Source: Arthrobacter yangruifuii (GTDB taxonomy: Bacteria > Actinomycetota > Actinomycetes > Actinomycetales > Micrococcaceae). Taken from it: a stretch of 64,000 nt of DNA. How positions within the stretch are numbered: position 1 is the stretch's first letter; every line of letters begins with the position of its first letter. Location of the stretch: NCBI RefSeq assembly GCF_009192775.1, contig NZ_VTFX01000001.1, forward strand, positions 496,001 to 560,000, in the 5' to 3' direction. The notes beneath the pieces were generated by a model that was given only the letters and a program-made list of their open reading frames with translations, ran no database searches and was not told the DNA's origin. The position numbers were made by a program, and so were the translations under genes. Below, piece by piece: positions 1 through 64,000 of this stretch.

Positions 1-336
1 TTCACCGAAACCGAGATCGACGCCGCCCTGGCCCGGCACCCGCGCATCGGCGACAGGCCGGAAGGCTCCGGAACGGAAGCCAGCCTCTCCTGCACCGAGC
101 AGGAATCCGTGACCGGGCTGGAACACGTCCAGGACCGGTTGCACGCCGGCAACCGGGCGTATGAAGACCGGTTCGGCCGGGTTTTTCTCATCCGTGCTGC
201 CGGCCGCAGCGCCGAGGACATCCTCACCGTCCTCGAAGAGCGGCTGCAGCACACCGACACCGAGGAGATCCCGGTCATCGCGGCCCAGCTGCGCGACATT
301 GCCATCCTCCGGCTCGAAGGACTGCTGAGCACATGA
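1..336 (+). CDS. uraD: OHCU decarboxylase, C-terminal part (5' truncated by window)
   Basis: Frame 1 is open from the first base, so this is the C-terminal ~111 residues of a gene that begins outside the window. UraD-family enzymes decarboxylate 2-oxo-4-hydroxy-4-carboxy-5-ureidoimidazoline to S-allantoin, the third step of urate breakdown. The fragment carries the family motif HPRIG near its start, NRAYEDRFGRVFLI in the middle and a QLRDIAILRLEGLL tail, all typical. Its stop codon overlaps the start of the next gene in an ATGA, so translation is coupled to uraH. Function is confident; the missing N-terminus cannot be judged. Confidence 0.9.
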   Translation, partial: FTETEIDAALARHPRIGDRPEGSGTEASLSCTEQESVTGLEHVQDRLHAGNRAYEDRFGRVFLIRAAGRSAEDILTVLEERLQHTDTEEIPVIAAQLRDIAILRLEGLLST

Positions 337-674
337 GCGGCAGCCATGTCACCACCCACATCCTGGACACCGCCGCCGGAAGGCCCGCCTCCGGCGTCGC
401 CGTTTCCCTGTGGTCCCTGCACAACGGCGGGCAGACCCGGGTCGGGGAGGGAACCACGGACGGGGACGGACGGATCGGCAGCCTCGGACCGGCGCAGCTG
501 CAGCCGGGCACCTACCGGATCGACTTCGCCACCGGGGACTACTTCGCGGCCGCCGGAACCGAGACCTTTTTCCCCAGCGTCTCCCTGACCTTTCGCCTCA
601 CCGACCCGGGCCAGCACTACCACGTGCCGCTGCTGCTGAGTCCGTTTGCCTACTCCACCTACCGAGGAAGCTGA
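333..674 (+). CDS. uraH: 5-hydroxyisourate hydrolase (HIUase)
   Basis: 113 residues, the usual size of transthyretin-like HIU hydrolases. The N-terminus contains the HVTTHILDTAAGRPA signature and the protein ends in the diagnostic YRGS tetrapeptide, with the conserved His in YHVPLLLSPF. The enzyme hydrolyses 5-hydroxyisourate, the product of urate oxidase, to OHCU, the substrate of the preceding uraD product. Start is the ATG inside the ATGA overlap with uraD. Only three bases separate its stop from urate oxidase. Acts in the cytoplasm; no signal peptide. Confidence 0.95.
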   Translation: MSGSHVTTHILDTAAGRPASGVAVSLWSLHNGGQTRVGEGTTDGDGRIGSLGPAQLQPGTYRIDFATGDYFAAAGTETFFPSVSLTFRLTDPGQHYHVPLLLSPFAYSTYRGS

Positions 675-677
675 GCC

Positions 678-1613
678 ATGACAGAAGCAATGCAGGCCCC
701 GGCGGGGGAAAGCACGGATGCTCCGAGGATCGTGCTCGGCCGCAACCAGTACGGCAAGGCCGAAATCCGGCTGGTAAAGGTCACCCGCGACACCGCCCGG
801 CATTCCCTTGAGGACCTCAGCATCACCTCGCAGCTGCACGGGGACTTCGACGCAGCCCACACCCAGGGGGACAACGCCCATGTGGTGGCCACCGATACGC
901 AGAAGAACACCGTCTACGCTTTCGCGCGCGACGGCGTCGGCTCGCCCGAGGCATTCCTGCTGCGCCTGGAACAGCACTTCACAGCCGGATTCGAGTGGGT
1001 CACCGGCGGGCGCTGGGCCGCGGAACAGTACTTCTGGAACCGGATCAGCGGCCACGACCACGCCTTCGCCAAGGACAAATCGGAAATCCGCACCGCCCTC
1101 CTGCTGTCCGTGGGCGGCGGGCGGCAGCTGGTCTCCGGAATCAGCGGCCTGACGGTGCTGAAAAGCACCGGCTCCGAGTTCCACGGCTTCCCGCGGGACC
1201 GGTACACCACCCTGGCCGAAACCACGGACCGGATCCTGGCCACCGATGTCACGGCCAAATGGCGCTACGCGCCGGAGACGGATCTGTCCGCCCTGGATTT
1301 CAATGCCCTCTACGCCTCCGCGCGGACCCTGCTCCTGGATGCCTTCGCCGGCACGCACTCCCTGGCACTGCAGCAGAGCATGTATGAAATGGGCAAAGCC
1401 GTGATTGCCGCCCATCCGGAGATCGTGGAGGTGCGCCTTTCCCTGCCGAACAACCATCACTTCCTGGTGGACCTGGCGCCGTTTGGCCTGGACAACCCCA
1501 ACGAGGTGTTCTTCGCCGCGGACCGGCCCTACGGACTGATCGAGGCATCCGTGCTGCGGGAGGGCACGGACCCCGAGGCGCACGTCTGGAACACCGTGGG
1601 CGGATTCTGCTGA
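678..1613 (+). CDS. uox: Urate oxidase (factor-independent uricase)
   Basis: 311 residues, normal for cofactor-free uricases (two T-fold domains). Visible catalytic features are the Lys in NQYGKAEIRLVKV, the Thr in VVATDTQKNTVYAF and the His in PNNHHFLVDL, matching the Thr/Lys/His set of the family. The enzyme oxidises urate to 5-hydroxyisourate with O2, releasing H2O2. It sits between uraH and the DUF6986 gene; its TGA overlaps the next ATG as TGATG, so the genes form one translationally coupled operon. The C-terminus ends GGFC, not an SKL-type peroxisomal signal, as expected for a bacterium. Confidence 0.96.
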   Translation: MTEAMQAPAGESTDAPRIVLGRNQYGKAEIRLVKVTRDTARHSLEDLSITSQLHGDFDAAHTQGDNAHVVATDTQKNTVYAFARDGVGSPEAFLLRLEQHFTAGFEWVTGGRWAAEQYFWNRISGHDHAFAKDKSEIRTALLLSVGGGRQLVSGISGLTVLKSTGSEFHGFPRDRYTTLAETTDRILATDVTAKWRYAPETDLSALDFNALYASARTLLLDAFAGTHSLALQQSMYEMGKAVIAAHPEIVEVRLSLPNNHHFLVDLAPFGLDNPNEVFFAADRPYGLIEASVLREGTDPEAHVWNTVGGFC

Positions 1614-2932
1614 TGTCCCCTCGGTCCGGTTCCCACCTGCCCCACCCCGTCCTCGGCGCCGACCATCTGGCCCGGCTGGAGGCCATCCTGACGGATACCG
1701 ACCGGCTGCTCGCCGCCGCCTATCCGGGCGACGGCGGCTCCCGCCAGCCCGTCCACACCGTCTACATTCCGGCCGACCGTTGTCTGCCCGCGTTGCCCGG
1801 AACCTGGGGCGAGGACGCGCTGGCCGCCCTGGCGGCGTACGGATCCCTGGCCGAGCTGGCGGACCGGCTGGGCCTCGACCCGGACGTGGCCGGCGCCGTC
1901 GTGCCGCTGGTGGAGGCGAAGCTGCGCACCGAACCCATCGAGGACCTGCGCCTGGACTTCGAGGACGGCTACGGCATCCGGCCCGACGCCGAGGAAGACG
2001 GCCACGCCCGGCAGGCCGCCGCCGCGGTGGCCGGGGCCGTGGCCGCCGGCACCGCCCCGCCGTTTGTCGGTATCCGGTTCAAGTCCTTCGAAGCCGCCAC
2101 CCGGGACCGCGGCGTCCGCACCCTGGACCTGTTCCTCGCCGGGCTGCTTGCAGCCGGGGACCTGCCGGACGGGCTGGTGCTGACCCTGCCCAAGGTGTCC
2201 ACCGTGGAACAGGTCGAGGCCATGGTCTACGTCTGTGAACTGCTCGAGGACGCCCACGGCCTGCCCGAGGGGCGGCTGCGGTTCGAGGTGCAGGTGGAAA
2301 CCCCGCAGCTGGTCCTGGCCGCCAACGGCACGGTGCCCGCGGCGCAGCTGATCCACCGGGCCAAGGGCCGGGTCTCGGCGCTGCACTACGGAACCTATGA
2401 CTACAGCGATGCTGTGCAGGTGGCCGCCCCGTACCAGTCCATGGACCACCCCGCCGCGGACTACGCCAAAGCCGTGATGCAGGTGGCCGCCGCCGGCACC
2501 GGCGTCCGGCTTTCGGACGGTTCCACCAACATCCTGCCGCTGGGCACACCGGAGGAAATCCGCTCCGCCTGGCAGCTGCATGCCCGGCTGGTGCGCCGCT
2601 CCCTGGAACGCGGTTTCTACCAGGGCTGGGACCTGCATCCGGCGCAGCTGCCCACCCGCTTCCTGGCCACGTACGCCTTTTACCGGGAAGGGTTCGACGC
2701 CGCCGCATCGCGCCTGCGCAATTACGCGCAGCACCGTGCGGGCAGCGTGCTCGACGAACCGGCCACGGCCCGCGCGCTGGCCCGCTTTGTGCGCCGCGGC
2801 CTGCTCTGCGGTGCACTGACCGGTGCAGAGATTGAACACGGCACCGGGCTCAGCGGCGTCGAGCTTGCAGCCCTCGCCCATCCAGGAGCTCATTCCTCCG
2901 CCTCCGCCGCCGACGAAAAGGTCCAACAGTGA
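1613..2932 (+). CDS. DUF6986 family protein, HpcH/CitE-like aldolase fold
   Basis: 439 residues. The sequence looks like the HpcH/HpaI aldolase-citrate lyase-malate synthase superfamily: LRLDFEDGYGIRPD resembles the acidic metal-site motif, followed by GIRFKSFE, a strand-like LVLTLPKVST, RFEVQVETPQ and LHYGTYDYSD. The start is the ATG in the TGATG junction with uox, and the end overlaps the allE GTG start (GTGA). Because it lies inside a tightly coupled ureide operon it probably acts on a pathway product such as glyoxylate, but that is inference; the exact reaction is not known to me. An alternative is a malate-synthase-like or lyase side activity. Confidence 0.75.
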   Translation: MSPRSGSHLPHPVLGADHLARLEAILTDTDRLLAAAYPGDGGSRQPVHTVYIPADRCLPALPGTWGEDALAALAAYGSLAELADRLGLDPDVAGAVVPLVEAKLRTEPIEDLRLDFEDGYGIRPDAEEDGHARQAAAAVAGAVAAGTAPPFVGIRFKSFEAATRDRGVRTLDLFLAGLLAAGDLPDGLVLTLPKVSTVEQVEAMVYVCELLEDAHGLPEGRLRFEVQVETPQLVLAANGTVPAAQLIHRAKGRVSALHYGTYDYSDAVQVAAPYQSMDHPAADYAKAVMQVAAAGTGVRLSDGSTNILPLGTPEEIRSAWQLHARLVRRSLERGFYQGWDLHPAQLPTRFLATYAFYREGFDAAASRLRNYAQHRAGSVLDEPATARALARFVRRGLLCGALTGAEIEHGTGLSGVELAALAHPGAHSSASAADEKVQQ

Positions 2933-3753
2933 ATAACCCCCGCTACTACGCCCCCGAGGGCGGCCTGCCTGCCCAGACCGATCTGCTCACCGGCCGGGCT
3001 GTGGTCACCGAGGCCTACACCGTGATTCCCCGCGGCGTACTGCGGGACATCGTGGTCAGCGTGCTGCCCGAATGGACCGAGACCCGCACCTGGATCCTCA
3101 ACCGGCCCGTGGCCGGCGGCGCCGTCACTTTTGCGCAGTACCTGATGGAGGTGGCACCGGGCGGCGGTTCCCGGGCGCCCGAACCGGAACTTGAAGTGCA
3201 GTCCTTCATTTTCGTCCTCGAGGGCACCCTGACCGTGCGCCGGCTGGGACGGGACCATGAACTGACCCCGGGCGGCTTCGCCTACCTGCCGCCGGAAACG
3301 CTGTGGGGAGCATTCAACGAGGGGCAGGAAACGGTGAAATTCGCCTGGATCCGCAAGGCCTACCAGCCGCTCGTGGGACATACTCCGGCCCCGGTGTTCG
3401 GCAACGAGGCCGACATCACGCCGACGCCGATGCCCGGCACCGACAACAAATGGCGCACCACCCGGATGATCCCCGTGGACGACGTCGCCTATGACATGCA
3501 CGTCAACGTAGTGACCTTCGAACCCGGCGCCGTGATTCCCTTCGCCGAAACCCACGTGATGGAGCACGGGCTGTATGTGCTCGAGGGCAAGGCCGTGTAC
3601 CGGCTCAACCAGGACTGGGTGGAAGTGGAGGAGGGGGATTACCTGTCCCTGCGCGCCTTTTGCCCGCAGGCCTGTTACGCCGGCGGACCCTCGAACTTCC
3701 GCTACCTGCTGTACAAGGACGTGAACCGCCAGGTCCGGCTGGGAAGCCGGTGA
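2929..3753 (+). CDS. allE: (S)-ureidoglycine aminohydrolase, bicupin
   Basis: 274 residues with two cupin domains. Converts S-ureidoglycine to S-ureidoglycolate and ammonia. The second cupin holds the manganese ligands E207, H209 and H213 (in [16 protein letters not shown]) and Q247 (in CPQACY); the spacing 2-4-34 is the same as in the plant enzyme. The GTG start overlaps the previous TGA, and its own TGA overlaps the next ATG. This step presupposes an allantoate amidohydrolase, which is not in the window. The first cupin ([15 protein letters not shown]) lacks an obvious metal site, as in the family. Confidence 0.93.
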
Positions 3754-5918
3754 TGGTTCCCGAGGGCGGCGCCCGCGCCGGATACTCCGTGAACTGCTCC
3801 ATGCTGTTCACCGAACTCCCGCTGCTGGAACGTCCCGCCGCCGCCCGGGCCGCCGGCTTCGACACGGTGGAGTTCTGGTGGCCGTTTGCCGAACCGGTGC
3901 CTCCGGCGGCAGAGGTGGCGGACTTTGAGACGGCCATCCGCGACGCCGGCGTGCGCCTGGGTGCCCTGAACTTCGCCGCTGGAACCATGCCTGAGGGCGA
4001 ACGCGGCCTGCTGTCCCTACCGGACCGCGGTGCCGACTTCCGTGCCAATGTGCAGGTGGTTGCCGGCATCGGGCAGCGGCTGGGCTGCCGGCTCTTCAAC
4101 GCGCTGTACGGCAACCGGTCCGCGTCCTACCGCCCGGAGGAACAGGACAAGGAAGCACAGCGGAACCTGCTGGAGGCGGCCCGTGCCGTCGCACCCTTCG
4201 GCGGGACCATCCTCCTGGAACCGCTCAGCGGTGCTCCGGATTATCCGCTGCGCACCGCTGCGGACGTGTTCGCCGTCCTGGACCGGGTGCACCGGGCCGG
4301 GGCGCCCAATGCGGCACTGCTGGCCGATTTCTACCATCTGGCGGTGAACGGCGACGACGTCGGGGCGCTGGCGGCGGCCGATGCCGGCCGGTTCGGGCAC
4401 GTCCAGATTGCCGATGCTCCCGGCCGCGGAGCGCCCGGCACCGGAACCCTTCCCCTGGCGGACTGGGTCCGGGTGATCCGCAGCGGCGGATACCGCGGGG
4501 AGGTGGCGCTGGAATACTTCGCGCCCGCCGAGTCCGCTTTCGACTGGCTGGACTCGCCGGGGCCGGATTCCTCAGCAGCCCGCCCTGCGGAGCGCTACGA
4601 CCTGGTGATCCGCAGCAACGCCGTCCTCACTCCCGAAGGAATCACCCCCGCTGAGGTGGGAGTGCGGGACGGGGTGATTGCCGCCGTCGTCCCGCTGGGC
4701 ACCGGGCTGGCGGGGGAGCGGCTGCTGGAACTGGCCGGGGATGAAACCTTGCTGCCCGGGCTGGTGGACACCCATGTACACGTGAATGAGCCGGGCCGCA
4801 CCGAGTGGGAGGGGTTCGCTTCGGCCACCCGGGCGGCGGCGGCGGGCGGCGTGACCACGCTGATCGACATGCCGCTGAACAGCATCCCGCCCACCGTGAC
4901 CGTGGACGCGCTGGAAGCGAAGCAGACGTGCGCAGCCCCGCAGGCCGCCGTCGACGTCGGGTTCTGGGGCGGAGCCGTTCCCGGAAACGAAGCGGATCTG
5001 CGTCCCCTGCATGACGCCGGCGTCTTCGGCTTCAAATGCTTCCTGGTCCACTCCGGCGTCGACGAATTCCCGTACCTGGAACCGGCGGAAATGGAAACCG
5101 TCCTCGCCGAACTGAAGACCTTCGACGCCCTGCTGCTGGTCCACGCCGAGGATCCCGCCGCCATCCTGCCCGCTCCCGCCGGCCCGCAGTACGCCGGCTT
5201 CCTGGCCTCCCGGCCGCCGTCCGCGGAAAACAGCGCCGTCGGACAGGTCATCGAGGCCGGGCGGCGGACCGGGGCACGGGCGCACATCCTGCACCTGTCC
5301 TCCGCCGAAGCGCTGCCCCTGATCCGTGCGGCAAAGGACGACGGCGTCCGCCTCACCGCCGAGACCTGCCCGCACTACCTGACGCTGACGGCAGAGGAGA
5401 TTCCCGACGGCGCCACCGCGTTCAAGTGCTGCCCGCCCATCCGCGGGGACGCCAACCGGGAACAGCTCTGGGCCGGTCTGGCGGACGGGACCATCGACTG
5501 CATCGTGTCTGACCATTCGCCCAGCACCCTGGACCTGAAGGACCTCGGGCGAGGGGACTTCAGTGTTGCCTGGGGCGGGGTGTCCTCGCTGCAGCTGGGC
5601 CTGCCGCTGATCTGGACCGAGGCCCGTGCCCGGGGAATTCCGCTGGAGCGGGCGCTGCACTGGATGTCCGCGGCGCCGGCGGAACTGGCCGGCCTGGACC
5701 GGAAGGGCGGCATTGTGCCGGGTAAGGATGCCGACTTCGCGGTCTTCGCGGCCGGAGACACCTTCACCGTGGATCCGGCCGCCCTGCAGCATCGCAACCC
5801 GGTCACGCCGTACGCGGGGAAGCATCTCACCGGCGTCGTGCGTCGGACGCTGCTGGCCGGAGTCGACGTCGATCCGGGGGCACCTGCAGGCCGGCTGCTG
5901 CGCCGGGGCGAGGCGTAG
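3753..5918 (+). CDS. allB: Fusion: hydroxypyruvate isomerase-like domain + allantoinase
   Basis: 721 residues made of two enzymes in one frame with no internal stop. Residues ~11-268 match hydroxypyruvate isomerase (Hyi, TIM barrel): [14 protein letters not shown] with E156, [20 protein letters not shown] and VALEYF with E254; the two Glu are 98 residues apart as in E. coli Hyi (E142/E240). After a ~12-residue linker, residues ~281-721 are allantoinase: [15 protein letters not shown] (H341, H343), GFKCFL (K428, carboxylated Lys), H464, H514 and D587. Allantoinase opens S-allantoin to allantoate. The start is the ATG in a TGATG overlap with allE; an in-frame ATG at 3660 inside allE is rejected. 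The two activities are normally encoded by separate genes. Confidence 0.92.
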
Positions 5919-5988
5919 GGGTGACGCTGATTCGGGTGACAGCGGCCACATGAGCCCGTCGCATTTTCGGAACGGCCAGCCCTGAAAG

Positions 5989-5994
5989 TAATGT
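5989..5994 (+). promoter_or_regulatory. -10 box TAATGT of a probable leaderless promoter
   Basis: TAATGT fits TANNNT and lies seven bases before the ATG of the CitE-like gene at 6002, with no Shine-Dalgarno between. This suggests transcription starts at or next to the start codon, so the gene has its own promoter after the ureide operon. Confidence 0.5.
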
Positions 5995-6001
5995 CGTATT
6001 C

Positions 6002-6847
6002 ATGGCACCCTTCCGAAACAGCCGCGCCGCTGCCCTTCCCGCAAAACTCTCCCGCTCCTGGCTGCTGGCATCCGCCGCAGATGAAGCGAATTTTGCACCG
6101 GCGCTGGCGTCCGAGGCCGATTCGGTGGTCTTCGACATGGAGGACGCCGTCCCCGCCGGAGGCAAGGCCGAAGCCCGCGAACGGGTGGTTGAGGCACTGT
6201 CCACCGGCATGACCGCGTGGGTACGCGTCAACGGCATCGAAACCGATTACTGGGCTGACGATCTCGCGGCCCTCTCGAAGGCACCGGGCCTGCGCGGCGT
6301 GATGCTCGCGATGACCGAAAAGCCCGAGCAGGTCACGCACACCGCCATGCGCCTGCAGGCCGGCACCCCGGTCCTGGCCCTGGTGGAATCGGCCCTCGGC
6401 ATCGAGAACGCCACCGCCATCGCCAGCGCACCGGGCACGTTCCGCCTCGCATTCGGCGTCGGCGATTTCCGCCGCGATACCGGTGCCTCGGATGATCCGA
6501 TGGCCCTGGCCTACGCCCGCTCCAAGCTCGTGGTCGCCTCCCGCGTGGGCCAGCTGCCCGGCCCGATCGACGGACCCACCGTGGGTGCGCTGGGCGAGAA
6601 GCTGCTGGACGCCTGCAAGGTCACCCAGAGCATGGGCATGACCGGCAAGCTGTGCCTGATGCCCGAGGCCACGGACTTCATCAACCAGGGACTCTCACCC
6701 AGCGATTCGGAAATCACCTGGGCCCACGAGCTGCTGGAGGCGCACGCGGCCGGTGCCGTGGTGGGCGACGGATCCTACCTGCCGCGCCTGGCCCGTGCCC
6801 AGAAGATCTCCTCGCTGGCGGACTCCTACGGACTCTGGAACGCCTAG
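6002..6847 (+). CDS. HpcH/HpaI aldolase/citrate lyase (CitE-like) family protein
   Basis: 281 residues, typical of stand-alone CitE-like proteins. Motifs in order: RSWLLASAADEANFAPAL, VVFDMEDAVPAG (acidic, metal/CoA site region), WVRVNG, LALVESALGIENA, FGVGDFRRDTG and GKLCLMPEA. Such proteins cleave or form beta-hydroxyacyl-CoA or related C-C bonds, often with glyoxylate or pyruvate as the carbonyl product. No citF/citD partners are present, so it is not a citrate lyase complex. It follows the ureide operon after 83 bases and may share the theme of glyoxylate use, but it probably has its own leaderless promoter. Substrate unknown. Confidence 0.8.
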   Translation: MAPFRNSRAAALPAKLSRSWLLASAADEANFAPALASEADSVVFDMEDAVPAGGKAEARERVVEALSTGMTAWVRVNGIETDYWADDLAALSKAPGLRGVMLAMTEKPEQVTHTAMRLQAGTPVLALVESALGIENATAIASAPGTFRLAFGVGDFRRDTGASDDPMALAYARSKLVVASRVGQLPGPIDGPTVGALGEKLLDACKVTQSMGMTGKLCLMPEATDFINQGLSPSDSEITWAHELLEAHAAGAVVGDGSYLPRLARAQKISSLADSYGLWNA

Positions 6848-7431
6848 GCGGGTTTGTCTGCCCGCTCCAGCAGCTGGAGCACCAGCCGGGTGAGCGTGAA
6901 CGCCGCGTCCATGTCGTAATCCGGCAGGCTGATGTCCGCGAACAGGTGCGAGGCACCCATGTAGAGGAAAAGGTCGGCGTCCGGCGTGGATGCGGCCAGG
7001 TTCTCCGCGGCGTCGAGGTCACCGCTGTCGACGAATTCCTCATCGGCGTCCATGCCGTGGATCTGCACCGGCACCCCGGCGGGCCAGGTATCCCCGAACA
7101 TGCCCAGGGGTGCGCAGCCGCTGACCAGAACTGCACCCTTGGCGCCCGGACGGGTCTGGGCCAGCCGCTGGGCAGGCATCACGCCAAGCGAGAAGCCGAT
7201 ATAGACCATCTCCGGCGGGAAGCGCTCCGCGACTGCGACCCCTGCCTCTTCGACCGTGTCCATGCCGATGTCCTGCAGGTACTCCAGACCGTCCGCCAGT
7301 TCCGTGAAGGTATGCCCGTCATACAGGTCCGGCACGGTGACCGTGTGCCCGGCCTCGCGCAGGACCTCGGCAAAGGCATCCATGCCCGCCGTGAGGCCCT
7401 GCGCATGGTGGAAAAGCAGGACATTGGCCAT
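6844..7431 (-). CDS. Dienelactone hydrolase family protein (alpha/beta hydrolase)
   Basis: 195 residues, close to the size of dienelactone hydrolases. The nucleophile elbow is GFSLG (Ser rather than the Cys of classical enzymes), the acid is within HGMDADEEFVDSGD and the His in MGASHLF, giving a plausible triad. N-terminal HHAQGLTAGM is the oxyanion region. Good Shine-Dalgarno (AGGAG) before the ATG. Encoded just downstream of rraA in the same direction with a 9-base gap, so probably co-transcribed; its stop overlaps the end of the convergent CitE-like gene by four bases. Cytoplasmic; substrate unknown. Confidence 0.82.
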   Translation of the reverse strand: MANVLLFHHAQGLTAGMDAFAEVLREAGHTVTVPDLYDGHTFTELADGLEYLQDIGMDTVEEAGVAVAERFPPEMVYIGFSLGVMPAQRLAQTRPGAKGAVLVSGCAPLGMFGDTWPAGVPVQIHGMDADEEFVDSGDLDAAENLAASTPDADLFLYMGASHLFADISLPDYDMDAAFTLTRLVLQLLERADKPA

Positions 7432-7440
7432 GGGGATCTC

Positions 7441-7908
7441 CTAGGGCTCGACGAGAATGCCGTCCTCGTCCGCATACAGCACCGCGCCGGGGCGGAAGGT
7501 GACACCGCCGAACTCTACGGGCACATCCACCTCACCGACAGAGTCCTTGGCGCTCTTGCGCGGATTCGAGCCCAGCGCCTTCACGCCCAGCGGCAGCTTG
7601 GCGACGGCGGCGCGGTCACGGATGGCGCCGTTGATAACGACGCCGGCCCAGCCGTTTTCGACGGCGGCCCCGGCAATCAGGTCCCCCATCAATGCGGTGT
7701 TCAGCGACCCGGCGCCGTCGACCACCAGCACCGCGCCCTCGCCCGGGGAGTTCAGCAGGGACTTGATGATGCCGTTGTCCTCCAGGCAGCGAACAGTGCG
7801 GATGGGGCCGGTGAAGCCCACGTGCCCGCCCAGGTCCTGGAACTGCAGGGACACCGAGGCCAGCTCGTCGCCGCGTTCGTCGTACAGGTCTGCTGTGCTG
7901 ATTTCCAT
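7441..7908 (-). CDS. rraA: RraA family protein (RNase E regulator / HMG-aldolase fold)
   Basis: 155 residues, aligning along the whole length of E. coli RraA by eye: STADLYDE, FQDLGGHVGFTGPIRTVRCLEDN, VLVVDGAGSLNTALMGDLIAGAAVENGWAGVVINGAIRD and FGGVTFRPGAVLYADEDGILV. The family contains both RNase E inhibitors and divalent-metal 4-hydroxy-4-methyl-2-oxoglutarate aldolases; the aldolase-type G-D-x10-20-R-D pattern appears retained here (GDLIAG ... GAIRD), so an aldolase or oxaloacetate decarboxylase activity is possible. First gene of a probable two-gene unit with the hydrolase. Confidence 0.88.
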   Translation of the reverse strand: MEISTADLYDERGDELASVSLQFQDLGGHVGFTGPIRTVRCLEDNGIIKSLLNSPGEGAVLVVDGAGSLNTALMGDLIAGAAVENGWAGVVINGAIRDRAAVAKLPLGVKALGSNPRKSAKDSVGEVDVPVEFGGVTFRPGAVLYADEDGILVEP

Positions 7909-7981
7909 GCCACTACTGTGACAGGCAGCACACCGGATCAGCGACCGGCCACGCCGGACGCTGCCGGGGCCGGCGGGAAAG

Positions 7982-8548
7982 TTACGCCCGGGTCTGCCGG
8001 GCGTGGGACTTCAGCACATCCACGATTTCCAGCAGGTCCGCCACCGAATGCGGGCTGGAATCCCCGGTGGCCTGCGGCCAGCCGCCGGGCAGTCCCTCGT
8101 TGTAATAGAGGCCGTCGGCCAGCAGGGTGATTGCGCGGGCAATCCCGGGATCCCCCACCTCGTCGCGGACCAGGTCGAACCAGCTGCGGTGGATCTCCTG
8201 CAGCAGCTCCGATGCCACGGGGTCCGAAGCCTGGGCCAGGCGGACCACGCCGATCAGGGCACGGTCCAGCTCGCTGCCCACATACACGGAACCGCGGACC
8301 AGGTACCGGGACGGCCCTTCCGGATCCTCGCGCATGGTCTGAAGGTCCGCGGCGGCCAGGTGCCGGAGCTTTTCGATCAGCGCACCGGCCATCGCTTCCT
8401 TGTTCTTGAAGTGGTACAGCAGGCCGCCCTTGGAGACCTCGGCGCGGGCGACGACGGCATCGAGGGTGGCGCCGCGTGGGCCTTCATTGATGAGCAGCTC
8501 CTCGTAGGCATCGAGGATGCGGTCCCGGGCGGGACGAGTATTCGGCAT
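7982..8548 (-). CDS. TetR family transcriptional regulator
   Basis: 188 residues. N-terminal HTH: RDRILDAYEELLINEGPRGATLDAVVARAEVSKGGLLYHFKNKEAMAGAL is the canonical TetR DNA-binding pattern. The C-terminal ligand domain resembles TetR_C_6-type regulators (DRALIGVVRLAQASDP). It is divergent from the MFS transporter at 8677, with a near-perfect palindrome inside that promoter, so it most likely represses the pump and is relieved by a pump substrate. Its own start appears leaderless (TAGCGT at 8555-8560 on the minus strand, six bases before the ATG). Confidence 0.92.
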   Translation of the reverse strand: MPNTRPARDRILDAYEELLINEGPRGATLDAVVARAEVSKGGLLYHFKNKEAMAGALIEKLRHLAAADLQTMREDPEGPSRYLVRGSVYVGSELDRALIGVVRLAQASDPVASELLQEIHRSWFDLVRDEVGDPGIARAITLLADGLYYNEGLPGGWPQATGDSSPHSVADLLEIVDVLKSHARQTRA

Positions 8549-8554
8549 GCTTTC

Positions 8555-8560
8555 ACGCTA
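8555..8560 (-). promoter_or_regulatory. -10 box TAGCGT of the TetR gene (leaderless)
   Basis: On the minus strand TAGCGT ends six bases before the ATG of the TetR gene with no ribosome-binding site between, as expected of a leaderless actinobacterial transcript. The -35 is not convincing. Confidence 0.45.
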
Positions 8561-8588
8561 CGCCATCTGCCCGCGGATCAGCCTCAAT

Positions 8589-8617
8589 TTGGCACCGTAC
8601 AGTCTAGACGGTACAGT
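8589..8617 (+). promoter_or_regulatory. MFS promoter with embedded TetR operator
   Basis: TTGGCA (8589-8594) and TACAGT (8612-8617) are separated by exactly 17 bases, a good -35/-10 pair. Bases 8594-8617 form an interrupted palindrome: a perfect core GTCTAGAC (8602-8609) flanked symmetrically by GTAC and then by AC/GT, 20 of 24 positions symmetric. The operator therefore spans from the end of the -35 to the -10, a classical repression geometry for the divergent TetR regulator. Confidence 0.8.
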
Positions 8618-8676
8618 AGCTAGGCAGGTCTTCTCCTGCCTAAAACCCGAATTGATCATCCTTGAAGGAGGAAGCT

Positions 8677-10200
8677 GTGCTGGCGGTCCAGGAAAAACCC
8701 GCAGTTACGCGTGCAGGAACGCGCGAATGGTGGGGACTCGCAGTCCTGATGCTGCCCGTTCTGCTCATCTCCATCGACAACAACGTCCTGAGCTTCGCCA
8801 TCCCGTCGCTCTCGCAGGCGCTGGCACCCACCGGCGTCGAACTGTTGTGGATCGTGGACGTCTACGCCCTGGTCCTGGCCGGCCTGCTGGTGCCCATGGG
8901 CAGCCTCGGTGACCGAATCGGCCGGCTCCGCCTGCTGATGATCGGCAGCGTGGGCTTCGGCGTCTTCTCCCTGGTGGCGGCCTTTGCGCCCTCGGCTGCC
9001 CTGCTGATTGTGGCCCGTGCACTCATGGCCGTCTTCGGCGCCATGCTGATGCCCGCTACGCTGTCGCTGATCCGCAATATCTTCACCGACCCGTCCCAGC
9101 GCCGCATCGCGGTGGCCATCTGGGCGGCGGGCTTCTCTGGCGGTGCGGCCCTCGGCCCGATCGTCGGCGGCGTGCTGCTTGAGCACTTCTGGTGGGGCTC
9201 GGTGTTCCTGCTGTCCATTCCGGTGCTGCTGCCCCTGCTCATCTTCGCCCCGATGCTGCTGCCCGAATCCAAGGACCCCAGCCCCGGCACCGTCGACATC
9301 CTGGGTGTCGTGCTGGTCATGGGAGCAATGCTCTCGGTGACCTACGGCATCAAGGGGTTCGCGCACGACGGCGCGGCGACCGGCCTGCCGTTCATCGCCG
9401 TCGGGCTGGTGCTGGGCTTCCTGTTTGTGCGCCGCCAGCTCTCGCGGGAAAAGCCGATGCTGGACGTCCGGCTGTTCCGGAACCCGGTGTTCAGCGGTTC
9501 CATCGCCGCCAACCTGCTCAGCCTGTTTGCCATGGTGGGCTTCATTTTCTTCCTCTCCCAGCACCTGCAGCTGGTGGTCGGACAGACGCCTATCGAGGCG
9601 GGCCTGACCATGCTGCCCGGCCTGGTGCTGACGATCATCACCGGGCTGGCCGTGGTGCCCCTGGTGAAGCGGCTCCGTCCCGGAATTGTGGTGGCCGGCG
9701 GGCTGCTCTTCAACGCAGCCGGGTACGCCTTGGTCTTCGCTGCAGGGGAATCGGTGACCGTCCTGCAGCTGGTCATTGCGTTCCTGCTGCTCGGGGTGGG
9801 CGTGGGCGCAGCCGAAACCATTTCCAATGACCTGATCCTGGCGAGCGTGCCGCCGTCCCGGGCCGGATCCGCCTCGGCCATTTCCGAGACGGCCTACGAG
9901 ATCGGATCCGTGCTGGGCACGGCCGTGCTCGGCAGCATCCTGACCGCCGCGTACCGCAACGGCGTCGACGTCCCCGCCGGGCTCAATCCCGAGCAGGCCG
10001 CCTCCGCCGGAGAAACCCTTGGCGGAGCTGTGGAAGCGGCCCGCGGCCTGCCGGCGGAAACCGGCTCAGCGCTGCTGCACTCCGCACAGTCCGCCTTCGA
10101 CTCGGGCGTCAGCGTCACCACGCTGATCGGCGTGATCACCATGGTGCTGGCCGCCGCCGCTGCCGCCGTGCTGCTGCGCAGGGTTCCCGCGCACCGCTAG
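8677..10200 (+). CDS. MFS transporter, DHA2 (14-TM) drug efflux type
   Basis: 507 residues from the GTG at 8677, which has AAGGAGGA at 8665-8672; an in-frame TTG at 8662 lies before that site and is less likely. DHA2 features: LISIDNNVLSFAIPSL in TM1 (motif D1-like), GSLGDRIGRLRLL (motif A), and repeated hydrophobic stretches to the end, consistent with 14 helices. Related to LfrA/SmvA-type quaternary ammonium and dye exporters. Regulated by the divergent TetR gene through the palindromic operator. Substrate cannot be told from sequence. Confidence 0.88.
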   Translation: MLAVQEKPAVTRAGTREWWGLAVLMLPVLLISIDNNVLSFAIPSLSQALAPTGVELLWIVDVYALVLAGLLVPMGSLGDRIGRLRLLMIGSVGFGVFSLVAAFAPSAALLIVARALMAVFGAMLMPATLSLIRNIFTDPSQRRIAVAIWAAGFSGGAALGPIVGGVLLEHFWWGSVFLLSIPVLLPLLIFAPMLLPESKDPSPGTVDILGVVLVMGAMLSVTYGIKGFAHDGAATGLPFIAVGLVLGFLFVRRQLSREKPMLDVRLFRNPVFSGSIAANLLSLFAMVGFIFFLSQHLQLVVGQTPIEAGLTMLPGLVLTIITGLAVVPLVKRLRPGIVVAGGLLFNAAGYALVFAAGESVTVLQLVIAFLLLGVGVGAAETISNDLILASVPPSRAGSASAISETAYEIGSVLGTAVLGSILTAAYRNGVDVPAGLNPEQAASAGETLGGAVEAARGLPAETGSALLHSAQSAFDSGVSVTTLIGVITMVLAAAAAAVLLRRVPAHR

Positions 10201-10637
10201 TCCCGGTGTGGACGGGCAATCAGCACGGGGCAATAGGCATGGGCCGCCACCGCGGTGCTGACCGAGCCGAGCAGGAGCCCGGCAAATCCGCCGCGTCCCC
10301 GGTTGCCCACCACTAGCATTTCCGCTCCGCGGCTGGCTTCAATCAGCACCCGGGCGCTTTGTCCGGCCACCGTCGATTGGGAAAGATCCTGCGGAACGCC
10401 GTCCTCGGCGAATGCCGCTTCCACGGCTTCGGCCAGCGCCCGCTCGGCCTCCACCCGCGGCGACCACTCGGTGGTGGGAAACGGCGTGGCCAGTAAGGCC
10501 GGATATTCCCACACGGTGACGGCTTCGATCCGGCACCCCAGCAGGTCTGCCAGCCTGCGCCCCAGGCGCAGGGCCTCCAGAGACTCCTCAGAGCCGTCCA
10601 CGCCCACGACAATCCGGTTTCGGGTTCCCTGCGCCAT
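10197..10637 (-). CDS. Universal stress protein, UspA family
   Basis: 146 residues from an ATG with a strong TGGAAGGAG ribosome-binding site; longer upstream extensions are not needed. Single Usp domain: NRIVVGVDGSEESLEAL at the N-terminus and the ATP-binding pattern VVGNRGRGGFAGLLLGSVST (G-x2-G-x9-GS/T) near the C-terminus. Likely an ATP-binding cytosolic stress protein. Convergent with the MFS gene (4-base overlap of stop regions). The neighbouring Gsp39-like SDR also belongs to stress-protein families, which suggests a shared stress theme. Confidence 0.9.
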   Translation of the reverse strand: MAQGTRNRIVVGVDGSEESLEALRLGRRLADLLGCRIEAVTVWEYPALLATPFPTTEWSPRVEAERALAEAVEAAFAEDGVPQDLSQSTVAGQSARVLIEASRGAEMLVVGNRGRGGFAGLLLGSVSTAVAAHAYCPVLIARPHRD

Positions 10638-10817
10638 GGCGCTCCTTCCAGGGGTCTGCACGATACCCAGCAGTCTGCGCTTCTCGAAGGCGTAACGGCC
10701 AGAGCAGCGCCGGTCAAAGGTCCTCGAACGGTGCATATGCGGCGGGAGCCCCACCTGTGGTGTCGCCGTGTTCCCGAACCCCGACTTGAGTTGGAACACC
10801 GCCCGGGCATAGGGTAA

Positions 10818-10829
10818 TAAGCATGCTTA
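10818..10829. promoter_or_regulatory. Perfect 12-bp palindrome TAAGCATGCTTA upstream of the SDR gene
   Basis: TAAGCATGCTTA is a perfect inverted repeat 81 bases before the Gsp39-like SDR start. A one-mismatch relative (TAAGGATGCTTA) occurs upstream of the membrane-protein gene that starts at 13280. Position and symmetry suggest a dimeric regulator site or an unusual promoter element; the regulator is unknown. Confidence 0.45.
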
Positions 10830-10910
10830 CGTTAGCGTGAGCCCCCGCCTTTTACGGCGGTCCTGGCCGGACCGCCCGAATGGACTGACCTACCGAAAGT
10901 GGGAACTTCT

Positions 10911-11819
10911 ATGACAAACGGCAACAAGACAGATCAGTACACCTTCCAGAACCCCGTGGACCGCTACCCGTCCATCGCTCCGCCCGTCCAGGACCAGTCG
11001 GAGCCCGGTCTCGACAAGGACATGGCCCCGCACGTGGACCACGGTGAGGACACCTACCGCGGCACCGGCCGGCTCGAGGGCCGCAAGGCACTTATCACCG
11101 GCGGCGACTCCGGCATCGGCGCCGCAGTGGCCATTGCCTTCGCCCGTGAAGGCGCCGACGTCGCCATCTCCTACCTCCCCGAGGAAGAGCCGGACGCCCA
11201 GCACATCGCCGAGGTGGTCGAGAAGACCGGACGCAAGCTCGTTCGGCTTCCCGGTGACCTGAAGGACCCTGAATACTGCATTCAGCTGGTAGAAGATGCG
11301 GTCTCCGCCCTGGGCGGGCTGGACATCCTGGTCAACAACGCCGGCAAGCAGGTTGCCGTGGAGAACCTCGAGGACCTGTCCGACGAGCAGCTGGACCACA
11401 CCTTCAAGACGAACATCTACTCGTTCTTCCGGGTGACGAAAGCTGCGCTGAAGCACCTGCCGGCCGGATCCAGCATCATCAACACCACCTCCATCCAGGC
11501 GTACAACCCGTCCGCGGATCTGCTGGACTACGCCAGCACCAAGGCGGCCATCAACAACTTCACCAAGGGCCTGGGCCAGCAGCTGGCCCCCAAGGGCATC
11601 CGCGTGAACGCCGTGGCCCCGGGTCCGTTCTGGACTCCGCTGCAGCCCTCGGACGGACAGCAGAAGGACGCCCTGCCGACCTTCGGCCAGGACACTCCGC
11701 TGGGCCGTGCCGGCCAGCCGACCGAACTGGCTCCGGCCTACGTCTTCCTGGCGTCGCCGGAATCCAGCTACGTGATCGGCGAAACCCTGAACGTCAACGG
11801 CGGCACCCCCGCGCCGTAA
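10911..11819 (+). CDS. SDR family oxidoreductase (general stress protein 39-like)
   Basis: 302 residues from the ATG at 10911 (a GTG four codons earlier is possible). The ~50-residue polar N-terminal extension (QNPVDRYPSIAPPVQDQSEPGLD) before the Rossmann fold is typical of the YdaD/Gsp39/YghA group. Motifs: TGGDSGIG (cofactor), NNAG, the active-site YASTK and the late INxNGG region (LNVNGGTPAP). Probably NADP-dependent reductase of aldehydes or sugars; in Bacillus the homologue is under the general stress sigma factor. Followed by a strong terminator, so it is transcribed alone. Confidence 0.88.
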   Translation: MTNGNKTDQYTFQNPVDRYPSIAPPVQDQSEPGLDKDMAPHVDHGEDTYRGTGRLEGRKALITGGDSGIGAAVAIAFAREGADVAISYLPEEEPDAQHIAEVVEKTGRKLVRLPGDLKDPEYCIQLVEDAVSALGGLDILVNNAGKQVAVENLEDLSDEQLDHTFKTNIYSFFRVTKAALKHLPAGSSIINTTSIQAYNPSADLLDYASTKAAINNFTKGLGQQLAPKGIRVNAVAPGPFWTPLQPSDGQQKDALPTFGQDTPLGRAGQPTELAPAYVFLASPESSYVIGETLNVNGGTPAP

Positions 11820-11833
11820 CCGTTTCGCTTGGC

Positions 11834-11875
11834 TAAACGCCTGAGGCCCCGCAATCGCGGGGCCTCAGGCGTTTA
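11834..11875 (+). terminator. Rho-independent terminator after the SDR gene
   Basis: TAAACGCCTGAGGCCCCGC pairs perfectly with its reverse complement across an AATC loop: 19-bp stem, no mismatch. The A- and T-containing stem ends make it usable on both strands. Confidence 0.9.
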
Positions 11876-11914
11876 AGCTGCCGCAGAGCAGCTTCGTTCC
11901 CACACTCTGGGGCA

Positions 11915-11946
11915 GGTGTGACTGCTGGGGTCCCAGGAGTCACACC
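11915..11946. repeat. 32-bp inverted repeat
   Basis: GGTGTGACT / AGTCACACC arms (9 bp) followed inward by one G-G mismatch and CTGGG / CCCAG (5 bp) around a two-base GT centre. It lies between the SDR terminator and the minisatellite, with no gene nearby, and has no T-tract. It could be a protein-binding palindrome or a cruciform; function unknown. Confidence 0.6.
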
Positions 11947-11958
11947 AGTATCACTGGG

Positions 11959-12128
11959 TGGGAAGTCCGGGTAGGAAATCTGCCGTTGGGAAGTCGGCCA
12001 GGTGGAAAGTCCTGCCGGTGGGAGCCCCCCGGGTGGGAAATCTGCCGTTGGGAAGTTCGCCGGGTGGAAAATCCTGCCGCTGGGGAAGTCGTCTGGGTGG
12101 GAAGTCCGCCCGGTGGGAAGTGGGCCGG
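11959..12128. repeat. Minisatellite, ~15-16 bp unit, 11 copies
   Basis: Eleven degenerate copies of TGGGAAGTCCGCCGGG-like units, 13-17 bp each. Units 2-5 and 6-9 form a four-unit higher-order repeat of about 62-64 bp (both begin with an AAATCTGCCGT unit and end with a longer unit). The unit lengths are not multiples of three and both strands give only low-complexity peptides, so I do not treat it as coding. Together with the flanking hairpins, this explains the 402-base gene-free stretch 11820-12221. Confidence 0.8.
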
Positions 12129-12157
12129 TGACGCAGCCGGCGGAGGGGAATCAAAAA

Positions 12158-12201
12158 GGCGGCCGCTGCACCTCCCGGAAACCGGGGATGCAGCGGCCGC
12201 C
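12158..12201 (-). terminator. Terminator of the minus-strand membrane-protein gene
   Basis: GGCGGCCGCTGCA and TGCAGCGGCCGCC form a perfect 13-bp stem; on the minus strand it is followed by TTTTT (12153-12157 on the plus strand is AAAAA). It starts 21 bases after the stop of the gene at 12222. Confidence 0.88.
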
Positions 12202-12221
12202 TGGACCGTGGGGTCCGCGTG

Positions 12222-13280
12222 TTAGCGGACGGTCGCCTCTTCCGTGCGGTAGTCCGCACGGTCAATGCGCCGGTGGTAACGCATGCCGGCCAGGCCACCC
12301 AGGACGGCGCCCAGCAGGGTGGCAACAACGCTCGCGGCGACGGCAATCCAGGTACCGGCGTCCATGCCCTCCAGATCTTCCGGCAGCGGGGCAACCGAGT
12401 TCAGCTGGCTGATGCTGCGGATGTCGCTGCCGAAGATCAGGCCCAGGATAATGACGACGACGCCGGCCACCAGTGCCCAGAGCCAGACGGCCAGGCCCTG
12501 CTTGGCGCCGTTGAACCGGGCCATGCGGCCGGCAACGTACCCGCCGGCAAAGTAGGAGAGCACCAGGACCAGGAGCATGATGATCGCTCCGATGATGCCG
12601 GCGGACTGGTTGGCGGCGGCGGATTCCAGTGCCGCGCCCAGATCGGTTTCCGCCGAGACACCTACGGCAGCGCCGATGGCTGCGGCCAGTGCCGACAGCA
12701 GTACCACCATGCCCGTAGCGGTCAGCCAGCCAAAGAATGCCGAGCCGAACTTGAAGCCGCCGAAGCGTTCCTTTTCCCGGGCGAGCAGTGCTTCGCGGTT
12801 GGGCAGCGATGCTTCGCGGACGACGTCGTCCCGGTCCTCGGTCCGTCGGTCACTGTTCCGCTTGGCGCCGCGGTCATGCCGGTCGTTGCGGTCCTGACCG
12901 TCTTCATGCCGGTTAGCGTAGCCGTCAGCGTCTACGTCGCGATGGTCGCGCACGGCGGAGACCGATGCGGCGCCCCGGTGCTCGCCGGTGCCGGCTGCGG
13001 GGGAAGCCGCGACGGGTGCAACCCGGGTGCGGGTGTCTTCGGCGTCCTGCCCGGAGTTCGAACCGTAGGCCGGCGTCGTGTAGTCAGCTGCGTCGTCGTT
13101 GGCGTAGCCCGTGACGGGTTCGGCAGCGTGGCTGCCGGCGCCTCGTCCGGAGGCGTGCAGCGGAGCAGTGGGAGCCGCGGCGTCGGTGTCCATGGCCCGG
13201 GTGGCGGTGTCCTCCCGGTGGCCGTCTGCGGCGCCACGTCCGGTGTTGGAAGCGTTTGTGTTCCCTGGTTCGGTGCTCAT
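12222..13280 (-). CDS. Membrane protein with long disordered hydrophilic N-terminus
   Basis: 352 residues. Residues ~1-165 are polar and low complexity (Asp, Arg, Ala, Gly, His), with no signal peptide; after REASLPNREALLAREKERFGGFKFGSAFFGWLTA come about four hydrophobic helices (TGMVVLLSALAAAIGAAVG, IIGAIIMLLVLVLSYFAGG, AVWLWALVAGVVVIILGL, WIAVAASVVATLLGAVLGG). This resembles YrzE-type four-helix stress membrane proteins, but I cannot name a function. Upstream on the minus strand is a TAAGGATGCTTA element. Followed by a terminator, so monocistronic. Confidence 0.72.
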   Translation of the reverse strand: MSTEPGNTNASNTGRGAADGHREDTATRAMDTDAAAPTAPLHASGRGAGSHAAEPVTGYANDDAADYTTPAYGSNSGQDAEDTRTRVAPVAASPAAGTGEHRGAASVSAVRDHRDVDADGYANRHEDGQDRNDRHDRGAKRNSDRRTEDRDDVVREASLPNREALLAREKERFGGFKFGSAFFGWLTATGMVVLLSALAAAIGAAVGVSAETDLGAALESAAANQSAGIIGAIIMLLVLVLSYFAGGYVAGRMARFNGAKQGLAVWLWALVAGVVVIILGLIFGSDIRSISQLNSVAPLPEDLEGMDAGTWIAVAASVVATLLGAVLGGLAGMRYHRRIDRADYRTEEATVR

Positions 13281-13328
13281 TTACTGCTCTCCTGGTTCCG
13301 TCCGGTGAATCGGGCTGAAGATGCCACC

Positions 13329-13340
13329 TTATAAGCATCC
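13329..13340 (-). promoter_or_regulatory. TAAGGATGCTTA element upstream of the membrane-protein gene
   Basis: Read on the minus strand, TAAGGATGCTTA lies about 50 bases before the start at 13280. It differs at a single base from the perfect palindrome before the Gsp39-like SDR gene. TAAG and CTTA half-sites with a four-base centre are kept. Confidence 0.4.
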
Positions 13341-13477
13341 TTAGTATTTCCTCCACCTGAGGGTCGCGTGGCTGCGGAATTCCGGCCGCTGGAACGCTCC
13401 GGTGGAGGAGGAACCATCCCAAACCACCCGGAATCCCAAATGCGCCGTTAGCGGAGGACCGGTGGAACACTGGGGGC

Positions 13478-13978
13478 ATGGATCCTGACCTTCTTGTCAC
13501 CCTCGCCGCCGCCGTGGTGATCGCCGTGGGCCTGATCGGCATTGTGGTGCCCGTGCTGCCGGGCAGCATCCTGATCATCGTTGCCCTGCTGGGCTGGGCC
13601 CTCGGGGTTCAGAGCGCTCCGGGCTGGTGGGCCTTCGGCATCGGCGGGGTGCTCCTCATAGCCGGCATGCTCGCCAGTGCCCTCCTCACCGGCCGGCGGC
13701 TGAAGGAACGGGAGATCCCCAAACGCTCCATCGTGGCCGGTGTGGGCGTAGGCATTGTCGGTATGTTCACCATCCCCGCCGTCGGTCTGTTCATCGGCTT
13801 CGCCGTCGGACTGCTCCTGAGCGAGTGGCTCCGCAAACGGGACCTGCCCACCGCCTGGTCCTCCAGCGTGGCGACCCTGAAGGCGATGGGCCTCGGAATT
13901 CTTGCAGAACTGGCGCTGGCCCTGACCGCGGGCGGACTTTGGGGCGGAGCTGTCTGGCTGCATTTCGCCACGCGGTAG
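13478..13978 (+). CDS. DUF456 domain membrane protein
   Basis: 166 residues with about five to six hydrophobic segments. Begins LVTLAAAVVIAVGLIGIVVPVLPGSILIIVALLGWAL, the characteristic GIxVPxLPGxxL signature of DUF456. A basic cytoplasmic loop (GRRLKEREIPKR) lies in the middle. Function of the family is unknown. The start is ATG at 13478 with no clear ribosome-binding site. The following methyltransferase has its own -10, so the two are probably separate units. Confidence 0.85.
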   Translation: MDPDLLVTLAAAVVIAVGLIGIVVPVLPGSILIIVALLGWALGVQSAPGWWAFGIGGVLLIAGMLASALLTGRRLKEREIPKRSIVAGVGVGIVGMFTIPAVGLFIGFAVGLLLSEWLRKRDLPTAWSSSVATLKAMGLGILAELALALTAGGLWGGAVWLHFATR

Positions 13979-14030
13979 TTCGACGACGACGGCGGCCCGC
14001 AGCGACCTGCCGGTCAGGCACAGCGGCCAG

Positions 14031-14036
14031 TAGGCT
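14031..14036 (+). promoter_or_regulatory. -10 box TAGGCT of a leaderless promoter
   Basis: TAGGCT is followed by CTCGAC and then the ATG of the methyltransferase at 14043. There is no Shine-Dalgarno. Confidence 0.5.
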
Positions 14037-14042
14037 CTCGAC

Positions 14043-14795
14043 ATGAATGAGCCCCGAATCAACCGCCGTCTGCGGTCCGTCGATGACCTGCTGGAGCTGA
14101 TGGACGGCCTCTTTGCCCAGGACGCGGTGCGCTGGACTGAAACCGCCGGAGGAGTCTGGTGGGACGGGTTTTACTCAGACAGGAACCGTTCCGTGCCGTT
14201 CTTTGCGGACAAACCGGACGAAAACCTGGCCGCACTGGTGCGGGACACCGTGCGTCCACCCTTCCGGGCCTTGGACCTCGGTTCCGGTCCGGGCCGCAAC
14301 GCCCTGTTCCTCGCTGAAAAGGGCTGCACCGTCGACGCCGTGGATCTCTCGGCAAAGGCCGTGCAGTGGGGCCGGGAGCGGGCCCGGGACCGGAACCTCG
14401 AGGTCTCGTTCACCTGCGGGGACGCGTTTACGCTTCCGCCCGAGGCCCTCCCCGGACCCTACGGCCTGATTTACGATTCCGGCTGCCTCCACCACCTTCC
14501 GCCGCACCGCCGGATCAGCTACCTGCAGCTGCTGGAGCGAACGCTCGCTCCGGGCGGATACCTGGGCCTGGCCTGTTTCGCCAGCGGCCGGATGGGATCG
14601 GAGCTTCCCGATGATCAGCTGTACCGGAACGGACGCTTCGAAGCGGGCATCGCCTTCAGCCCGGCAGACCTTCGCTGGCTTTTCGAAGGTTTCGAAGAAC
14701 TGGAGATCCGGCCCATGATTCCGCAAGGGAACGAATCGCCGCTGTTCGGCGAACCGTTCCTGCTCACGGCCCTTTTCCGCAAACCCGAGGCCTAG
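14043..14795 (+). CDS. Class I SAM-dependent methyltransferase
   Basis: 250 residues. Motif I ALDLGSGPGRNALFLAEKGCTVDAVDLSAKAVQWGRERA is a textbook SAM-binding site with the acidic end of strand 2 (AVDLS). Motif IV region GLIYDSGCLHHLPPHRRISY, then LLERTLAPGGYLGLACF. The N-terminal WTETAGGVWWDGFYSDRNRSVPFF resembles thiopurine/tellurite-resistance type methyltransferases. Substrate unknown. Convergent with the S10 peptidase gene. Confidence 0.82.
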   Translation: MNEPRINRRLRSVDDLLELMDGLFAQDAVRWTETAGGVWWDGFYSDRNRSVPFFADKPDENLAALVRDTVRPPFRALDLGSGPGRNALFLAEKGCTVDAVDLSAKAVQWGRERARDRNLEVSFTCGDAFTLPPEALPGPYGLIYDSGCLHHLPPHRRISYLQLLERTLAPGGYLGLACFASGRMGSELPDDQLYRNGRFEAGIAFSPADLRWLFEGFEELEIRPMIPQGNESPLFGEPFLLTALFRKPEA

Positions 14796-14876
14796 CGGCC
14801 GCCGGGGGAGCAGCGGCCCGGTGCCCGGACCCACCCTCACGCCCCGGCGGACCCCGGCGTACCCCGGCGTACCGGG

Positions 14877-16346
14877 TTACTCCGCCCCGGTGACAAACTC
14901 CGCGAGGTTCCGCAGCTGGTCTGCACGGCATTCGGGCTTCACATACATCATGTGCCCGGCCTCGTAGTAGTGGTGTGTGAACCGTGCCCTGGCGTCCTCG
15001 GACAGCCGCATGTGCGCCCACACGTACTCGGCAGCAGAGTGCGGGGTGGCGCCGTCGTAATAGCCGTAGTCCACGTGCACCCGCAGGGCCGGGTTGTGCA
15101 CCAGCAGCCGCTCCAGGGTGCCGGTGACATCCACGGGCACACCTTCGAAGCTCTTGTAACTCCACGGCTGGACGCGGCCGGTGAGGATCTCGTACGGCAG
15201 GTCATTCTCATAACCCAGCTCGGCACGCAGATAGTGGTTGACCGCCGCCGAATAAGGTCCGTTGATGGCCACCAGGCTGGGGTCATCCCAGTTGATCCAG
15301 TCCTGCTGGTGCTCCGGCGCGGCCGTGAACCGTCCGTCGATGCGGCCCACCGCCAGGTTGTCCTCCCGCAGCAGCTCCGCGGAGAACATGGCGTAGTCCC
15401 ACCGCAGGTTCGTCCGACGGATGAAGCCCTCGCTCAGGGTGGTGATCGCGGCGAGGCGGGCCACGACGTCGTCGTATTCCTCCCCGCTCAACCGCGCACC
15501 GCGGTGCAGGGCGTAGGCATAGCCGCGTGAGGCATATTCTTCGGCTTCGCGGACGACGTCGGCCAACTCCCGGCCGGGATGGCGGCCGTGGTAGTGGGCG
15601 ATGGCCGCGTAGGTCGGCAGGTGCAGCGGATACGGGGTGTCCCGGCCGGGAGCGAAATCCAGGGTGGCCATGTTCAGGACGGTGGAGATCAGGCCCAGGC
15701 CGTTGACCGCGAGGCCGTAGGCATCGAACAGGTTTCCGGCCACCGCCACGGCGCGCAGGGTGCCGTAGGATTCGCCGACCAGGTACTTGGGGCTCAGCCA
15801 GCGGTTGTTGCGCGTGGTCCAGAGCCGGATCACCTCGGCCACCAGGTCCCGGTCCTCCTCGAACCCGTGGAACTCGGCGGCGTCGTTGCCGTCCACCACG
15901 CGGGAGAAACCGGTGTTCACGGGGTCGATCAGCACCAGATCCGCGTGCTCCAGCAGGGTCTGCGGGTTGTCCACCAGACCGAACGGGGGAGGGGTCAGCG
16001 CACCGGCGTCACCCGAGTCCACCATCCGCGGTCCCAGCAGCCCCATGTGGAGCCAGACGGAGGAGGATCCCGGCCCGCCGTTGAACGCGAACACTACGGG
16101 GCGGCGGTTGGGGCCGGTCTCGGGTGCGTCCGCGGTGTAGGCGACCAGGAAGATCTCCGCCTTGGGCAGGAACCCGTCCGACTTCCCGTCTTTGACCTCC
16201 TCCTTGCGGAAGACCATCCGCCCCGTCGTGGTGGTGTAGTCCAGGCCCGAGGGCAGGGTGTGGCGGCGGACGGCAAAGTCGTCCGTCACCTGCGGGGATC
16301 CGGGCTGCGGCGGGGCGGGCGTTTCGGGGTGTTCGGGGGAGACCAT
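14877..16346 (-). CDS. S10 family serine carboxypeptidase-like protein
   Basis: 489 residues. Features of peptidase family S10: oxyanion motif FAFNGGPGSSSVWLHMG, nucleophile elbow VGESYGTLRA, Asp in RVHVDYGYYDGAT and His in YYEAGHMMYV. No signal peptide is seen in the Pro-rich N-terminus (MVSPEHPETPAPPQPGSP), so the bacterial protein is likely cytoplasmic, unlike the vacuolar eukaryotic enzymes. It should release C-terminal residues from peptides. Transcribed alone, divergent from the Mn catalase gene. Confidence 0.88.
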   Translation of the reverse strand: MVSPEHPETPAPPQPGSPQVTDDFAVRRHTLPSGLDYTTTTGRMVFRKEEVKDGKSDGFLPKAEIFLVAYTADAPETGPNRRPVVFAFNGGPGSSSVWLHMGLLGPRMVDSGDAGALTPPPFGLVDNPQTLLEHADLVLIDPVNTGFSRVVDGNDAAEFHGFEEDRDLVAEVIRLWTTRNNRWLSPKYLVGESYGTLRAVAVAGNLFDAYGLAVNGLGLISTVLNMATLDFAPGRDTPYPLHLPTYAAIAHYHGRHPGRELADVVREAEEYASRGYAYALHRGARLSGEEYDDVVARLAAITTLSEGFIRRTNLRWDYAMFSAELLREDNLAVGRIDGRFTAAPEHQQDWINWDDPSLVAINGPYSAAVNHYLRAELGYENDLPYEILTGRVQPWSYKSFEGVPVDVTGTLERLLVHNPALRVHVDYGYYDGATPHSAAEYVWAHMRLSEDARARFTHHYYEAGHMMYVKPECRADQLRNLAEFVTGAE

Positions 16347-16552
16347 GGGAAGCAGACTACCTGTGCAACCGCCGGCGGTGCGGGACTGAAACGGTCCAGT
16401 CCGCAGTTCTTGCCGGTCGCCCGGTTACCTCGTTTGTTAGCTCTTCCATGCACTCAGGCCGGGGTTTACGTTGGGAGCACCGTGACCGGCGGCGCGGCAC
16501 CCGACAGTGGGAGTGGTCTCAGGCGGCCGGTCCATAAGGTGCGGAGGATTGC

Positions 16553-17434
16553 ATGTTTTTCCATAAACAGGAACTCCAGTTCAAAGCCACTCCGGACAAG
16601 CCGGATGCCGTGTACGCCCGCAAGCTCCAGGAAGTGCTCGGCGGACAGTACGGCGAAATCACTGTGGCCATGCAGTACGAATTCCAGGCTTGGAATGCGC
16701 ACATTCCCGGCAAGTACCGGGATCTGCTCTACGGCATTGCCGCTGAGGAAATGGGCCATGTGGAGATGCTGGCCATCATGATTGCGCAGCTGCTGGAAAA
16801 GGCGCCCCTGGGTATTACCGACGACGCCGTCCAGTCCGATCCCACGGTCGCAGCAGTGGTGGGCGGCATGGATGTGCAGCACGCCATCGTGGCCGGTGCC
16901 GGTGCCCGTCCGGTGGACAGCAACGGAAACCCCTGGACCGGCGGGTACGTGACTGCCAGCGGCAACCTGCTGGCCGACTTTACGTCCAACGCCAACATTG
17001 AAATGCAGGGACGCCTCGCCGTCGCCCGGCTCTACCATATGACCGATGACCACGGGGTCCGGGATCTGCTGGCCTTCCTGCTGGCCCGCGACACGATGCA
17101 CCAGAACCAGTGGACCACTGCGGCCCTGGAACTTCAGGCGGAGAACATGGAACAACTGCCGGTCCCCAGCAACTTCCCGCTCAACAAGGAACACCGCGAG
17201 GTGTCCTACCAGTACCTGAACTTTTCCGACGGCGAGCATGCGAAGGAAGGTTCCTGGGCCAAGGGTCCGGCGCCGGACGGCAAGGGCGAATTCAGCTACC
17301 ACGACGGGCCAACGACGTCGGCTCCGATGCCCCCGCCGACCCGCCCGGACGCGCGGTATTACGGCACCACCGACGTGCCCAATCCCGTGGAGAAGGCGGC
17401 AGGAAAGGCGCAGGACAAACTGAAGAAGGAGTAA
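16553..17434 (+). CDS. Manganese catalase
   Basis: 293 residues, the usual length. Ferritin-like four-helix bundle with the dimanganese ligands E35 (YGEITV), E66 and H69 (AAEEMGHVEM), E150 (ANIEMQGR) and H183 (RDTMHQNQW), matching the Lactiplantibacillus enzyme pattern E35/E66/H69/E148/H181. Disproportionates H2O2 without heme. The tail (NPVEKAAGKAQDKLKKE) is lysine-rich and probably wraps subunits. The ribosome-binding site is GCGGAGG before the ATG. It may help remove the H2O2 made by urate oxidase, but it is 15 kb away with its own promoter. Terminator follows. Confidence 0.95.
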   Translation: MFFHKQELQFKATPDKPDAVYARKLQEVLGGQYGEITVAMQYEFQAWNAHIPGKYRDLLYGIAAEEMGHVEMLAIMIAQLLEKAPLGITDDAVQSDPTVAAVVGGMDVQHAIVAGAGARPVDSNGNPWTGGYVTASGNLLADFTSNANIEMQGRLAVARLYHMTDDHGVRDLLAFLLARDTMHQNQWTTAALELQAENMEQLPVPSNFPLNKEHREVSYQYLNFSDGEHAKEGSWAKGPAPDGKGEFSYHDGPTTSAPMPPPTRPDARYYGTTDVPNPVEKAAGKAQDKLKKE

Positions 17435-17477
17435 ACCGGCCGTGCCTGAACGAGGAGACGTAAACCGGGCGGGGCGG

Positions 17478-17512
17478 AAACCGGGCGCGGCCAGGAGGCC
17501 TGCGCCCGGTTT
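17478..17512 (+). terminator. Bidirectional terminator between Mn catalase and the convergent gene
   Basis: AAACCGGGCGC and GCGCCCGGTTT pair over 11 bp, with an inner GGCC/GGCC and AGGA loop and one bulged T; a T-run follows on the plus strand and the A-run at the other end serves the minus strand. Confidence 0.85.
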
Positions 17513-17524
17513 TGTGCCGAGTGG

Positions 17525-17902
17525 CTACGCCGGAGTGCGGATTTCCCGTGGCGGCTGCATTTCCTGGGATGCCGGACCGGGACCGACCGCGGCCCCGTCC
17601 GCGGGCTCGACGGCGGGCTCGTCCGCCCTGCCGAAGTAGTACGCCAGGAAGAAGGCCATGGAGACGGCTCCGGCCAGCAGGGCAGCGCGGTCGCGGGTGC
17701 CGGCCACGCCCCGCCCTAGGAGCGCGGTGCCGCCCACGGCGTTGACGGCGCTCCAGGCAGCGTTGGTTACGGGACCGGAGAGCCCGACACCGGGAGGCGA
17801 GGCAAACGGTGACGGGAATTCCCGGCCCTGTACCGCGCTGACTCCGTGCGGTACCGCGTTGGCCAGGAGGACCCCGGCGAAGAACTTCGAAACCATAGTC
17901 AT
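17525..17902 (-). CDS. Hypothetical membrane protein, ~125 aa
   Basis: 125 residues with two or three hydrophobic segments (MVSKFFAGVLLANAVPHGVSAVQG, VTNAAWSAVNAVGGTALL, ALLAGAVSMAFFLAYYFG) and a Pro/Glu-rich tail. The motif NAVPHGVSAVQGREFPSPFASPPGVGLS looks like a conserved actinobacterial small membrane family, but I cannot name a function. Upstream of it lies the MFS gene end; it reads toward the Mn catalase terminator. Start may be the first ATG or the ATG two codons later. Confidence 0.65.
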   Translation of the reverse strand: MTMVSKFFAGVLLANAVPHGVSAVQGREFPSPFASPPGVGLSGPVTNAAWSAVNAVGGTALLGRGVAGTRDRAALLAGAVSMAFFLAYYFGRADEPAVEPADGAAVGPGPASQEMQPPREIRTPA

Positions 17903-17922
17903 GGGGTGAGCGTACCCGTAGA

Positions 17923-19515
17923 TCAGTTTCTGCTGTCCGCCGCGCCTGCAGCGCCCCGGTCCGCTGTGTCCACGGCGTCCACGGTGCCCCGGTCCGCTGT
18001 GTCTACGGCGCCTCGGGAATCCGCGGTGTCCCCCGTGCCTGCTGCGGCCTGCGCGCCGCGGGAAGTGAGCTCGGGAGCAGGCTTGGCGTAGAACAGCGAC
18101 GCCAGCAGCGCCACGATAATCACGGCCGCCGGCAGGAACAGGGACTGTCCCATGGCCTCGGAGTAGCCTGCCTTCAACGCGTCCGGGAACGCCCCGGCAG
18201 CCGGTGCGGTCCCGCCGTCGGCTGCACCCCCGCCCAGGTGGGCGGTGAGCCGGGACTGCATGATCGCCGCGATGGCGCTGCTGCCGATCACCGCACCGAA
18301 CTGGCGGGTGGTGTTGTAGACGCCGGAACCTGCGCCGGCGACGTCGGCCGCCAGATTGCGGGTCGCCGTGAGCGAGACGGACGGCCAGATGCAGGCGTTT
18401 GCCAGGCCCATCAGCATCATCGGCAGGACAAGCTGCCAGTACGGCACATCCGGGCTAAGGAGTGCGCCGAGCCAGAGCAGTGACGCCGCCATGGCCGCGA
18501 AGCCGAAGACGGCAATGAACTTGGGGTTGCCGCGCTGTACGGTCTTACCTGCGATTGGGGCCAGGACGCCCGACAGGACCGCCATGGGGGCCAGCAGCAG
18601 GGCTGCCTGCGTGGGGCTCAGCCCGCGGACGTTCTGCGCGAAGAGGATCAGCGGCAGGGAGAAGGCCGTCACTGCGAACCCCATGCCGGTGATGGAGATG
18701 TTGGCCAGGGAGAAGTTACGGTCCCGGAAGAGCTTCAGCGGAAGCAGCGGCTCGGCGCGGTTCAGGTGCTGCCAGAGCACAAACAGGGCCAGCAGCACGA
18801 TCCCGGCGATGATGAGGGACCAGACGGAGATGGGTCCGGCGATGGTGCCCCAGTTGTAGCTCTCGCCTTCCTGGATGCCGAAGACCAGGGCGAACATGCC
18901 CGCCGCACTGAGCAGCACACCCAGGTAGTCGAAGCGGTGCACGGCCGTGGAAAGCCTGGGCACCAGCCGGTAGGCAAGGATGAAGCCCACGATGCCAACG
19001 GGCACGTTGATGAAGAAGATCCATTCCCAACCCAGTGCGTCCACGAGGACACCGCCGAGGATCGGTCCCACCAGAGTGGCGACGCCGGCAGTGGCACCCC
19101 AGAGGCCCAGTGCGGTGCCGCGCTGGTGCGGCGGGAAGATCCGGGTGATTACGGACATGGTCTGCGGGGTCATCAGTGCGGCCCCGAAGCCCTGGAACAC
19201 GCGTGCGAGGATCAGCGCATCCACGCTGCCCGCGAAGCCGCACCAGAGGCTGGACAGGGTGAAGACCACCAGACCGATCAGGTATACCCGCCGCGGACCG
19301 AACCGGTCCCCGAGCCGGCCGGTGATCAGCAGCGGCACGGCGTAGGCCAGCAGATAGGCGCTGATGACCCAGATGACCTCATCCAGGCCGGCGCCCAGGT
19401 CCTCCATGATGGCCGGGGTGGCGATGTTCACGATCGTGGAGTCGACGAGGATCATGAAGAATCCGATAACCAGGGACCAAAGTGCCGGCCACGGTTTGAT
19501 AGTGGAGTTATTCAA
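17923..19515 (-). CDS. MFS transporter, DHA2 EmrB/QacA type
   Basis: 530 residues, 14 predicted helices. TM1 has LVIGFFMILVDSTIVNIATPAIM (DHA2 motif D1), TM2-3 loop ITGRLGDRFGPRRVYLIG (motif A), and TM5 GLWGATAGVATLVGPILGGVL (motif C, typical of antiporters). The C-terminal ~40 residues are a polar tail with an 11-residue repeat (AVDTADRG-like) arising from a 25-bp direct repeat. Exports drugs or metabolites by proton antiport; substrate unknown. No regulator gene adjoins it. Confidence 0.88.
   Translation of the reverse strand: MNNSTIKPWPALWSLVIGFFMILVDSTIVNIATPAIMEDLGAGLDEVIWVISAYLLAYAVPLLITGRLGDRFGPRRVYLIGLVVFTLSSLWCGFAGSVDALILARVFQGFGAALMTPQTMSVITRIFPPHQRGTALGLWGATAGVATLVGPILGGVLVDALGWEWIFFINVPVGIVGFILAYRLVPRLSTAVHRFDYLGVLLSAAGMFALVFGIQEGESYNWGTIAGPISVWSLIIAGIVLLALFVLWQHLNRAEPLLPLKLFRDRNFSLANISITGMGFAVTAFSLPLILFAQNVRGLSPTQAALLLAPMAVLSGVLAPIAGKTVQRGNPKFIAVFGFAAMAASLLWLGALLSPDVPYWQLVLPMMLMGLANACIWPSVSLTATRNLAADVAGAGSGVYNTTRQFGAVIGSSAIAAIMQSRLTAHLGGGAADGGTAPAAGAFPDALKAGYSEAMGQSLFLPAAVIIVALLASLFYAKPAPELTSRGAQAAAGTGDTADSRGAVDTADRGTVDAVDTADRGAAGAADSRN
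17953..18010. repeat. 25-bp direct repeat inside the MFS C-terminal tail
   Basis: GCCCCGGTCCGCTGTGTC plus seven further bases recurs after 33 bp (17953-17977 and 17986-18010) with one mismatch. The 33-bp offset is in frame and gives an 11-residue repeat in the disordered tail of the MFS protein. Confidence 0.75.
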
Positions 19516-19745
19516 AATGTGTTGCCGTTCGGGAGTAGTGGGGAGAAATTGCGGGGAAGCTGTCCGGGTGGGCTGCGGAGAGCCGCCGTGCCTGGCGAGG
19601 ACCGGGGACCCGGACCCGACGGACCGCAGGGGCCAGACGGACCGGAAAAGCCGAGGTCTATTCTCGACCCGTCTGCCCTAGACGCAAACCCGTCACCGCG
19701 CCCCCGTATTCCGTCCCGCCGTAAACCCTGTGGCCACCTGCGTCG

Positions 19746-19769
19746 AAAACCGCGCCGTTGCGCGGTTTT
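19746..19769. terminator. Terminator downstream of the META lipoprotein gene
   Basis: AAAACCGCG and CGCGGTTTT form a 9-bp stem with a CCGTTG loop and T-runs on both strands. It lies in the 329-base gene-free stretch 19516-19844, which otherwise holds the MFS 5' flank and a degenerate ~11-12 bp GTGGCGAACCC repeat. Confidence 0.75.
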
Positions 19770-19770
19770 G

Positions 19771-19832
19771 TGGCGAACCGCAGCGAACCCATGGCGGACC
19801 CGCGGCGCACCCGTGGCGAACCCGTGGCGAAC
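19771..19832. repeat. Short tandem repeat of GTGGCGAACCC-like units
   Basis: Five to six degenerate 11-12 bp units (TGGCGAACCG, AGCGAACCCA, GGCGGACCCG, GGCGCACCCGT, GGCGAACCCGT, GGCGAACCGG) between the terminator and the end of the META lipoprotein gene. No reading frame support. Confidence 0.55.
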
Positions 19833-19844
19833 CGGCACGGAAGG

Positions 19845-20261
19845 CTAGGAACCGGCGCGCGGACGCTGAAGAACCCCGATTTCCATGCCATCCCGGTCGT
19901 AGACCCGCAGGGTGTCGCCGTCCAGGTCAGCGGCGACGCCGGCGGCAAGCCAGGTGTCAATGCCCTGGCAGAACATCATGGTGGAGGCCATGTCCTGCAG
20001 GGTGACCCGCGTTCCCTCGATGCTCCAGTGGCCCATCAGCCGGTTGCAGCCGTCGGTTCCGCTGACCCGCCCGTCGGGGTCGAACTCCAGCGACGGCGCT
20101 TCGGTATTGGCCGTATCGCCCCAGACGCCGGTGACATCGGCATCCCGTGCGGCGCCGTCGTCGTTCCCCGATGCATTGCCGCACGCCGCCAGCGGGAGGA
20201 GCCCGAACAGCAGCAGCGCGGGCAGCAGGGCCGTGGCGGCGTGCCGGGGAGTCAGAGCCAC
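19845..20261 (-). CDS. META-domain lipoprotein (HslJ-like)
   Basis: 138 residues from a GTG that overlaps the corA stop by 10 bases, so translation is coupled to corA. Signal peptide with lipobox LLPLAACG, then an Asp/Asn-rich linker and a META domain: VTGVWGDTANTEAPSLEFDPDGRVSGTDGCNRLMGHWSIEGTRVTL and a later MMFCQG. META domains occur in secreted heat-shock proteins such as HslJ. Likely anchored to the outer face of the membrane; molecular function unknown. Confidence 0.85.
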   Translation of the reverse strand: MALTPRHAATALLPALLLFGLLPLAACGNASGNDDGAARDADVTGVWGDTANTEAPSLEFDPDGRVSGTDGCNRLMGHWSIEGTRVTLQDMASTMMFCQGIDTWLAAGVAADLDGDTLRVYDRDGMEIGVLQRPRAGS

Positions 20262-21247
20262 TTGTTCCGCTTGAAGGTCAGATACAGGATGACGCCCATC
20301 CCGAGCATCGCCAGGATTGCCAGCGGGTATCCGAATTCCCAGCCGAGCTCCGGCATGTTTTCGAAGTTCATTCCGTATATGGTGCCCACCAGGGTGGGGG
20401 CAAAGAGGATGGCGGCCCAGGAGGAGATCCGTTTCACCTGCTCGTTCTGCTCAATGCTGGTCTCTGCCAGGCGGTTGGATGCCAGCGTGGAGGAGAGGGT
20501 GAGCGCGTTGTCCAGGATTGCCCGGTAGGCGTTGACCCGGTCGATCAGGCGGAGCACGTGGTCCATCACGTCGCCGAGATTGTCATGCAGGCCCGCGGGG
20601 ATGCCGTACTGGTCCGCCTGCTGGCGCAGTGCGCCCACCACGGTTTCCAGCGGGCTGATGGCGCGGTGGAACTGGATGACCTCGCGGGAAAGCTCATAGA
20701 TGCGGCGGGAAACTTCCGCGTCGCCGCCGAACAGCTGGTCCTCAATCTCGTCGATGTCGTTTTCCAGCCCGGCGGCCACGGGGGCATATTCATCCACCAC
20801 CTGGTCCAGCACGGCGTAAAGCACCGCCTGCGGCCCAAGCGCCAGCAGATCCGGTTCCTGTTCCAGTCGCTTGCGGACACGGGCCAGGTCCGGGGACTCG
20901 GCATGCCGGACGGTCACCACGAAGTTCGGGCCCACAAACAGGTGCAGCTCACCGAACTCCACGCGCTCGGCGTCGTCCAGATAGCGGGCGGGACGCAGGA
21001 CAAGGAACAGCTGGTCACCGTACTGTTCCAGCTTGGAGCGCTGATGGCCGGCCAGGGCGTCTTCGACAATTAGCAGGTTCAGGCCGAATTCCTCGGCCAC
21101 GGCCAGCAGCTCCACTTCATCCGGGCGGTACAGCCCGATCCAGGCCATGCCGCCGGAGCTGCGGGTGAGCTCGAACGTTTCATCCATGCTGTCGGGGTCA
21201 TGCCGGCGTTTACCGTCCACATACACCGCGTTGTCGATCAGCGTCAT
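20252..21247 (-). CDS. corA: CorA family magnesium/cobalt transporter
   Basis: 331 residues from the ATG at 21247, which has AAGGGA six bases before it; an upstream extension is rejected. Long acidic cytoplasmic domain with coiled helices, then two C-terminal helices with the selectivity motif YGMNFENMPEL (GMN) and a basic tail (LTFKRNKWL). Forms a pentameric channel for Mg2+, possibly Co2+/Ni2+. First gene of a pair with the META lipoprotein. Confidence 0.93.
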   Translation of the reverse strand: MTLIDNAVYVDGKRRHDPDSMDETFELTRSSGGMAWIGLYRPDEVELLAVAEEFGLNLLIVEDALAGHQRSKLEQYGDQLFLVLRPARYLDDAERVEFGELHLFVGPNFVVTVRHAESPDLARVRKRLEQEPDLLALGPQAVLYAVLDQVVDEYAPVAAGLENDIDEIEDQLFGGDAEVSRRIYELSREVIQFHRAISPLETVVGALRQQADQYGIPAGLHDNLGDVMDHVLRLIDRVNAYRAILDNALTLSSTLASNRLAETSIEQNEQVKRISSWAAILFAPTLVGTIYGMNFENMPELGWEFGYPLAILAMLGMGVILYLTFKRNKWL

Positions 21248-21272
21248 GGGCATTCCCTTAGCGTCGAAACCA

Positions 21273-21342
21273 TGCACGGCACCCGCCGTGCAGAACAATG
21301 GGCAGCACCCCCGGCACTGAAGGCCCGGAGCACTGCCCATTA
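21273..21342 (-). promoter_or_regulatory. Structured corA leader/intergenic region with two hairpins
   Basis: Between the P-type ATPase stop and the corA start are TGCACGGC/GCCGTGCA (21273-21292, 8-bp stem, ACCC loop) and AATGGGCAG/CTGCCCATT (21298-21306 with 21334-21342, 9-bp stem). They may be the ATPase terminator, a corA leader structure, or both. No known magnesium riboswitch consensus was recognised. Confidence 0.45.
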
Positions 21343-21407
21343 TCCCCTGCTCACCGGTGTCGGCGTCGCCAGATGCCCCCGCAGGCCGGCCGCTGCCTAA
21401 CCTCCGC

Positions 21408-23327
21408 CTATACGGGGTCCGTCGCGGGCCCCGGCGCGGCCACCGGGCGGGCCGCCGGAACCTGTTCCTTTTGCGTGCTGCCCCGCGGTCCGGTCAGGGC
21501 GCGCAGCGCGTTGAGGATGGCGGCCAGGTCCACCAGTTCCTGGATCAGTGCACCCGCCACCGCGGGGATGAACCCGAACGCGGCGGTCACCATCAGTCCC
21601 AGGCTGAGGGCGATGCCCAGCCAGATGCTGCCCAGCGCCACCCGCATAGTACGCCGGCCGATCTCGACGGCGTCGGCCACCCTGGCAATGTCATCGGCCA
21701 CCAGCACGACGTCGGCCGACTCGCTGGCGGCGGTGGACCCGCGCGCCCCCATGGCGATGCCGACGTCGGCCGCCGCCAGCACCGGGGCGTCATTGACGCC
21801 GTCGCCCACCATGACCACCGGACGCGGGGACAGCGAGCGGACGGCGTTCACCTTGTCCGCGGGCAGCAGCCCCGCCCGGACATCCGTAATGCCCAAGCCT
21901 GCGGCTACGGCGCCGGCGGTGGCCGGACCGTCACCGGTGAGCATCACTGTCCGGCGGATGCCCAGGGCCGCCAGCCGGCTGAGCGTGGCCGCGGCGTCTG
22001 CCCGCACAGCGTCGCTCATGATCAACGTGCCGGCAAAGCGGCCGTCCACACCGATGTAGACCACCATCTGCCCGGGCTCCAGATGGGCGGGCACGGTATC
22101 CGGGGCAGCCTCCGCCACAAAGCGTTCCTTGCCCACCCGGACCGTGTGTCCGCCCAGCACGGCCTCGACGCCGTTGGTTGCCACTTCCTGGGCGGTGTCC
22201 GCGGATTGCAGGGCCAGGCCGTGGGCGGCTGCAGCCTGCTGCACCGAGGCAGCCAGCACATGGGAGGAATACTGCTCGGCGGAGGCGGCCAGGCCCAGCA
22301 CGTCATCAGTGCTGAAACCCGGCTGCGGACGGATCGCCACCAGCTCGGGGTGCCCGTGCGTGAGGGTGCCCGTTTTGTCGAAGGCAGCGGTTCCGGCCCT
22401 GGACAGCTGCTCCAGCACGGCTCCGCCCTTGACGATGATTCCGGTCCGGGCCGCGCGGCTCATACCGCCCAGGAAGGCGACCGGGGCTGCGATCAGCAGC
22501 GGGCACGGGGTGGCCAGGACCAGCACTTCGGCAAAGCGGACCGGGTCCCCGCTGAGCGCCCAGGCCAGCCCGGCGATCAGCAGCGACACGGCGGTAAAGG
22601 GCACCGCGAACCGGTCCGCCAGGCGCACCACGGGCGCCTTCGAATCTGCGGCCTCGGCCACCAAAGCGACAATGCGCTGGTACTGGCTGTCCGCCGTCGT
22701 CGCGGTGGCCCGCAGCAGCACGGCGCGGGTGCCGTTCACGGAACCGCTCATCACCGCGTCCCCGGTTTGCCTGCTGGCCGGAAGGGACTCGCCGGTGAGG
22801 GAAGATTCGTCGAAGTCGGCGGGCCCGGAGACGAGTGTTCCGTCCACGGGGACCACTTCGGCGGGCCGGATCAGGAGCAGGTCGCCGGGGGCTACCGCGG
22901 TGGCCGGAATGTCCTCGGTACCCAGCTGGGTGTTGCCGCGGGGAAAGCGGTGGGCAATCTGCGGCGCCCGCGCCAGGAGGGCGTCGAGTTCGCTGCGCGC
23001 CCGGCCGGCGGCGTAGTCCTCCAGCGCCTGGCCGCCGGAAAGCATCAGGACGATGATCAGCGCTGCCAGGTATTCACCCACAACCACTGTGGCGACTATG
23101 GCAATGACGGCGAGGATGTCCAGTCCCCAGTGTCCCCCGAGGATGTCCCGGACCATGCCGGCGGCGGTTTTCGCGGCGACCGCGGACGCGAAGACACCGG
23201 CGGTCCAGGCTGCGGCAGTGCCGGCACCGAAGAACTGCAGGAAGAGGAACAGCACACCGACGAGCAGGGTTGCGAAAACCAGCGGGTAGCGGCGGACCGC
23301 GTTGGTGATCCGGTTCGAAGTCTCCAT
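21408..23327 (-). CDS. Heavy-metal P-type ATPase, P1B-5-like (TPCP / QExxD)
   Basis: 639 residues, no N-terminal metal-binding domain. TM4 carries TPCP (T273-P276) instead of CPC; DKTGT phosphorylation site at D317; TGES-type actuator loop (SLTGES); GDGVNDAP hinge near 508-515; and QELVD at 596-600 in a C-terminal helix. TPCP plus QExxD marks the P1B-5 group, associated with Ni2+, Fe2+ or Co2+ export. The HP dipeptide of the nucleotide domain is replaced (SSHVLA at 354-359), and no C-terminal hemerythrin domain follows. Probably a divalent-metal exporter; it precedes corA in the same direction. Confidence 0.85.
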   Translation of the reverse strand: METSNRITNAVRRYPLVFATLLVGVLFLFLQFFGAGTAAAWTAGVFASAVAAKTAAGMVRDILGGHWGLDILAVIAIVATVVVGEYLAALIIVLMLSGGQALEDYAAGRARSELDALLARAPQIAHRFPRGNTQLGTEDIPATAVAPGDLLLIRPAEVVPVDGTLVSGPADFDESSLTGESLPASRQTGDAVMSGSVNGTRAVLLRATATTADSQYQRIVALVAEAADSKAPVVRLADRFAVPFTAVSLLIAGLAWALSGDPVRFAEVLVLATPCPLLIAAPVAFLGGMSRAARTGIIVKGGAVLEQLSRAGTAAFDKTGTLTHGHPELVAIRPQPGFSTDDVLGLAASAEQYSSHVLAASVQQAAAAHGLALQSADTAQEVATNGVEAVLGGHTVRVGKERFVAEAAPDTVPAHLEPGQMVVYIGVDGRFAGTLIMSDAVRADAAATLSRLAALGIRRTVMLTGDGPATAGAVAAGLGITDVRAGLLPADKVNAVRSLSPRPVVMVGDGVNDAPVLAAADVGIAMGARGSTAASESADVVLVADDIARVADAVEIGRRTMRVALGSIWLGIALSLGLMVTAAFGFIPAVAGALIQELVDLAAILNALRALTGPRGSTQKEQVPAARPVAAPGPATDPV

Positions 23328-23423
23328 GCCTCTGTTTTAGGCCTGCCCGAGCTGGCTTTCCAGCAAGCGAAAGCTCTCCTAACTTTCCGGCCTCAGCTCC
23401 GTTCCTCGTCCGTCCCGGTGCTG

Positions 23424-23648
23424 TTACACGCCGCGCCGTCGGCTGAGCAGCCCGGACATCAGCAGGAGCAGCCCGCCGGCCAGCGGCCAGAGGACGTACA
23501 TGCTCAGAAGGGCGCCGAAGGCCGCGACCACCAGGCAGATCAGCATGGCAGCGCAGACCAGGACCATTCCCAGCACGATCCGGGTCTGCCCGCGGTGCGG
23601 TGACGGGATGGGTGGAAGCCACGCGGGACGTTCATCAGTCCAGCTCAT
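23424..23648 (-). CDS. Small hypothetical membrane protein, 74 aa
   Basis: 74 residues from the ATG at 23648 (MSWTDERPAWLPPIPSP...). A short polar, Pro-rich N-terminus is followed by two hydrophobic helices (IVLGMVLVCAAMLICLVVAAFG and MYVLWPLAGGLLLLMSGLL) and an RRRG tail. Function not recognised. It is upstream of the P-type ATPase in the same direction with a 96-base gap. Confidence 0.6.
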   Translation of the reverse strand: MSWTDERPAWLPPIPSPHRGQTRIVLGMVLVCAAMLICLVVAAFGALLSMYVLWPLAGGLLLLMSGLLSRRRGV

Positions 23649-23792
23649 GCGGGCCAGTCTAGGACTGCCGGCCGTGGATGGAACCGCCCTGCCCCGGATT
23701 TCTCCTTTCACGGCCAAACCGCTCTTCACGGACCCCGGCCACCGTGAAAGGATGACGGCACCGTACCGCCGATGCAGAGGGAACCTGCCGCC

Positions 23793-24311
23793 ATGAACCA
23801 GAGCGATCTCCTAGTTGACGCCTTCGGGCGGGTCCCCGGCATTGTCCGCAGGGTCGTGAACAATCTGGACGCCGCTGCGCTGAACCACCGTCCCTATCCT
23901 GAGGGAAACTCCGTTTCCTGGCTGATCTGGCACCTGAGTCGGGTGGAGGACCATCAGATTGCCGAGGTGGCCGGGCAGGAGCAGGCCTGGACCGCAGATG
24001 GCTGGGCGGAGCGTGTAGGGCTGCCGCTCGCCGTGGAAGACACCGGGTACGGGCATACCTCGGAGCAGGTGGGGCTGGTGCAGGTGCACTCCTCGGAGCT
24101 GCTGCTGGGGTATTACGACGAGGTGCACTCCCGCACCGAGGCCTTCGTCTCGGGGCTGTCCGAGGAGGAACTGGACCAGATCGTGGACCGGGCGTGGGAT
24201 CCGCCGGTGACGCTCGGCGTCCGGCTGGTAAGTACCCTGGCGGACTGCCTGGAGCACGCGGGCCAGGCGGCATATGTCCGGGGCATGGTGTTGGCACAAG
24301 CAAGGGGGTAG
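23793..24311 (+). CDS. DinB/DUF664 family protein (mycothiol-dependent-like fold)
   Basis: 172 residues from the ATG at 23793 (GAGGG ten bases before); an ATG seven codons earlier is also in frame. DinB-like four-helix bundle: LNHRPYPEGNSVSWLIWHLSRVEDHQIAEVAG holds the first conserved His of the metal site (WHLSRVEDH), and the C-terminal LADCLEHAGQAAYVRGM holds the last His. In actinobacteria this fold is used by mycothiol- and bacillithiol-dependent transferases. Substrate unknown. Followed after five bases by a small gene that may be coupled to it. Confidence 0.8.
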   Translation: MNQSDLLVDAFGRVPGIVRRVVNNLDAAALNHRPYPEGNSVSWLIWHLSRVEDHQIAEVAGQEQAWTADGWAERVGLPLAVEDTGYGHTSEQVGLVQVHSSELLLGYYDEVHSRTEAFVSGLSEEELDQIVDRAWDPPVTLGVRLVSTLADCLEHAGQAAYVRGMVLAQARG

Positions 24312-24316
24312 GCGGC

Positions 24317-24574
24317 GTGAGGCAATCGATGATGAAGCTCTTCGGGGACCGGGAAGATCCCCGGATCCGGATCAGGGAGACCTACTGGCCCGATGCCGCG
24401 GATCCGCAGGCAGCGGCAACACATTGGGCGGTTGCCGCCATCCGGGCGAGGGGGCTGGATCCGAAAGATCCCCGGGACGGGATAGCCGCCGTCGCCGCCC
24501 TCCGTGCGGCGAAACCGGAACTGACGCTGAAGACCGCCGCGTTCCTGGCCAGGAGCGCCGGCAACAGTGCCTGA
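24317..24574 (+). CDS. Small hypothetical protein, 85 aa
   Basis: 85 residues starting at a GTG at 24317 (or ATG at 24329), five bases after the DinB-like gene, so probably the second gene of that operon. The sequence (MKLFGDREDPRIRIRETYWPDAADPQAAATHWAVAAIRARGLDPKDP...) is soluble and basic-acidic mixed, with helical repeats AAVAALRAAKPELTLKTAAFLARS. No known domain recognised. Confidence 0.6.
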   Translation: MRQSMMKLFGDREDPRIRIRETYWPDAADPQAAATHWAVAAIRARGLDPKDPRDGIAAVAALRAAKPELTLKTAAFLARSAGNSA

Positions 24575-24612
24575 CCCGGCCTGACCCTGCGGTGCCTCAG
24601 TGTGATGCCGGC

Positions 24613-25017
24613 CTAGCCGAGCGAGGTGAGCAGCTTTTCGCACGCGTTAATGCAGCGTTGGCAGGCTTCTGCGCAGATCCGGCAGTGCTGATGCATTGAC
24701 GCGTGCTGCTGGCATTCTTCGGCACAGGCAGCGCAGGCGGCGATGCAGGCGTGCAGCAGGCTGGCCGTCGCGGGTCCGGAGGCTGCCGTCCGGGAGAGCA
24801 CTGCTGCGGCGGCTGCGCAGATGTCGGCACAGTCCAGATCCGTGCGGATACAGCTGAGAAGATCCCCCACCATCGCCTCGCTCAGGCACGCATCAGCGCA
24901 GGCGTTGCAGACCTGTGCGCACTCTGCGCAGGTACGCAGGCAATCGGCGAGGAGGCGGGGATCCGAGGTACGGGGTCCGCCGGGATGGTTTTCGAACATT
25001 TCCGTGATCAGGGCCAT
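24613..25017 (-). CDS. Cys-rich four-helix bundle copper-storage-like protein (Csp)
   Basis: 134 residues with 18 cysteines, many in CxxC or CxxxC spacing (DCLRTCAECAQVCNACADAC; HACIAACAACAEECQQH; HQHCRICAEACQRCINACEK). This matches the DUF326/Csp family, in which the Cys line the core of a four-helix bundle and bind many Cu(I) ions; His at HASMHQHC could bind Cu at the mouth. No Tat or Sec signal, so it is the cytosolic Csp3 type. Strong AAGGAGAAC ribosome-binding site. No copper regulator adjoins it. Confidence 0.88.
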   Translation of the reverse strand: MALITEMFENHPGGPRTSDPRLLADCLRTCAECAQVCNACADACLSEAMVGDLLSCIRTDLDCADICAAAAAVLSRTAASGPATASLLHACIAACAACAEECQQHASMHQHCRICAEACQRCINACEKLLTSLG

Positions 25018-25227
25018 GGCGTTCTCCTTGGATGCGGGGAGCTTCGCAGTGCCGCTTTCCCCGGCCGGACCGTGCTGGTTCCTCGACCGTAGCGAGCGGC
25101 TCCGGGCATGCCAAGGGACCTGACGGTTTGGCGGGCGCCGGAACGCGTGATTAGAATCGGTGTAGCCTAGCGGGGTGGTTGTTCAGCCCAGTGTGAACTG
25201 GGGTACGACGCCGCATGGTGCAGTTTC

Positions 25228-25300
25228 GGGGCTTTAGCTCAGTTGGTAGAGCGTTTCGTTCGCAATGAAAAGGTCAGGGGTTCGATTCCCCTAAGCTCCA
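25228..25300 (+). tRNA. tRNA-Ala (anticodon CGC)
   Basis: 73 bases folding as a cloverleaf: acceptor GGGGCTT/AAGCTCC with the alanine identity pair G3-U70, D-arm GCTC/GAGC, anticodon stem TTTCG/TGAAA with loop TTCGCAA giving anticodon CGC (25261-25263), T-arm AGGGG-TTCGATT-CCCCT and discriminator A at 25300. The 3' CCA is not encoded. Reads GCG codons, which are common in a high-GC genome. No integrase or att-like repeat was seen at its 3' end. Confidence 0.95.
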
Positions 25301-25474
25301 CAGTTTGTAGGGTCTGTTTTCTTGTAGATCAAGGAAGCAGGCCCTTTTTGTCTGCCCGGATTCCGGTGCCCGCCTGCCCGAAGCGCGGCGAAACCGCTGG
25401 GGTGTGTCGTCGGCCCGGAAGCGGGGGTGGTGGACACAACATGTTTTCCGGCCGCAGGGGTGCGGCACAATGCC

Positions 25475-25480
25475 TAGGCT
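25475..25480 (+). promoter_or_regulatory. -10 box TAGGCT of a leaderless promoter
   Basis: TAGGCT, six bases (GGAAGC) and then the ATG of the 46-residue gene at 25487. Confidence 0.5.
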
Positions 25481-25486
25481 GGAAGC

Positions 25487-25627
25487 ATGAAAGTCACCGG
25501 CATCATCCGTCCTGTCGAAACCCGTGAACTGGAAGCCGAGGGAGAGGGATTCCTCGAAGCCCGCGAGGCGCTGCAGCAGCAGGTCCCCGAGGGTTGGCAG
25601 CTGATCATGGTGACCACCCACCCGTAG
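25487..25627 (+). CDS. Small conserved-looking protein, 46 aa
   Basis: A 46-residue open frame that I consider real: it has a well-placed leaderless -10, ends in TAG, and gives a balanced soluble sequence (MKVTGIIRPVETRELEAEGE..., EALQQQVPEGWQLIMVTTHP) of the kind seen as small conserved actinobacterial proteins. No domain is recognised. It lies alone between tRNA-Ala and the GNAT gene, each with its own promoter. Confidence 0.6.
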   Translation: MKVTGIIRPVETRELEAEGEGFLEAREALQQQVPEGWQLIMVTTHP

Positions 25628-25677
25628 TTTTCCGGGGCGGACGCGAGGGCATCGGACCGGTGCCGGAACCGGCGCGC

Positions 25678-25683
25678 TAGACT
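25678..25683 (+). promoter_or_regulatory. -10 box TAGACT of a leaderless promoter
   Basis: TAGACT, seven bases (CGCCCGC) and then the ATG of the GNAT gene at 25691. Confidence 0.5.
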
Positions 25684-25690
25684 CGCCCGC

Positions 25691-26251
25691 ATGTCTATCA
25701 CCCTCCGGAAGATGACTCCCGACGACGCCGGTGCGGTCACGGCCTTCCTGTCCTCCAATCGCTTCCCTTTCCATATGAATGCAGCCCCCACGGAAGCCGA
25801 GGCGAGCCGTCGGGTGGCGGCGGGGCACTTCTGGGGTGGGGAATCCCAGGGATTCTGGGTGCAGCACGATGATGATGACATTGGGCTGGTAGTCCTGGAG
25901 GACCTGGCCGACGACAATCCCGTGTTTGACCTGCGGCTGGCCGAAGAACACCGCGGCCGGGGCCTTGGGGTCGACGTCGTGCGTGCCCTGTGCGCATTGG
26001 CGTTTACCGAATTGCCGGAAATTGTCCGGTTCGAGGGCCAAACCCGCGAAGATAACCTTGCGATGCGCAAAACCTTCCTGCGCGCAGGATTCGTGAAGGA
26101 GGCCCACTACCGGCAGGCGTGGCCGACGGCGGACGGTTCCCGGGTCGCCTCCGTGGCCTATGCGATACTTCGGTCTGACTGGGAACAGAACACGGTGACT
26201 CCGTTGGAATTCGACGACCTGTTCCTGGACCATGAATCTTTCCAAGGCTAG
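25691..26251 (+). CDS. GNAT family N-acetyltransferase
   Basis: 186 residues. Acetyl-CoA binding motif A LRLAEEHRGRGLGVDVVRALCALAF (R/Q-x-x-G-x-G/A) in the middle, followed by the RimJ/RimL-like motif B EGQTREDNLAMRKTFLRAGFVKEAHYRQAW. Probably acetylates an amine or a protein N-terminus; substrate unknown. The ABC exporter genes follow nine bases later and may be read through from its leaderless promoter. Confidence 0.85.
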   Translation: MSITLRKMTPDDAGAVTAFLSSNRFPFHMNAAPTEAEASRRVAAGHFWGGESQGFWVQHDDDDIGLVVLEDLADDNPVFDLRLAEEHRGRGLGVDVVRALCALAFTELPEIVRFEGQTREDNLAMRKTFLRAGFVKEAHYRQAWPTADGSRVASVAYAILRSDWEQNTVTPLEFDDLFLDHESFQG

Positions 26252-26260
26252 GGGAACCGA

Positions 26261-27190
26261 TTGGAAACAACGGAAGCTGCGATTGCCGTTCGAGGACTGA
26301 CTAAGCGCTACGGCAGCATGACCGCTGTGGATGATCTGTCCTTTGAGGTGGAGGCAGGCAGCGTGTTTGCGTTCCTGGGGGCCAACGGTGCGGGGAAGTC
26401 CACCACCATTTCCTGCCTGACCACGGTTCTGCCGTTCGACGCCGGCACCGTCCTTGTCGCCGGACATGATGTGAGCGGCAGCGGAAACGGAGTCCGCGAA
26501 GCCATTGGAGTGGTGTTCCAGGATTCGATGCTGGATCCCATCCTCACCGGAAGGGAAAACCTCCAGACCCGGGCCCGCTTCTACTCCGCGGACAAAGCGG
26601 CCAACAACGCCCGCATTGAAGAGCTGGGCGGGATGGTTGGCCTGGAGGACTTCCTGGACCGGCGTTACGCCACCTATTCCGGCGGACAACGACGCCGGGT
26701 GGACATCGCGCGGGCACTGCTGCACTCGCCGTCGATCATCTTTCTGGACGAACCCACGGCCGGCCTGGATCCTGCCAGCCGTGCCCTGGTTTGGTCCACC
26801 ATCCACGACCTGCGCGAAAACCATGGCCTTACCGTGTTCCTGACCACCCACTACATGGAGGAGACCGAGGAAGCGGACCGCGTCTGCGTAATTGAGAAGG
26901 GCAAGATCATCGCGGACGGTACCCCCACCACGCTGCGGGCCCGGTACAGCAGCAGCATCCTCTCGATCACTTCCGCCGATCCGACGGCGTTGGCATCCCT
27001 CGCGGGCGACCTTGGCGTCGATATCGCCGGTGCGGACGGCAAAGTGCTGCGGCTGCGGGTGGACCGGTCCGACACCGCCCGTCGACTTCTTGCGGCGCAC
27101 GGCGACAGCGTCCTGGATTTCGAATTCCGCCACGGAACCATGGACGATGTTTTTCTGGCCTTGACCGGCCGGCAGGTGGAAGCAGCATGA
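26261..27190 (+). CDS. ABC transporter ATP-binding protein, DrrA-like
   Basis: 309 residues from a TTG at 26261 with AGGGGAA just upstream. Single ATPase domain: Walker A GANGAGKST, signature YSGGQRRRVDIARAL, Walker B SIIFLDEPTAGLDP and H-loop VFLTTHYMEE. The length with its extra C-terminal domain matches the daunorubicin-resistance (DrrA/NatA-like) subfamily. Its stop overlaps the permease ATG by four bases. Energises the neighbouring ABC-2 permease; exported substrate unknown. Confidence 0.9.
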   Translation: METTEAAIAVRGLTKRYGSMTAVDDLSFEVEAGSVFAFLGANGAGKSTTISCLTTVLPFDAGTVLVAGHDVSGSGNGVREAIGVVFQDSMLDPILTGRENLQTRARFYSADKAANNARIEELGGMVGLEDFLDRRYATYSGGQRRRVDIARALLHSPSIIFLDEPTAGLDPASRALVWSTIHDLRENHGLTVFLTTHYMEETEEADRVCVIEKGKIIADGTPTTLRARYSSSILSITSADPTALASLAGDLGVDIAGADGKVLRLRVDRSDTARRLLAAHGDSVLDFEFRHGTMDDVFLALTGRQVEAA

Positions 27191-28062
27191 ACGTAGTCCT
27201 GGATATCACCGGGCGGAACCTGCGCCTGTACTTCCGTGACCGGCTCAACGTGTTCTTTTCCCTCCTCGGCGCACTGGTCCTGTTCCTGCTGTACACCCTG
27301 TTTCTGGGCAACCAGCAAACCGAAAGCCTCGCCGAGTCCTTTCCACTGGCTTCCAAGGAGGACATCAAAGGCCTGGTCGACGCGTGGATGTTTGCCGGGA
27401 TTGTGGGAATCACCGCGATCACCACGGGACTCGCGGCGGTGAACGTGATCGTGGACGACACCGCAACCGGGCGCTTCCGCGATTTCCTCGTGTCACCGAT
27501 CAGCCGAGGGCAATTGGTACTGGGCTATCTGCTTTCGACAGTGGTGATCGCCCTGATCATGACCACCGTGGTGTTCGCCGTGAGCCTGGCCTACCTGGCG
27601 GCGGCCGACTCCGTGGTGCTGACCGCAGGACAGGTGGCCCGCACCTACGGTTATCTGGTGCTCAGTTGTGCCGCCTTCGGCGCGCTCAGCGCTTTCATTG
27701 TCACCTTCGTCCATTCGCCCGGATCTTTCGCGGCGCTGTCCACCCTGGTAGGAACCATCCTTGGTTTCGCTGCCGGGTCCTACGTTCCGGTGGGCGCCTT
27801 CCCTGAAGGGGTGCGGAATGTTGTGAGCGCGCTGCCCTTTATGCAGGCCTCCATGGTGGTGCGCCAGGAAATGACCGCCGGGCCCCTGGACGAAGTCACG
27901 GACCAGCCCGAAGCAGTTGCCCAGGTGCAGGAGATTTTTGGCATCACCGCTCGGGTGGGCGACTGGGACGTGCCCACGGGTTATGTGGTGTTTGTGTTGG
28001 CAGCCATGGTGGTGGTTTTCATCCTGCTGGCGGCGCTGCGCATCCGGTCCCGCATCCGCTGA
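27187..28062 (+). CDS. ABC-2 type permease, DrrB-like
   Basis: 291 residues with six predicted helices, the usual ABC-2 exporter layout: a first amphipathic RNLRLYFRDRLNVFF before TM1, and DDTATGRFRDFLVSPISRGQLVLGYLLSTVVIALIM, a typical permease coupling region. The large extracellular loop follows the GAFPEGVRNVVSALPFM segment. Overlaps the ATPase gene (ATGA), so stoichiometric expression is expected. Confidence 0.88.
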   Translation: MNVVLDITGRNLRLYFRDRLNVFFSLLGALVLFLLYTLFLGNQQTESLAESFPLASKEDIKGLVDAWMFAGIVGITAITTGLAAVNVIVDDTATGRFRDFLVSPISRGQLVLGYLLSTVVIALIMTTVVFAVSLAYLAAADSVVLTAGQVARTYGYLVLSCAAFGALSAFIVTFVHSPGSFAALSTLVGTILGFAAGSYVPVGAFPEGVRNVVSALPFMQASMVVRQEMTAGPLDEVTDQPEAVAQVQEIFGITARVGDWDVPTGYVVFVLAAMVVVFILLAALRIRSRIR

Positions 28063-28105
28063 GCACGATCGATGTCGGCCGTAAGCACGGTCGATGTCGG
28101 CTGTA
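28062..28105. repeat. 22-bp tandem direct repeat, two copies
   Basis: AGCACGATCGATGTCGGC plus four bases (28062-28083) is repeated immediately (28084-28105) with 20 of 22 identities, directly after the permease stop. Confidence 0.7.
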
Positions 28106-28162
28106 CGGGAGGCGGAGCGCTGGTTCCTAAGAGGCGCCCCGGACACTGGTCCGTGCCAGGGT

Positions 28163-28180
28163 AACCAAACATTGGTTTTT
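28163..28180 (+). terminator. Weak terminator after the ABC-2 operon
   Basis: AACCAA and TTGGTT form a 6-bp stem with a three-base loop followed by TTT. It is short and AT-rich for this genome but is the only candidate between the permease and the HNH gene. Confidence 0.4.
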
Positions 28181-28284
28181 ACGAATAGGCACGAACGCTT
28201 GCTCGTAGGGCTGGACCCGGACGTCCGGAAGGGCAGTTGGAATGCTGATTCGCATGTTCCGGAAGCTCATGTTCGGAAAGTTCC

Positions 28285-30090
28285 TCAGAACGGTGCCGGT
28301 TCCTGCGGGCTGTCATCCTCACCCAGGGTCGATTCCGTGCCCGGCGGACCAGCGGTGTCGCGTACTACCCCCAGTTCCAGGAAGGGCTCGGTCCGGTAGA
28401 CCCGTCCCGTCGGGGACGTCCATTCCATCACCCCGGGTGTGGGTTGGGTGGCTTTCCAGAACCCCAGAGTCTTGAACCGGTGGTGCCGGCGGCAGAGGTG
28501 TTCCAGGTTTCCGTGTTCGGTGTCGCCGCCTTTTGCCCAGTCGGTGGTGTGGTCGATTTCCGTGACCGCGGTGCTGACCCTGCAGCCGGGGAACCGGCAG
28601 GTCCCGTCGCGTGCCCGCAACCAGCGGGCCAGTCCGGCGGGGACTTTACGGCGTCTGCCTACCCCGAGGATCTCTCCGGTGGTTGGGTCCTGGGCCAGTC
28701 CGGTCCAGTGGACGGCGTTGCGTGCGAGTCTGCGGGCGGCGTCGGCGCTGATGGGTCCATAGCCGTGGAGTTCGGCCGGCTGTTCGTCGGCTCCGAAGAG
28801 GGTTTCGGCGTTGATCAGCACCATGATCTCTGCCCGCGGCAGAACACCTGCGGGACCCTCTTTGCCTGAATCGCTATCCGATGCGTGTCCTGGCTTCGAG
28901 GCACCGTCTCCGCGGGGTGAACCTAGGCCGCCCATGAGCAGCTGGGTCAGGATGTCGGCCCGCAGCTGGTCCGTTGTCCGCAGGTCCCCGTCAGCCTGCT
29001 CACCCCTAGCCGACGTACACAGGGCCGTGTATATCTGCTGGGCATGTTCGGCCCGTAGATGGGCGGAGAGCCAGGACATGCCGTCCTCGTCCCGTTCCAG
29101 GACCACTTTCCGTTTCTCGAACGCTGTCCGGCGCCGTTCGGGAATGGTCTCGGGATAGGTTTTCTCCCGCAGCCTGCGGGCTTTGGCGCAGAACTGTGGC
29201 CGGGTTATGCCTTCGGCTTTGGCGAGCAGTTCGGCCTCGAACTCGGGAAGTTCCGCGGAGGGTATGTTCTCGCACTGATCCAGGACCACCTGGGCGTGCG
29301 CATAGGAGAAGCGTCCTTGTTCCAGTCCGGTCAGGGTGGCGGTATGGGTGGTGCAGAGTCTGCCGGCTTCGACCATCATGCCTTGGGCGGTGGTCTGGGG
29401 AACGTTCAGGATCGCGGCGCATTCGGAGGCGGCGAGGCTGAACGCGAGCCCGGGACCTTCACTGCCGAAGTGCTTGCATACGTCCTTGCGGAACAGTTCC
29501 TCCATATGGTTGAGCGCGCGGGCCTGCTGGGCCTGCGTCCACCGGACCAAATGCGACAGACGGGCCAACACCTCACCGGTGGCGTGTTCGTCGAAGGACT
29601 CCAGATTCGCCATCGCCAGCACCCCGGTAAAACCGTCGGGAAAGCCATCAACTCCGGTGGCACCAGTGGCTGGTTCCGCAGGTTCAGCGGGTTCGGCAGA
29701 TTCAGCGGGCTTTGCAGATTCAGCGGCCGCCGACCCTGTGGTGTCCCCTGGATCGTGGCGGGATTCTGCGGGTCCGGTGGTAGTCGAGGCGGACGCGGAA
29801 TCCGGTGCGGGAATGGGTGCGTCAAAGAGGGTGGCAGCAGGCGCCGAAGCGGCATCGGTGGCCCTAACGCCGGAGGTGGTATCTGTGGAAGTGCCAGTGC
29901 CGGTCTGGGTACTGTCGTCGTCGGAGTCCGTACCGTCGCCACCGTCACCACTGGCATCCGGAACCGCCCGATATACCGCCAGCGTGCAGGGCGTGCGTGA
30001 AGCATCCGCTTCACCGGTCTGCCCACCCGGCAGCGGGTTGTCGGCGCCTGGTTCTTCGGTTGTCGGTTCGGTGTTCCCGAGCTGATCCAT
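28285..30090 (-). CDS. DUF222 / HNH endonuclease domain protein
   Basis: 601 residues. N-terminal ~140 residues are low complexity (Asp/Thr/Ser/Pro runs, EPAEPAEPA), then a DUF222 domain (ANLESFDEHATGEVLARLSHLVRWTQAQQARAL ... EITRPQFCAKARRLREKTYPETIPERR) and a C-terminal HNH nuclease: CRFPGCRVSTAVTEIDHTTDWAKGGDTEHGNLEHLCRRHHRFK, with the CxxxxC, DH and HLCxxHH zinc/metal motifs. These multicopy actinobacterial genes are thought to be mobile or defence-related nucleases; actual role unknown. Confidence 0.88.
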   Translation of the reverse strand: MDQLGNTEPTTEEPGADNPLPGGQTGEADASRTPCTLAVYRAVPDASGDGGDGTDSDDDSTQTGTGTSTDTTSGVRATDAASAPAATLFDAPIPAPDSASASTTTGPAESRHDPGDTTGSAAAESAKPAESAEPAEPAEPATGATGVDGFPDGFTGVLAMANLESFDEHATGEVLARLSHLVRWTQAQQARALNHMEELFRKDVCKHFGSEGPGLAFSLAASECAAILNVPQTTAQGMMVEAGRLCTTHTATLTGLEQGRFSYAHAQVVLDQCENIPSAELPEFEAELLAKAEGITRPQFCAKARRLREKTYPETIPERRRTAFEKRKVVLERDEDGMSWLSAHLRAEHAQQIYTALCTSARGEQADGDLRTTDQLRADILTQLLMGGLGSPRGDGASKPGHASDSDSGKEGPAGVLPRAEIMVLINAETLFGADEQPAELHGYGPISADAARRLARNAVHWTGLAQDPTTGEILGVGRRRKVPAGLARWLRARDGTCRFPGCRVSTAVTEIDHTTDWAKGGDTEHGNLEHLCRRHHRFKTLGFWKATQPTPGVMEWTSPTGRVYRTEPFLELGVVRDTAGPPGTESTLGEDDSPQEPAPF

Positions 30091-30343
30091 ACCCTCAGGA
30101 TTTCACCCGGCACTGACATTTCCGGCCCGAAAACAGGCCAAAACCGGCCCTCCGGGAAAGCCGGAAATACCTGTCTTTCGTGCGAAATTACCTGCCCTGA
30201 AATATGCCCTCCGGGTCAGGTTGTCTCGGACCCCGGGTGAAGCCAGCGGCCGGCATCGGGCAGTTTTTCTGCCGGGGAGGTAACAAGGTAAGGGGCTTAT
30301 CCAGGCCACCAGGCACAGCATCTCCTTTGAAGGAAAAGACCGC

Positions 30344-30889
30344 CTACTCAGGAACGGTGCGGACAGCAGAGCCTGCCCCGCCGGCGTCGACCTCGTAGAT
30401 GATTTCCAGGCCGTCCTCGTCATCCCATTGCTCACCCTTGGCGACAAAACCGTATTGTTCCACGAGGCGCCGGGACGCGGAATTGTCCGGGCTGATAGTG
30501 GCACGGACCGTATGGATGGACGGATCGCGGGCAGCCACCTCCAACAACGCCTGGAGTGCGGCCCGAGCGTAGCCCCTGCGCCGGTAAGCCGGATCCACCG
30601 AATATCCAACTTCCACCATTCCGCTGTCATCGGGAGGCCCATGGAATCCGGCAACGCCCACGGCCCGCCCCAGCCCGGGATCGTAGATTGCCCGCGAAAT
30701 CCAGGCCGCGTCTGAGGGGTGCTCCTGCAGCTGGGCACTTCGCATCCGCCACAGCGACTGCCGGTCCTGCGAAAAATGCTCCGTGAGTTCCAACGGCGCC
30801 TGCCGGTTGGCTGCGACGAGATTACCGGCGGCGAGCGAATCAATGACGCCGCGGGAAAGCTGAAGCAGTTCGATGCGTACCGCTGCCAC
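30344..30889 (-). CDS. GNAT family N-acetyltransferase
   Basis: 181 residues from a GTG at 30889 preceded by AAGGAGCC; longer frames upstream are not supported. Motif A VEVGYSVDPAYRRRGYARAALQALLEVAA contains the pyrophosphate-binding R-R-x-G-x-A, and motif B ATISPDNSASRRLVEQYGFVAKGEQ follows, as in RimJ-like acetyltransferases. Substrate unknown. The 253 bases downstream (30091-30343) to the HNH gene start hold no gene that I can support. Confidence 0.82.
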   Translation of the reverse strand: MAAVRIELLQLSRGVIDSLAAGNLVAANRQAPLELTEHFSQDRQSLWRMRSAQLQEHPSDAAWISRAIYDPGLGRAVGVAGFHGPPDDSGMVEVGYSVDPAYRRRGYARAALQALLEVAARDPSIHTVRATISPDNSASRRLVEQYGFVAKGEQWDDEDGLEIIYEVDAGGAGSAVRTVPE

Positions 30890-30996
30890 TGTGGCTCCTT
30901 TGCCGTGTCCGGTACCGCGAAAGCGCGCCCGGGGGTACACACCCTAACCCGCGCCGGGCCAGACTTGAAAGAACGCCGCAGGGAAGGGAAGAGCAG

Positions 30997-31974
30997 ATGG
31001 GCACCGATTCCGTTCTCATCATCGGGTCCGGTCCGGCCGGATATACCGCCGGGATCTATGCCGCCCGTGCCGGGTTGAAACCACGGATCCTCGCCGGATC
31101 GGTTACGGCCGGCGGTGCCCTGATGAACACCACGGAGGTGGAAAACTTTCCGGGTTTTCCGGACGGCATCCTCGGCCCGGACCTGATGGACAATCTCCGA
31201 CGGCAGGCGGAGAAATTCGGTGCGCTGGTGGAGTACGACGACGCCGTGTCAGTGGATCTGGCCACCCACACCAAGCGGGTGGCCACCGGCAGCGGGAAAA
31301 CCTACAAGGCCCGCAGCGTCATCCTTGCCACCGGCTCCGTCTACAAGGAACTGGGACTGCCCGAGGAAAAGCAGCTCAACGGCCGAGGCATCTCCTGGTG
31401 TGCCACCTGCGACGGCTTCTTCTTCCGTAACCAGGACATCGTGGTGGTCGGGGGAGGGGATTCCGCCATGGAGGAAGCGCTGTTCCTGACCCGCTTCGCT
31501 GCCTCGGTGACCGTCGTCGTCCGCCGGGACGCGCTGCGCGCTTCGCGGATCATGGCCCAGCGGGCCAGGGACCATGCGAAGATCCGCTTTGAATTCAACA
31601 GCGAGGTCACCGCCATTTCCGGTACGGACAAGGTCACCGGACTGACGCTCACAGACACCGTCACCGGCACCACGCGGGAGGTGCCGGCGCAGGGAATCTT
31701 CGTCGCCATCGGCCATGCCCCGCGGACGGACCTGCTGGCAGGACAGGTGGATCTGGATGGTGAAGGCTATATCAGGGTCGCGGCTCCCAGCACCCAAACC
31801 AATCTGGACGGGGTTTTCGCGTGCGGAGACGCCGTGGATCACCGCTACCGGCAGGCAATCACCGCTGCCGGCACGGGTTGCTCCGCTGCGCTGGATGCTG
31901 AACGGTTCCTGGCCGCGCAGGCGGATGCGGACAGCATCGCCACCGCTCTGGTGGAAGGTTCCCTGAATCAATAA
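30997..31974 (+). CDS. trxB: Thioredoxin reductase (NADPH, FAD)
   Basis: 325 residues, normal length. FAD site VLIIGSGPAGYTAGIYAARAG, redox-active WCATCDG, NADPH site VVVGGGDSAMEEALFLT, and the second FAD motif GVFACGDAVDHRYRQAITAAGTGCSAALDAERFL. Transfers electrons from NADPH to thioredoxin. The ribosome-binding site is GGGAAGAG before the ATG. No thioredoxin gene adjoins it, so this may be an additional copy. Confidence 0.93.
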   Translation: MGTDSVLIIGSGPAGYTAGIYAARAGLKPRILAGSVTAGGALMNTTEVENFPGFPDGILGPDLMDNLRRQAEKFGALVEYDDAVSVDLATHTKRVATGSGKTYKARSVILATGSVYKELGLPEEKQLNGRGISWCATCDGFFFRNQDIVVVGGGDSAMEEALFLTRFAASVTVVVRRDALRASRIMAQRARDHAKIRFEFNSEVTAISGTDKVTGLTLTDTVTGTTREVPAQGIFVAIGHAPRTDLLAGQVDLDGEGYIRVAAPSTQTNLDGVFACGDAVDHRYRQAITAAGTGCSAALDAERFLAAQADADSIATALVEGSLNQ

Positions 31975-32027
31975 CGCAGTCGGCGGCGGAACGCCCGCCG
32001 CTTGCGATGTCCGGCGTGGAACAGGAG

Positions 32028-33287
32028 TCAGGCGCCGGAAAAGGTCAGCACCAGCAGGGTGATGTTGAGCCCCACCAGCAGCACCGAGACCAGCACCCCC
32101 AGTCCCGTGGTCCACCAGCGGTTGCGGTGCGCGCCCATCAGATCCGGCTGTGCCGTCAGCCAGACCAGCGGAATCAGCGCAAACGGAATGCCGAAGGACA
32201 GGATGACCTGGCTGAGGATCAGCGCATAGGTGGGATCGATGCCGACGGCGAGGATCGCCAGTGCGGGAAGCAGGGTGATCAGGCGGCGCAGCAGCATGGG
32301 AATGCGGACCTTCAGCAGGCCCTGCATGATCTCGGCACCTGCGTAGGCACCCACCGACGTCGACGCCAGCCCGGACGCGAGCAGCCCGACCGCAAACAGG
32401 GTAGCCACCGCACCGCCCATTGAGACGGCGATGGCGGCATGCGCCCCTTCGAGGGTGTCGGTCCCCGCCACGCCCTGCAGGGAACCGGCGGCCAGCAGCA
32501 GGATGGCGAGATTCACTGAACCTGCCACGGTCAGGGCAATGGTCACGTCCCACTTGGTGGCCGTGATCAGCCGGCGTGTGGTGAGCGTGGCGGTCCGTGC
32601 GGGGAAGCGGTCACGCGTCAGCGCGGAGTGGGCGTAAATGGCGTGCGGCATCACGGTGGCACCCAGAATGGACGCGGCGAGCAGCACCGACTCGCTGCCC
32701 TCGAAACGGGGCACCAGGCCTTCAACCACCGCACCGCCGTCGGGCGGGGTGAGGAAGACACCGGCCGTGAAGCCGACGGCAATGACCAGCATCAGCGTCA
32801 CAATGACATATTCGAAGCTCCGGTGCCGTCCGCTGTTCTGCAGTTGCAGCACCACCATGGAGATGCCGCCGGTGATGATTCCGCCCACGAACAGCGGGAG
32901 GTCGAAGAGCAGCCAAAGCGCGACGGCGCCGCCGATCACCTCTGCGACGTCGGTTGCCATGGCCACGAGCTCGGCCTGCAGCCAGTAGAGCCGCCGGGCC
33001 GGTTTGCGGCCAATGCGTTCCCCGAGCAACTCGGGCAGGCTGCGGCCGGTGACCAGGCCCAGTTTGGCGGAGAGGTACTGGATCAGCCACGCCATGATGT
33101 TGCCGGTCACCACTACCCAGACCAGCAGGTATCCGAACTTGGCTCCCGCCGTCATGTTGCTCGCGACGTTGCCCGGATCCAGGTACGCGACGCCGGCCAC
33201 CAGCGCGGGGCCGAGCAGCCAGAGGATGTTGCGGGGACGGGCCGCAGGACGCGCAGCGGTGTCGGGGGACGGGACGGTACGTGCCAT
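32028..33287 (-). CDS. mntH: Nramp family Mn2+/divalent metal transporter
   Basis: 419 residues, 11 predicted helices. The first helix carries the metal-binding motif DPGNVASN (Asp, Asn) and a later helix MPHAIYAHSAL supplies the Met/His part, the Nramp hallmark. Imports Mn2+ (and Fe2+) with protons. Upstream of the start is an MntR/DtxR-like palindrome, pointing to repression by manganese. Manganese import fits with the Mn catalase in the same window. Confidence 0.93.
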   Translation of the reverse strand: MARTVPSPDTAARPAARPRNILWLLGPALVAGVAYLDPGNVASNMTAGAKFGYLLVWVVVTGNIMAWLIQYLSAKLGLVTGRSLPELLGERIGRKPARRLYWLQAELVAMATDVAEVIGGAVALWLLFDLPLFVGGIITGGISMVVLQLQNSGRHRSFEYVIVTLMLVIAVGFTAGVFLTPPDGGAVVEGLVPRFEGSESVLLAASILGATVMPHAIYAHSALTRDRFPARTATLTTRRLITATKWDVTIALTVAGSVNLAILLLAAGSLQGVAGTDTLEGAHAAIAVSMGGAVATLFAVGLLASGLASTSVGAYAGAEIMQGLLKVRIPMLLRRLITLLPALAILAVGIDPTYALILSQVILSFGIPFALIPLVWLTAQPDLMGAHRNRWWTTGLGVLVSVLLVGLNITLLVLTFSGA

Positions 33288-33309
33288 GACAGAAACCTAG
33301 CATCCTAAG

Positions 33310-33323
33310 TTCGGCATGCCTAA
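33310..33323 (-). promoter_or_regulatory. MntR/DtxR-like operator before mntH
   Basis: Read on the minus strand TTAGGCATGCCGAA is a 14-bp palindrome with one mismatched pair, 22 bases before the mntH ATG, followed by CTTAGG. The TTAGGCATGCC pattern is close to DtxR-family operators controlling mntH in actinobacteria. Confidence 0.7.
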
Positions 33324-33400
33324 CAATTTTTCAGGGTCCGCCGCCGGACATCGGTTTTCGCGTTCCGGATGCACGCCGGGAGGACCCCGGAGCAAAGAAG

Positions 33401-33432
33401 AAGGCGCGCATCCCTGCCGGGATGCGCGCCTT
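33401..33432 (-). terminator. Terminator of the DUF5684-like gene
   Basis: AAGGCGCGCATCCC and GGGATGCGCGCCTT form a perfect 14-bp stem around TGCC; on the minus strand it is followed by CTTCTTTG. It is 16 bases past the stop of the gene at 33449. Confidence 0.85.
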
Positions 33433-33448
33433 GGACGGATGAAAGGAG

Positions 33449-33940
33449 TTAGCGTCCGGCCGGCGTGTAGCTGGGCTGGGCCTGGTTGCCCGCACCGAAG
33501 GGGGCCTTGCTGGCCTGCGGACCGAGATAGCGGGCGGAGCCGTACGAGAGATAGAAGTACATGATGAAGCTGAAGAGGGCGATCAGCACGGCAATGACGG
33601 CGGTCTGGCCGAACACCTTCGCGAGGTTGATCGCCAGGAGCACCACGGCAACAATGTTCAGGAACGGCACCAGGCCAGCCAGGACCCACCAGCCGGACAT
33701 GCCGGCAATGCGGTACAGAATGACCGAGGAATACACGGGAATGAAGGCTTCCCAGGTCTTCCGGCCGGCTTTCTTGAACATCCCCATCATGGCGAGGCCG
33801 CTCAGGACAAGGCTGATGACGAGGATGACGAGGAAACTCGCGATGACCATACCCGGGTCCACGTCTGGGTTAGTGGTGGTGGTGGTAGTGAATTCGGATG
33901 CGGAAATCATAAACGGAAGGCTCGAGACTGAATTGATCAT
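33449..33940 (-). CDS. DUF5684-type membrane protein
   Basis: 163 residues, four predicted helices. Typical features: FKKAGRKTWEAFIPVYSSVILYRIAGMSGWWVLAGLVPFLNIVAVVLLAINLAKVFGQ, the conserved core of DUF5684/signal-peptidase-I-associated small membrane proteins. The N-terminal TTTTTT run is low complexity. Function unknown. Transcribed alone toward its own terminator. Confidence 0.75.
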   Translation of the reverse strand: MINSVSSLPFMISASEFTTTTTTNPDVDPGMVIASFLVILVISLVLSGLAMMGMFKKAGRKTWEAFIPVYSSVILYRIAGMSGWWVLAGLVPFLNIVAVVLLAINLAKVFGQTAVIAVLIALFSFIMYFYLSYGSARYLGPQASKAPFGAGNQAQPSYTPAGR

Positions 33941-34001
33941 GCCGAGAACGATATTTGCTTGGGCATCTATGTCAAGGCTAAAAACTGATTAAGTGGAACT
34001 G

Positions 34002-34364
34002 TTATTTGTTCTTATCCTCCACGGTTTCCACGGGACGCTTCCAGGGCAGGTGCCCTGTCACTTCCAACTGCAGTGAATAACTCAGAAATGTACGAATGAG
34101 CACGATAACGGCAAGTATTCCGACCGATTCGAAGGTAGGCGTCACTGCCACGGTGCGGATGATGTCCGCGGCCACCAGCAGCTCCAATCCGAGCAGGATG
34201 CTTCGGCCCAGACGCTGGCGGTATTCCTCGTAAACCGGACCTTGCCGACGCAGTGCGGCGGCGAACGCGGCGACGGTGGCGCCCGCGGCCCCGAGGACGA
34301 TGGCTGCCACCCCCGCCAGGTCCATGAATTCACCCACGGCTTCAATCACATGCTTAAAGTCCAC
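34002..34364 (-). CDS. DUF1622 family membrane protein
   Basis: 120 residues from a GTG at 34364 (VDFKHVIEAVGEFMDLAG); a TTG nine codons upstream is an alternative. Three hydrophobic helices; EEYRQRLGRSILLGLELLVAADIIRTVAVTPTFESVGILAVIVLIRTFLSYSLQLEVTGHLPW is the diagnostic DUF1622 block. Function unknown. The Shine-Dalgarno is weak, so the start is uncertain. Confidence 0.78.
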   Translation of the reverse strand: MDFKHVIEAVGEFMDLAGVAAIVLGAAGATVAAFAAALRRQGPVYEEYRQRLGRSILLGLELLVAADIIRTVAVTPTFESVGILAVIVLIRTFLSYSLQLEVTGHLPWKRPVETVEDKNK

Positions 34365-34520
34365 GCGCCAACGTCCTGCCGTCCGGAGCAAGTATCAACG
34401 GAACACGGTTCCGTGCGCAGCGGTTTTCGCTGTATTCCTCCATCTGCCCCCGCGCGTTGCGGTGCGTCAAGGGTGCACCGGCCGTGCCGGGACTTGTGCC
34501 GAAGTAATCCGCAGATTGGC

Positions 34521-34814
34521 TCAGGCGGCCAGGGCAGGCTGGTAATAGAAGCGGAAGTCGTCATAGGGGTCACGCCAGGCAGACTCATCCCGGGTAATCC
34601 TGCGCACCGTGGGAGCCGGCGTCCACCGGTTGTGGGCCTGGCCGTCGTCGTCAATCCAGTGCAGGAGGACCTCCGTGCGGGTCCAGGCCACGGCCTTCCC
34701 ATCGACGCTGCCGCTGCCGGTCTGGCAGCGGACGTAGGGTTCCCGGCGGTAGCGGGCGTGGGTGACTGGAGCGGCGGGTGCGACGGGCATCCGGGTGCCG
34801 ATGGAGGAACTCAT
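34521..34814 (-). CDS. Hypothetical protein, 97 aa
   Basis: 97 residues, soluble. The segment DGKAVAWTRTEVLLHWIDDDGQAHNRWTPAPTVRRITRDESAWRDPYDDFRFYYQP is rich in aromatic and charged residues and looks like a conserved small domain, but I cannot assign it. The first ATG has GGAGG only one base away, which is too close; the ATG at codon 9 may be the real start. Confidence 0.6.
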   Translation of the reverse strand: MSSSIGTRMPVAPAAPVTHARYRREPYVRCQTGSGSVDGKAVAWTRTEVLLHWIDDDGQAHNRWTPAPTVRRITRDESAWRDPYDDFRFYYQPALAA

Positions 34815-34895
34815 GCCTCCACCTTGGCAACTGCCTCTGACATTCCGGTCCAGGACCAGGGAAAGACCGGGGAGGAGCTCAGGCGGTTGAGCGGA

Positions 34896-35321
34896 TCAGG
34901 AAGCCAGGTCCCGCCATTTGGCGGCTGCTCGGCCGGTCAGCTCTGCTCCGCGGGCGGCGGCTCGGCCGGGAATCATCCGGATGACAGGTGCCAGCCCGTC
35001 CTCCTGCGCCGGGCGGGACTGTGGGGCGGCCGTCGATCGGGCCTGCGATGCAGTCTGTGACCCGGCCTGCGGCTTGTGGAGCACGAGGTATGCCACGCAA
35101 ATGGGCAGGAAAAGCAGCGAAACAAGTGTCAGAGCGCCGAGGAGGCACACGGCCAGTGCGGCATGAATGGGCGATCCGAAAAGAGCGGCAACAAAATCCG
35201 CGGCACCGAAAAGCATCCAAAGCCAGAAAACGGCAATAAGCACTAGTCCGCTGCGTGCGCGACGGAAAAGCATAGTGGACCGCCTCCGCACAGCAGGCAT
35301 GGTCTGAGACTGACTGCCCAT
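34896..35321 (-). CDS. Hypothetical membrane protein, 141 aa
   Basis: 141 residues from the ATG at 35321, which has GGGGGGAAT before it; longer frames upstream are rejected. Two hydrophobic helices (GLVLIAVFWLWMLFGAADFVAALFG and ALAVCLLGALTLVSLLFLPICVAYLVL) follow a basic N-terminus (RRRSTMLFRRARS); the C-terminal half is polar and Ala/Arg-rich. No family recognised. Confidence 0.6.
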   Translation of the reverse strand: MGSQSQTMPAVRRRSTMLFRRARSGLVLIAVFWLWMLFGAADFVAALFGSPIHAALAVCLLGALTLVSLLFLPICVAYLVLHKPQAGSQTASQARSTAAPQSRPAQEDGLAPVIRMIPGRAAARGAELTGRAAAKWRDLAS

Positions 35322-35442
35322 TTGGTAATTCCCCCCGGCTAAGGGCCCAGTTATCCGGAACCCGTACCGCAGATAATAGCCGGTATTTATCGAAGGGGAA
35401 GATATGATGCCTGCCGGCATTCCGTGCCTAAGCGGTAACCGC

Positions 35443-36909
35443 TCAGTTTTCCGGTTGGGGATTTGCCCTCAGGGGCAGGTGCCTTGGACTGTTCGGGTTC
35501 AGCAGGGAATGTCGATATCCGTAAAATGCGTAGACCAGGATCCCGATGACCAGCCAGATGGCGAAGCGCAGCCAGGTTTCCCAGTGCAGCTGAAGCATCA
35601 GGAATCCTGACGCCAGCACCCCGAAGGCCGGCACCCACGGCATTAGGGGCAGGCGGAATTCGCGCGGGGCGTCCGGTTGGCTGCGGCGGAGCACAATCAC
35701 GGCCACGCAGACCACCACAAAGGCGGCCAGGATGCCGATGTTGGTCAGATCCGCCACGGCTCGGATGGGGAAGAACCCGGCGAGCAGGGTGGATGCGCCG
35801 CCGGCAATCCACGTCACGCGCTGCGGGGTGCCGCGCTTATCGGTTCCGGCGAACCAGCCGGGCAGCAGTCCGTCGCGGCTCATGGAGAACCAGACCCGGG
35901 TGACGCCCAACAGGAAGGTGAGCATCACGGTAAGGATGGACAACACCGCGAAGGCTGAAATGACGGTGGCGATGACGGGCAGTCCAACCGATTGGAAGGC
36001 CGAGGCGAAACCGGCGGTGGGGCTGATGTCACGGTAATTCTGCATGCCGGTCAGTACCAGGGTGGCCAGAATGTACAGGACCATCGCCACCCCCAGGGAC
36101 AGCAGGATGGCCTTGGGCATGTGTTTCTTCCCGTCCTTGGCTTCCTCTGCGGCGGTGCTCATGGCGTCATAGCCGAAGACGGCAAAGAATACGGTGGCGG
36201 CGCCGGTGAACACCGCCCCGAAACCGCTGGGCAGGAACGGTGTGTAATTGTCCGTATTCACGTAGAAGAATCCCAGCCCCACAATGAACAGCACCAGCAG
36301 GACTTTCAAACCCACGGCCACCAGCTCAAAACGGCCGAAGGTTTTGGTGCCGCGGCTGAGGATCCAGGTGATGAACAGGCACACGACGGCGGCGGGCAGG
36401 TTGATCAGCCCACCCTGGATAGTATCCGCGGTGCCCTGCATCCAGACCGGCATGTCGATGCCGAAACCGGCGAGGAACTCGGTGAAGTAGCCCGAGATGC
36501 CAATGGCCACCACGGCCACAATGGCCGTGTATTCCAGGAGCAGATCCCAGCCGATGAACCACCCGATCAATTCGCCCAGCGCCACGTACCCGTACGTATA
36601 GGCTGAGCCGGCACGCGGCACCATGCCCGCAAACTCGGCATAGGACATGGCCGCCGCGGCGCTGGCCAGGCCTGCAACCAGGAAAGAAATCAACACCGCC
36701 GGACCCACCGGGGAAGCATCCGCACCCCCGTTGGCCACCAGCCCGGCGAGGGTGAAAATACCGATGCCGATAATGCCACCCACACCGATAGCGGTAAGCT
36801 GCCACAGCCCGAGGCTCTTGAATAGTTTGGTGCCGGACTTTTCCTCATCGACGTCGTCAATGGGCTTCCGCCGGAGGAAGGACCTTCCCCCGCCCGAAGT
36901 GATGGCCAT
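35443..36909 (-). CDS. APC family amino acid permease
   Basis: 488 residues, about 12-13 helices. TM1 GIIGIGIFTLAGLVA carries the substrate-binding G-x-G of APC carriers; the SYAEFAGMVPRAGSAYTYGYVALGELIGWFIGWDLLLEY block is typical of cationic amino acid transporter (CAT/YfnA-like) members. TM6 FFAVFGYDAMSTAAEEAKDGKKHMPKAI supports this. Likely a proton-coupled importer or exchanger of amino acids. It sits alone, with a hairpin at 37018-37047 upstream. Confidence 0.88.
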   Translation of the reverse strand: MAITSGGGRSFLRRKPIDDVDEEKSGTKLFKSLGLWQLTAIGVGGIIGIGIFTLAGLVANGGADASPVGPAVLISFLVAGLASAAAAMSYAEFAGMVPRAGSAYTYGYVALGELIGWFIGWDLLLEYTAIVAVVAIGISGYFTEFLAGFGIDMPVWMQGTADTIQGGLINLPAAVVCLFITWILSRGTKTFGRFELVAVGLKVLLVLFIVGLGFFYVNTDNYTPFLPSGFGAVFTGAATVFFAVFGYDAMSTAAEEAKDGKKHMPKAILLSLGVAMVLYILATLVLTGMQNYRDISPTAGFASAFQSVGLPVIATVISAFAVLSILTVMLTFLLGVTRVWFSMSRDGLLPGWFAGTDKRGTPQRVTWIAGGASTLLAGFFPIRAVADLTNIGILAAFVVVCVAVIVLRRSQPDAPREFRLPLMPWVPAFGVLASGFLMLQLHWETWLRFAIWLVIGILVYAFYGYRHSLLNPNSPRHLPLRANPQPEN

Positions 36910-37017
36910 ATCCGCTCCGATCCGTCTGCGGCTTACGCCGTCGGGACTGGGCGCCGTCCAGAGCCCGGGCGCCCGCTACGGCAGCAGTATGAACCCGCAG
37001 CGTACGGTCCGGATACC

Positions 37018-37047
37018 CCTCCGGCCGCTTTTCCGGACGGCCGGAGG
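37018..37047. terminator. Candidate hairpin downstream of the gntP-family gene
   Basis: CCTCCGGCCG and CGGCCGGAGG form a 10-bp stem with a 10-base loop, but no T-tract follows. It lies in the 229-base stretch 36910-37138 and could end the gntP-family transcript. Confidence 0.4.
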
Positions 37048-37138
37048 AAGCCGGAGAAAGCCGGGCGGCAGGGTGGGGAAATGCCGGGGAAACAGGTACA
37101 TTCCGTGCCGCAGCCTCAGGGTGTCAGAGCTTCACGTG

Positions 37139-38494
37139 TCAGAGCATAAACAGGCTCAGCACCCAGACCGCCGCGAAGCCGGCAACGCCCTGTACAGCGG
37201 TGGCCGGAGTCAGAGTGCGGTAGGCCGTAGCCGTGGGGATCCGGCTGAACTGCGAAACCACCCAGAAGTAGGAGTCGTTGGCGTGGGACACCACCATGGC
37301 GCCGGCGCCGATGGCGAGAACCGCCAGCACGGGACCGGCACCGGTGGCCAGGCCCAGCGGCTCCAGCAGCGGGAGCAGCATGGCCGACGTCGTGACCATG
37401 GCCACCGTGGACGAGCCCTGCGCGGTCTTCAACGCCGCCGAGATGACGAAGGGTACGGCGATACCCAGCCCCAGTGTCGCCAGATTGTCGGAGAGGAAAG
37501 CGGTGATCGGGCTCTTGCCCAGCACTCCGCCGAAGGCCGCACCGGCGCTGGTGATCAGCAGGATGGGGGCAGCCAGCACAATGGAGTCGGTGATCTGGGT
37601 GTTGAAGCTGGTGAGCTTGCCCTTGCCGTTGAGCAGGAACACGGCCGCCACCAGGCCAAAAGCCAGGGCGATGACCGGTGTGCCGATAAAGGTGACGGTG
37701 GCGGCCAGGCCGCCTGCACCCATCGGGGCACCGGGCAGCTTGGCTATGGAGGACAGGCAGATAAGCAGGATCGGCAGCAGAATCGGCAGGAAGGCCATAA
37801 AGCCGCTCGGCAGCTTTCCGTACTGCGTCTTGAGGTCCTCGTAGCTGACATCCGCTTCTTCGGCGGGGACGGGCAGCAACTGGATGTCCTTCTTCAGGAA
37901 GCGGTTGGCATAGAGCAGCGCGGCCCCGGCCGACACCGCAGCGACCACCAGGCCCAGGCCGATCAGCAGGCCCAGGCTGTCCACGACATTGAGGTTGGAG
38001 GCAGCAGCCAGCGGCCCGGGCGTGGGCGGAACCATCGTGTGTGTGGCGTACAGGCCGGTCATCAGCGCAATGGACATAGCCACCAGCGACACCTTGGTCC
38101 GCTCCGCCATGGCTTTTTTCAGCGAATTCAAAATGATGTATCCGGAATCGCAGAACACCGGAATGGAGACAATATAGCCGATGATGCTCATGGTCAGGGT
38201 GGGGAACCGCGTCCCCAAAACCTTGATCAGTGCATCAGCCATGGCAATCGCTCCGCCGGAACGCTCCAGGATCACGCCTATCATCGTGCCGAACAGGATC
38301 ACCAGGCCGATGTTGCCCATGGTGTTGCCGAACGCCGTCGTAATGGTCGGAATGATTTCCTCAACGGGCAGCCGGAAGGCAAATGCACCGATGAGCGCTG
38401 CCCCAAGCAGGGCGAGGAAAGGCGAGATTTTAAGCTTCGCCGTGACGACGACAATGCCGATCACGAGCAGCAGCAGTATCAACAGATCAATCAT
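37139..38494 (-). CDS. GntP family sugar-acid permease
   Basis: 451 residues, about 12-14 helices. GntP hallmarks: MVPPTPGPLAAAS (the conserved PTPGP motif), GALLYANRFLKKDIQLLPVP and the late VSHANDSYFWVVSQF. These carriers import gluconate and related sugar acids with protons. Because it directly follows glycerate kinase and a CdaR-type regulator, glycerate or a hexarate is a likely substrate. AAAGGAA ribosome-binding site. Second gene of a probable glxK-gntP operon. Confidence 0.9.
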   Translation of the reverse strand: MIDLLILLLLVIGIVVVTAKLKISPFLALLGAALIGAFAFRLPVEEIIPTITTAFGNTMGNIGLVILFGTMIGVILERSGGAIAMADALIKVLGTRFPTLTMSIIGYIVSIPVFCDSGYIILNSLKKAMAERTKVSLVAMSIALMTGLYATHTMVPPTPGPLAAASNLNVVDSLGLLIGLGLVVAAVSAGAALLYANRFLKKDIQLLPVPAEEADVSYEDLKTQYGKLPSGFMAFLPILLPILLICLSSIAKLPGAPMGAGGLAATVTFIGTPVIALAFGLVAAVFLLNGKGKLTSFNTQITDSIVLAAPILLITSAGAAFGGVLGKSPITAFLSDNLATLGLGIAVPFVISAALKTAQGSSTVAMVTTSAMLLPLLEPLGLATGAGPVLAVLAIGAGAMVVSHANDSYFWVVSQFSRIPTATAYRTLTPATAVQGVAGFAAVWVLSLFML

Positions 38495-38549
38495 GGGGTT
38501 CCTTTAAAGCGAAAAACGTCGATGTTTATCAACAGGACAAATCATGGAA

Positions 38550-39761
38550 TCACGCGCTTTCGGCGAGTCCAAAACTCCGCTCGGTGCCCGGCAGGAACGC
38601 CAGCCCGCAGCAGGCCCGAGCAGCGGCATCCTCAATGAGCAGCTCCGCATTGGCGGTGAGTTCCGCCAGGGTTGCCGGTCCGCGGGCAATGGACACCGCA
38701 ACCGTGATCCCGGCCTCCATGCTCTGCGCGGCGCTGAGCTGGACGGTTCCCGCGACCACGACGAGCGGACTGGCCGACGGCGCAAGACGCCGGACCGCAT
38801 CCACTACCTTGCCGCCCAGCGACTGGGTGTCCAGGCAGCCCTCGCCCGTCAGCACGACGTCGGCATGGGCCAGGGCCGCCCGCAGGCCAACCGCATCACT
38901 CACCAGTTCCGCGCCCGGGACCGTTTCCGCTCCGAGCAGCGCGACCAGGGACAGCGGCAGGCCGCCGGCGGCACCGAAACCGGGGGCCGTGAGGTAGGTT
39001 CCGGGACGGCCGTTTGACTCCACAGGAGGACGGAAATCCGTGAGGACCCGGGCCAGGTTCGCCAGGCCGGCGTCCAGCAGCTTCACATCTTCCGGGCCGG
39101 CCCCCTTTTGCGGGCCGAAGACGGCGGCGGCTCCCTGTTCCCCGCAGAGCGGGTTGGCAACGTCCACGGCGACCCGCCATTTTACGGCTGCCGCGCGCGG
39201 GTGCAGCCCGGAAACGTCAACCGTGTGGATAGCGCCCAGTCCGGCGCCGCCCGGAGCCACCGGGTTGCCGGTGGCATCAAGGAAACGCACCCCGAGGGCG
39301 GAAAGCAGCCCGGTGCCGCCATCGGTGCTGGCCGATCCGCCGATGCACAGCAGGATCTCCTCGACGCCCTCATCCAGGAGGTGCCCGGCAATGGTGCCCA
39401 CTCCGTAGCTGTCCGCGCGCAGCGGCTGCAGGGGTACATCTAATACGTCGGGAAGCCCGTTCCCCTCGGCCGCTTCGATGATGCCGGTAAGTCCGTCGGC
39501 GGACACCCCGTAACGGGCCGTTTTCGGGCGGCCCAGCGCGTCGGTGGCGGCGGTGAACAACGGCGGGCAACGCCAGGCAGCCAGCAGCGCATCGAGGGTC
39601 CCCTCGCCGCCGTCAGCCATCGGAATTTCGATAATCCGGGCGGCCGCGCCGAAAGCAAAGCGTGCCCCGCGGGCCATCGCAGCGGCCGCGCCGGCGGCGG
39701 AGATACTGCCTTTAAACGAATCAGGCGCAACAACAATCAGGGGCGGGCGGGAATTTGGCAC
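38550..39761 (-). CDS. glxK: Glycerate kinase
   Basis: 403 residues, GTG start with GAAAGG before it. Type-1 glycerate kinase features: IVVAPDSFKGSISAAGAAAAMARGA, IPMADGGEGTLDAL, LCIGGSASTDGGTGLLSALGVRFLD and AGGLPLSLVALLG, DVVLTGEGCLDTQSLGGKVV. Phosphorylates glycerate to 2- or 3-phosphoglycerate, the last step of the glyoxylate-to-glycerate route. First gene of the operon with the GntP permease; a palindrome at 39796-39814 lies upstream. Could also serve glucarate/galactarate breakdown. Confidence 0.92.
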   Translation of the reverse strand: MPNSRPPLIVVAPDSFKGSISAAGAAAAMARGARFAFGAAARIIEIPMADGGEGTLDALLAAWRCPPLFTAATDALGRPKTARYGVSADGLTGIIEAAEGNGLPDVLDVPLQPLRADSYGVGTIAGHLLDEGVEEILLCIGGSASTDGGTGLLSALGVRFLDATGNPVAPGGAGLGAIHTVDVSGLHPRAAAVKWRVAVDVANPLCGEQGAAAVFGPQKGAGPEDVKLLDAGLANLARVLTDFRPPVESNGRPGTYLTAPGFGAAGGLPLSLVALLGAETVPGAELVSDAVGLRAALAHADVVLTGEGCLDTQSLGGKVVDAVRRLAPSASPLVVVAGTVQLSAAQSMEAGITVAVSIARGPATLAELTANAELLIEDAAARACCGLAFLPGTERSFGLAESA

Positions 39762-39795
39762 CCTTTCAACATTAGTGTGCCTGCTCTCACAGACC

Positions 39796-39814
39796 TATGG
39801 CTGTTTTAGCCATA
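39796..39814. promoter_or_regulatory. Putative CdaR operator TATGGCT-N5-AGCCATA
   Basis: A perfect 7-bp inverted repeat with a five-base centre, 35 bases before the glxK start and 55 bases after the CdaR-type stop. It is AT-rich against the local background and fits a dimeric regulator site for the adjoining CdaR-family gene. Confidence 0.6.
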
Positions 39815-39868
39815 ATATGCGCCGTCTTCGTGCAGAGGAGCGGCCATATTGCACACCGAGATAGCCGA

Positions 39869-40945
39869 TTACACCCGGGCCGCAATTAAGCCCAGCCGCA
39901 GTGTTAACGCGTGGTTTGCGTCCCGGGGGTTCAACTGTGTGATCTCCGCGATGCGGTCCAGCCTCTGGATGACGGTGTTCCGGTGCGCAAAGAGGACACG
40001 GGAAGCTTCGGAAATTGACCCGCCGGCGTCCAGGAAAGCGGCCAGCGTTGTCCGCTGGGTATCGGTCAGGTCCGAGATGTGTGCGGCCAGCAGCCCGGCA
40101 GCCTCGCGGGGCATGCAGGCCACCGCCAGTTCGGCGCTCAACTCCCGAAGGTGAAGAACAGACTGCGTCGACGGGAGAAGTTCCGGACGGGCGACAAGCA
40201 GGTTGAGGGTCTTCGCCGTGGACTGGAGCGTCCCCCCTGCGCTGCAGGCACCACCCAGCAGCAGCACCGAGCCGCTGGCCGACACCGCATCGGCGAGCGC
40301 ACCGGTGTCGTGGGCAGCCAGCAGGACCCAGAGAGCGCCCTGGAAGGAAGCCGAGCGGTAGCGGTCCGGCCGGGCCAGCACGTCACCGACCAGGCCGGAA
40401 CGTACCGGGAGCCGGTGGACTGGACGGCCCGTGGGGGTACGGTCCAGGACCGCCGCCATCCTCCAGGGTCCGGGCAGGGACGGGGAGCCGGCGGCCAGTT
40501 CCCGCTCTACGGACGCCGAGGGGGCGCCGCCGTTGATGAGGCGGGCGAGCAGTTCCCTGTTCCGCGCCTCACGCAGTGCGGTACTGTCCATTTCCCGGTC
40601 GCGCTCCAGCAGCAACCGGATGGTCAGGACCACCACGTCGGCCAGCGGCATCACCACCTCGGGTGCGCCCGTCAGGCCAACCACTCCCACCACGGCACCG
40701 TCGAGTTCAATTGGACAGTTCACGCCGGCCCGCATGCCGTCGCGTTCCCCCGCATGCCGGATGACGACGGGGGCACCCGTTGCCACAACCTCCCGGGCAC
40801 CTGCATGCATCGTCCCGATTCGGGAGGCATCCCGCGAGGCGATGATGAGTCCCGCGGCATCCATGACGTTGACGTTGTGGCGGAGGGTGGGGGAGATACG
40901 GTCCACGACGCGCTGCGCCAATGCACCGCCTAACGGCGCTGACAT
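39869..40945 (-). CDS. CdaR family transcriptional regulator (sugar diacid/glycerate)
   Basis: 358 residues. N-terminal diacid recognition domain LAQRVVDRISPTLRHNVNVMDAAGLIIASRDASRIGTMHAGA, followed by GVNCPIELDGAVVGVVGLTGAP, and C-terminal PucR-type HTH: TLAAFLDAGGSISEASRVLFAHRNTVIQRLDRIAEITQLNPRDANHALTLRLGL. CdaR activates glucarate, galactarate and glycerate genes when it binds its diacid or glycerate. Located just before glxK in the same direction. Its start looks leaderless (TAGACT on the minus strand, 40952-40957). Confidence 0.9.
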   Translation of the reverse strand: MSAPLGGALAQRVVDRISPTLRHNVNVMDAAGLIIASRDASRIGTMHAGAREVVATGAPVVIRHAGERDGMRAGVNCPIELDGAVVGVVGLTGAPEVVMPLADVVVLTIRLLLERDREMDSTALREARNRELLARLINGGAPSASVERELAAGSPSLPGPWRMAAVLDRTPTGRPVHRLPVRSGLVGDVLARPDRYRSASFQGALWVLLAAHDTGALADAVSASGSVLLLGGACSAGGTLQSTAKTLNLLVARPELLPSTQSVLHLRELSAELAVACMPREAAGLLAAHISDLTDTQRTTLAAFLDAGGSISEASRVLFAHRNTVIQRLDRIAEITQLNPRDANHALTLRLGLIAARV

Positions 40946-40951
40946 AACCCC

Positions 40952-40957
40952 AGTCTA
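40952..40957 (-). promoter_or_regulatory. -10 box TAGACT of the CdaR gene (leaderless)
   Basis: On the minus strand TAGACT is followed by GGGGTT and the ATG of the regulator at 40945. Confidence 0.5.
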
Positions 40958-40985
40958 GAACGGTGCCAGGTGCCGCGCGGTGCCC

Positions 40986-41906
40986 CTACCGGTTCGCGCG
41001 CAGGGCGGCCGCGGCGTCGCTGGCCGTGGTGCGGATCCGGTACAGGCTGGAGGTTGCCGTCATGTAGAGCGTTCGGCCGTCCTGCCCGCCGAAGCAGACG
41101 TTGCTGACGGTTTCAGGCACCGGGATGAACTCCAGCAGCTCGCCGGCCGGGGAGAAAACCCGCACGCCGTCGCCGCCGGAGGACCAGATATTCCCGTCCG
41201 TATCCACCCGGAACCCGTCAGGCACCCCCGGAGCAACGCGGACGAACACCCGCCCGTTCTTCGCCTGACGGCCCCCGACGACGTCGTACGCACGGATGGG
41301 ATTGCCCGCGGACTGCGCCGGACCGTACGGGGAAACCGCTTCCTCGGCAGTATCCGAAACGTAGAGGACGGACTCGTCCGGAGAGAATGCCAGGCCGTTG
41401 GGGGCCATGATGTCGGTGATCACCGCGGTCAGGTCCCCGCTGGCCGGGTCGAAGCGGAACACATACCGGTCCCCGTACTCCAGCTCGCCGGGATGGCCCT
41501 CGGCCGGGTTGTCGATCCCATAGGAAGGATCGGAGAACCAGATGGTGCCGTCCGACTTCACGACGACGTCGTTGGGCGAGTTGAAGCGCACGTCGCCGAA
41601 GCGGTCCACCAGGGTTTCCACGGCGCCGCTGCGGTCGCGTTCGATGGCCCGGCGTCCGTGCGAGCACTGCACCACGGAGCCGTCCGGGTCCAGGGCGCGG
41701 CCGTTGGTGAACTCGATGTCCTGCCCGTACACGCTCAGCTCACCGGTGGTTTCGCTGTATTCCAGGATCCGGTTGGACCGGACATCGCTGTACCGCACCG
41801 CATTGCGCTCCGGGACCCAGGTGGGGCCTTCGGCCCAGACCGCGCCCGTGCCCACCAGCTCCAGCGAGGCTCCGTCTTCCAGCAGTGTCGAAGGGCGTGC
41901 GTTCAT
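40986..41906 (-). CDS. SMP-30/gluconolactonase family protein
   Basis: 306 residues forming a six-bladed propeller. GAVWAEGPTWVPERNAVRYSDV supplies the first metal ligand Glu, FNSPNDVVVKSDGTIWFSDP the Asn, APNGLAFSPDESVLYVSDTA the second Asn/Asp pair and PDGFRVDTDGNIWSSGGDG the fourth. Hydrolyses sugar lactones to acids. It lies just upstream of the CdaR gene in the same direction, so it may feed the same sugar-acid pathway. AAGGAGACAT ribosome-binding site. Confidence 0.87.
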   Translation of the reverse strand: MNARPSTLLEDGASLELVGTGAVWAEGPTWVPERNAVRYSDVRSNRILEYSETTGELSVYGQDIEFTNGRALDPDGSVVQCSHGRRAIERDRSGAVETLVDRFGDVRFNSPNDVVVKSDGTIWFSDPSYGIDNPAEGHPGELEYGDRYVFRFDPASGDLTAVITDIMAPNGLAFSPDESVLYVSDTAEEAVSPYGPAQSAGNPIRAYDVVGGRQAKNGRVFVRVAPGVPDGFRVDTDGNIWSSGGDGVRVFSPAGELLEFIPVPETVSNVCFGGQDGRTLYMTATSSLYRIRTTASDAAAALRANR

Positions 41907-42034
41907 GCGGATGTCTCCTTAGGTGGGCGGCGGGGTCGACGGTAGCCGGCTCCTGCGGTCTGCGTCCTGTTATACGCGAGACGGGCCGGCGGCCCAAAGC
42001 TGCACGCGTTTCCCGGCGCCGCCGCTGCTGTCGG

Positions 42035-42694
42035 TCAGCCCCACGGCAGGCGGATCACGACGTCGGCGCGTCCCCGCAACGACTGGATCAGGCGGGCGTT
42101 GGGTTCGTCCACGTCGCGGACCCAGGCAGCGGCCTCGTCCGGTTCCTTGCCGAACCGCACGTGTCGTTCCACCAGGCGCTGCAGGCGCAGCTCGTCATCA
42201 GGATCGCAGTACCAGACCTCCGAGCACCGGGCCCGGACCTCCTGCCATTCCGGCCGGTCCAGCAGCAAATAGTTGCCCTCCGTCAGAATCACCTTCGCCG
42301 CCGGGAACACGGGTATGTCCCCTGCCAGCGGCTGCTCCAGCGTCCGGTCAAAACCGGGTGCGTACACCACGGCGTTCCGCGGGGAGCGGAGCCGGTCCAG
42401 GAGGGCGGCATAGCCGTAGGCGTCGAAGGTTTCCGGAGCGCCCTTGCGCTCCAGCAGGCCCTGCCGGGACAACTCCCGGTCGGAAAGGTGAAAGCCGTCC
42501 ATCGGCACGTGCGCAAACCGCTGCGTTTCGACGTCGTCCGAAGCGCCGTTCAGCGCACGGACCAGCGCTTCCACCAAGGTGGTTTTTCCGGCACCGGGCA
42601 CCCCGGCAACGCCGACGATTACGGTTCCCGTGTGCCGCCCGGCCAGCGCGGTGAGCCGGGTTTCCAACTCAGCGAGCGTTGTCAGGGAATCCAT
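42035..42694 (-). CDS. P-loop nucleoside/pantothenate-type kinase family protein
   Basis: 219 residues from an ATG at 42694 with GGAGG close by (a GTG eight codons upstream is possible). Walker A GVAGVPGAGKTTLVEAL, VPMDGFHLSDREL (acidic substrate-binding loop as in uridine kinase/pantothenate kinase), and ILTEGNYLLLDRPEWQEVRARCSEVWY. Resembles YggC/fructose- or uridine-kinase-like small-molecule kinases. Substrate unknown. Confidence 0.8.
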   Translation of the reverse strand: MDSLTTLAELETRLTALAGRHTGTVIVGVAGVPGAGKTTLVEALVRALNGASDDVETQRFAHVPMDGFHLSDRELSRQGLLERKGAPETFDAYGYAALLDRLRSPRNAVVYAPGFDRTLEQPLAGDIPVFPAAKVILTEGNYLLLDRPEWQEVRARCSEVWYCDPDDELRLQRLVERHVRFGKEPDEAAAWVRDVDEPNARLIQSLRGRADVVIRLPWG

Positions 42695-42860
42695 GGTCCT
42701 CCGCTCAGACAGGGTCACGGCCCAGTCTATGATGCACGTCCAGGGGTGCCCGGGAACGGGCCCCTGCCGGAGGAGGCACTGTCAGCCGCTAAACGCGCTG
42801 GGGTGTCGCTCGCCGGCCGGGGCATAAGCTGGATCTGTTGCCTACTTTGAGGAGAAAACC

Positions 42861-43157
42861 TTGTCCCTGCTGACCCCCCTGATCACCAGCGCCGGCCTGA
42901 TCGGCGGCTTCCAGACCGCTCGTTCCACGGGAAATCGCCCGCTGGGCGGCGCCGTGCTTGCCGCTGCCGGTGCAGCTGCCTTCTCCCTGTGGAAGCGCGA
43001 CGCCGGCACGGGCACTGCTGCCGCGCTCACCACCGGCTACGTGGCTGCCTTCGGTCTGTCCCACCCGCTGGCCAAGAAAATGGGTGCCTGGCCGTCCGTT
43101 TTCACCGTCACGGGCGCCGTGGCCCTGGCCTCGCTGGTCTTCGGCCGGAAGCGCTAG
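42861..43157 (+). CDS. Small hypothetical membrane protein, 98 aa
   Basis: 98 residues from a TTG with GAGGAGAAAACC upstream. Three hydrophobic helices (LITSAGLIGGFQTA, LGGAVLAAAGAAAFSLW, AALTTGYVAAFGLSHPLA, VFTVTGAVALASLVFG) separated by short loops. No known family. Its stop is the first of two 18-bp direct repeats. Confidence 0.62.
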   Translation: MSLLTPLITSAGLIGGFQTARSTGNRPLGGAVLAAAGAAAFSLWKRDAGTGTAAALTTGYVAAFGLSHPLAKKMGAWPSVFTVTGAVALASLVFGRKR

Positions 43158-43191
43158 TTTGTAAGTCTTAGCGAGTTTGTAAGGCTTATCG
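43156..43191. repeat. 18-bp tandem direct repeat with TAAG-N-CTTA cores
   Basis: AGTTTGTAAGTCTTAGCG (43156-43173) and AGTTTGTAAGGCTTATCG (43174-43191) differ at two positions. Each holds a TAAG-N-CTTA palindrome. They begin at the stop codon of the small membrane protein, between it and the tmRNA. Confidence 0.75.
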
Positions 43192-43360
43192 AGCTGCCGT
43201 CCCGGTCCGCGGAGCCGTTCCACCGCTGCCTCCCCGAAGGTGTACGAAGGGAAGGCTCCGGCGGGAATGATCCGCGGACCGTCGTCGTTATATTCAGTGA
43301 CGGTCCGCGAGGGCCGGGCGCAGGCTCCGGAAGGTGCCTCGCTGATTGGTAACTGAATAC

Positions 43361-43726
43361 GGGGATGATCGGTTTCGACGATGTTTGTTGAGCCAGGGGA
43401 AGCGGGCCGAGAACGCAGAGTTATCTCGTTAACGCTCTCTGCAAAACAATAAGTGCCAAACCTATGCGCACTGACTTCGCTCTCGCTGCCTAAGCAGCCG
43501 GAGTAGTCCGTCAGCCCGGAGTTGCTCTCGCTCCGGATGCTGGCGTCGTTTAGAGGGCCACTGCCGGACACTCCCGCCGTCGGGGTGTCCGGGACAATTG
43601 ACGGCTGGGCCCGGATCGGCCACCTGTATGCAGGATGGCCGGGGCCGAGAAAATCCGACGCATACTGCGCCCGGAGAAGTCCTGGCAATACAACATCGGA
43701 CGGGGGTTCGATTCCCCCCATCTCCA
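43361..43726 (+). ncRNA. ssrA: tmRNA (ssrA), tag peptide AKPMRTDFALAA
   Basis: 5' end GGGGATGATCGGTTTCGACG and 3' end GGTTCGATTCCCCCCATCTCC-A pair as the alanyl acceptor stem (GGGGATG with CATCTCC, G3-U). The mRNA-like part encodes the tag GCC AAA CCT ATG CGC ACT GAC TTC GCT CTC GCT GCC TAA at 43455-43493, that is AKPMRTDFALAA; the ALAA end is the ClpXP degradation signal. Ribosome rescue RNA. The CCA end is not encoded. An antisense reading frame over this gene is spurious. Confidence 0.97.
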
Positions 43727-43859
43727 CACCCTTGAAGGCCCGCCTGCCGTGGCGGGCCTTCTCTGTGTCCGGACACTGTCCGGCACCCGGATCCGTGCCG
43801 CCGCGGGCGCGGGGCTAATCTGGGATACAGACAGCAGGCAGCCACGGGAAGGAAAACAC

Positions 43860-44909
43860 ATGCAGGCACTCATCATCACCCCGGGGCAGAAGGATTCCCT
43901 CGAACTGCGGGACCTTCCGGAACCGGAGGAAGCCGAAGGCAGCGTGCTGGTTCAGACAATCGCGGTGGGCTTGTGCGCCACCGACCGCGAGGTTATTGCC
44001 GCCGAATTCGGCACCGCACCCGAGGACCGGGATTACCTGGTGATGGGGCATGAGAACCTGGGCCGCGTAGTTGAGGCACCCGAGGACTCGGACCTTGCCG
44101 CCGGGGACCTGGTGGTCGGGATTGTCCGGCGTCCCTGCACTGAAAACTGCCGTGCCTGCGCCGCAGGCGAGTGGGATATGTGCCTGACCGGCACCTACAC
44201 CGAGCATGGCATCGAAGGGCTGGACGGCTTTGCCCGCGAATACTGGCGCGGAGACCCCGAGGACATGGTCAAGCTCGAACCCTCCCTGGAACGCGTAGGG
44301 GTGCTGCTGGAACCGGCCACCATCCTGGCCAAGGCGTGGGAACAGATTGACCGGATCGGGAGCCGCGCCTACTTCCGGCCGCAGGTTGCCGCTGTGACCG
44401 GTGCCGGCCCCGTCGGGCTGCTCGCTGCCCTGCTCGGCGTGCAGCGCGGACTGGAAGTGCATGTTTTCGACCTCGAAGATGACGGGCCGAAGGAGAAGCT
44501 GGCTCAGGACCTGGGTGCCGTCTTCCACACCGACACCCTGCCCGAGTCCGGTATCAAACCGGACGTCATCATCGAATGCACCGGCGTGCCGACGGTGATC
44601 AGCGACGTCCTGCACCACGGCGGCAAGAACTCGGTCACCTGCCTCACCGGCGTCTCCGAGCCCGGAGGCGGGCAACCGGTGGACCTGGGCGCGCTGAACC
44701 TGAACCTGGTGATGGACAACCGCGTGGTGTTCGGCACCGTCAACGCCAACCGGCGCCACTACCTCAAGGCCGCGGATGCCCTGGCCAAGGCGGACATCCG
44801 CTGGCTCGAGCAGCTGATCTCGCGCCGTGTGCCTCTCGCCTCTTACGCCGAGGCTTTCGAGGACCGCGACGGCGACATCAAGGTGGTTCTTGACCTGCAG
44901 GACGCCTAA
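43860..44909 (+). CDS. Zinc-dependent alcohol/glucose dehydrogenase family protein
   Basis: 349 residues from the ATG at 43860 (GGAAGGAAAACAC before it). MDR fold: catalytic zinc region CATDREVIAAEFGTAPEDRDYLVMGHENLG (Cys, His, Glu), structural-type Cys-rich loop RRPCTENCRACAAGEWDMCLTG, and Rossmann motif AAVTGAGPVGLLAALLG. The Cys loop and long C-terminal ANRRHYLKAADALAKADIRWLEQLI match the archaeal-type glucose 1-dehydrogenase subgroup (Glu_dehyd_C). Probably oxidises an aldose or polyol with NAD(P). Terminator follows. Confidence 0.87.
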   Translation: MQALIITPGQKDSLELRDLPEPEEAEGSVLVQTIAVGLCATDREVIAAEFGTAPEDRDYLVMGHENLGRVVEAPEDSDLAAGDLVVGIVRRPCTENCRACAAGEWDMCLTGTYTEHGIEGLDGFAREYWRGDPEDMVKLEPSLERVGVLLEPATILAKAWEQIDRIGSRAYFRPQVAAVTGAGPVGLLAALLGVQRGLEVHVFDLEDDGPKEKLAQDLGAVFHTDTLPESGIKPDVIIECTGVPTVISDVLHHGGKNSVTCLTGVSEPGGGQPVDLGALNLNLVMDNRVVFGTVNANRRHYLKAADALAKADIRWLEQLISRRVPLASYAEAFEDRDGDIKVVLDLQDA

Positions 44910-44952
44910 CCGTTCCGGTGCCGGCACGGTAAGGCACCAAACCGACGGCGGC

Positions 44953-44998
44953 CCAGGCTAAACGCTCAGCTGATAACCCAGCCGGGCGTTTAGCCTGG
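44953..44998. terminator. Terminator after the zinc dehydrogenase
   Basis: CCAGGCTAAACGC and GCGTTTAGCCTGG form a 13-bp stem with a 20-base loop. It separates the dehydrogenase from the convergent lipoprotein gene and may serve both. Confidence 0.75.
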
Positions 44999-45041
44999 TT
45001 CGTTCCTATCCAGCAAAAGAAGATCCGATGCGCTGCAGGAT

Positions 45042-46466
45042 CTACCCGTTGTCCCGGACAAAAACGGTTTCATAAGCCACATTGAAGTTAGTCTCGAGGC
45101 TTGCCGGATGCTCGTCGGCAAAACTTGAACCGTTGATGTCACCGGACAACCTCAGGTCCATGGATACCCGAAAATCTCCCACGCCGGCAGGGACTTCAAA
45201 AATAAGCTGTGCTGAGTCGTTGTTCCAGGTGGAAGATTCACGAAACTCGTCTATCCGTATGGCCTCTGCGCTAAACGATTCCCCTGAGATGCTTTCCACA
45301 GTCGCGGACGTGACTTCGGTTTTCGGGGTGTACAGCGATGAAAATATGCCCTGCTGCCACACGAGCTCGTGCTTCCATCCCGTATTGACAATGAGCCATG
45401 CCTTGCCCTCGGGTGCCCACCCCAGCTCCGGCTCATAAGCATCGCGGGTTGTTGTGAGCTGCGATGCCCCCACGGACGCGTTCATGCCCTCCTCGGATTC
45501 GAGTTCACCAACTACTGTTCCACTCTCGGGATCGCTGCCCTGCAATTCGAGTCCGTCGTAATAGGCTGACGCGGACGAGGTGACTGCGCCGGTACCCAAC
45601 GAGACCGTCTGGGTGAGCCCATCAGTGGTGATTTCCAGTGCCACCTCCGCCTCATCCTCCGGGAGTGACATCGACACAGTGCCATCCTTTGCAGCGCCGA
45701 TCGAATAGGACTCCCCGCCGCTGGCGAAGGCCAGCGTGGTGGGGACCATTTCCTGGTCTTCCTGTTCCATCCCGTACTGGCCATCAGACGCAGAGTCGCC
45801 GTTGACACCTGAAATCGAGATTGATGCGAACCGGCGGTTGTCTCCTGCCATCAGGCGATCGCTGGACGAACCGATCCGTTCGCTGATCTTCCAGTTACTG
45901 AGCTGCAGCGAGACCCCGTTGGGCAAATTGACCGCTGAGGTGCCGTCCTCGGCGGTCGTATCCGTGTAGTCCTCCGGGTCCGCCCAGATGGCCTGCTCGG
46001 GAGGAGCCGTTTCGGCGTCCGGCTCGGGAATAACGAGATCAACGGGCGGTTCCTTGCCGTCAGGGCGGTAAAGGGTGGCGTTTCCGGCCCCGGAGGCCTC
46101 CTGATGGAAATTTTCGTCCGGGTTCAGGGAAACCGCAGTCTGTTTGTCCCCGGTTTGCGTGAAGCTCAAGGTCATGGCTTCCCAGACCTGGTCGTCATCA
46201 CCGAGGTAATGTATGGGCCCGCAGATCGCGTTCTCGGACATGGCAAGGTCTGCAACCTGTGCATAACACCGGGAGCTTTCGTCCACATTGGACTTTATTC
46301 CGTCTGCGCGGTTCTGTATCCACATGGCATCGAGCGATTCAATGGTCTTGTCCAGGTCTTCGACTTCCGAACCTTCATACGTGGTTGCGGGTGAGCCGCA
46401 TCCGGACAGTATGGCCACAGCCAGCGCAAGGGACGTTGGAAGTGCAGCCATGCGAGTTTTTCTCAA
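45042..46466 (-). CDS. Hypothetical secreted lipoprotein, ~474 aa (lower GC)
   Basis: 474 residues from a TTG with GAGGAA before it (ATG five codons later is possible). Signal peptide MRKTRMAALPTSLALAVAILSGCG with lipobox LSGC. The mature part is acidic, rich in Ser, Thr, Glu and Asp, without known motifs; it is predicted to be mostly beta. Codons here use more A and T than in neighbours, a sign of possible recent acquisition. Anchored outside the membrane; function not recognised. Confidence 0.7.
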   Translation of the reverse strand: MRKTRMAALPTSLALAVAILSGCGSPATTYEGSEVEDLDKTIESLDAMWIQNRADGIKSNVDESSRCYAQVADLAMSENAICGPIHYLGDDDQVWEAMTLSFTQTGDKQTAVSLNPDENFHQEASGAGNATLYRPDGKEPPVDLVIPEPDAETAPPEQAIWADPEDYTDTTAEDGTSAVNLPNGVSLQLSNWKISERIGSSSDRLMAGDNRRFASISISGVNGDSASDGQYGMEQEDQEMVPTTLAFASGGESYSIGAAKDGTVSMSLPEDEAEVALEITTDGLTQTVSLGTGAVTSSASAYYDGLELQGSDPESGTVVGELESEEGMNASVGASQLTTTRDAYEPELGWAPEGKAWLIVNTGWKHELVWQQGIFSSLYTPKTEVTSATVESISGESFSAEAIRIDEFRESSTWNNDSAQLIFEVPAGVGDFRVSMDLRLSGDINGSSFADEHPASLETNFNVAYETVFVRDNG

Positions 46467-46780
46467 TGTGTAATTTCCTCAGGTGAACTATCGATTGGCG
46501 ACGCATGTCGGCCGGGAGATAGGAGTAGCGTGTATGTCTTATTTGTGCCCAAACGGATGAATATCGGTTTCTGCACACTAAAGACCTATCGTCTGCCTCT
46601 GGCCGGGCGTTAGGGCGTCGCGAGGATGGAACGCGGCAACGGACGGTCGCACATACCGACCCAAATCAGCTGTTGACGTTGCTGGGGGAGCCTCTTCAAT
46701 CCGGCTCACTTCGGTGATAGACAGAAAGGACACCCAAGCCGCCGCGGCGGCTTCCGGCAACCCGCATTGGAGGCACACAC

Positions 46781-47074
46781 ATGCGCAAGGACGCTGATCA
46801 GCCGGTGATTCCCGGCGGTTCGGAGGCGGACAGGGCGGACCAGGCCGTCTCTGCCGTTCCCGGAGCGGACGACGCCGGACCTTCCGGGGACATCCACCGT
46901 GACGGTTCCGAAGCGGACGGTATTGAACAGGACATTCCTGCAGTTCCGGGCGCCGGCGACGCGGGACCGGAGGGATCAGTCCACCCCGAAGGGTCCGAAG
47001 CGGACATCCTGGAGCAGAAAGCGGACGTTCCAGGGAACGACGACGATTATCCGCCGGGCGCCGGCGGGGCCTGA
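46781..47074 (+). CDS. Acidic repeat protein, 97 aa, 29-residue period
   Basis: 97 residues with GGAGG eight bases before the ATG. GSEAD occurs at residues 13-17, 42-46 and 71-75, an exact 29-residue period; each unit continues with EQ/DQ-x-x-PAVPGAxDAGPxG and an acidic spacer. No Lys-rich or hydrophobic segment, no signal, so likely a disordered cytoplasmic protein. The family is unknown to me. The 314 bases before it (46467-46780) hold no other gene that I can support. Confidence 0.65.
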   Translation: MRKDADQPVIPGGSEADRADQAVSAVPGADDAGPSGDIHRDGSEADGIEQDIPAVPGAGDAGPEGSVHPEGSEADILEQKADVPGNDDDYPPGAGGA

Positions 47075-47214
47075 CCGTAACGCCTGACCGTGTTGTGGCC
47101 GGCGGGGGAATGCCTCCGCCGGCCGGATCAGCGGCCCCTCATCGCCGTTCCGCTTAGCGCCGTGCCACGTAGACTGGACGGCGGCACAATGGCGACGGAA
47201 ACAGCAGGAGCGGC

Positions 47215-47937
47215 GTGGAGATTTTCGACCCGGGGGCGGTATTCAACGCCGTTGACCTCGCCGGCGTACTGGCCAACGGGGTCCTCGGAGGTGCCGTGGC
47301 GCGTCAGCTGCGGATGGACCCCGTGGGGTTCCTGGTCCTGGCGCTTACCTCGGCCCTGGGCGGCGGCGTGCTCCGCGATACCCTCCTGCAGGCCGGAGCG
47401 CCCGTAGCGCTGACGAACCCCGCCTATCTCTTCACGGCCATCGCCGGGGCCTTCATCGCCTACGCCATTGAGCTCAAGGGAAAATGGGCAAACCGGTTCC
47501 TCATCGTGATCGACGCCGTGGCGCTGGGCTGCTGGGCCGCCACCGGCACCGCCAAGGCGCTGGTGCTGGGGCTGGAATGGCTCCCGGCCATCCTGCTCGG
47601 CGTCGTCACCGCCGTGGGCGGCGGTATGATCCGGGACATTGTGGTGGGCCGGGTTCCGGCCATCTTCGGCGGCAACACGCTCTACGCTACCGGTGCGCTG
47701 GTGGCCGCCGTCGAAATGGTGATCCTGTACGGGCTGGGCCTGCAGAACGTGGGTATGGGGGTGGCCATCGCCTCCTGCGCAACGCTGTGCATCCTGGCCC
47801 GGCGGCGAGGCTGGAAGCTGCCGGGTCCCGGCGATTTCACTGTCCGGCTGGGCAGGCGGTCCCGCACCGAGGACCGCCGGAACTCAACCCAGGGCTGGCC
47901 GCGGCCGAGGTTCTGGAAGCCGCGTATCCGCCGCTGA
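47215..47937 (+). CDS. Trimeric intracellular cation (TRIC) channel family protein
   Basis: 240 residues from a GTG with GGAG before it. Two TRIC (UPF0126) repeats: VLALTSALGGGVLRDTLL and VVTAVGGGMIRDIVVGRVPAIFGG are the duplicated GGGxxRD motifs, with about seven helices. Probably a K+/cation channel of the inner membrane. The tail RRRGWKLPGPGDFTVRLGRRSRTEDRR is basic and cytoplasmic. Confidence 0.9.
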   Translation: MEIFDPGAVFNAVDLAGVLANGVLGGAVARQLRMDPVGFLVLALTSALGGGVLRDTLLQAGAPVALTNPAYLFTAIAGAFIAYAIELKGKWANRFLIVIDAVALGCWAATGTAKALVLGLEWLPAILLGVVTAVGGGMIRDIVVGRVPAIFGGNTLYATGALVAAVEMVILYGLGLQNVGMGVAIASCATLCILARRRGWKLPGPGDFTVRLGRRSRTEDRRNSTQGWPRPRFWKPRIRR

Positions 47938-48078
47938 TCCGGCGGGCATCCAGGAACCAGCGGGGATTTCAAAACGTCCAGCGCCGACGGCGGTTTGCCT
48001 CAGTTTGTCGCCTAAAACAAGAACTACCCCGGAAATAGTCCCGAAAACGCAGGCTTTCGCAGACTGGAATTCCGGGAG

Positions 48079-48084
48079 TAGCGT
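48079..48084 (+). promoter_or_regulatory. -10 box TAGCGT of a leaderless promoter
   Basis: TAGCGT, seven bases (GGCTGCC) and then the ATG of the semialdehyde dehydrogenase at 48092. Confidence 0.5.
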
Positions 48085-48091
48085 GGCTGCC

Positions 48092-49471
48092 ATGAGTGCT
48101 TACAAGAGCGTAAATCCAGCCACCGGAGAAACCCTTTCGGAATTCCCTGAAGCGACCGACGTCGAAATCAGCCAGGCCGTCACTGCGGCCCACGAAGCCT
48201 TTACCGGCTGGCGGAACGAGCCCGTGGAGGCCCGGGCCAAAGTCATTACCCGCGTTGCGGAACTGTACCGTGAGCGCGCGGACGAGCTCGCCAAGCTGAT
48301 CGCCCTGGAAATGGGCAAGCCGCTGCGCGAAGCCAAGGGCGAGGTTGCCCTCTCCGCCAGCATCTACGAGTACTACGCCACCCAGGGGCCCGGTTTTATG
48401 GCCGATGAGCAGCTCGACCCCAAGGGCGGCGGAACCGCCGTCGTCCGCACGCTGCCGGTCGGTGCGCTGCTGGGCATCATGCCCTGGAACTACCCGTACT
48501 ACCAGGTGGCCCGCTTCGCCGGACCGAACCTGATGCTGGGTAACACCGTGCTGCTCAAGCACGCCAACAACTGCCCGCAGTCGGCCCTGGCCATGGCGCA
48601 GATCTTCGCCGACGCCGGCGTGCCTGAGGGTGCCTACACCAACCTGTTCGCCACCAATGAGCAGGCTGCGGACATCATCGCCGATCCGCGGGTCCAGGGC
48701 GTCTCCCTCACCGGCAGCGAGCGGGCGGGCGCCGCCGTTGCCGAGGTCGCCGGCCGGAACCTGAAGAAGTACGTCCTGGAACTGGGCGGCAGCGACCCGT
48801 TCATTGTCCTGGACACCGAGGACCTGGACGCCACGGTCAAGGCCGCCGTCGCCGGCCGGATGGGTAACACCGGACAGGCCTGCAATGCCGCCAAGCGTTT
48901 CATTGTGATGGAGGACCTGTACGAGGAATTCGTGGAGAAGTTCACCGCCCGGATGGCGGCCATGGAGCCCGGCGACCCGCTGGACCCCGAAACCCGCTTT
49001 GGCCCGCTCTCCTCCCAGGCGGCCGCCGACGGGCTGGTGGAACAGATCCGCAATGCCGTGGACCAGGGTGCCACCCTGCGTACCGGCGGCGGACACATTG
49101 GCGGTCCCGGCGCTTATGTCCAGCCGACCGTCCTCACCGATGTGACCGCCGATATGCGGGCCTTTTCCGAGGAACTCTTCGGGCCGGCCGCGGTCATCTA
49201 CAAGGTGGCCAGCGTGGATGAAGCGGTGGAGCTGGCGAACAATTCCCCGTTTGGGCTGGGCGGAGCAGTCTTCAGCGCGGATGAGGAGAAGGCACTTGAG
49301 GTGGCGGACCGGCTCGATGCCGGCATGGTCACCATCAACGGTGCCTCCGGGACGCAGGCGGACCTGCCCTTCGGCGGCGTTAAGCGCTCCGGCGTCGGCC
49401 GCGAACTGGGCCGCTTCGGCATGGATGAATTCGTCAACAAGAAGCTGATCCGCATCCCTGCAAAGAAGTAG
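48092..49471 (+). CDS. gabD: NAD(P)-dependent succinate-semialdehyde dehydrogenase family
   Basis: 459 residues from the ATG at 48092; 29 codons of upstream frame lack support and the promoter is leaderless. ALDH fold: Glu motif YVLELGGSDPFIVL, catalytic Cys in GNTGQACNAAKRFIV, MPWNYPYY and NPATGETLSEFP at the N-terminus; the closeness to the SSADH subgroup (ALLGIMPWNYP, DLPFGGVKRSGVGRELG) is good. Oxidises succinate semialdehyde or a related aldehyde. Monocistronic. Confidence 0.85.
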   Translation: MSAYKSVNPATGETLSEFPEATDVEISQAVTAAHEAFTGWRNEPVEARAKVITRVAELYRERADELAKLIALEMGKPLREAKGEVALSASIYEYYATQGPGFMADEQLDPKGGGTAVVRTLPVGALLGIMPWNYPYYQVARFAGPNLMLGNTVLLKHANNCPQSALAMAQIFADAGVPEGAYTNLFATNEQAADIIADPRVQGVSLTGSERAGAAVAEVAGRNLKKYVLELGGSDPFIVLDTEDLDATVKAAVAGRMGNTGQACNAAKRFIVMEDLYEEFVEKFTARMAAMEPGDPLDPETRFGPLSSQAAADGLVEQIRNAVDQGATLRTGGGHIGGPGAYVQPTVLTDVTADMRAFSEELFGPAAVIYKVASVDEAVELANNSPFGLGGAVFSADEEKALEVADRLDAGMVTINGASGTQADLPFGGVKRSGVGRELGRFGMDEFVNKKLIRIPAKK

Positions 49472-49485
49472 TCCCGGCGCACGGG

Positions 49486-49962
49486 TTAGGCCGTGCGGGA
49501 GTCTTCCGGTGCTTTTTCCGGATGCCCCGCACGGTCGCTCGGGCCGTTAAAGACCACGTAGCGGTACGCGAAGTAGCGGAAAATGTTGCCCAGGCCGATA
49601 CCCACCACGTTGCCGGAAATGTTGTCCGCAAAGGTGCTGCGGAAATCCAGCACGTAGTGGGAGACATACAGGCATCCGGTGGAGATGAGCAGACCCACCA
49701 GATTGGTCAGGGCAAAAAGCAGTGTTTCGCTGCGGATGCTCCGGGTGCGCAGTGTCCGGAAGGTCACATACCGGCTGCCCAGCCACGAAACGGTGGTGGC
49801 CACCAGGACGGAGATGACCTTCGCCCAAAGGGGGTGGTCCGGGAGCACGGTGGCTGAGAGAACATTGAACAGGGTGACGTCAACCACAAAGGCGACGGAG
49901 CCCACCGCTGAAAACGAGCCCAGACGGCGGACGATCGCGCGTCCTTTGCTGGTTTCTGCCAT
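49486..49962 (-). CDS. GtrA family membrane protein
   Basis: 158 residues from the ATG at 49962, four helices: RRLGSFSAVGSVAFVVDVTLFNVLSAT, AKVISVLVATTVSWLGSRYVTFR, LLFALTNLVGLLISTGCLYVSHYVL and NISGNVVGIGLGNIFRYFAYRYVVF. The SWLGSRYVTFR and FRYFAYRYVVF motifs define GtrA-like flippases for polyprenyl-linked sugars in cell-wall polysaccharide synthesis. A separate gene from the histidine kinase upstream. Confidence 0.88.
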   Translation of the reverse strand: MAETSKGRAIVRRLGSFSAVGSVAFVVDVTLFNVLSATVLPDHPLWAKVISVLVATTVSWLGSRYVTFRTLRTRSIRSETLLFALTNLVGLLISTGCLYVSHYVLDFRSTFADNISGNVVGIGLGNIFRYFAYRYVVFNGPSDRAGHPEKAPEDSRTA

Positions 49963-50141
49963 TACCGATAGATCCGTTCCCACCGTTGCCGCAGCATGCG
50001 GCCTCCCGCCCTTGCCGGATGCGCACATCCGGGAGGGACTTTTACCCTTCGGATGATTGCACACCGTGCATTTGGCCGCAAAATCCGCGGCAACGCAAAC
50101 CGAATCAGGGCAGCGTGGATCAGGAATCAGCGAAGCGCGGA

Positions 50142-51704
50142 TCAGGGCAGGGTGACAGTGAAGACAGTGCCCCTGCCGGCCTCGCTCTGCAGGGCGATGG
50201 TCCCGCCGTGTTCCTCCACAATGCGCTTGGTGATCACCAGGCCCAGTCCGACGCCCGGGATCTGCGCCCGGCGGGCGGTGCCGGAGCGGAAGAACTTGGT
50301 AAACACCTCCGCTTGTTCGGCGTCCGTCATGCCGATGCCGGAGTCCTCTACCCGAAGGACGGTGGTGCCTGCCTCGGTGCGCCAGGCGCTGACCGTTACC
50401 CGGCCGCCGTCGGGCGAGTATTTCACCGCGTTGGAGAGCAGGTTGTCCAGCACCTGGGAGATGCGCTTGGGATCGACCATGGTGGGCAGGGTTTCGGGGA
50501 CCTCGGCCACGATCTCCACCGCGTTCATCTCGGCGCGCGGGGCGGCCGAGGTGATGCCGGAACGGATGAGGTCGCTGAGGTCGGTGACTTCCTGCACCAC
50601 GTGGGCCGATCCGGCGGCCGCGGACAGCAGGTCCGAGACCAGGTGCAGGAGCTTCTCGGAATTGCGCTGGGCCACCTTGAGGGAGGACGCCACATAGGGC
50701 GGGATGGCGTCCTCTTCATCCAGCGCCAGTTCCAGGTAGCCCATGATGGAGGTCAGCGGGGTGCGTAGTTCGTGGGACACGTTGGCCACGAAATCGTCCT
50801 TGGCCGCTACGGCGTTCACCAGCCCGGTGACGTCGCTGTAGGCGATGACGGATCCGCGGAAGGCGTCGTCGTCGCCCTTCAGGGTGCGGGCGGAAACGCT
50901 GAGTGCCTTCTGTTCCTCGCCGGTGCCGTACCAGACGAGTTGGTCCGAGAAGGAGTGGCCCCGGGCGGCACGTTTGACCGGACGCTGATCCTCCGGGACA
51001 GGGGTGGTGCGGTCCGGACCGAAGATGTACATTTCGGCTTCGGTGGGGCGGTTGGTGAAGCAGGGAGCCGCCAGGCGCTCGTGGAGCTGCTGGCGGGAAT
51101 TGGTAAGGATCCGGCGTCCGTTCTCGTCGATCACCGCCACCCCCACCCGGACAGTGTTCAGGATGGTCTCAAGGATGGATTCCTTGCGCAGGCTCTCCAT
51201 CAGAGAGGACTGCAGCACCACGTCCTTTTCCTGCAGCACCACTGCCTGTGCGGTCAGGCTCGCTTCGGCCTCGGCGCGGGCGGCCTCCGCGTCTTCGGCG
51301 GTGCGCAGGGCGGAGATGAGCTCCCGTTCATACAGCCGGCGCTCGTGTGCATAAAAGGCCACCACCTGGTCCAGCGGCGGGCGGCCGTCAGCAGCAGGGG
51401 AGCGGGTGGCGGAGAGCAGGACCGGGATGCGCCGGCCCTCGGGGCCGAGGAGGTCGACCGCGAGTTCTGCAAAAGCCGCGCTCAGCGCCAGTTGCGGCAT
51501 GGCATGGGTGGTGTACACAATCCGGTCCCCGACCGGGAGGTACTTCAGGAGGCTGGTGCCGCGGATCTCGTCGATGGACTTGGCGACCCACTTCAGCGCG
51601 GTGCCGTTGGCGTCCACCACTGTGCCGTCCGTCAGGGTGACGAAATACCCCGCCGGCGCGGTGTGGGACAGGGCACGGTAATCGAGCTGGAAATCCAGGT
51701 CCAC
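50142..51704 (-). CDS. PAS sensor histidine kinase, partner of an RsbQ-like hydrolase
   Basis: 520 residues from a GTG at 51704, four bases after the hydrolase stop. Residues ~12-123 form a PAS domain of the RsbP type (GYFVTLTDGTVVDANGTALKW ... GDRIVYTTHAMPQL), then a coiled coil (~128-178), a second PAS-like region, and a histidine kinase core: VSHELRTPLTSIMGY with phosphoacceptor His near 311, DNLLSNAVKYS (N box), DSGIGM (G1) and GVGLGLVITK (G2). No membrane helix, so it is cytosolic. It likely senses a small molecule made or released by the hydrolase. No response regulator lies next to it. Confidence 0.88.
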   Translation of the reverse strand: MDLDFQLDYRALSHTAPAGYFVTLTDGTVVDANGTALKWVAKSIDEIRGTSLLKYLPVGDRIVYTTHAMPQLALSAAFAELAVDLLGPEGRRIPVLLSATRSPAADGRPPLDQVVAFYAHERRLYERELISALRTAEDAEAARAEAEASLTAQAVVLQEKDVVLQSSLMESLRKESILETILNTVRVGVAVIDENGRRILTNSRQQLHERLAAPCFTNRPTEAEMYIFGPDRTTPVPEDQRPVKRAARGHSFSDQLVWYGTGEEQKALSVSARTLKGDDDAFRGSVIAYSDVTGLVNAVAAKDDFVANVSHELRTPLTSIMGYLELALDEEDAIPPYVASSLKVAQRNSEKLLHLVSDLLSAAAGSAHVVQEVTDLSDLIRSGITSAAPRAEMNAVEIVAEVPETLPTMVDPKRISQVLDNLLSNAVKYSPDGGRVTVSAWRTEAGTTVLRVEDSGIGMTDAEQAEVFTKFFRSGTARRAQIPGVGLGLVITKRIVEEHGGTIALQSEAGRGTVFTVTLP

Positions 51705-51708
51705 GAAA

Positions 51709-52524
51709 CTACTTTGACGGCTGCAGGTAGGAGAGGATGCTGTCGGCGGTCTCCTCGGGGGCGCTGACATGGGGGAGGTGGCCGGTGGCCTTCATCTGCA
51801 CCAGTGTGCTCTGCGGGATGTGCTCCTGCAGGTAGCGGCCCACATGCTCCGGGGCCAGGAGGTCCTCGGATGCCTGGAGGATGAGGGTGGGGACCGAGAC
51901 CTTGGGCAGCAGGGCCCTGACGTCGCTGAGGAAGGCCACCCGGGCAAACTGGCGGGCAACCGTCGGGTTGACCCGGCAGAAACTGCCTTCGAGCTCGGCG
52001 CCCAGGGCGGGCGCGGCGGGGTTGCCCATGATCACCGGGGCCATGGTGGCCGCCCAGACGAGGTAGTTGGTGTCCAGCGACTCCAGGAGCTCATCCAGAT
52101 CGGCACGGCTGAAGCCGCCTTCGTAGCCGTCCTCGGGATAATCCATGTAGCTGGGTGAGGGAGCCACCAGGATAATTCGAGCAAGGCGCTCCGCTGCGGT
52201 GGCGCCGGCCGAGATGGCCATCATGGCGCTGACACTGTGGCCGATGAAAGTGACATCGCGCAGGTCCAGGTCCTCGCATACTTCCAGGACGTCGGTGACG
52301 TAGCCGTCCAGGGTGGCGTACTTGGCCGGGGTATAGGCAGCCGGATCGGACGCGCCGGAGCCAACATGGTCGAAGAGGACCACCTTGTAGACGTCGGTAA
52401 AGCGGTGCAGAAGCCGTGACCACATGCCCTGATCACAGCCGTAACCGTGGGCGAAAAGCAGCACCGGTCCGTCTGCCTGCCCCAGCACTTGAACATTGTT
52501 CCGGGTGCGAATATCAGTTGTCAT
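51709..52524 (-). CDS. RsbQ-like alpha/beta hydrolase
   Basis: 271 residues from the ATG at 52524 with AGGAA before it. It is very close to RsbQ of Bacillus subtilis by eye: RNNVQVLG, FAHGYGCDQGMW, VVLFDHVGSGASD, YATLDGYVTDVLEVCEDLDL, SFCRVNPTVARQFARVAFLSD and ATGHLPHVSAPEET. Triad S97 (GHSVSAM), D221 (SEDLLAPEH) and H249 (TGHLPH), against S96/D219/H247. RsbQ produces a hydrophobic ligand sensed by the PAS domain of RsbP; plant D14/KAI2 receptors are relatives. Here the neighbour is a PAS histidine kinase, four bases downstream, so the pair is one operon. Confidence 0.92.
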   Translation of the reverse strand: MTTDIRTRNNVQVLGQADGPVLLFAHGYGCDQGMWSRLLHRFTDVYKVVLFDHVGSGASDPAAYTPAKYATLDGYVTDVLEVCEDLDLRDVTFIGHSVSAMMAISAGATAAERLARIILVAPSPSYMDYPEDGYEGGFSRADLDELLESLDTNYLVWAATMAPVIMGNPAAPALGAELEGSFCRVNPTVARQFARVAFLSDVRALLPKVSVPTLILQASEDLLAPEHVGRYLQEHIPQSTLVQMKATGHLPHVSAPEETADSILSYLQPSK

Positions 52525-52880
52525 ATTCCTGCTTTTCCTAAGCCGTTCCCGCAATGGCATGAGCGGAGTCACAGCAAACACTACAGGTTCCGAGGCGATT
52601 AAAATGCCACCCGAGACGCGCCGGAATGCGTTTGAGGTGCAGTTCCAGTGCGGATTCATCTGACCACCTGCAAGCATGTCCGTTTCCGCCCGAAGTCCCC
52701 CGGGACGGGAATAATGCAGCCCGCTTCGCATGCCGCGGCGGGATGCGGGAAAAATGCGGAGAAAAGGGAAAGGCAAAGGACAGCCGTGCTGCCATGGCGG
52801 TATACAGAGGGGCATATTTCGAATTACGTTAAACAGCCCAATTCTGCCGTGGACGGTGCCCGCGAATTGCGGCCCGCTCT
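52525..52880. other. 356-base intergenic region before the hydrolase/kinase operon
   Basis: No gene supported. It holds the hydrolase 5' flank (AGGAA ribosome-binding site, A/T-rich runs such as GGGAAAAATGCGG) and the end of the convergently placed reductase gene. No hairpin or repeat of note was seen. Confidence 0.5.
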
Positions 52881-53414
52881 TCAGGCGACCGCGTAGCGGA
52901 GTTCGACGGCGCCGTTGTTGAAGGAGGTGGCGGACATCAGCTGCATGGGCGGCGTGGGTCCGGACACGGGAAGCAGCCGACGTCCGCTGCCCAGGGCCAC
53001 CGGCATATACGTAATCCACAGTTCATCCAGCAGTCCGGTCTGGGCGAACTGCGCCGCCACGTTGCCTCCGCCCACCACCCAGATATTCCGCTCTCCCGCA
53101 GCGTCACGGGCTTCCGTCACCACCGCCCGGACGTTCCCCGAGGCGAACCGGATGTCCGCTGCCGGCGGGGCTGGGTCCTCCCGGTGGGCGAGCACCCAGC
53201 AGGGCTGCGTATATTCCCAGCCCTCCGGCTGCTCTGCCCTGAGCCAGCGGTAGGTCCCCGCACCCATCACCACGGCGCCGACGTCGGCCATGAAGCGGTC
53301 ATAGTGGTCCTGAAACGCCTCAAAACCGAAATTGAGCAGCCAGTCCAGGCGGTTGTCCTCGGTGGCGATAAAACCGTCCAGGGATGACGCAACGTAATAG
53401 ATGACCTTTGGCAT
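52881..53414 (-). CDS. Dihydrofolate reductase family protein (RibD C-terminal type)
   Basis: 177 residues from the ATG at 53414, with a leaderless -10 (TATTCT on the minus strand). N-terminal MPKVIYYVASSLDGFIATEDNRLDWL and VVMGAGTYRWL, then ERNIWVVGGGNVAAQFAQTGLLDELWITYMPVALGSGRRLL, is the classic DHFR-like RibD_C pattern. NADPH-dependent reductase of unknown substrate; the bacterial DHFR-like copies often resist folate analogues or reduce pterins. Divergent from the ThDP enzyme. Confidence 0.85.
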   Translation of the reverse strand: MPKVIYYVASSLDGFIATEDNRLDWLLNFGFEAFQDHYDRFMADVGAVVMGAGTYRWLRAEQPEGWEYTQPCWVLAHREDPAPPAADIRFASGNVRAVVTEARDAAGERNIWVVGGGNVAAQFAQTGLLDELWITYMPVALGSGRRLLPVSGPTPPMQLMSATSFNNGAVELRYAVA

Positions 53415-53420
53415 GCCGCG

Positions 53421-53426
53421 AGAATA
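53421..53426 (-). promoter_or_regulatory. -10 box TATTCT of the reductase gene (leaderless)
   Basis: On the minus strand TATTCT is followed by CGCGGC and the ATG of the reductase at 53414. Confidence 0.5.
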
Positions 53427-53551
53427 ACGGTCTACGGCTACCCGGCGAAGCCTTCTGGGATAGGTTGGTAGCGGAAATACCATAAGCAGCCTGAATGTTT
53501 CTCCGGCGGCGGTTGCAGTCGCCGGGACGGGACAACGCGGAAGGGAAAACC

Positions 53552-55345
53552 ATGAGCGGGAAGCTCGTAGCGGATGTGATTGTTGAACGCCTGCAGGCCT
53601 GGAACGTGGACCGGGTATTCGGTTACAGCGGAGACGGCATCAATACCGTTCTGGGTGCGATGCGCCGGAGCGGAAACCCCGAGTTCATCCAGGTCCGGCA
53701 CGAGGAAAACGCCGCCTTCATGGCCACGGGGCATGCCAAATACACCGGCGGGGTGGGCGTGGTGATGTCCACCCAGGGTCCCGGAGCCATCCACCTCCTC
53801 AACGGTCTCTACGACGCCCGGCTGGACGGGGCCCCCGTGGTGGCCATTGTGGGTCAGCAGTCCCGCAGCGTTCTGGGCTCCTCCTATATGCAGGAGGTGG
53901 ACCTGATGAACCTCACCCGGGACGTGGCCTCAGCCTTCCGCCAGCAGATCAATTCCCCCGAGCAGGTTCCGCTGGTACTGGACCGTGCGTTCAAGAAGGC
54001 CCTGGCCACCGGCACGCCCGCCGTCGTCATCATTCCGCATGACGTGCAGCAGGCGCCCGCTCCGGAACTGGAGCAGGAGCACGGGATTCTCAACACCGTG
54101 CCGGTGTTCAGTCCCGCACGGACGCAGCCGGCCAAGGCGGACGTGCGTGCCGCGGCGGATCTCATCAATTCCGGCGAACGGGTGGCTCTGCTGGTGGGGC
54201 AGGGTGCCCGCGACGCCCGGACACAGGTTGCAGCCCTGGCGGAGAAGATCGGCGCAGGCATTACCACCAGCCTGCTCGGGAAACCGTACGTGGATGAAAC
54301 CTCGCCGCTGGCTGCGGGAACCATGGGGCATCTGGGCACCAGTTCCGCCGGATACGTGATGGACAACTGCGACACCCTGCTGATCATCGGCTCCAGCGAC
54401 CCGTGGACCGAGTTCTACCCGAAACCGGGGACCGCCCGCGGGGTCCAGATTGACCGGGATGCGTCCGCGGTCGGCAACCGGTATCCGGTGGAAGTGGGCA
54501 TCACCGGTGACACCGTAGCCGCCTTGGAGGCCCTGATTCCGCTGCTGGACGCCAAACCGGATACACCCTGGCGGCGGCAGGTGGAGGAAAGCGTCCGCCG
54601 CTGGCACGAGCTGGCCCGGGTGCGGGCCATGACGCCTGCCAATCCGGTGAACCCGGAGCGCGTGGTGTACGAGCTGAACCGGCGCCTGCCGCACAACGCG
54701 CAGGTGGCGGTCGACGTCGGCAGCTCGGTGTACTGGTACGCCCGGCACCTGCAGCTTCCGGAGGGCGTCCCCGCCCACCTGTCCAGCACGCTGGCCAGCA
54801 TGGGCTGCGCCGTCCCGTACGGCCTGGCCGCGAAGCTGGCGTACCCGGACCGTCCGGTGGTGGCGCTCTCCGGAGACGGCGCCATGCAGATGGCGGGCGT
54901 GACCGAACTGATCACCCTGAGCCGGCTTTGGCAGAAGTGGGAGGATCCGCGGTTTGTTCTCTGCGTGCTGAATAACCGGGAGCTGGCCGAGGTCACCTGG
55001 GAGCAGCGCGAGATGGAAGGGGACCCGCGGTTCGAGGCCAGCCAGTCGCTGCCGGATTTCCCGTACGCGGAGTATGCCAAGCTGCTGGGGCTGGAAAGCA
55101 TCCGGGTGGAAGATCCGGAGCTGCTGGGCGAGGCCTGGGAGGTGGCGCTCGCAGCCGAACGGCCGTTCCTGATTGAGGTGGTCACCGATCCCGCGGTGCC
55201 GCTGCTGCCGCCCTTCCCCGCCGGCGCGGCCCAGGCGGAGACCATGAAGGACGGCCTGGCACAGGAAGGCGCCGCGGGTGAGCATGCGCGGCGGTTGCTG
55301 GATCTTTACTTGGAGCAGGAAGAGGGCCTGTACCGGGACCTGTGA
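53552..55345 (+). CDS. Thiamine-pyrophosphate-dependent enzyme, PoxB/pyruvate oxidase type
   Basis: 597 residues from the ATG at 53552 (GGAAGGG before it). Three ThDP domains: N-terminal pyrimidine domain with catalytic Glu in FIQVRHEENAAFMATGHAKYTGGVGV, central domain with Rossmann-like LLVGQGARDAR, and C-terminal diphosphate domain ALSGDGAMQMAGVTELITLSRLWQKWEDPRFVLCVLNNRELAEVTWEQREMEGDP, the GDG-N-type ThDP motif (GDGA ... LNNRE). Closest to pyruvate:ubiquinone oxidoreductase/acetolactate-synthase-like stress ThDP enzymes. Oxidative decarboxylation of pyruvate is likely; exact acceptor unknown. Confidence 0.87.
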   Translation: MSGKLVADVIVERLQAWNVDRVFGYSGDGINTVLGAMRRSGNPEFIQVRHEENAAFMATGHAKYTGGVGVVMSTQGPGAIHLLNGLYDARLDGAPVVAIVGQQSRSVLGSSYMQEVDLMNLTRDVASAFRQQINSPEQVPLVLDRAFKKALATGTPAVVIIPHDVQQAPAPELEQEHGILNTVPVFSPARTQPAKADVRAAADLINSGERVALLVGQGARDARTQVAALAEKIGAGITTSLLGKPYVDETSPLAAGTMGHLGTSSAGYVMDNCDTLLIIGSSDPWTEFYPKPGTARGVQIDRDASAVGNRYPVEVGITGDTVAALEALIPLLDAKPDTPWRRQVEESVRRWHELARVRAMTPANPVNPERVVYELNRRLPHNAQVAVDVGSSVYWYARHLQLPEGVPAHLSSTLASMGCAVPYGLAAKLAYPDRPVVALSGDGAMQMAGVTELITLSRLWQKWEDPRFVLCVLNNRELAEVTWEQREMEGDPRFEASQSLPDFPYAEYAKLLGLESIRVEDPELLGEAWEVALAAERPFLIEVVTDPAVPLLPPFPAGAAQAETMKDGLAQEGAAGEHARRLLDLYLEQEEGLYRDL

Positions 55346-55393
55346 GCAAGGGGGAGTCAGGGGAGTCAGGGGTTCCCGGGTTCCACCGGTGCC

Positions 55394-55434
55394 GGAGGGG
55401 CGGGCGCACCCGCTGCAGGTGCGCCCGTCCCTCC
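55394..55434 (+). terminator. Terminator after the ThDP enzyme
   Basis: GGAGGGGCGGGCGCACC and GGTGCGCCCGTCCCTCC form a 17-bp stem with one mismatch and a seven-base loop, about 50 bases past the stop. Confidence 0.8.
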
Positions 55435-55465
55435 GCCCGGTTTCGGGTTTCGGATCAGGTCTCTC

Positions 55466-55507
55466 GGTGCACGGTGCACGGTTCTAGGTGCATGGTGCAT
55501 GGTCCTA
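55466..55507. repeat. 21-bp tandem repeat, two copies
   Basis: GGTGCACGGTGCACGGTTCTA and GGTGCATGGTGCATGGTCCTA, each containing an internal GGTGCAC/T doublet. It ends at the amt stop codon region and lies between two genes without coding capacity of its own. Confidence 0.7.
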
Positions 55508-56791
55508 GGGGCGGGCCGGTGCACCCAGCTCCACCGGATCTTCATCATTAAGGTAGGCCGACTCGGAATGTGCCATGAGGTCGATGCCCTTGAGCTCACT
55601 CTCCTCAGGGATGCGCAGCCCGATGGTCAGCTGCAGCACCTTGGCAATCAGCCAGGTCACCACGAAGGAGTAGACCAGCACGGCGGCACAGGCGACTGCC
55701 TGGATGCCGAGCAGGGAGAAGCCGCCGCCGTAGAAGAGCCCGCTCACCCCGTTGGGTGCCGCCTCGGTGGCGAACAGGCCAATCAGCAGAGTGCCCAGCA
55801 GGCCGCCGACGGCGTGCACCGCCACAACATCCAGTGAGTCATCGAAACCGAGGCGGAACTTCAATTCGATGGCCAGCGAGCACACGAGCCCGGCGATCGC
55901 ACCGATGGCGACGGCGCCCAGCGGACTGACCGCCCCGCAGGCGGGAGTGATGGCCACCAGGGCGGCAATCAGGCCCGACGCCGCGCCCAGGCTCGAGGAG
56001 CGGCCCAGCCGCAGCCGTTCCATCAGCATCCAGCCGAGGAGGCCGGCGGCCGCCGCGACAGCAGTGTTCAGGAAGACCACGGAGGCGGAATGCCCGGCGC
56101 TCAGGGCGGAGCCGGCGTTGAAGCCGTACCAGCCGATCCACAGCAGGCTTGCTCCCAGCAGGATCAGCGGCCGGCTGTGCGGCTGGCCGTGAGAGTGGGG
56201 CCAGCCTTTGCTGCGGCCCAGGACCAGGGCGAGGGCGAGGGCGGCAACACCGGCGTTCAGGTGCACCGCGGTGCCTCCGGCGAAGTCGATGGCGCCCAGC
56301 CGGTTGGCAATCCAGCCGCCGACGACGGTGCCGTCAGCGTTGTCGAAGGCAAACACCCAGTGCGCCAGCGGGAAGTAGACCAGGGTGGCCCAGAGGCCCG
56401 CGAAGACCATCCAGGCGCCGAACTTCATCCGTCCGGCGGCGGACCCGGCCACCAGGGCCGTGGTCACGCAGGCAAACATCAGCTGGAACGCCGCGAACAA
56501 CGCCCCGGGAATGGAAGCGGCGGGATCTTCCGCCAGAAGTGAGGAAAGCCCGAGATATTCCAGCGGATCCCCCAACAGGCCGAGCCCGCCCAGCGAATCT
56601 CCAAAGGCCGCGGAATAGCCGTACAGCACCCAGAGGACCGCCACGAGGCTGGCCCCGCCAAAGCACATCATCATCATGTTCAGGATCCGCCGTGAACCCA
56701 CCATGCCGCCGTAGAAGAAGGCGATTCCCGGGATCATCAGGCAGACCAATGCGGAGCTGGCCAGCAGCCAGGCCGTGTTTCCAGAGTCCAT
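55505..56791 (-). CDS. amt: Ammonium transporter, Amt family
   Basis: 428 residues from the ATG at 56791, 11 predicted helices. Amt signatures: AWLLASSALVCLMIPGIAFFYGGMV (TM1), ACVTTALVAGSAAGRMKFGAW, DFAGGTAVHLNAGVAALALALVLG with the first His of the pore pair, and DVVAVHAVGGLLGTLLIGLFA with the second, plus the phenylalanine gate region. Conducts NH4+/NH3. The AmtB-partner glnK is absent from the neighbourhood. Flanked by short tandem repeats on both sides. Confidence 0.93.
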   Translation of the reverse strand: MDSGNTAWLLASSALVCLMIPGIAFFYGGMVGSRRILNMMMMCFGGASLVAVLWVLYGYSAAFGDSLGGLGLLGDPLEYLGLSSLLAEDPAASIPGALFAAFQLMFACVTTALVAGSAAGRMKFGAWMVFAGLWATLVYFPLAHWVFAFDNADGTVVGGWIANRLGAIDFAGGTAVHLNAGVAALALALVLGRSKGWPHSHGQPHSRPLILLGASLLWIGWYGFNAGSALSAGHSASVVFLNTAVAAAAGLLGWMLMERLRLGRSSSLGAASGLIAALVAITPACGAVSPLGAVAIGAIAGLVCSLAIELKFRLGFDDSLDVVAVHAVGGLLGTLLIGLFATEAAPNGVSGLFYGGGFSLLGIQAVACAAVLVYSFVVTWLIAKVLQLTIGLRIPEESELKGIDLMAHSESAYLNDEDPVELGAPARP

Positions 56792-57065
56792 GGAGGTACT
56801 CCCGTTCCGGTCGTGCGCCCGTTTCTGCCTCTGCCGATGCAGCCGGGCGGAGAATAAGGACGGGCCAGCCCCCCGTGGCTGGCCGGGCACCGAAGGTACC
56901 GGCGGTGCTGCTTTAAGCCTGGGGCCGGGATGTTACGGCAGGGAGCGCGTTGAGGTTAGCGGTGCGTTAACGGCGGCTGGACGTCTGCTGGGAGTATCCC
57001 GGACAGGGCGCTGCGCCTGACGGCCGGCAGGGGAGAGGCGGGGCTTGGCTGAGGCGTGACGAAGC

Positions 57066-57125
57066 GGGGTACCCGGAGCCGGGGTATCCGGAACCGGGGT
57101 ATCTGAAGCCGGGGTGCTTGGGAAG
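57066..57125. repeat. 15-bp minisatellite, four copies, 5' side of amt
   Basis: GGGGTACCCGGAGCC, GGGGTATCCGGAACC, GGGGTATCTGAAGCC and a diverged fourth GGGGTGCTTGGGAAGC. It lies in the 341-base stretch 56792-57132 between the amt start and the HdeD gene, where I see no gene. The opposite strand would encode YPGSG repeats, but no start or ribosome-binding site supports it. Confidence 0.75.
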
Positions 57126-57132
57126 CGGGAAC

Positions 57133-57729
57133 CTAGGCGTTGCGGGGCATGCCGCGCCCGAACGCGAAGGCGCGGACAATCTGCATGATGCCCAGGACGA
57201 CGAGGAAGATGCCGCCGTAGATCACCAGTACGGCGAGGGAACTCAGGGGAAGGAAAAGCACCACGATTCCGGCCAGGATGCTGAGGATCCCCAGGATGAT
57301 CGCGAACCAGCGGGATCCGCCGCGGTCGGACTCGGCCAGGGCCATCACGCCCTCCACAATCCAGGCGATTCCGATGACCAGCCCGAGGGCGGTGAGGGTT
57401 TCCGCCGGGTTGCGCATGGCGATGACGCCTACCGCCACAAGGGCCAGGCCGATCAGGATGTTGAGGATTTTCAATCCCACTCCCAAACCGGTGAAAACCC
57501 CAAGCAGGATACGGACGGCGCCGGCGACAATGAAGTACAGGCCAAAGAGGACGGCGAGAACGTCCAGGGTTGCCCCGGGCCAGAAGAGCACCAGCAGCCC
57601 CAGGACCACAGAGACCACCCCGGTGGTCGCCAGTCCGAGGCGGATGCCGCGAATAGCTGTCTTGGCCAGGTTCAGGGCATCTAAGGCGAACCCGCCCTCT
57701 TGCTGGAAAGCGCTGCCTGATGAGGACAT
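57133..57729 (-). CDS. HdeD/DUF308 family membrane protein
   Basis: 198 residues, six helices in three hairpin pairs, with the HdeD pattern VVSVVLGLLVLFWPGATLDVLAVLFGLYFIVAGAVRILLG repeated as LGLVIGIAWIVEGVMALAESDRGGSRWFAIILGILSILAGIVVLFLP. Related proteins help acid and stress tolerance in E. coli; the role here is unknown. CTGGAGGTC ribosome-binding site. It lies upstream of amt in the same direction. Confidence 0.88.
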   Translation of the reverse strand: MSSSGSAFQQEGGFALDALNLAKTAIRGIRLGLATTGVVSVVLGLLVLFWPGATLDVLAVLFGLYFIVAGAVRILLGVFTGLGVGLKILNILIGLALVAVGVIAMRNPAETLTALGLVIGIAWIVEGVMALAESDRGGSRWFAIILGILSILAGIVVLFLPLSSLAVLVIYGGIFLVVLGIMQIVRAFAFGRGMPRNA

Positions 57730-57894
57730 TCTTAAGACCTCCAGAGAGATTTTCCCCCGGTCCGGCGGACGCCGAACGCCCCCAATTATCCGCCGGGACC
57801 GGCCGGCTTCTCTAGTGATTGGTTCCGGAACCGGCCGCCCGGCCCGGGATAAGGTTCCTACCCTGAAACCCAGCCTTGCCCCCGATACCAGTCC

Positions 57895-58578
57895 CTACCC
57901 CTGAAAACCCAGTAGTGCCCGGACTTCGGTGTCAGTGGTCTGGCCGAACCGGCGGTAGGCGAGCCCCACGGCTTCCAGTCCGCTGTCCGGCCAGGCCACG
58001 ACAACGTTGTCGGCCGGCGGGATGAGCAGCCCGCCGATACTCCCGCACGCCACCGGCGCCGAGGCGACCAGCAGCCCCGGACCAAGCTTCCGGACCGCTC
58101 CGAGGGCTGCACGCATGGTCGCCCCGGTGGCCAGCCCGTCATCCACCGCAATGACGGTAGCGCCGGTGATACTGCGCGCCGGGGCTCCGGCCCGGAACAG
58201 TTCCTCGCGCCGCCGGACCTCGGCAAGCTGTTCTCCGGCCGCGGCCGCAAACAGGTCCTCCGCGGCGGGGTCGCGGCGGCGCCAGGAGCGCAGCACGTCC
58301 TCGTTGCGGACCACGCAGACCGTTCCCGCGATGCCGGCGACTGCACCGGCGGCCAGTTCCGGCTGCTCCGGATGGCCGATTTTGCGGACCACCACGACGT
58401 CGAGGGGCGCCGCCAGTTCACGGGCCACCTCTGCGGCCACGGGAACGCCGCCGCGGGAAAGTCCCAGGACCAGCAGCCCCGGCGCACCCGCATAGGGCAG
58501 GAGTTCGGCGGCGAGAGCCCGGCCGGCGTCGGCGCGGTCCTGCCAACGGGCCGGGGGAGGCGACGGGGCAAAGTCCAT
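57895..58578 (-). CDS. Phosphoribosyltransferase family protein
   Basis: 227 residues from the ATG at 58578 (a longer upstream frame has no support). The PRPP loop is ATVIAVDDGLATGATMRAAL, the type I phosphoribosyltransferase signature. The N-terminus LVLGLSRGGVPVAAEVARELAAPLDVVVVRKIGHPEQPELAAGAV matches the group often fused to or paired with dienelactone hydrolases. Probably binds PRPP and a base; substrate unknown. Divergent from the SDR gene. Confidence 0.82.
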   Translation of the reverse strand: MDFAPSPPPARWQDRADAGRALAAELLPYAGAPGLLVLGLSRGGVPVAAEVARELAAPLDVVVVRKIGHPEQPELAAGAVAGIAGTVCVVRNEDVLRSWRRRDPAAEDLFAAAAGEQLAEVRRREELFRAGAPARSITGATVIAVDDGLATGATMRAALGAVRKLGPGLLVASAPVACGSIGGLLIPPADNVVVAWPDSGLEAVGLAYRRFGQTTDTEVRALLGFQG

Positions 58579-58711
58579 GGGGCAGACGGATTCAGTGGGG
58601 GGAACTCCGGTTCGGTGCTCCTCCCAAGCTAGGGACCGCCGCCGGCTCCGGCAAGGGGGGTGCACAACCGGCCGCGTTGCCAAAGCCGCCGCGGCATAGA
58701 ACAGTGTCGGT

Positions 58712-59464
58712 ATGACGCAGACAGCAGTGATCACAGGAGCCACATCAGGGATCGGCGCGGAGTTCGCCCGGCAGCTCGCCCAGCGCGGGTACAACCTGGT
58801 GCTTACCGGCAGGAATACCGAGCGGCTGGAATCCACCGCAGATGAGCTGGCGCGGGATTACTCCGTGAAGACGGAGTGGATTGCCGCCGATCTCGCCACC
58901 GGGGAGGGGGTGGCCGCCGTCGCGGACCGCGTGGGGCAGCCCGACGTCGGACTCCTGGTCAACAACGCGGGCTACGGGCTGAAAAACGATTTTGCCCGCA
59001 ACGAGCTGCAGGCCGAAGTGGACCACCTCAACGTGCTGGTCAATGCGCCGCTGCAGCTGAGCCATACCGCACTGAATGCCATGTCCTCCCGCGGCGGCGG
59101 CCGGATCATCAATGTGGCTTCGGTGGCCGGCTTCCTCCCCCGGGGAACCTACAGTGCAGCCAAGGCGTGGGTCATCAATTTCAGCCGCTGGGCCAATATC
59201 TACTACGGGGGCCGCGGCATCACCGTGACCGCTGTGTGTCCGGGCTTTGTCCACACGGATTTCCATGCCCGGATGGAGATGGACAAGACCGTGTATCCGA
59301 AGTGGATGTGGCTTAACGCGGACCGCGTGGTGCGCGAGGCCCTGGCGGATGCCTTTGCGGGCAAGGGCATCTCCATTCCGTCCAAGCGCTACCGCGTGCT
59401 GGCGACGGTGGGCAACCGCGCCCCGCAGGCACTGGTGGCGCGGCTGGCCGGCCGGGGCCGGTAG
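58712..59464 (+). CDS. SDR family oxidoreductase
   Basis: 250 residues. TGATSGIG cofactor motif, NNAG, the active-site Ser in INVASVAGFLPRGT and the Tyr-x3-Lys in YSAAKAWVINFSRW, then VTAVCPGFVHTDF. The classical short-chain dehydrogenase fold with a DUF/steroid-type C-terminus. NAD(P)-dependent; substrate unknown. The start may be leaderless (TAGAAC nine bases upstream), though the -10 is imperfect. Confidence 0.88.
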   Translation: MTQTAVITGATSGIGAEFARQLAQRGYNLVLTGRNTERLESTADELARDYSVKTEWIAADLATGEGVAAVADRVGQPDVGLLVNNAGYGLKNDFARNELQAEVDHLNVLVNAPLQLSHTALNAMSSRGGGRIINVASVAGFLPRGTYSAAKAWVINFSRWANIYYGGRGITVTAVCPGFVHTDFHARMEMDKTVYPKWMWLNADRVVREALADAFAGKGISIPSKRYRVLATVGNRAPQALVARLAGRGR

Positions 59465-59585
59465 CCGGGGGGAGCGGACGACGCCGGACGTCACGGAAGC
59501 TGGCGGCGCCCGGGCAGCGGGCCTAGGGTTGCCCTGCACCGCGGCCCTTCCCCGGGCCGGCGACGAACCGGCGAAAGCGAGTCCC

Positions 59586-60551
59586 ATGAGTACCCCCACG
59601 GTCTATGCCCTGCATGAGAATCCGGAATGGTTTCCGCCCTTCGCGCGCGCCTTCGAAGCCGAAGGCATCCACGTGGAGGAATGGCTGCTGACCGACGGCG
59701 TCCTGGACCTGGACTCCGTGCCGCCGGAAGGCATCTTCTGGTCCCGGATCAGCGCGTCCTCGCACACCCGGGACCACGGCCTGTCCAAGGACTACGCCCG
59801 GGCGGTGCTCTCCTGGCTGGAGGCGCACGGCCGGCGCACCGTCAACGGCCGCCGGGTGCTGGAGATGGAAATGAGCAAGGTGGACCAGCTGACGGCGCTC
59901 CGGGCGGCGGGCATCGACACCCCGCGCACGGTGGCCGCCGTCGGCCGGCACCGGATCCTGGCCGCGGCCAGGGACTTCCAGGCCCCGTTCATCACCAAGC
60001 ACAACCAGGGCGGCAAGGGGCTGGGAGTCCGTAAGTTCGATTCCCACGAGGAACTGGCCGACTATGTGGCGTCGGAGGACTTCGAGGAGCCGGCGGACGG
60101 CATCACCCTGATCCAGGAATACATCGTGGCCGCGGAGCCGTTCATCACCCGGGCGGAGATTGTGGGCGGGGAATTCATCTATGCCATCAAGGCGGACACG
60201 GCCCGCGGCGGGTTCCAGCTCTGCCCTGCCGACGCCTGCGCTATTGACCCGTCCACCGGCAGGCCGATCATGCCGCCGGGCGCCACCATCGCACCGGATG
60301 CGGACACCCAGCTGTTCAGCCTGCGGGAGGATTTCGACTCCCCGGTGATCGGCAAGTACCTGGAGTTTGCCCGCCGCAACCGGCTGGAGGTCTGCGGCAT
60401 CGAGTTCATCGAGGCCGCGGACGGACGGCTGCTCACCTATGACGTGAACACCAACACCAACTACAACGCCGCCGTGGAAGCCGTTGCTCCGCAGTCCGCG
60501 CCGCGTGCCCTGGCCCGGTATCTCGCGTCCCTCGGCGCCGCCGCGGAATAG
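59586..60551 (+). CDS. ATP-grasp, RimK-like glutamate ligase family protein
   Basis: 321 residues from the ATG at 59586; a long upstream frame that overlaps the SDR gene is rejected. ATP-grasp core: FQAPFITKHNQGGKGLGVRKFDS (ATP loop), ITLIQEYIVAAEPFITRAEIVGGEFIYAIKAD and the metal/ADP motif CGIEFIEAADGRLLTYDVNTNTNYNAAVE. Related to RimK/LysX carboxylate-amine ligases, but the N-terminal STPTVYALHENPEWFPPFARAFEAEGI domain differs from RimK. It probably forms an amide bond on a small molecule or protein; substrate unknown. Confidence 0.82.
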   Translation: MSTPTVYALHENPEWFPPFARAFEAEGIHVEEWLLTDGVLDLDSVPPEGIFWSRISASSHTRDHGLSKDYARAVLSWLEAHGRRTVNGRRVLEMEMSKVDQLTALRAAGIDTPRTVAAVGRHRILAAARDFQAPFITKHNQGGKGLGVRKFDSHEELADYVASEDFEEPADGITLIQEYIVAAEPFITRAEIVGGEFIYAIKADTARGGFQLCPADACAIDPSTGRPIMPPGATIAPDADTQLFSLREDFDSPVIGKYLEFARRNRLEVCGIEFIEAADGRLLTYDVNTNTNYNAAVEAVAPQSAPRALARYLASLGAAAE

Positions 60552-60633
60552 CGTGGCGCGGCTCAACTTTTTTATCCACAGGCCTGTGGCCTAGCTATAG
60601 TCGTGGTATTGGCCAACCCCGAAGGAGACCTCC

Positions 60634-62322
60634 ATGTCCGCTGCCCTGGAACCGCATTGGGTCAAGAACTACCAGCCCGGCGTCCCGGCGCAGATTGAGC
60701 TGCCCACGGAATCCCTCTCGGCCATGCTGGATGACGCTGTGGAGCGGTTCGGCGGCAAGGTGGCACTGGAATTCTTCGGCGCGGAAACCACCTACAAGGA
60801 GCTGGGCGACCGGATCAACCGGGCGGCCGAGGGCCTGCGCAAACTGGGCGTGCGCAAGGGCCACCGGGTGGCCATCATCCTCCCCAACTGTCCGCAGTAC
60901 CTCATCGCGTTCTACGCCGTGCTCCGGCTGGGCGCCGTCGTCGTCGGCCACAACCCGCTGTATACCGAACGCGAGCTGCGCCATCAGTTCGAAAACCACG
61001 GCGCCAAGGTGGCCATCGTCTGGGACAAGGCGGTGGAAAAGGTCCAGGACTTCCCCGACGACGTAGCCGTGGAAACCATCGTGGCAGTGAACATTACCAG
61101 GGCGATGCCCCGCATGAAGCGAATGGCGCTGGCCCTTCCGGTTCCTTCCCTGCGGCGCACCCGCGCCGGCCTGACCGTCAAGACCGAGAACACCATGTCC
61201 TGGGAGGAGCTGCTGGATTCCGCTCCGCTGGCGCCGGAGCATCCCCGCCCGGACGTCAACGACCTCGCGGCCCTGCAATACACCTCGGGCACCACCGGCG
61301 TACCCAAGGGCGTCATGCTCACCCACTACAACCTGCGCTCCAATGCCCTGCAGGGCAAGGCCTGGATGCACGGTGCACAGGAGGGCAAGGAAGTCATTTA
61401 CGGCGTGCTGCCGATGTTCCATGCCTTCGGCCTCACCCTGTACCTGACCTTCTCCGTCCTGACCGGCTCACGGCTGGTGCTGTTCCCCAAGTTCGACGTG
61501 GATCTGGTGCTGACCGCAGCCAAAAAATCCAAACCCACCGTCTTCTGCGCCGTTCCGCCGATCTACGAAAAAACCGCCCACGAGTCCAAGAAGCGCGGCG
61601 TGGACCTGTCCACCATCCGTTACGCCATCTCCGGCGCCATGACCCTGCCTGCCGCGACCGTGAAACTCTGGGAAGAGGTCTCCGGCGGCCTGCTGGTGGA
61701 AGGCTACGGCCTCACCGAATCCTCGCCGGTGGCCCTGGGCAATCCGTTTGCTGACTCGCGCCGGAACGGCACCATCGGTGTACCGTTCCCAAGCACCGAG
61801 ATGCGCGTGGTGGACCCGGAACACCCGGAGAACGACGTCGAACCCGGAGCCGCCGGTGAACTGCTGATCCGCGGGCCCCAGGTCTTCGCCGGGTACTGGA
61901 ACAACCCGGAGGACACGGCCGAAATCCTGCTCGACGGCGGCTGGCTGCGCACCGGTGACATTGTCACGGTGGACGGGGACGGCTTCGTGAAGGTGGTGGA
62001 CCGCCGCAAGGAACTCATCATCACCGGCGGGTTCAACGTGTCCCCCTCCGAGGTGGAGGACGTGCTGCGCACCGCCCAGCACATCCTCGATGCCGCCGTG
62101 GTGGGCCTGCCCAAGGCGGACGGCGGCGAGCAGGTAGTGGCCGCCGTCGTACTGCAGGAAGGCTCCGAGTTGGATGAAGCTGCGCTGCGCGCCTACTGCC
62201 GCGAACGGCTGACTCCCTACAAGGTGCCGCGCAGGATCGTGGCCATCGAGGAACTGCCCAAGTCGATGCTGGGCAAGGTGCTTCGCCGGCAGGTCCGGGA
62301 CACCCTGCAGCAGGACGCGTAG
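60634..62322 (+). CDS. fadD: Long-chain-fatty-acid-CoA ligase family protein
   Basis: 562 residues with GGAGACC before the ATG. Adenylate-forming core: P-loop YTSGTTGVPKGVMLTHYNL, VEGYGLTESSPVA (A5), GDGFVKVVDRRKELIITGGFNVSPSEVEDVL (A8 hinge) and the C-terminal KSMLGKVLRRQVR with the catalytic Lys. Activates fatty or aromatic acids to acyl-CoA. A -10 TATAGT lies upstream. Likely supports fatty acid catabolism; chain-length preference unknown. Confidence 0.9.
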   Translation: MSAALEPHWVKNYQPGVPAQIELPTESLSAMLDDAVERFGGKVALEFFGAETTYKELGDRINRAAEGLRKLGVRKGHRVAIILPNCPQYLIAFYAVLRLGAVVVGHNPLYTERELRHQFENHGAKVAIVWDKAVEKVQDFPDDVAVETIVAVNITRAMPRMKRMALALPVPSLRRTRAGLTVKTENTMSWEELLDSAPLAPEHPRPDVNDLAALQYTSGTTGVPKGVMLTHYNLRSNALQGKAWMHGAQEGKEVIYGVLPMFHAFGLTLYLTFSVLTGSRLVLFPKFDVDLVLTAAKKSKPTVFCAVPPIYEKTAHESKKRGVDLSTIRYAISGAMTLPAATVKLWEEVSGGLLVEGYGLTESSPVALGNPFADSRRNGTIGVPFPSTEMRVVDPEHPENDVEPGAAGELLIRGPQVFAGYWNNPEDTAEILLDGGWLRTGDIVTVDGDGFVKVVDRRKELIITGGFNVSPSEVEDVLRTAQHILDAAVVGLPKADGGEQVVAAVVLQEGSELDEAALRAYCRERLTPYKVPRRIVAIEELPKSMLGKVLRRQVRDTLQQDA

Positions 62323-62536
62323 TTCCTTCCTCTCAGTAAGTACCTATTGACGCTCTCCCGGCTGGCGGGTGGAATTGTAAGTGGGCTTGGTATCTGTGCC
62401 AGGTTTCCCACCACGCAACCAGCCGGCCCGGAGCCGCAGGCGGTTCAGCCATCGCCCGTGTTGTCTCCGCTCAGGCGTGTGGTGAACTGCCGTCGGTCAA
62501 CCGGCTCGGCGGATTCGCAGTCGCGAGGAGAACAAG

Positions 62537-63511
62537 ATGATCACGAATCAGCAGGTCGAAGGACTTATGAGTGGTTCAGGCAATGTGATGGGCCCGAACG
62601 GTGACCGGATCGGTTCCGTAGGCACCTTCTACCTGGATGACCAGACCGACGAACCGGCATGGGTCACCGTGAACACCGGCCTCTTCGGTACGTCGGAAAC
62701 GTTCATTCCCCTCAGTGAGGCAACCGTTGAGGGTGTTGACGTTATGGTTCCCTACTCCAAGGAAGAGGTACGGAACGCGCCGCACATTGAAAGCGACGGG
62801 TCGATCAGCCCCGAGGAGGAAGTCACCCTTTACCGGTACTACGGATTCAGCTACGACGACGGCTCGTCCGAGTCGATTTCCGAAACCGACACGATAACGG
62901 GCACGCGGGACAGTGACCTGCGCAGCGGCACGGTTTCGGACAGCCAAACGGCCGGAACCTCCAGCAGCACGGGGACGTCCGACTTTTCGGATTCCATGCA
63001 CACGGATTCGGATTCGTCGCGCACGGATTCCTCGCATTCGGGAATCAGCGGAGACGACGCCATGACCCGTTCGGAGGAACGCCTCAACGTCGGCACCGAA
63101 AACCGGGCTGTGGGCAAGGCGCGGCTGCGCAAGTACATCGTGACGGAGACCGTCACCAAGCAGGTGCCGGTCAGCCACGAGGAAGTGCGGATCGAGCGTG
63201 AACCCATCACGGATGCCAACGCCGGTGATGCCCTCTCAGGTGCTGAACTCACCGAGGACGAGCACGAAGTGACGCTCCACGCCGAAGAGGCAGTGGTATC
63301 CAAGCACACGGAGCCGGTGGAGCGCGTACGCCTGGAGACCGAGACGGTGACCGGCACGGAGAGCGTGTCCGAAGAGGTCCGCAAGGAGCAGATCGACACG
63401 GACATCGACGATTCCTCCAGCCACGGAAAGTCCAGCGGATCGGGGTCCGGCGGTTCGGGTTCGGGGTCCTCCGGCTCCGGCTCCGGTTCGGGGTCCGGTA
63501 GCGGCCGCTAG
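62537..63511 (+). CDS. PRC-barrel / DUF2382 stress protein
   Basis: 324 residues. N-terminal PRC-barrel domain (MITNQQVEGLMSGSGNVMGPNGDRIGSVGTFYLDDQTDEPAWVTVNTGLFGTSETFIPL), a Ser/Asp-rich disordered linker (~115-185), and a C-terminal DUF2382 domain: RSEERLNVGTENRAVGKARLRKYIVTETVTKQVPVSHEEVRIEREPIT ... LHAEEAVVSKHTEPVERVRLETETVTG, then a Gly/Ser tail. The family is linked to stress and photosystem-like PRC proteins. Cytoplasmic; function unknown. Terminator at 63550-63583. Confidence 0.88.
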   Translation: MITNQQVEGLMSGSGNVMGPNGDRIGSVGTFYLDDQTDEPAWVTVNTGLFGTSETFIPLSEATVEGVDVMVPYSKEEVRNAPHIESDGSISPEEEVTLYRYYGFSYDDGSSESISETDTITGTRDSDLRSGTVSDSQTAGTSSSTGTSDFSDSMHTDSDSSRTDSSHSGISGDDAMTRSEERLNVGTENRAVGKARLRKYIVTETVTKQVPVSHEEVRIEREPITDANAGDALSGAELTEDEHEVTLHAEEAVVSKHTEPVERVRLETETVTGTESVSEEVRKEQIDTDIDDSSSHGKSSGSGSGGSGSGSSGSGSGSGSGSGR

Positions 63512-63549
63512 GTTCCACACCTCCTGAGCGCACGACTTCTAAGCGCACG

Positions 63550-63583
63550 ACGGCGGGTCCCGGGTTTCGGGGTCCGCCGTTTT
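63550..63583 (+). terminator. Terminator after the PRC-barrel gene
   Basis: ACGGCGG and CCGCCGT form the outer stem with partly paired GTCCC/GGGGT inside, followed by TTT. Confidence 0.6.
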
Positions 63584-63776
63584 GGTGTGCGGGGCCGGGG
63601 TAGCTGTTGTGTTGCCCGCTGGATCAGGACTGCTGAGCAGATAACGGGCTTATCGCGCGGTCATAGCCCCATTAGCTGCTCAGTAGGCGTGCCGGGAAGG
63701 CAGCGGCGCCAAAAGCCCCGCCGGTCCGGTGCAGGTGCTAGGTTGGGGCAACTGTCCACGATTTCCAGGGGAGACC

Positions 63777-64000
63777 ATGAGGAAAGCCGCCGCCGCCATT
63801 CCGATCCTGGCTCTGCTGCTCATCACCGGCTGCGGCGCGGAGCCAACGGAGCCGGGAGCTGCCTCCGCCCCGGCTTCCGGCCCTGCTTCCGCCCCTGCTT
63901 CCGCCGCGGCAGGTGCCGGGTCGACCGCCGAGGCAGTGGCACTGGACTCAGCAGGGGAAACGTGCCGCAGGCTCCTCGGGGCCGACGGTAACGGCCCGCT
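63777..64000 (+). CDS. Lipoprotein, 5' part (3' truncated by window)
   Basis: At least 74 residues run off the right edge with no stop. MRKAAAAIPILALLLITGCG is a lipoprotein signal with lipobox LITGC, followed by a Pro/Ala/Ser-rich linker (PTEPGAASAPASGPASAP) and the start of a soluble domain (GETCRRLLGADGNGP). A -10 (TAGGTT) and AGGGGAG ribosome-binding site precede the ATG. Function cannot be told. Confidence 0.8.
   Translation, partial: MRKAAAAIPILALLLITGCGAEPTEPGAASAPASGPASAPASAAAGAGSTAEAVALDSAGETCRRLLGADGNGP

Follow-up and report, generated by a model that had tools for sequence, protein, structure and literature searches.

Organisation of the ureide cluster

The window, which is the whole stretch of 64,000 nucleotides that was analysed, opens inside a ureide gene cluster. 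In this cluster uraD, which enters from upstream, is followed by uraH, urate oxidase, a DUF6986 gene, allE, a fused hyi-allB gene and a CitE-like gene, while divergent xanthine dehydrogenase-type and xdhC genes are found upstream of it. The features of the locus are the following:

1..336, + strand: uraD, OHCU decarboxylase, C-terminal part; the gene starts upstream of the window (L116:11407-12333)
333..674, + strand: uraH, hydroxyisourate hydrolase (TIGR02962)
678..1613, + strand: urate oxidase (TIGR03383)
1613..2932, + strand: DUF6986 (PF22484) protein, weakly HpcH/HpaI aldolase-like (Pfam), in the same gene run, upstream of allE
2929..3753, + strand: allE, (S)-ureidoglycine aminohydrolase (NCBIfam), whose stop overlaps the fusion start
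3753..5918, + strand: fused hyi-allB ORF, 721 aa plus stop, uninterrupted between the ATG at 3753 and a stop whose last base is 5918
3783..4550, + strand: Hyi-family TIM barrel domain, residues 11-266, with E156, D192, H195, Q218 and E254 conserved
4551..4592, + strand: linker, about residues 267-280, predicted to be disordered and of varying length among genomes
4593..5915, + strand: AllB allantoinase domain, residues 281-721 (Pfam, NCBIfam, motifs and fold search)
6002..6847, + strand: CitE-like HpcH/HpaI protein (Pfam), downstream of the fusion

Some of the neighbouring genes present features of their own. Urate oxidase and DUF6986 are adjacent in the window (at 1613) and in L037 (genome G018), L120, L121, L122 and L126; in L036 a xanthine/uracil-family permease is located between them (L036:2342-3853, Pfam), and a gap of about 1.5 kb at this position is also present in L039, L040, L117, L125, L127, L133, L134 and L135. 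DUF6986 recurs beside allE in many of the clusters fetched, and no paper on it was found in the literature searched. The allE gene (2929-3753) passes the model of the bifunctional allantoicase/(S)-ureidoglycine aminohydrolase (NF040771, 438.2 bits versus 350), and no AllC over the cut-off is found in the source genome, in which an AllC-like match reaches 205.7 bits versus 597.75; judged from sequence, AllE may also perform the allantoate step. The CitE-like gene (6002-6847) shows 96-99% identity among those of the fetched genus loci in which it occurs, with its neighbours there at about 66-98%, and its conservation is unusually strong.

Architecture of the fusion protein

The initial annotation described a single frame of 721 residues with both domains complete, a description that holds: the frame is open throughout, both halves are matched by NCBIfam models, and Pfam places AP_endonuc_2 at residues 29-265 and Amidohydro_1 at 332-674. 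The AllB half matches the allantoinase model TIGR03178 over residues 283-707 with 544.6 bits, which passes the cut-off of 357.85. The metal-site motifs are all present, comprising H341/H343, K428, H464, H514 and D587, the residues that serve as metal ligands in this family; the claim of a complete allantoinase with all its ligands is thus borne out at the level of motifs. A fold search with the predicted model returned allantoinases as the best matches, and the best 50 listed are all of the amidohydrolase kind. This AlphaFold model of the 721-residue protein, built from a 26-row alignment, is the best of five (mean pLDDT 78.0, pTM 0.58; the five span mean pLDDT values from 65.0 to 78.0). The Hyi domain is modelled confidently, mostly with pLDDT above 80, the linker (residues 266-279) falls below 50, and the AllB half is modelled as a domain with several short loops below 50.

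The assignment of the N-terminal half relies on conserved residues, as its match to the hydroxypyruvate isomerase model TIGR03234 (residues 11-266, 210.0 bits) does not pass the cut-off of 353.45. Other actinobacterial Hyi proteins are also below this cut-off, namely five among nine proteins scanned (214.4-241.5 bits), of which two are gcl-linked (235.0 and 240.2 bits). In the Hyi alignment E156, Q218 and E254 are invariant (56 of 56 grouped rows), at least 97% of 57 rows have D192 and H195, and counterparts of all five residues are found in 1k77 when it is aligned together with 3ngf. The placement of E156 and E254 noticed at the outset is therefore confirmed and extended to D192, H195 and Q218; these conserved residues presumably include the catalytic Glu pair and the metal site of the family. 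In addition, 18 alignment columns set the seven fused Hyi domains, described below, apart from gcl-linked Hyi.

Start sites and selection

The start of the fusion overlaps the stop of allE as TGATG. Of the translational coupling to allE that had been proposed, the start/stop overlap stands, and it is from this overlap that we infer coupling itself. By the rule of the script used, a ribosome site precedes the fusion's own ATG in five of the seven fused genes (all except those of G000 and G020). Near the junction none of the seven contains an in-frame ATG, and the only GTG codons preceded by a ribosome-site-like stretch are two, in G000 and G021, at differing positions. An internal AllB start is therefore rejected as a conserved feature, the candidates being weak, confined to two genomes and differently placed. 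In G000 a weak GGAG precedes an in-frame GTG at residue 285 by 12 bases, and a separate AllB product is possible in this strain; the unfused allB of G026 has its own ATG with GGAGG. Regarding selection, the seven fused genes, compared in 21 pairs, give a median dN/dS of 0.163 (0-0.303) for the Hyi half and of 0.143 (0.065-0.188) for the AllB half, and purifying selection acts on both.

Distribution and history of the fusion

The same arrangement, the recurrence of which in other genomes had been left to be sought, occurs full length and in frame in seven of 29 genus genomes, the source genome included. The gaps between the Hyi and AllB matches measure 30 nt in G000, 21 in G009, 9 in G010, 36 in G018, 69 in G020, 54 in G021 and 84 in G022; the length differences are all multiples of three, no linker contains a stop, and the linkers are rich in Ala/Glu/Pro/Ser. 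An assembly artefact, that is, a stop lost or a frameshift at the junction, was rejected, since seven genomes with unlike linkers all keep the frame, which reduces its probability to practically nil. The fusion is a real single two-domain frame that is selected and lineage-specific. Relatives carry hyi and allB side by side in the same orientation, downstream of allE; the two are separate neighbours in G001, G004, G012, G013, G015 and G026.

The searches covered the gene order hyi-allB. Among the 80 loci listed there are three in-frame fusions, L036 (Arthrobacter sp. zg-Y844), L037 (zg-Y769) and L040 (zg-Y238), which, according to matching scores and positions, are the same genomes as G020, G018 and G009, respectively. 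Four further loci that span both genes are not fusions: L038 has a stop between them, and L041, L044 (A. citreus DSM 20133) and L055 are out of frame. No fusion outside Arthrobacter is present among the matches listed from 295 genomes of the family (at most three candidates scored per genome; the sample contained six of the seven fusion genomes), nor outside the genus among those listed from 394 genomes of the class (two candidates scored per genome). Among 1370 matching plasmid records, none contains a single locus that accounts for 80% of the query.

Two trees bear on the origin of the fusion. In the Hyi tree, which holds 57 of 92 Hyi rows (gcl-linked rows thinned from 61 to 39; 13 presumed second copies skipped, with L041 taken as G015 because of equal match values; the split copy of G011 and G270 left out), the seven fused domains form one clade with an SH-aLRT of 93, which adjoins G016, where hyi is retained with no close allB match, and the unfused G026. 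In the local tree of six concatenated genes from 15 of the 29 genomes, the seven fused genomes form a clade with G027 and G028 (support 100/100), and these two, in which allB directly follows allE with no Hyi, sit inside the fused group. The opening codons of their allB agree with those, GGTGATGCACGACG, of six fused genes (all but that of G000), which would fit an in-frame excision of the Hyi half. This reading is suggestive only, because the AU test does not reject a tree in which the seven fused genomes are grouped alone (p 0.346). In the most likely history, hyi reached the side of allB without gcl, a single fusion event followed in this subclade, and G027 and G028 may later have lost the Hyi half again; fusion followed by loss and loss before fusion are both compatible with the local tree.

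Gcl, GlxR and the fate of glyoxylate

Within the genus, only three of 29 genomes, G005, G012 and G013, have Gcl (TIGR01504) and GlxR (TIGR01505) over the cut-offs, and they carry gcl and glxR in allE-hyi-glxR-gcl runs; a second hyi is located beside allB in G012 and G013, not in G005. In G012 and G005 these runs belong to a second ureide cluster of the order DUF6986-allE-hyi-glxR-gcl (L130 and L131, respectively), the first cluster being DUF6986-allE-hyi-allB in G012 and DUF6986-allE-allB in G005 (L129, L132), and in G013 the run (L144) exists besides the hyi-allB pair. Hyi without Gcl is found in 28 genomes of the family sample, 12 of them from Arthrobacter. An orphan hyi in a genome without Gcl over the cut-off is seen in G011, where it is frame-shifted and split over two frames, and in G006, where it adjoins an IclR-type regulator; L123:5514-6280 and L124:5802-6569 hold the G011 and G006 copies.

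The source genome contains four TIGR01504 matches, the best with 384.9 bits versus a cut-off of 711.2, and a divergent TPP enzyme might supply Gcl activity there. It also encodes two malate synthase A proteins that score over the cut-off, and these represent another possible exit for glyoxylate. In G270, urate oxidase, malate synthase A, DUF6986, allE, hyi and allB stand in a row, and no Gcl is found at the threshold used. Malate synthase A occupies the same place in L038 and L055, where no gcl is nearby (the locus being what was covered) and whose hyi genes belong to a second Hyi lineage; together with the genus, this places hyi-allB without nearby gcl in at least two Hyi lineages. A glycerate kinase gene (TIGR00045, 343.4 bits) is located at about 38607-39737 on the minus strand, far from the fusion.

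Function of the Hyi half

The reading that we favour, with a probability of about 0.7, is that the Hyi half is a live isomerase acting outside the Gcl-GlxR route, joined to allantoinase by a flexible linker in a fusion that most likely arose once. The protein would thus consist of an N-terminal Hyi domain of the metal-dependent isomerase family, the linker and a C-terminal allantoinase of the amidohydrolase type. The AllB half would open allantoin to allantoate, as usual, and the Hyi half would isomerise a small 2-oxo acid, either hydroxypyruvate/tartronate semialdehyde or a closely related compound, perhaps as a scavenger, with glyoxylate passing mainly to malate synthase. The fusion would mainly fix co-expression, with no intermediate channelled; a fixed stoichiometry of the two activities, as suggested in the initial annotation, is possible.

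That annotation also held that the fusion connects the ureide pathway with the glyoxylate/glycerate branch, a link that would require Gcl and GlxR, and that it might channel intermediates. The general association of Hyi with Gcl is in line with this, since Gcl is found in 140 and Hyi in 168 of the 295 genomes of the family sample and all 140 Gcl genomes also have Hyi (the Fisher tests on this co-occurrence ignore genome relatedness and are descriptive only), as is the glycerate kinase found over the cut-off in all 29 genus genomes, with two in the source genome. However, the seven fusion genomes all lack a Gcl or GlxR match over the cut-off, so that a glycerate branch to which the fusion could connect is not evident. 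Moreover, the product of AllB is allantoate, which is several enzymatic steps away from hydroxypyruvate or tartronate semialdehyde. Channelling is thus chemically unlikely, the two halves sharing no intermediate in the textbook pathway, and the proposal as a whole is highly improbable.

A different view would see in the Hyi half a non-catalytic remnant of a hyi-glxR-gcl operon that has disappeared, retained because it provides allB with its start or helps AllB to fold. G270, with its allE-hyi-allB order and no Gcl at the threshold used, agrees with such a relic, as do the frame-shifted orphan of G011 and the dispensability of the domain in this group, evident from G027 and G028, which have allB without it. 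It is nevertheless rather unlikely, because the Hyi half evolves under purifying selection, its catalytic residues are conserved in all seven fusions, and unfused hyi persists without Gcl over the cut-off in G001, G004, G006, G015, G016 and G026. It is likewise unlikely that the Hyi of genomes lacking Gcl has shifted to another step near ureide breakdown, for example one acting on glyoxylate or a ureidoglycolate-derived compound. The presence of hyi beside allB without nearby gcl in Arthrobacter, in the second lineage and in G270 would fit such a shift, as would the 18 distinguishing columns and the fact that the available part of PMC12694930 leaves the reaction of Hyi unsettled; yet gcl-linked Hyi have the same catalytic residues, no missing pathway step has been shown to need Hyi, and the neighbouring pathway genes are kept in relatives without it. 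Beyond the live isomerase that we prefer, a speculative extension is that more than one actinobacterial lineage reveals a Gcl-independent role of Hyi in ureide/glyoxylate handling that fusion has fixed here, in which case the textbook family name would cover only part of the function.

Comparison with known systems

At the level of titles and abstract openings, no Hyi-AllB fusion was found among the papers listed, and the available part of PMC4016543 does not mention one. Compared with AllB (TIGR03178; PDB 3hm7, 3e74 and 8hfd), the C-terminal half is likewise full length and over the cut-off, with the metal-site motifs and the same fold, the difference being the additional Hyi domain and linker, about 280 residues, at the N-terminus. 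With Hyi (TIGR03234; E. coli YgbM, PDB 1k77) the N-terminal half shares the domain family and the five matched residues, but it scores below the cut-off, is fused to AllB and is encoded in a genome with no Gcl or GlxR over the cut-off.

In the Hyi-GlxR-Gcl allantoin/glyoxylate cluster of Pseudomonas aeruginosa, according to the available part of PMC12694930, mutants in hyi do not grow when allantoin is the only carbon source, and Hyi speeds the Gcl reaction, by which reaction being left undecided. Hyi is tied to purine breakdown in both systems, whereas Gcl was not found in the fusion genomes, and it is this retention of Hyi without a recognisable Gcl, while its physiological reaction is described there as unsettled, that makes the fusion of interest. 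An intact Hyi under selection without recognisable Gcl and GlxR, which could be co-purified with allantoinase, would offer a direct test of Hyi alone. Two-domain proteins of purine breakdown may also unite adjacent reactions: OHCU decarboxylase and HIU hydrolase catalyse neighbouring pathway steps, whereas the activities of Hyi and AllB are not successive. In Arabidopsis those two enzymes form a two-domain protein (PMC2834698, in the part available), which, like the fusion described here, joins two purine-breakdown domains in one polypeptide.
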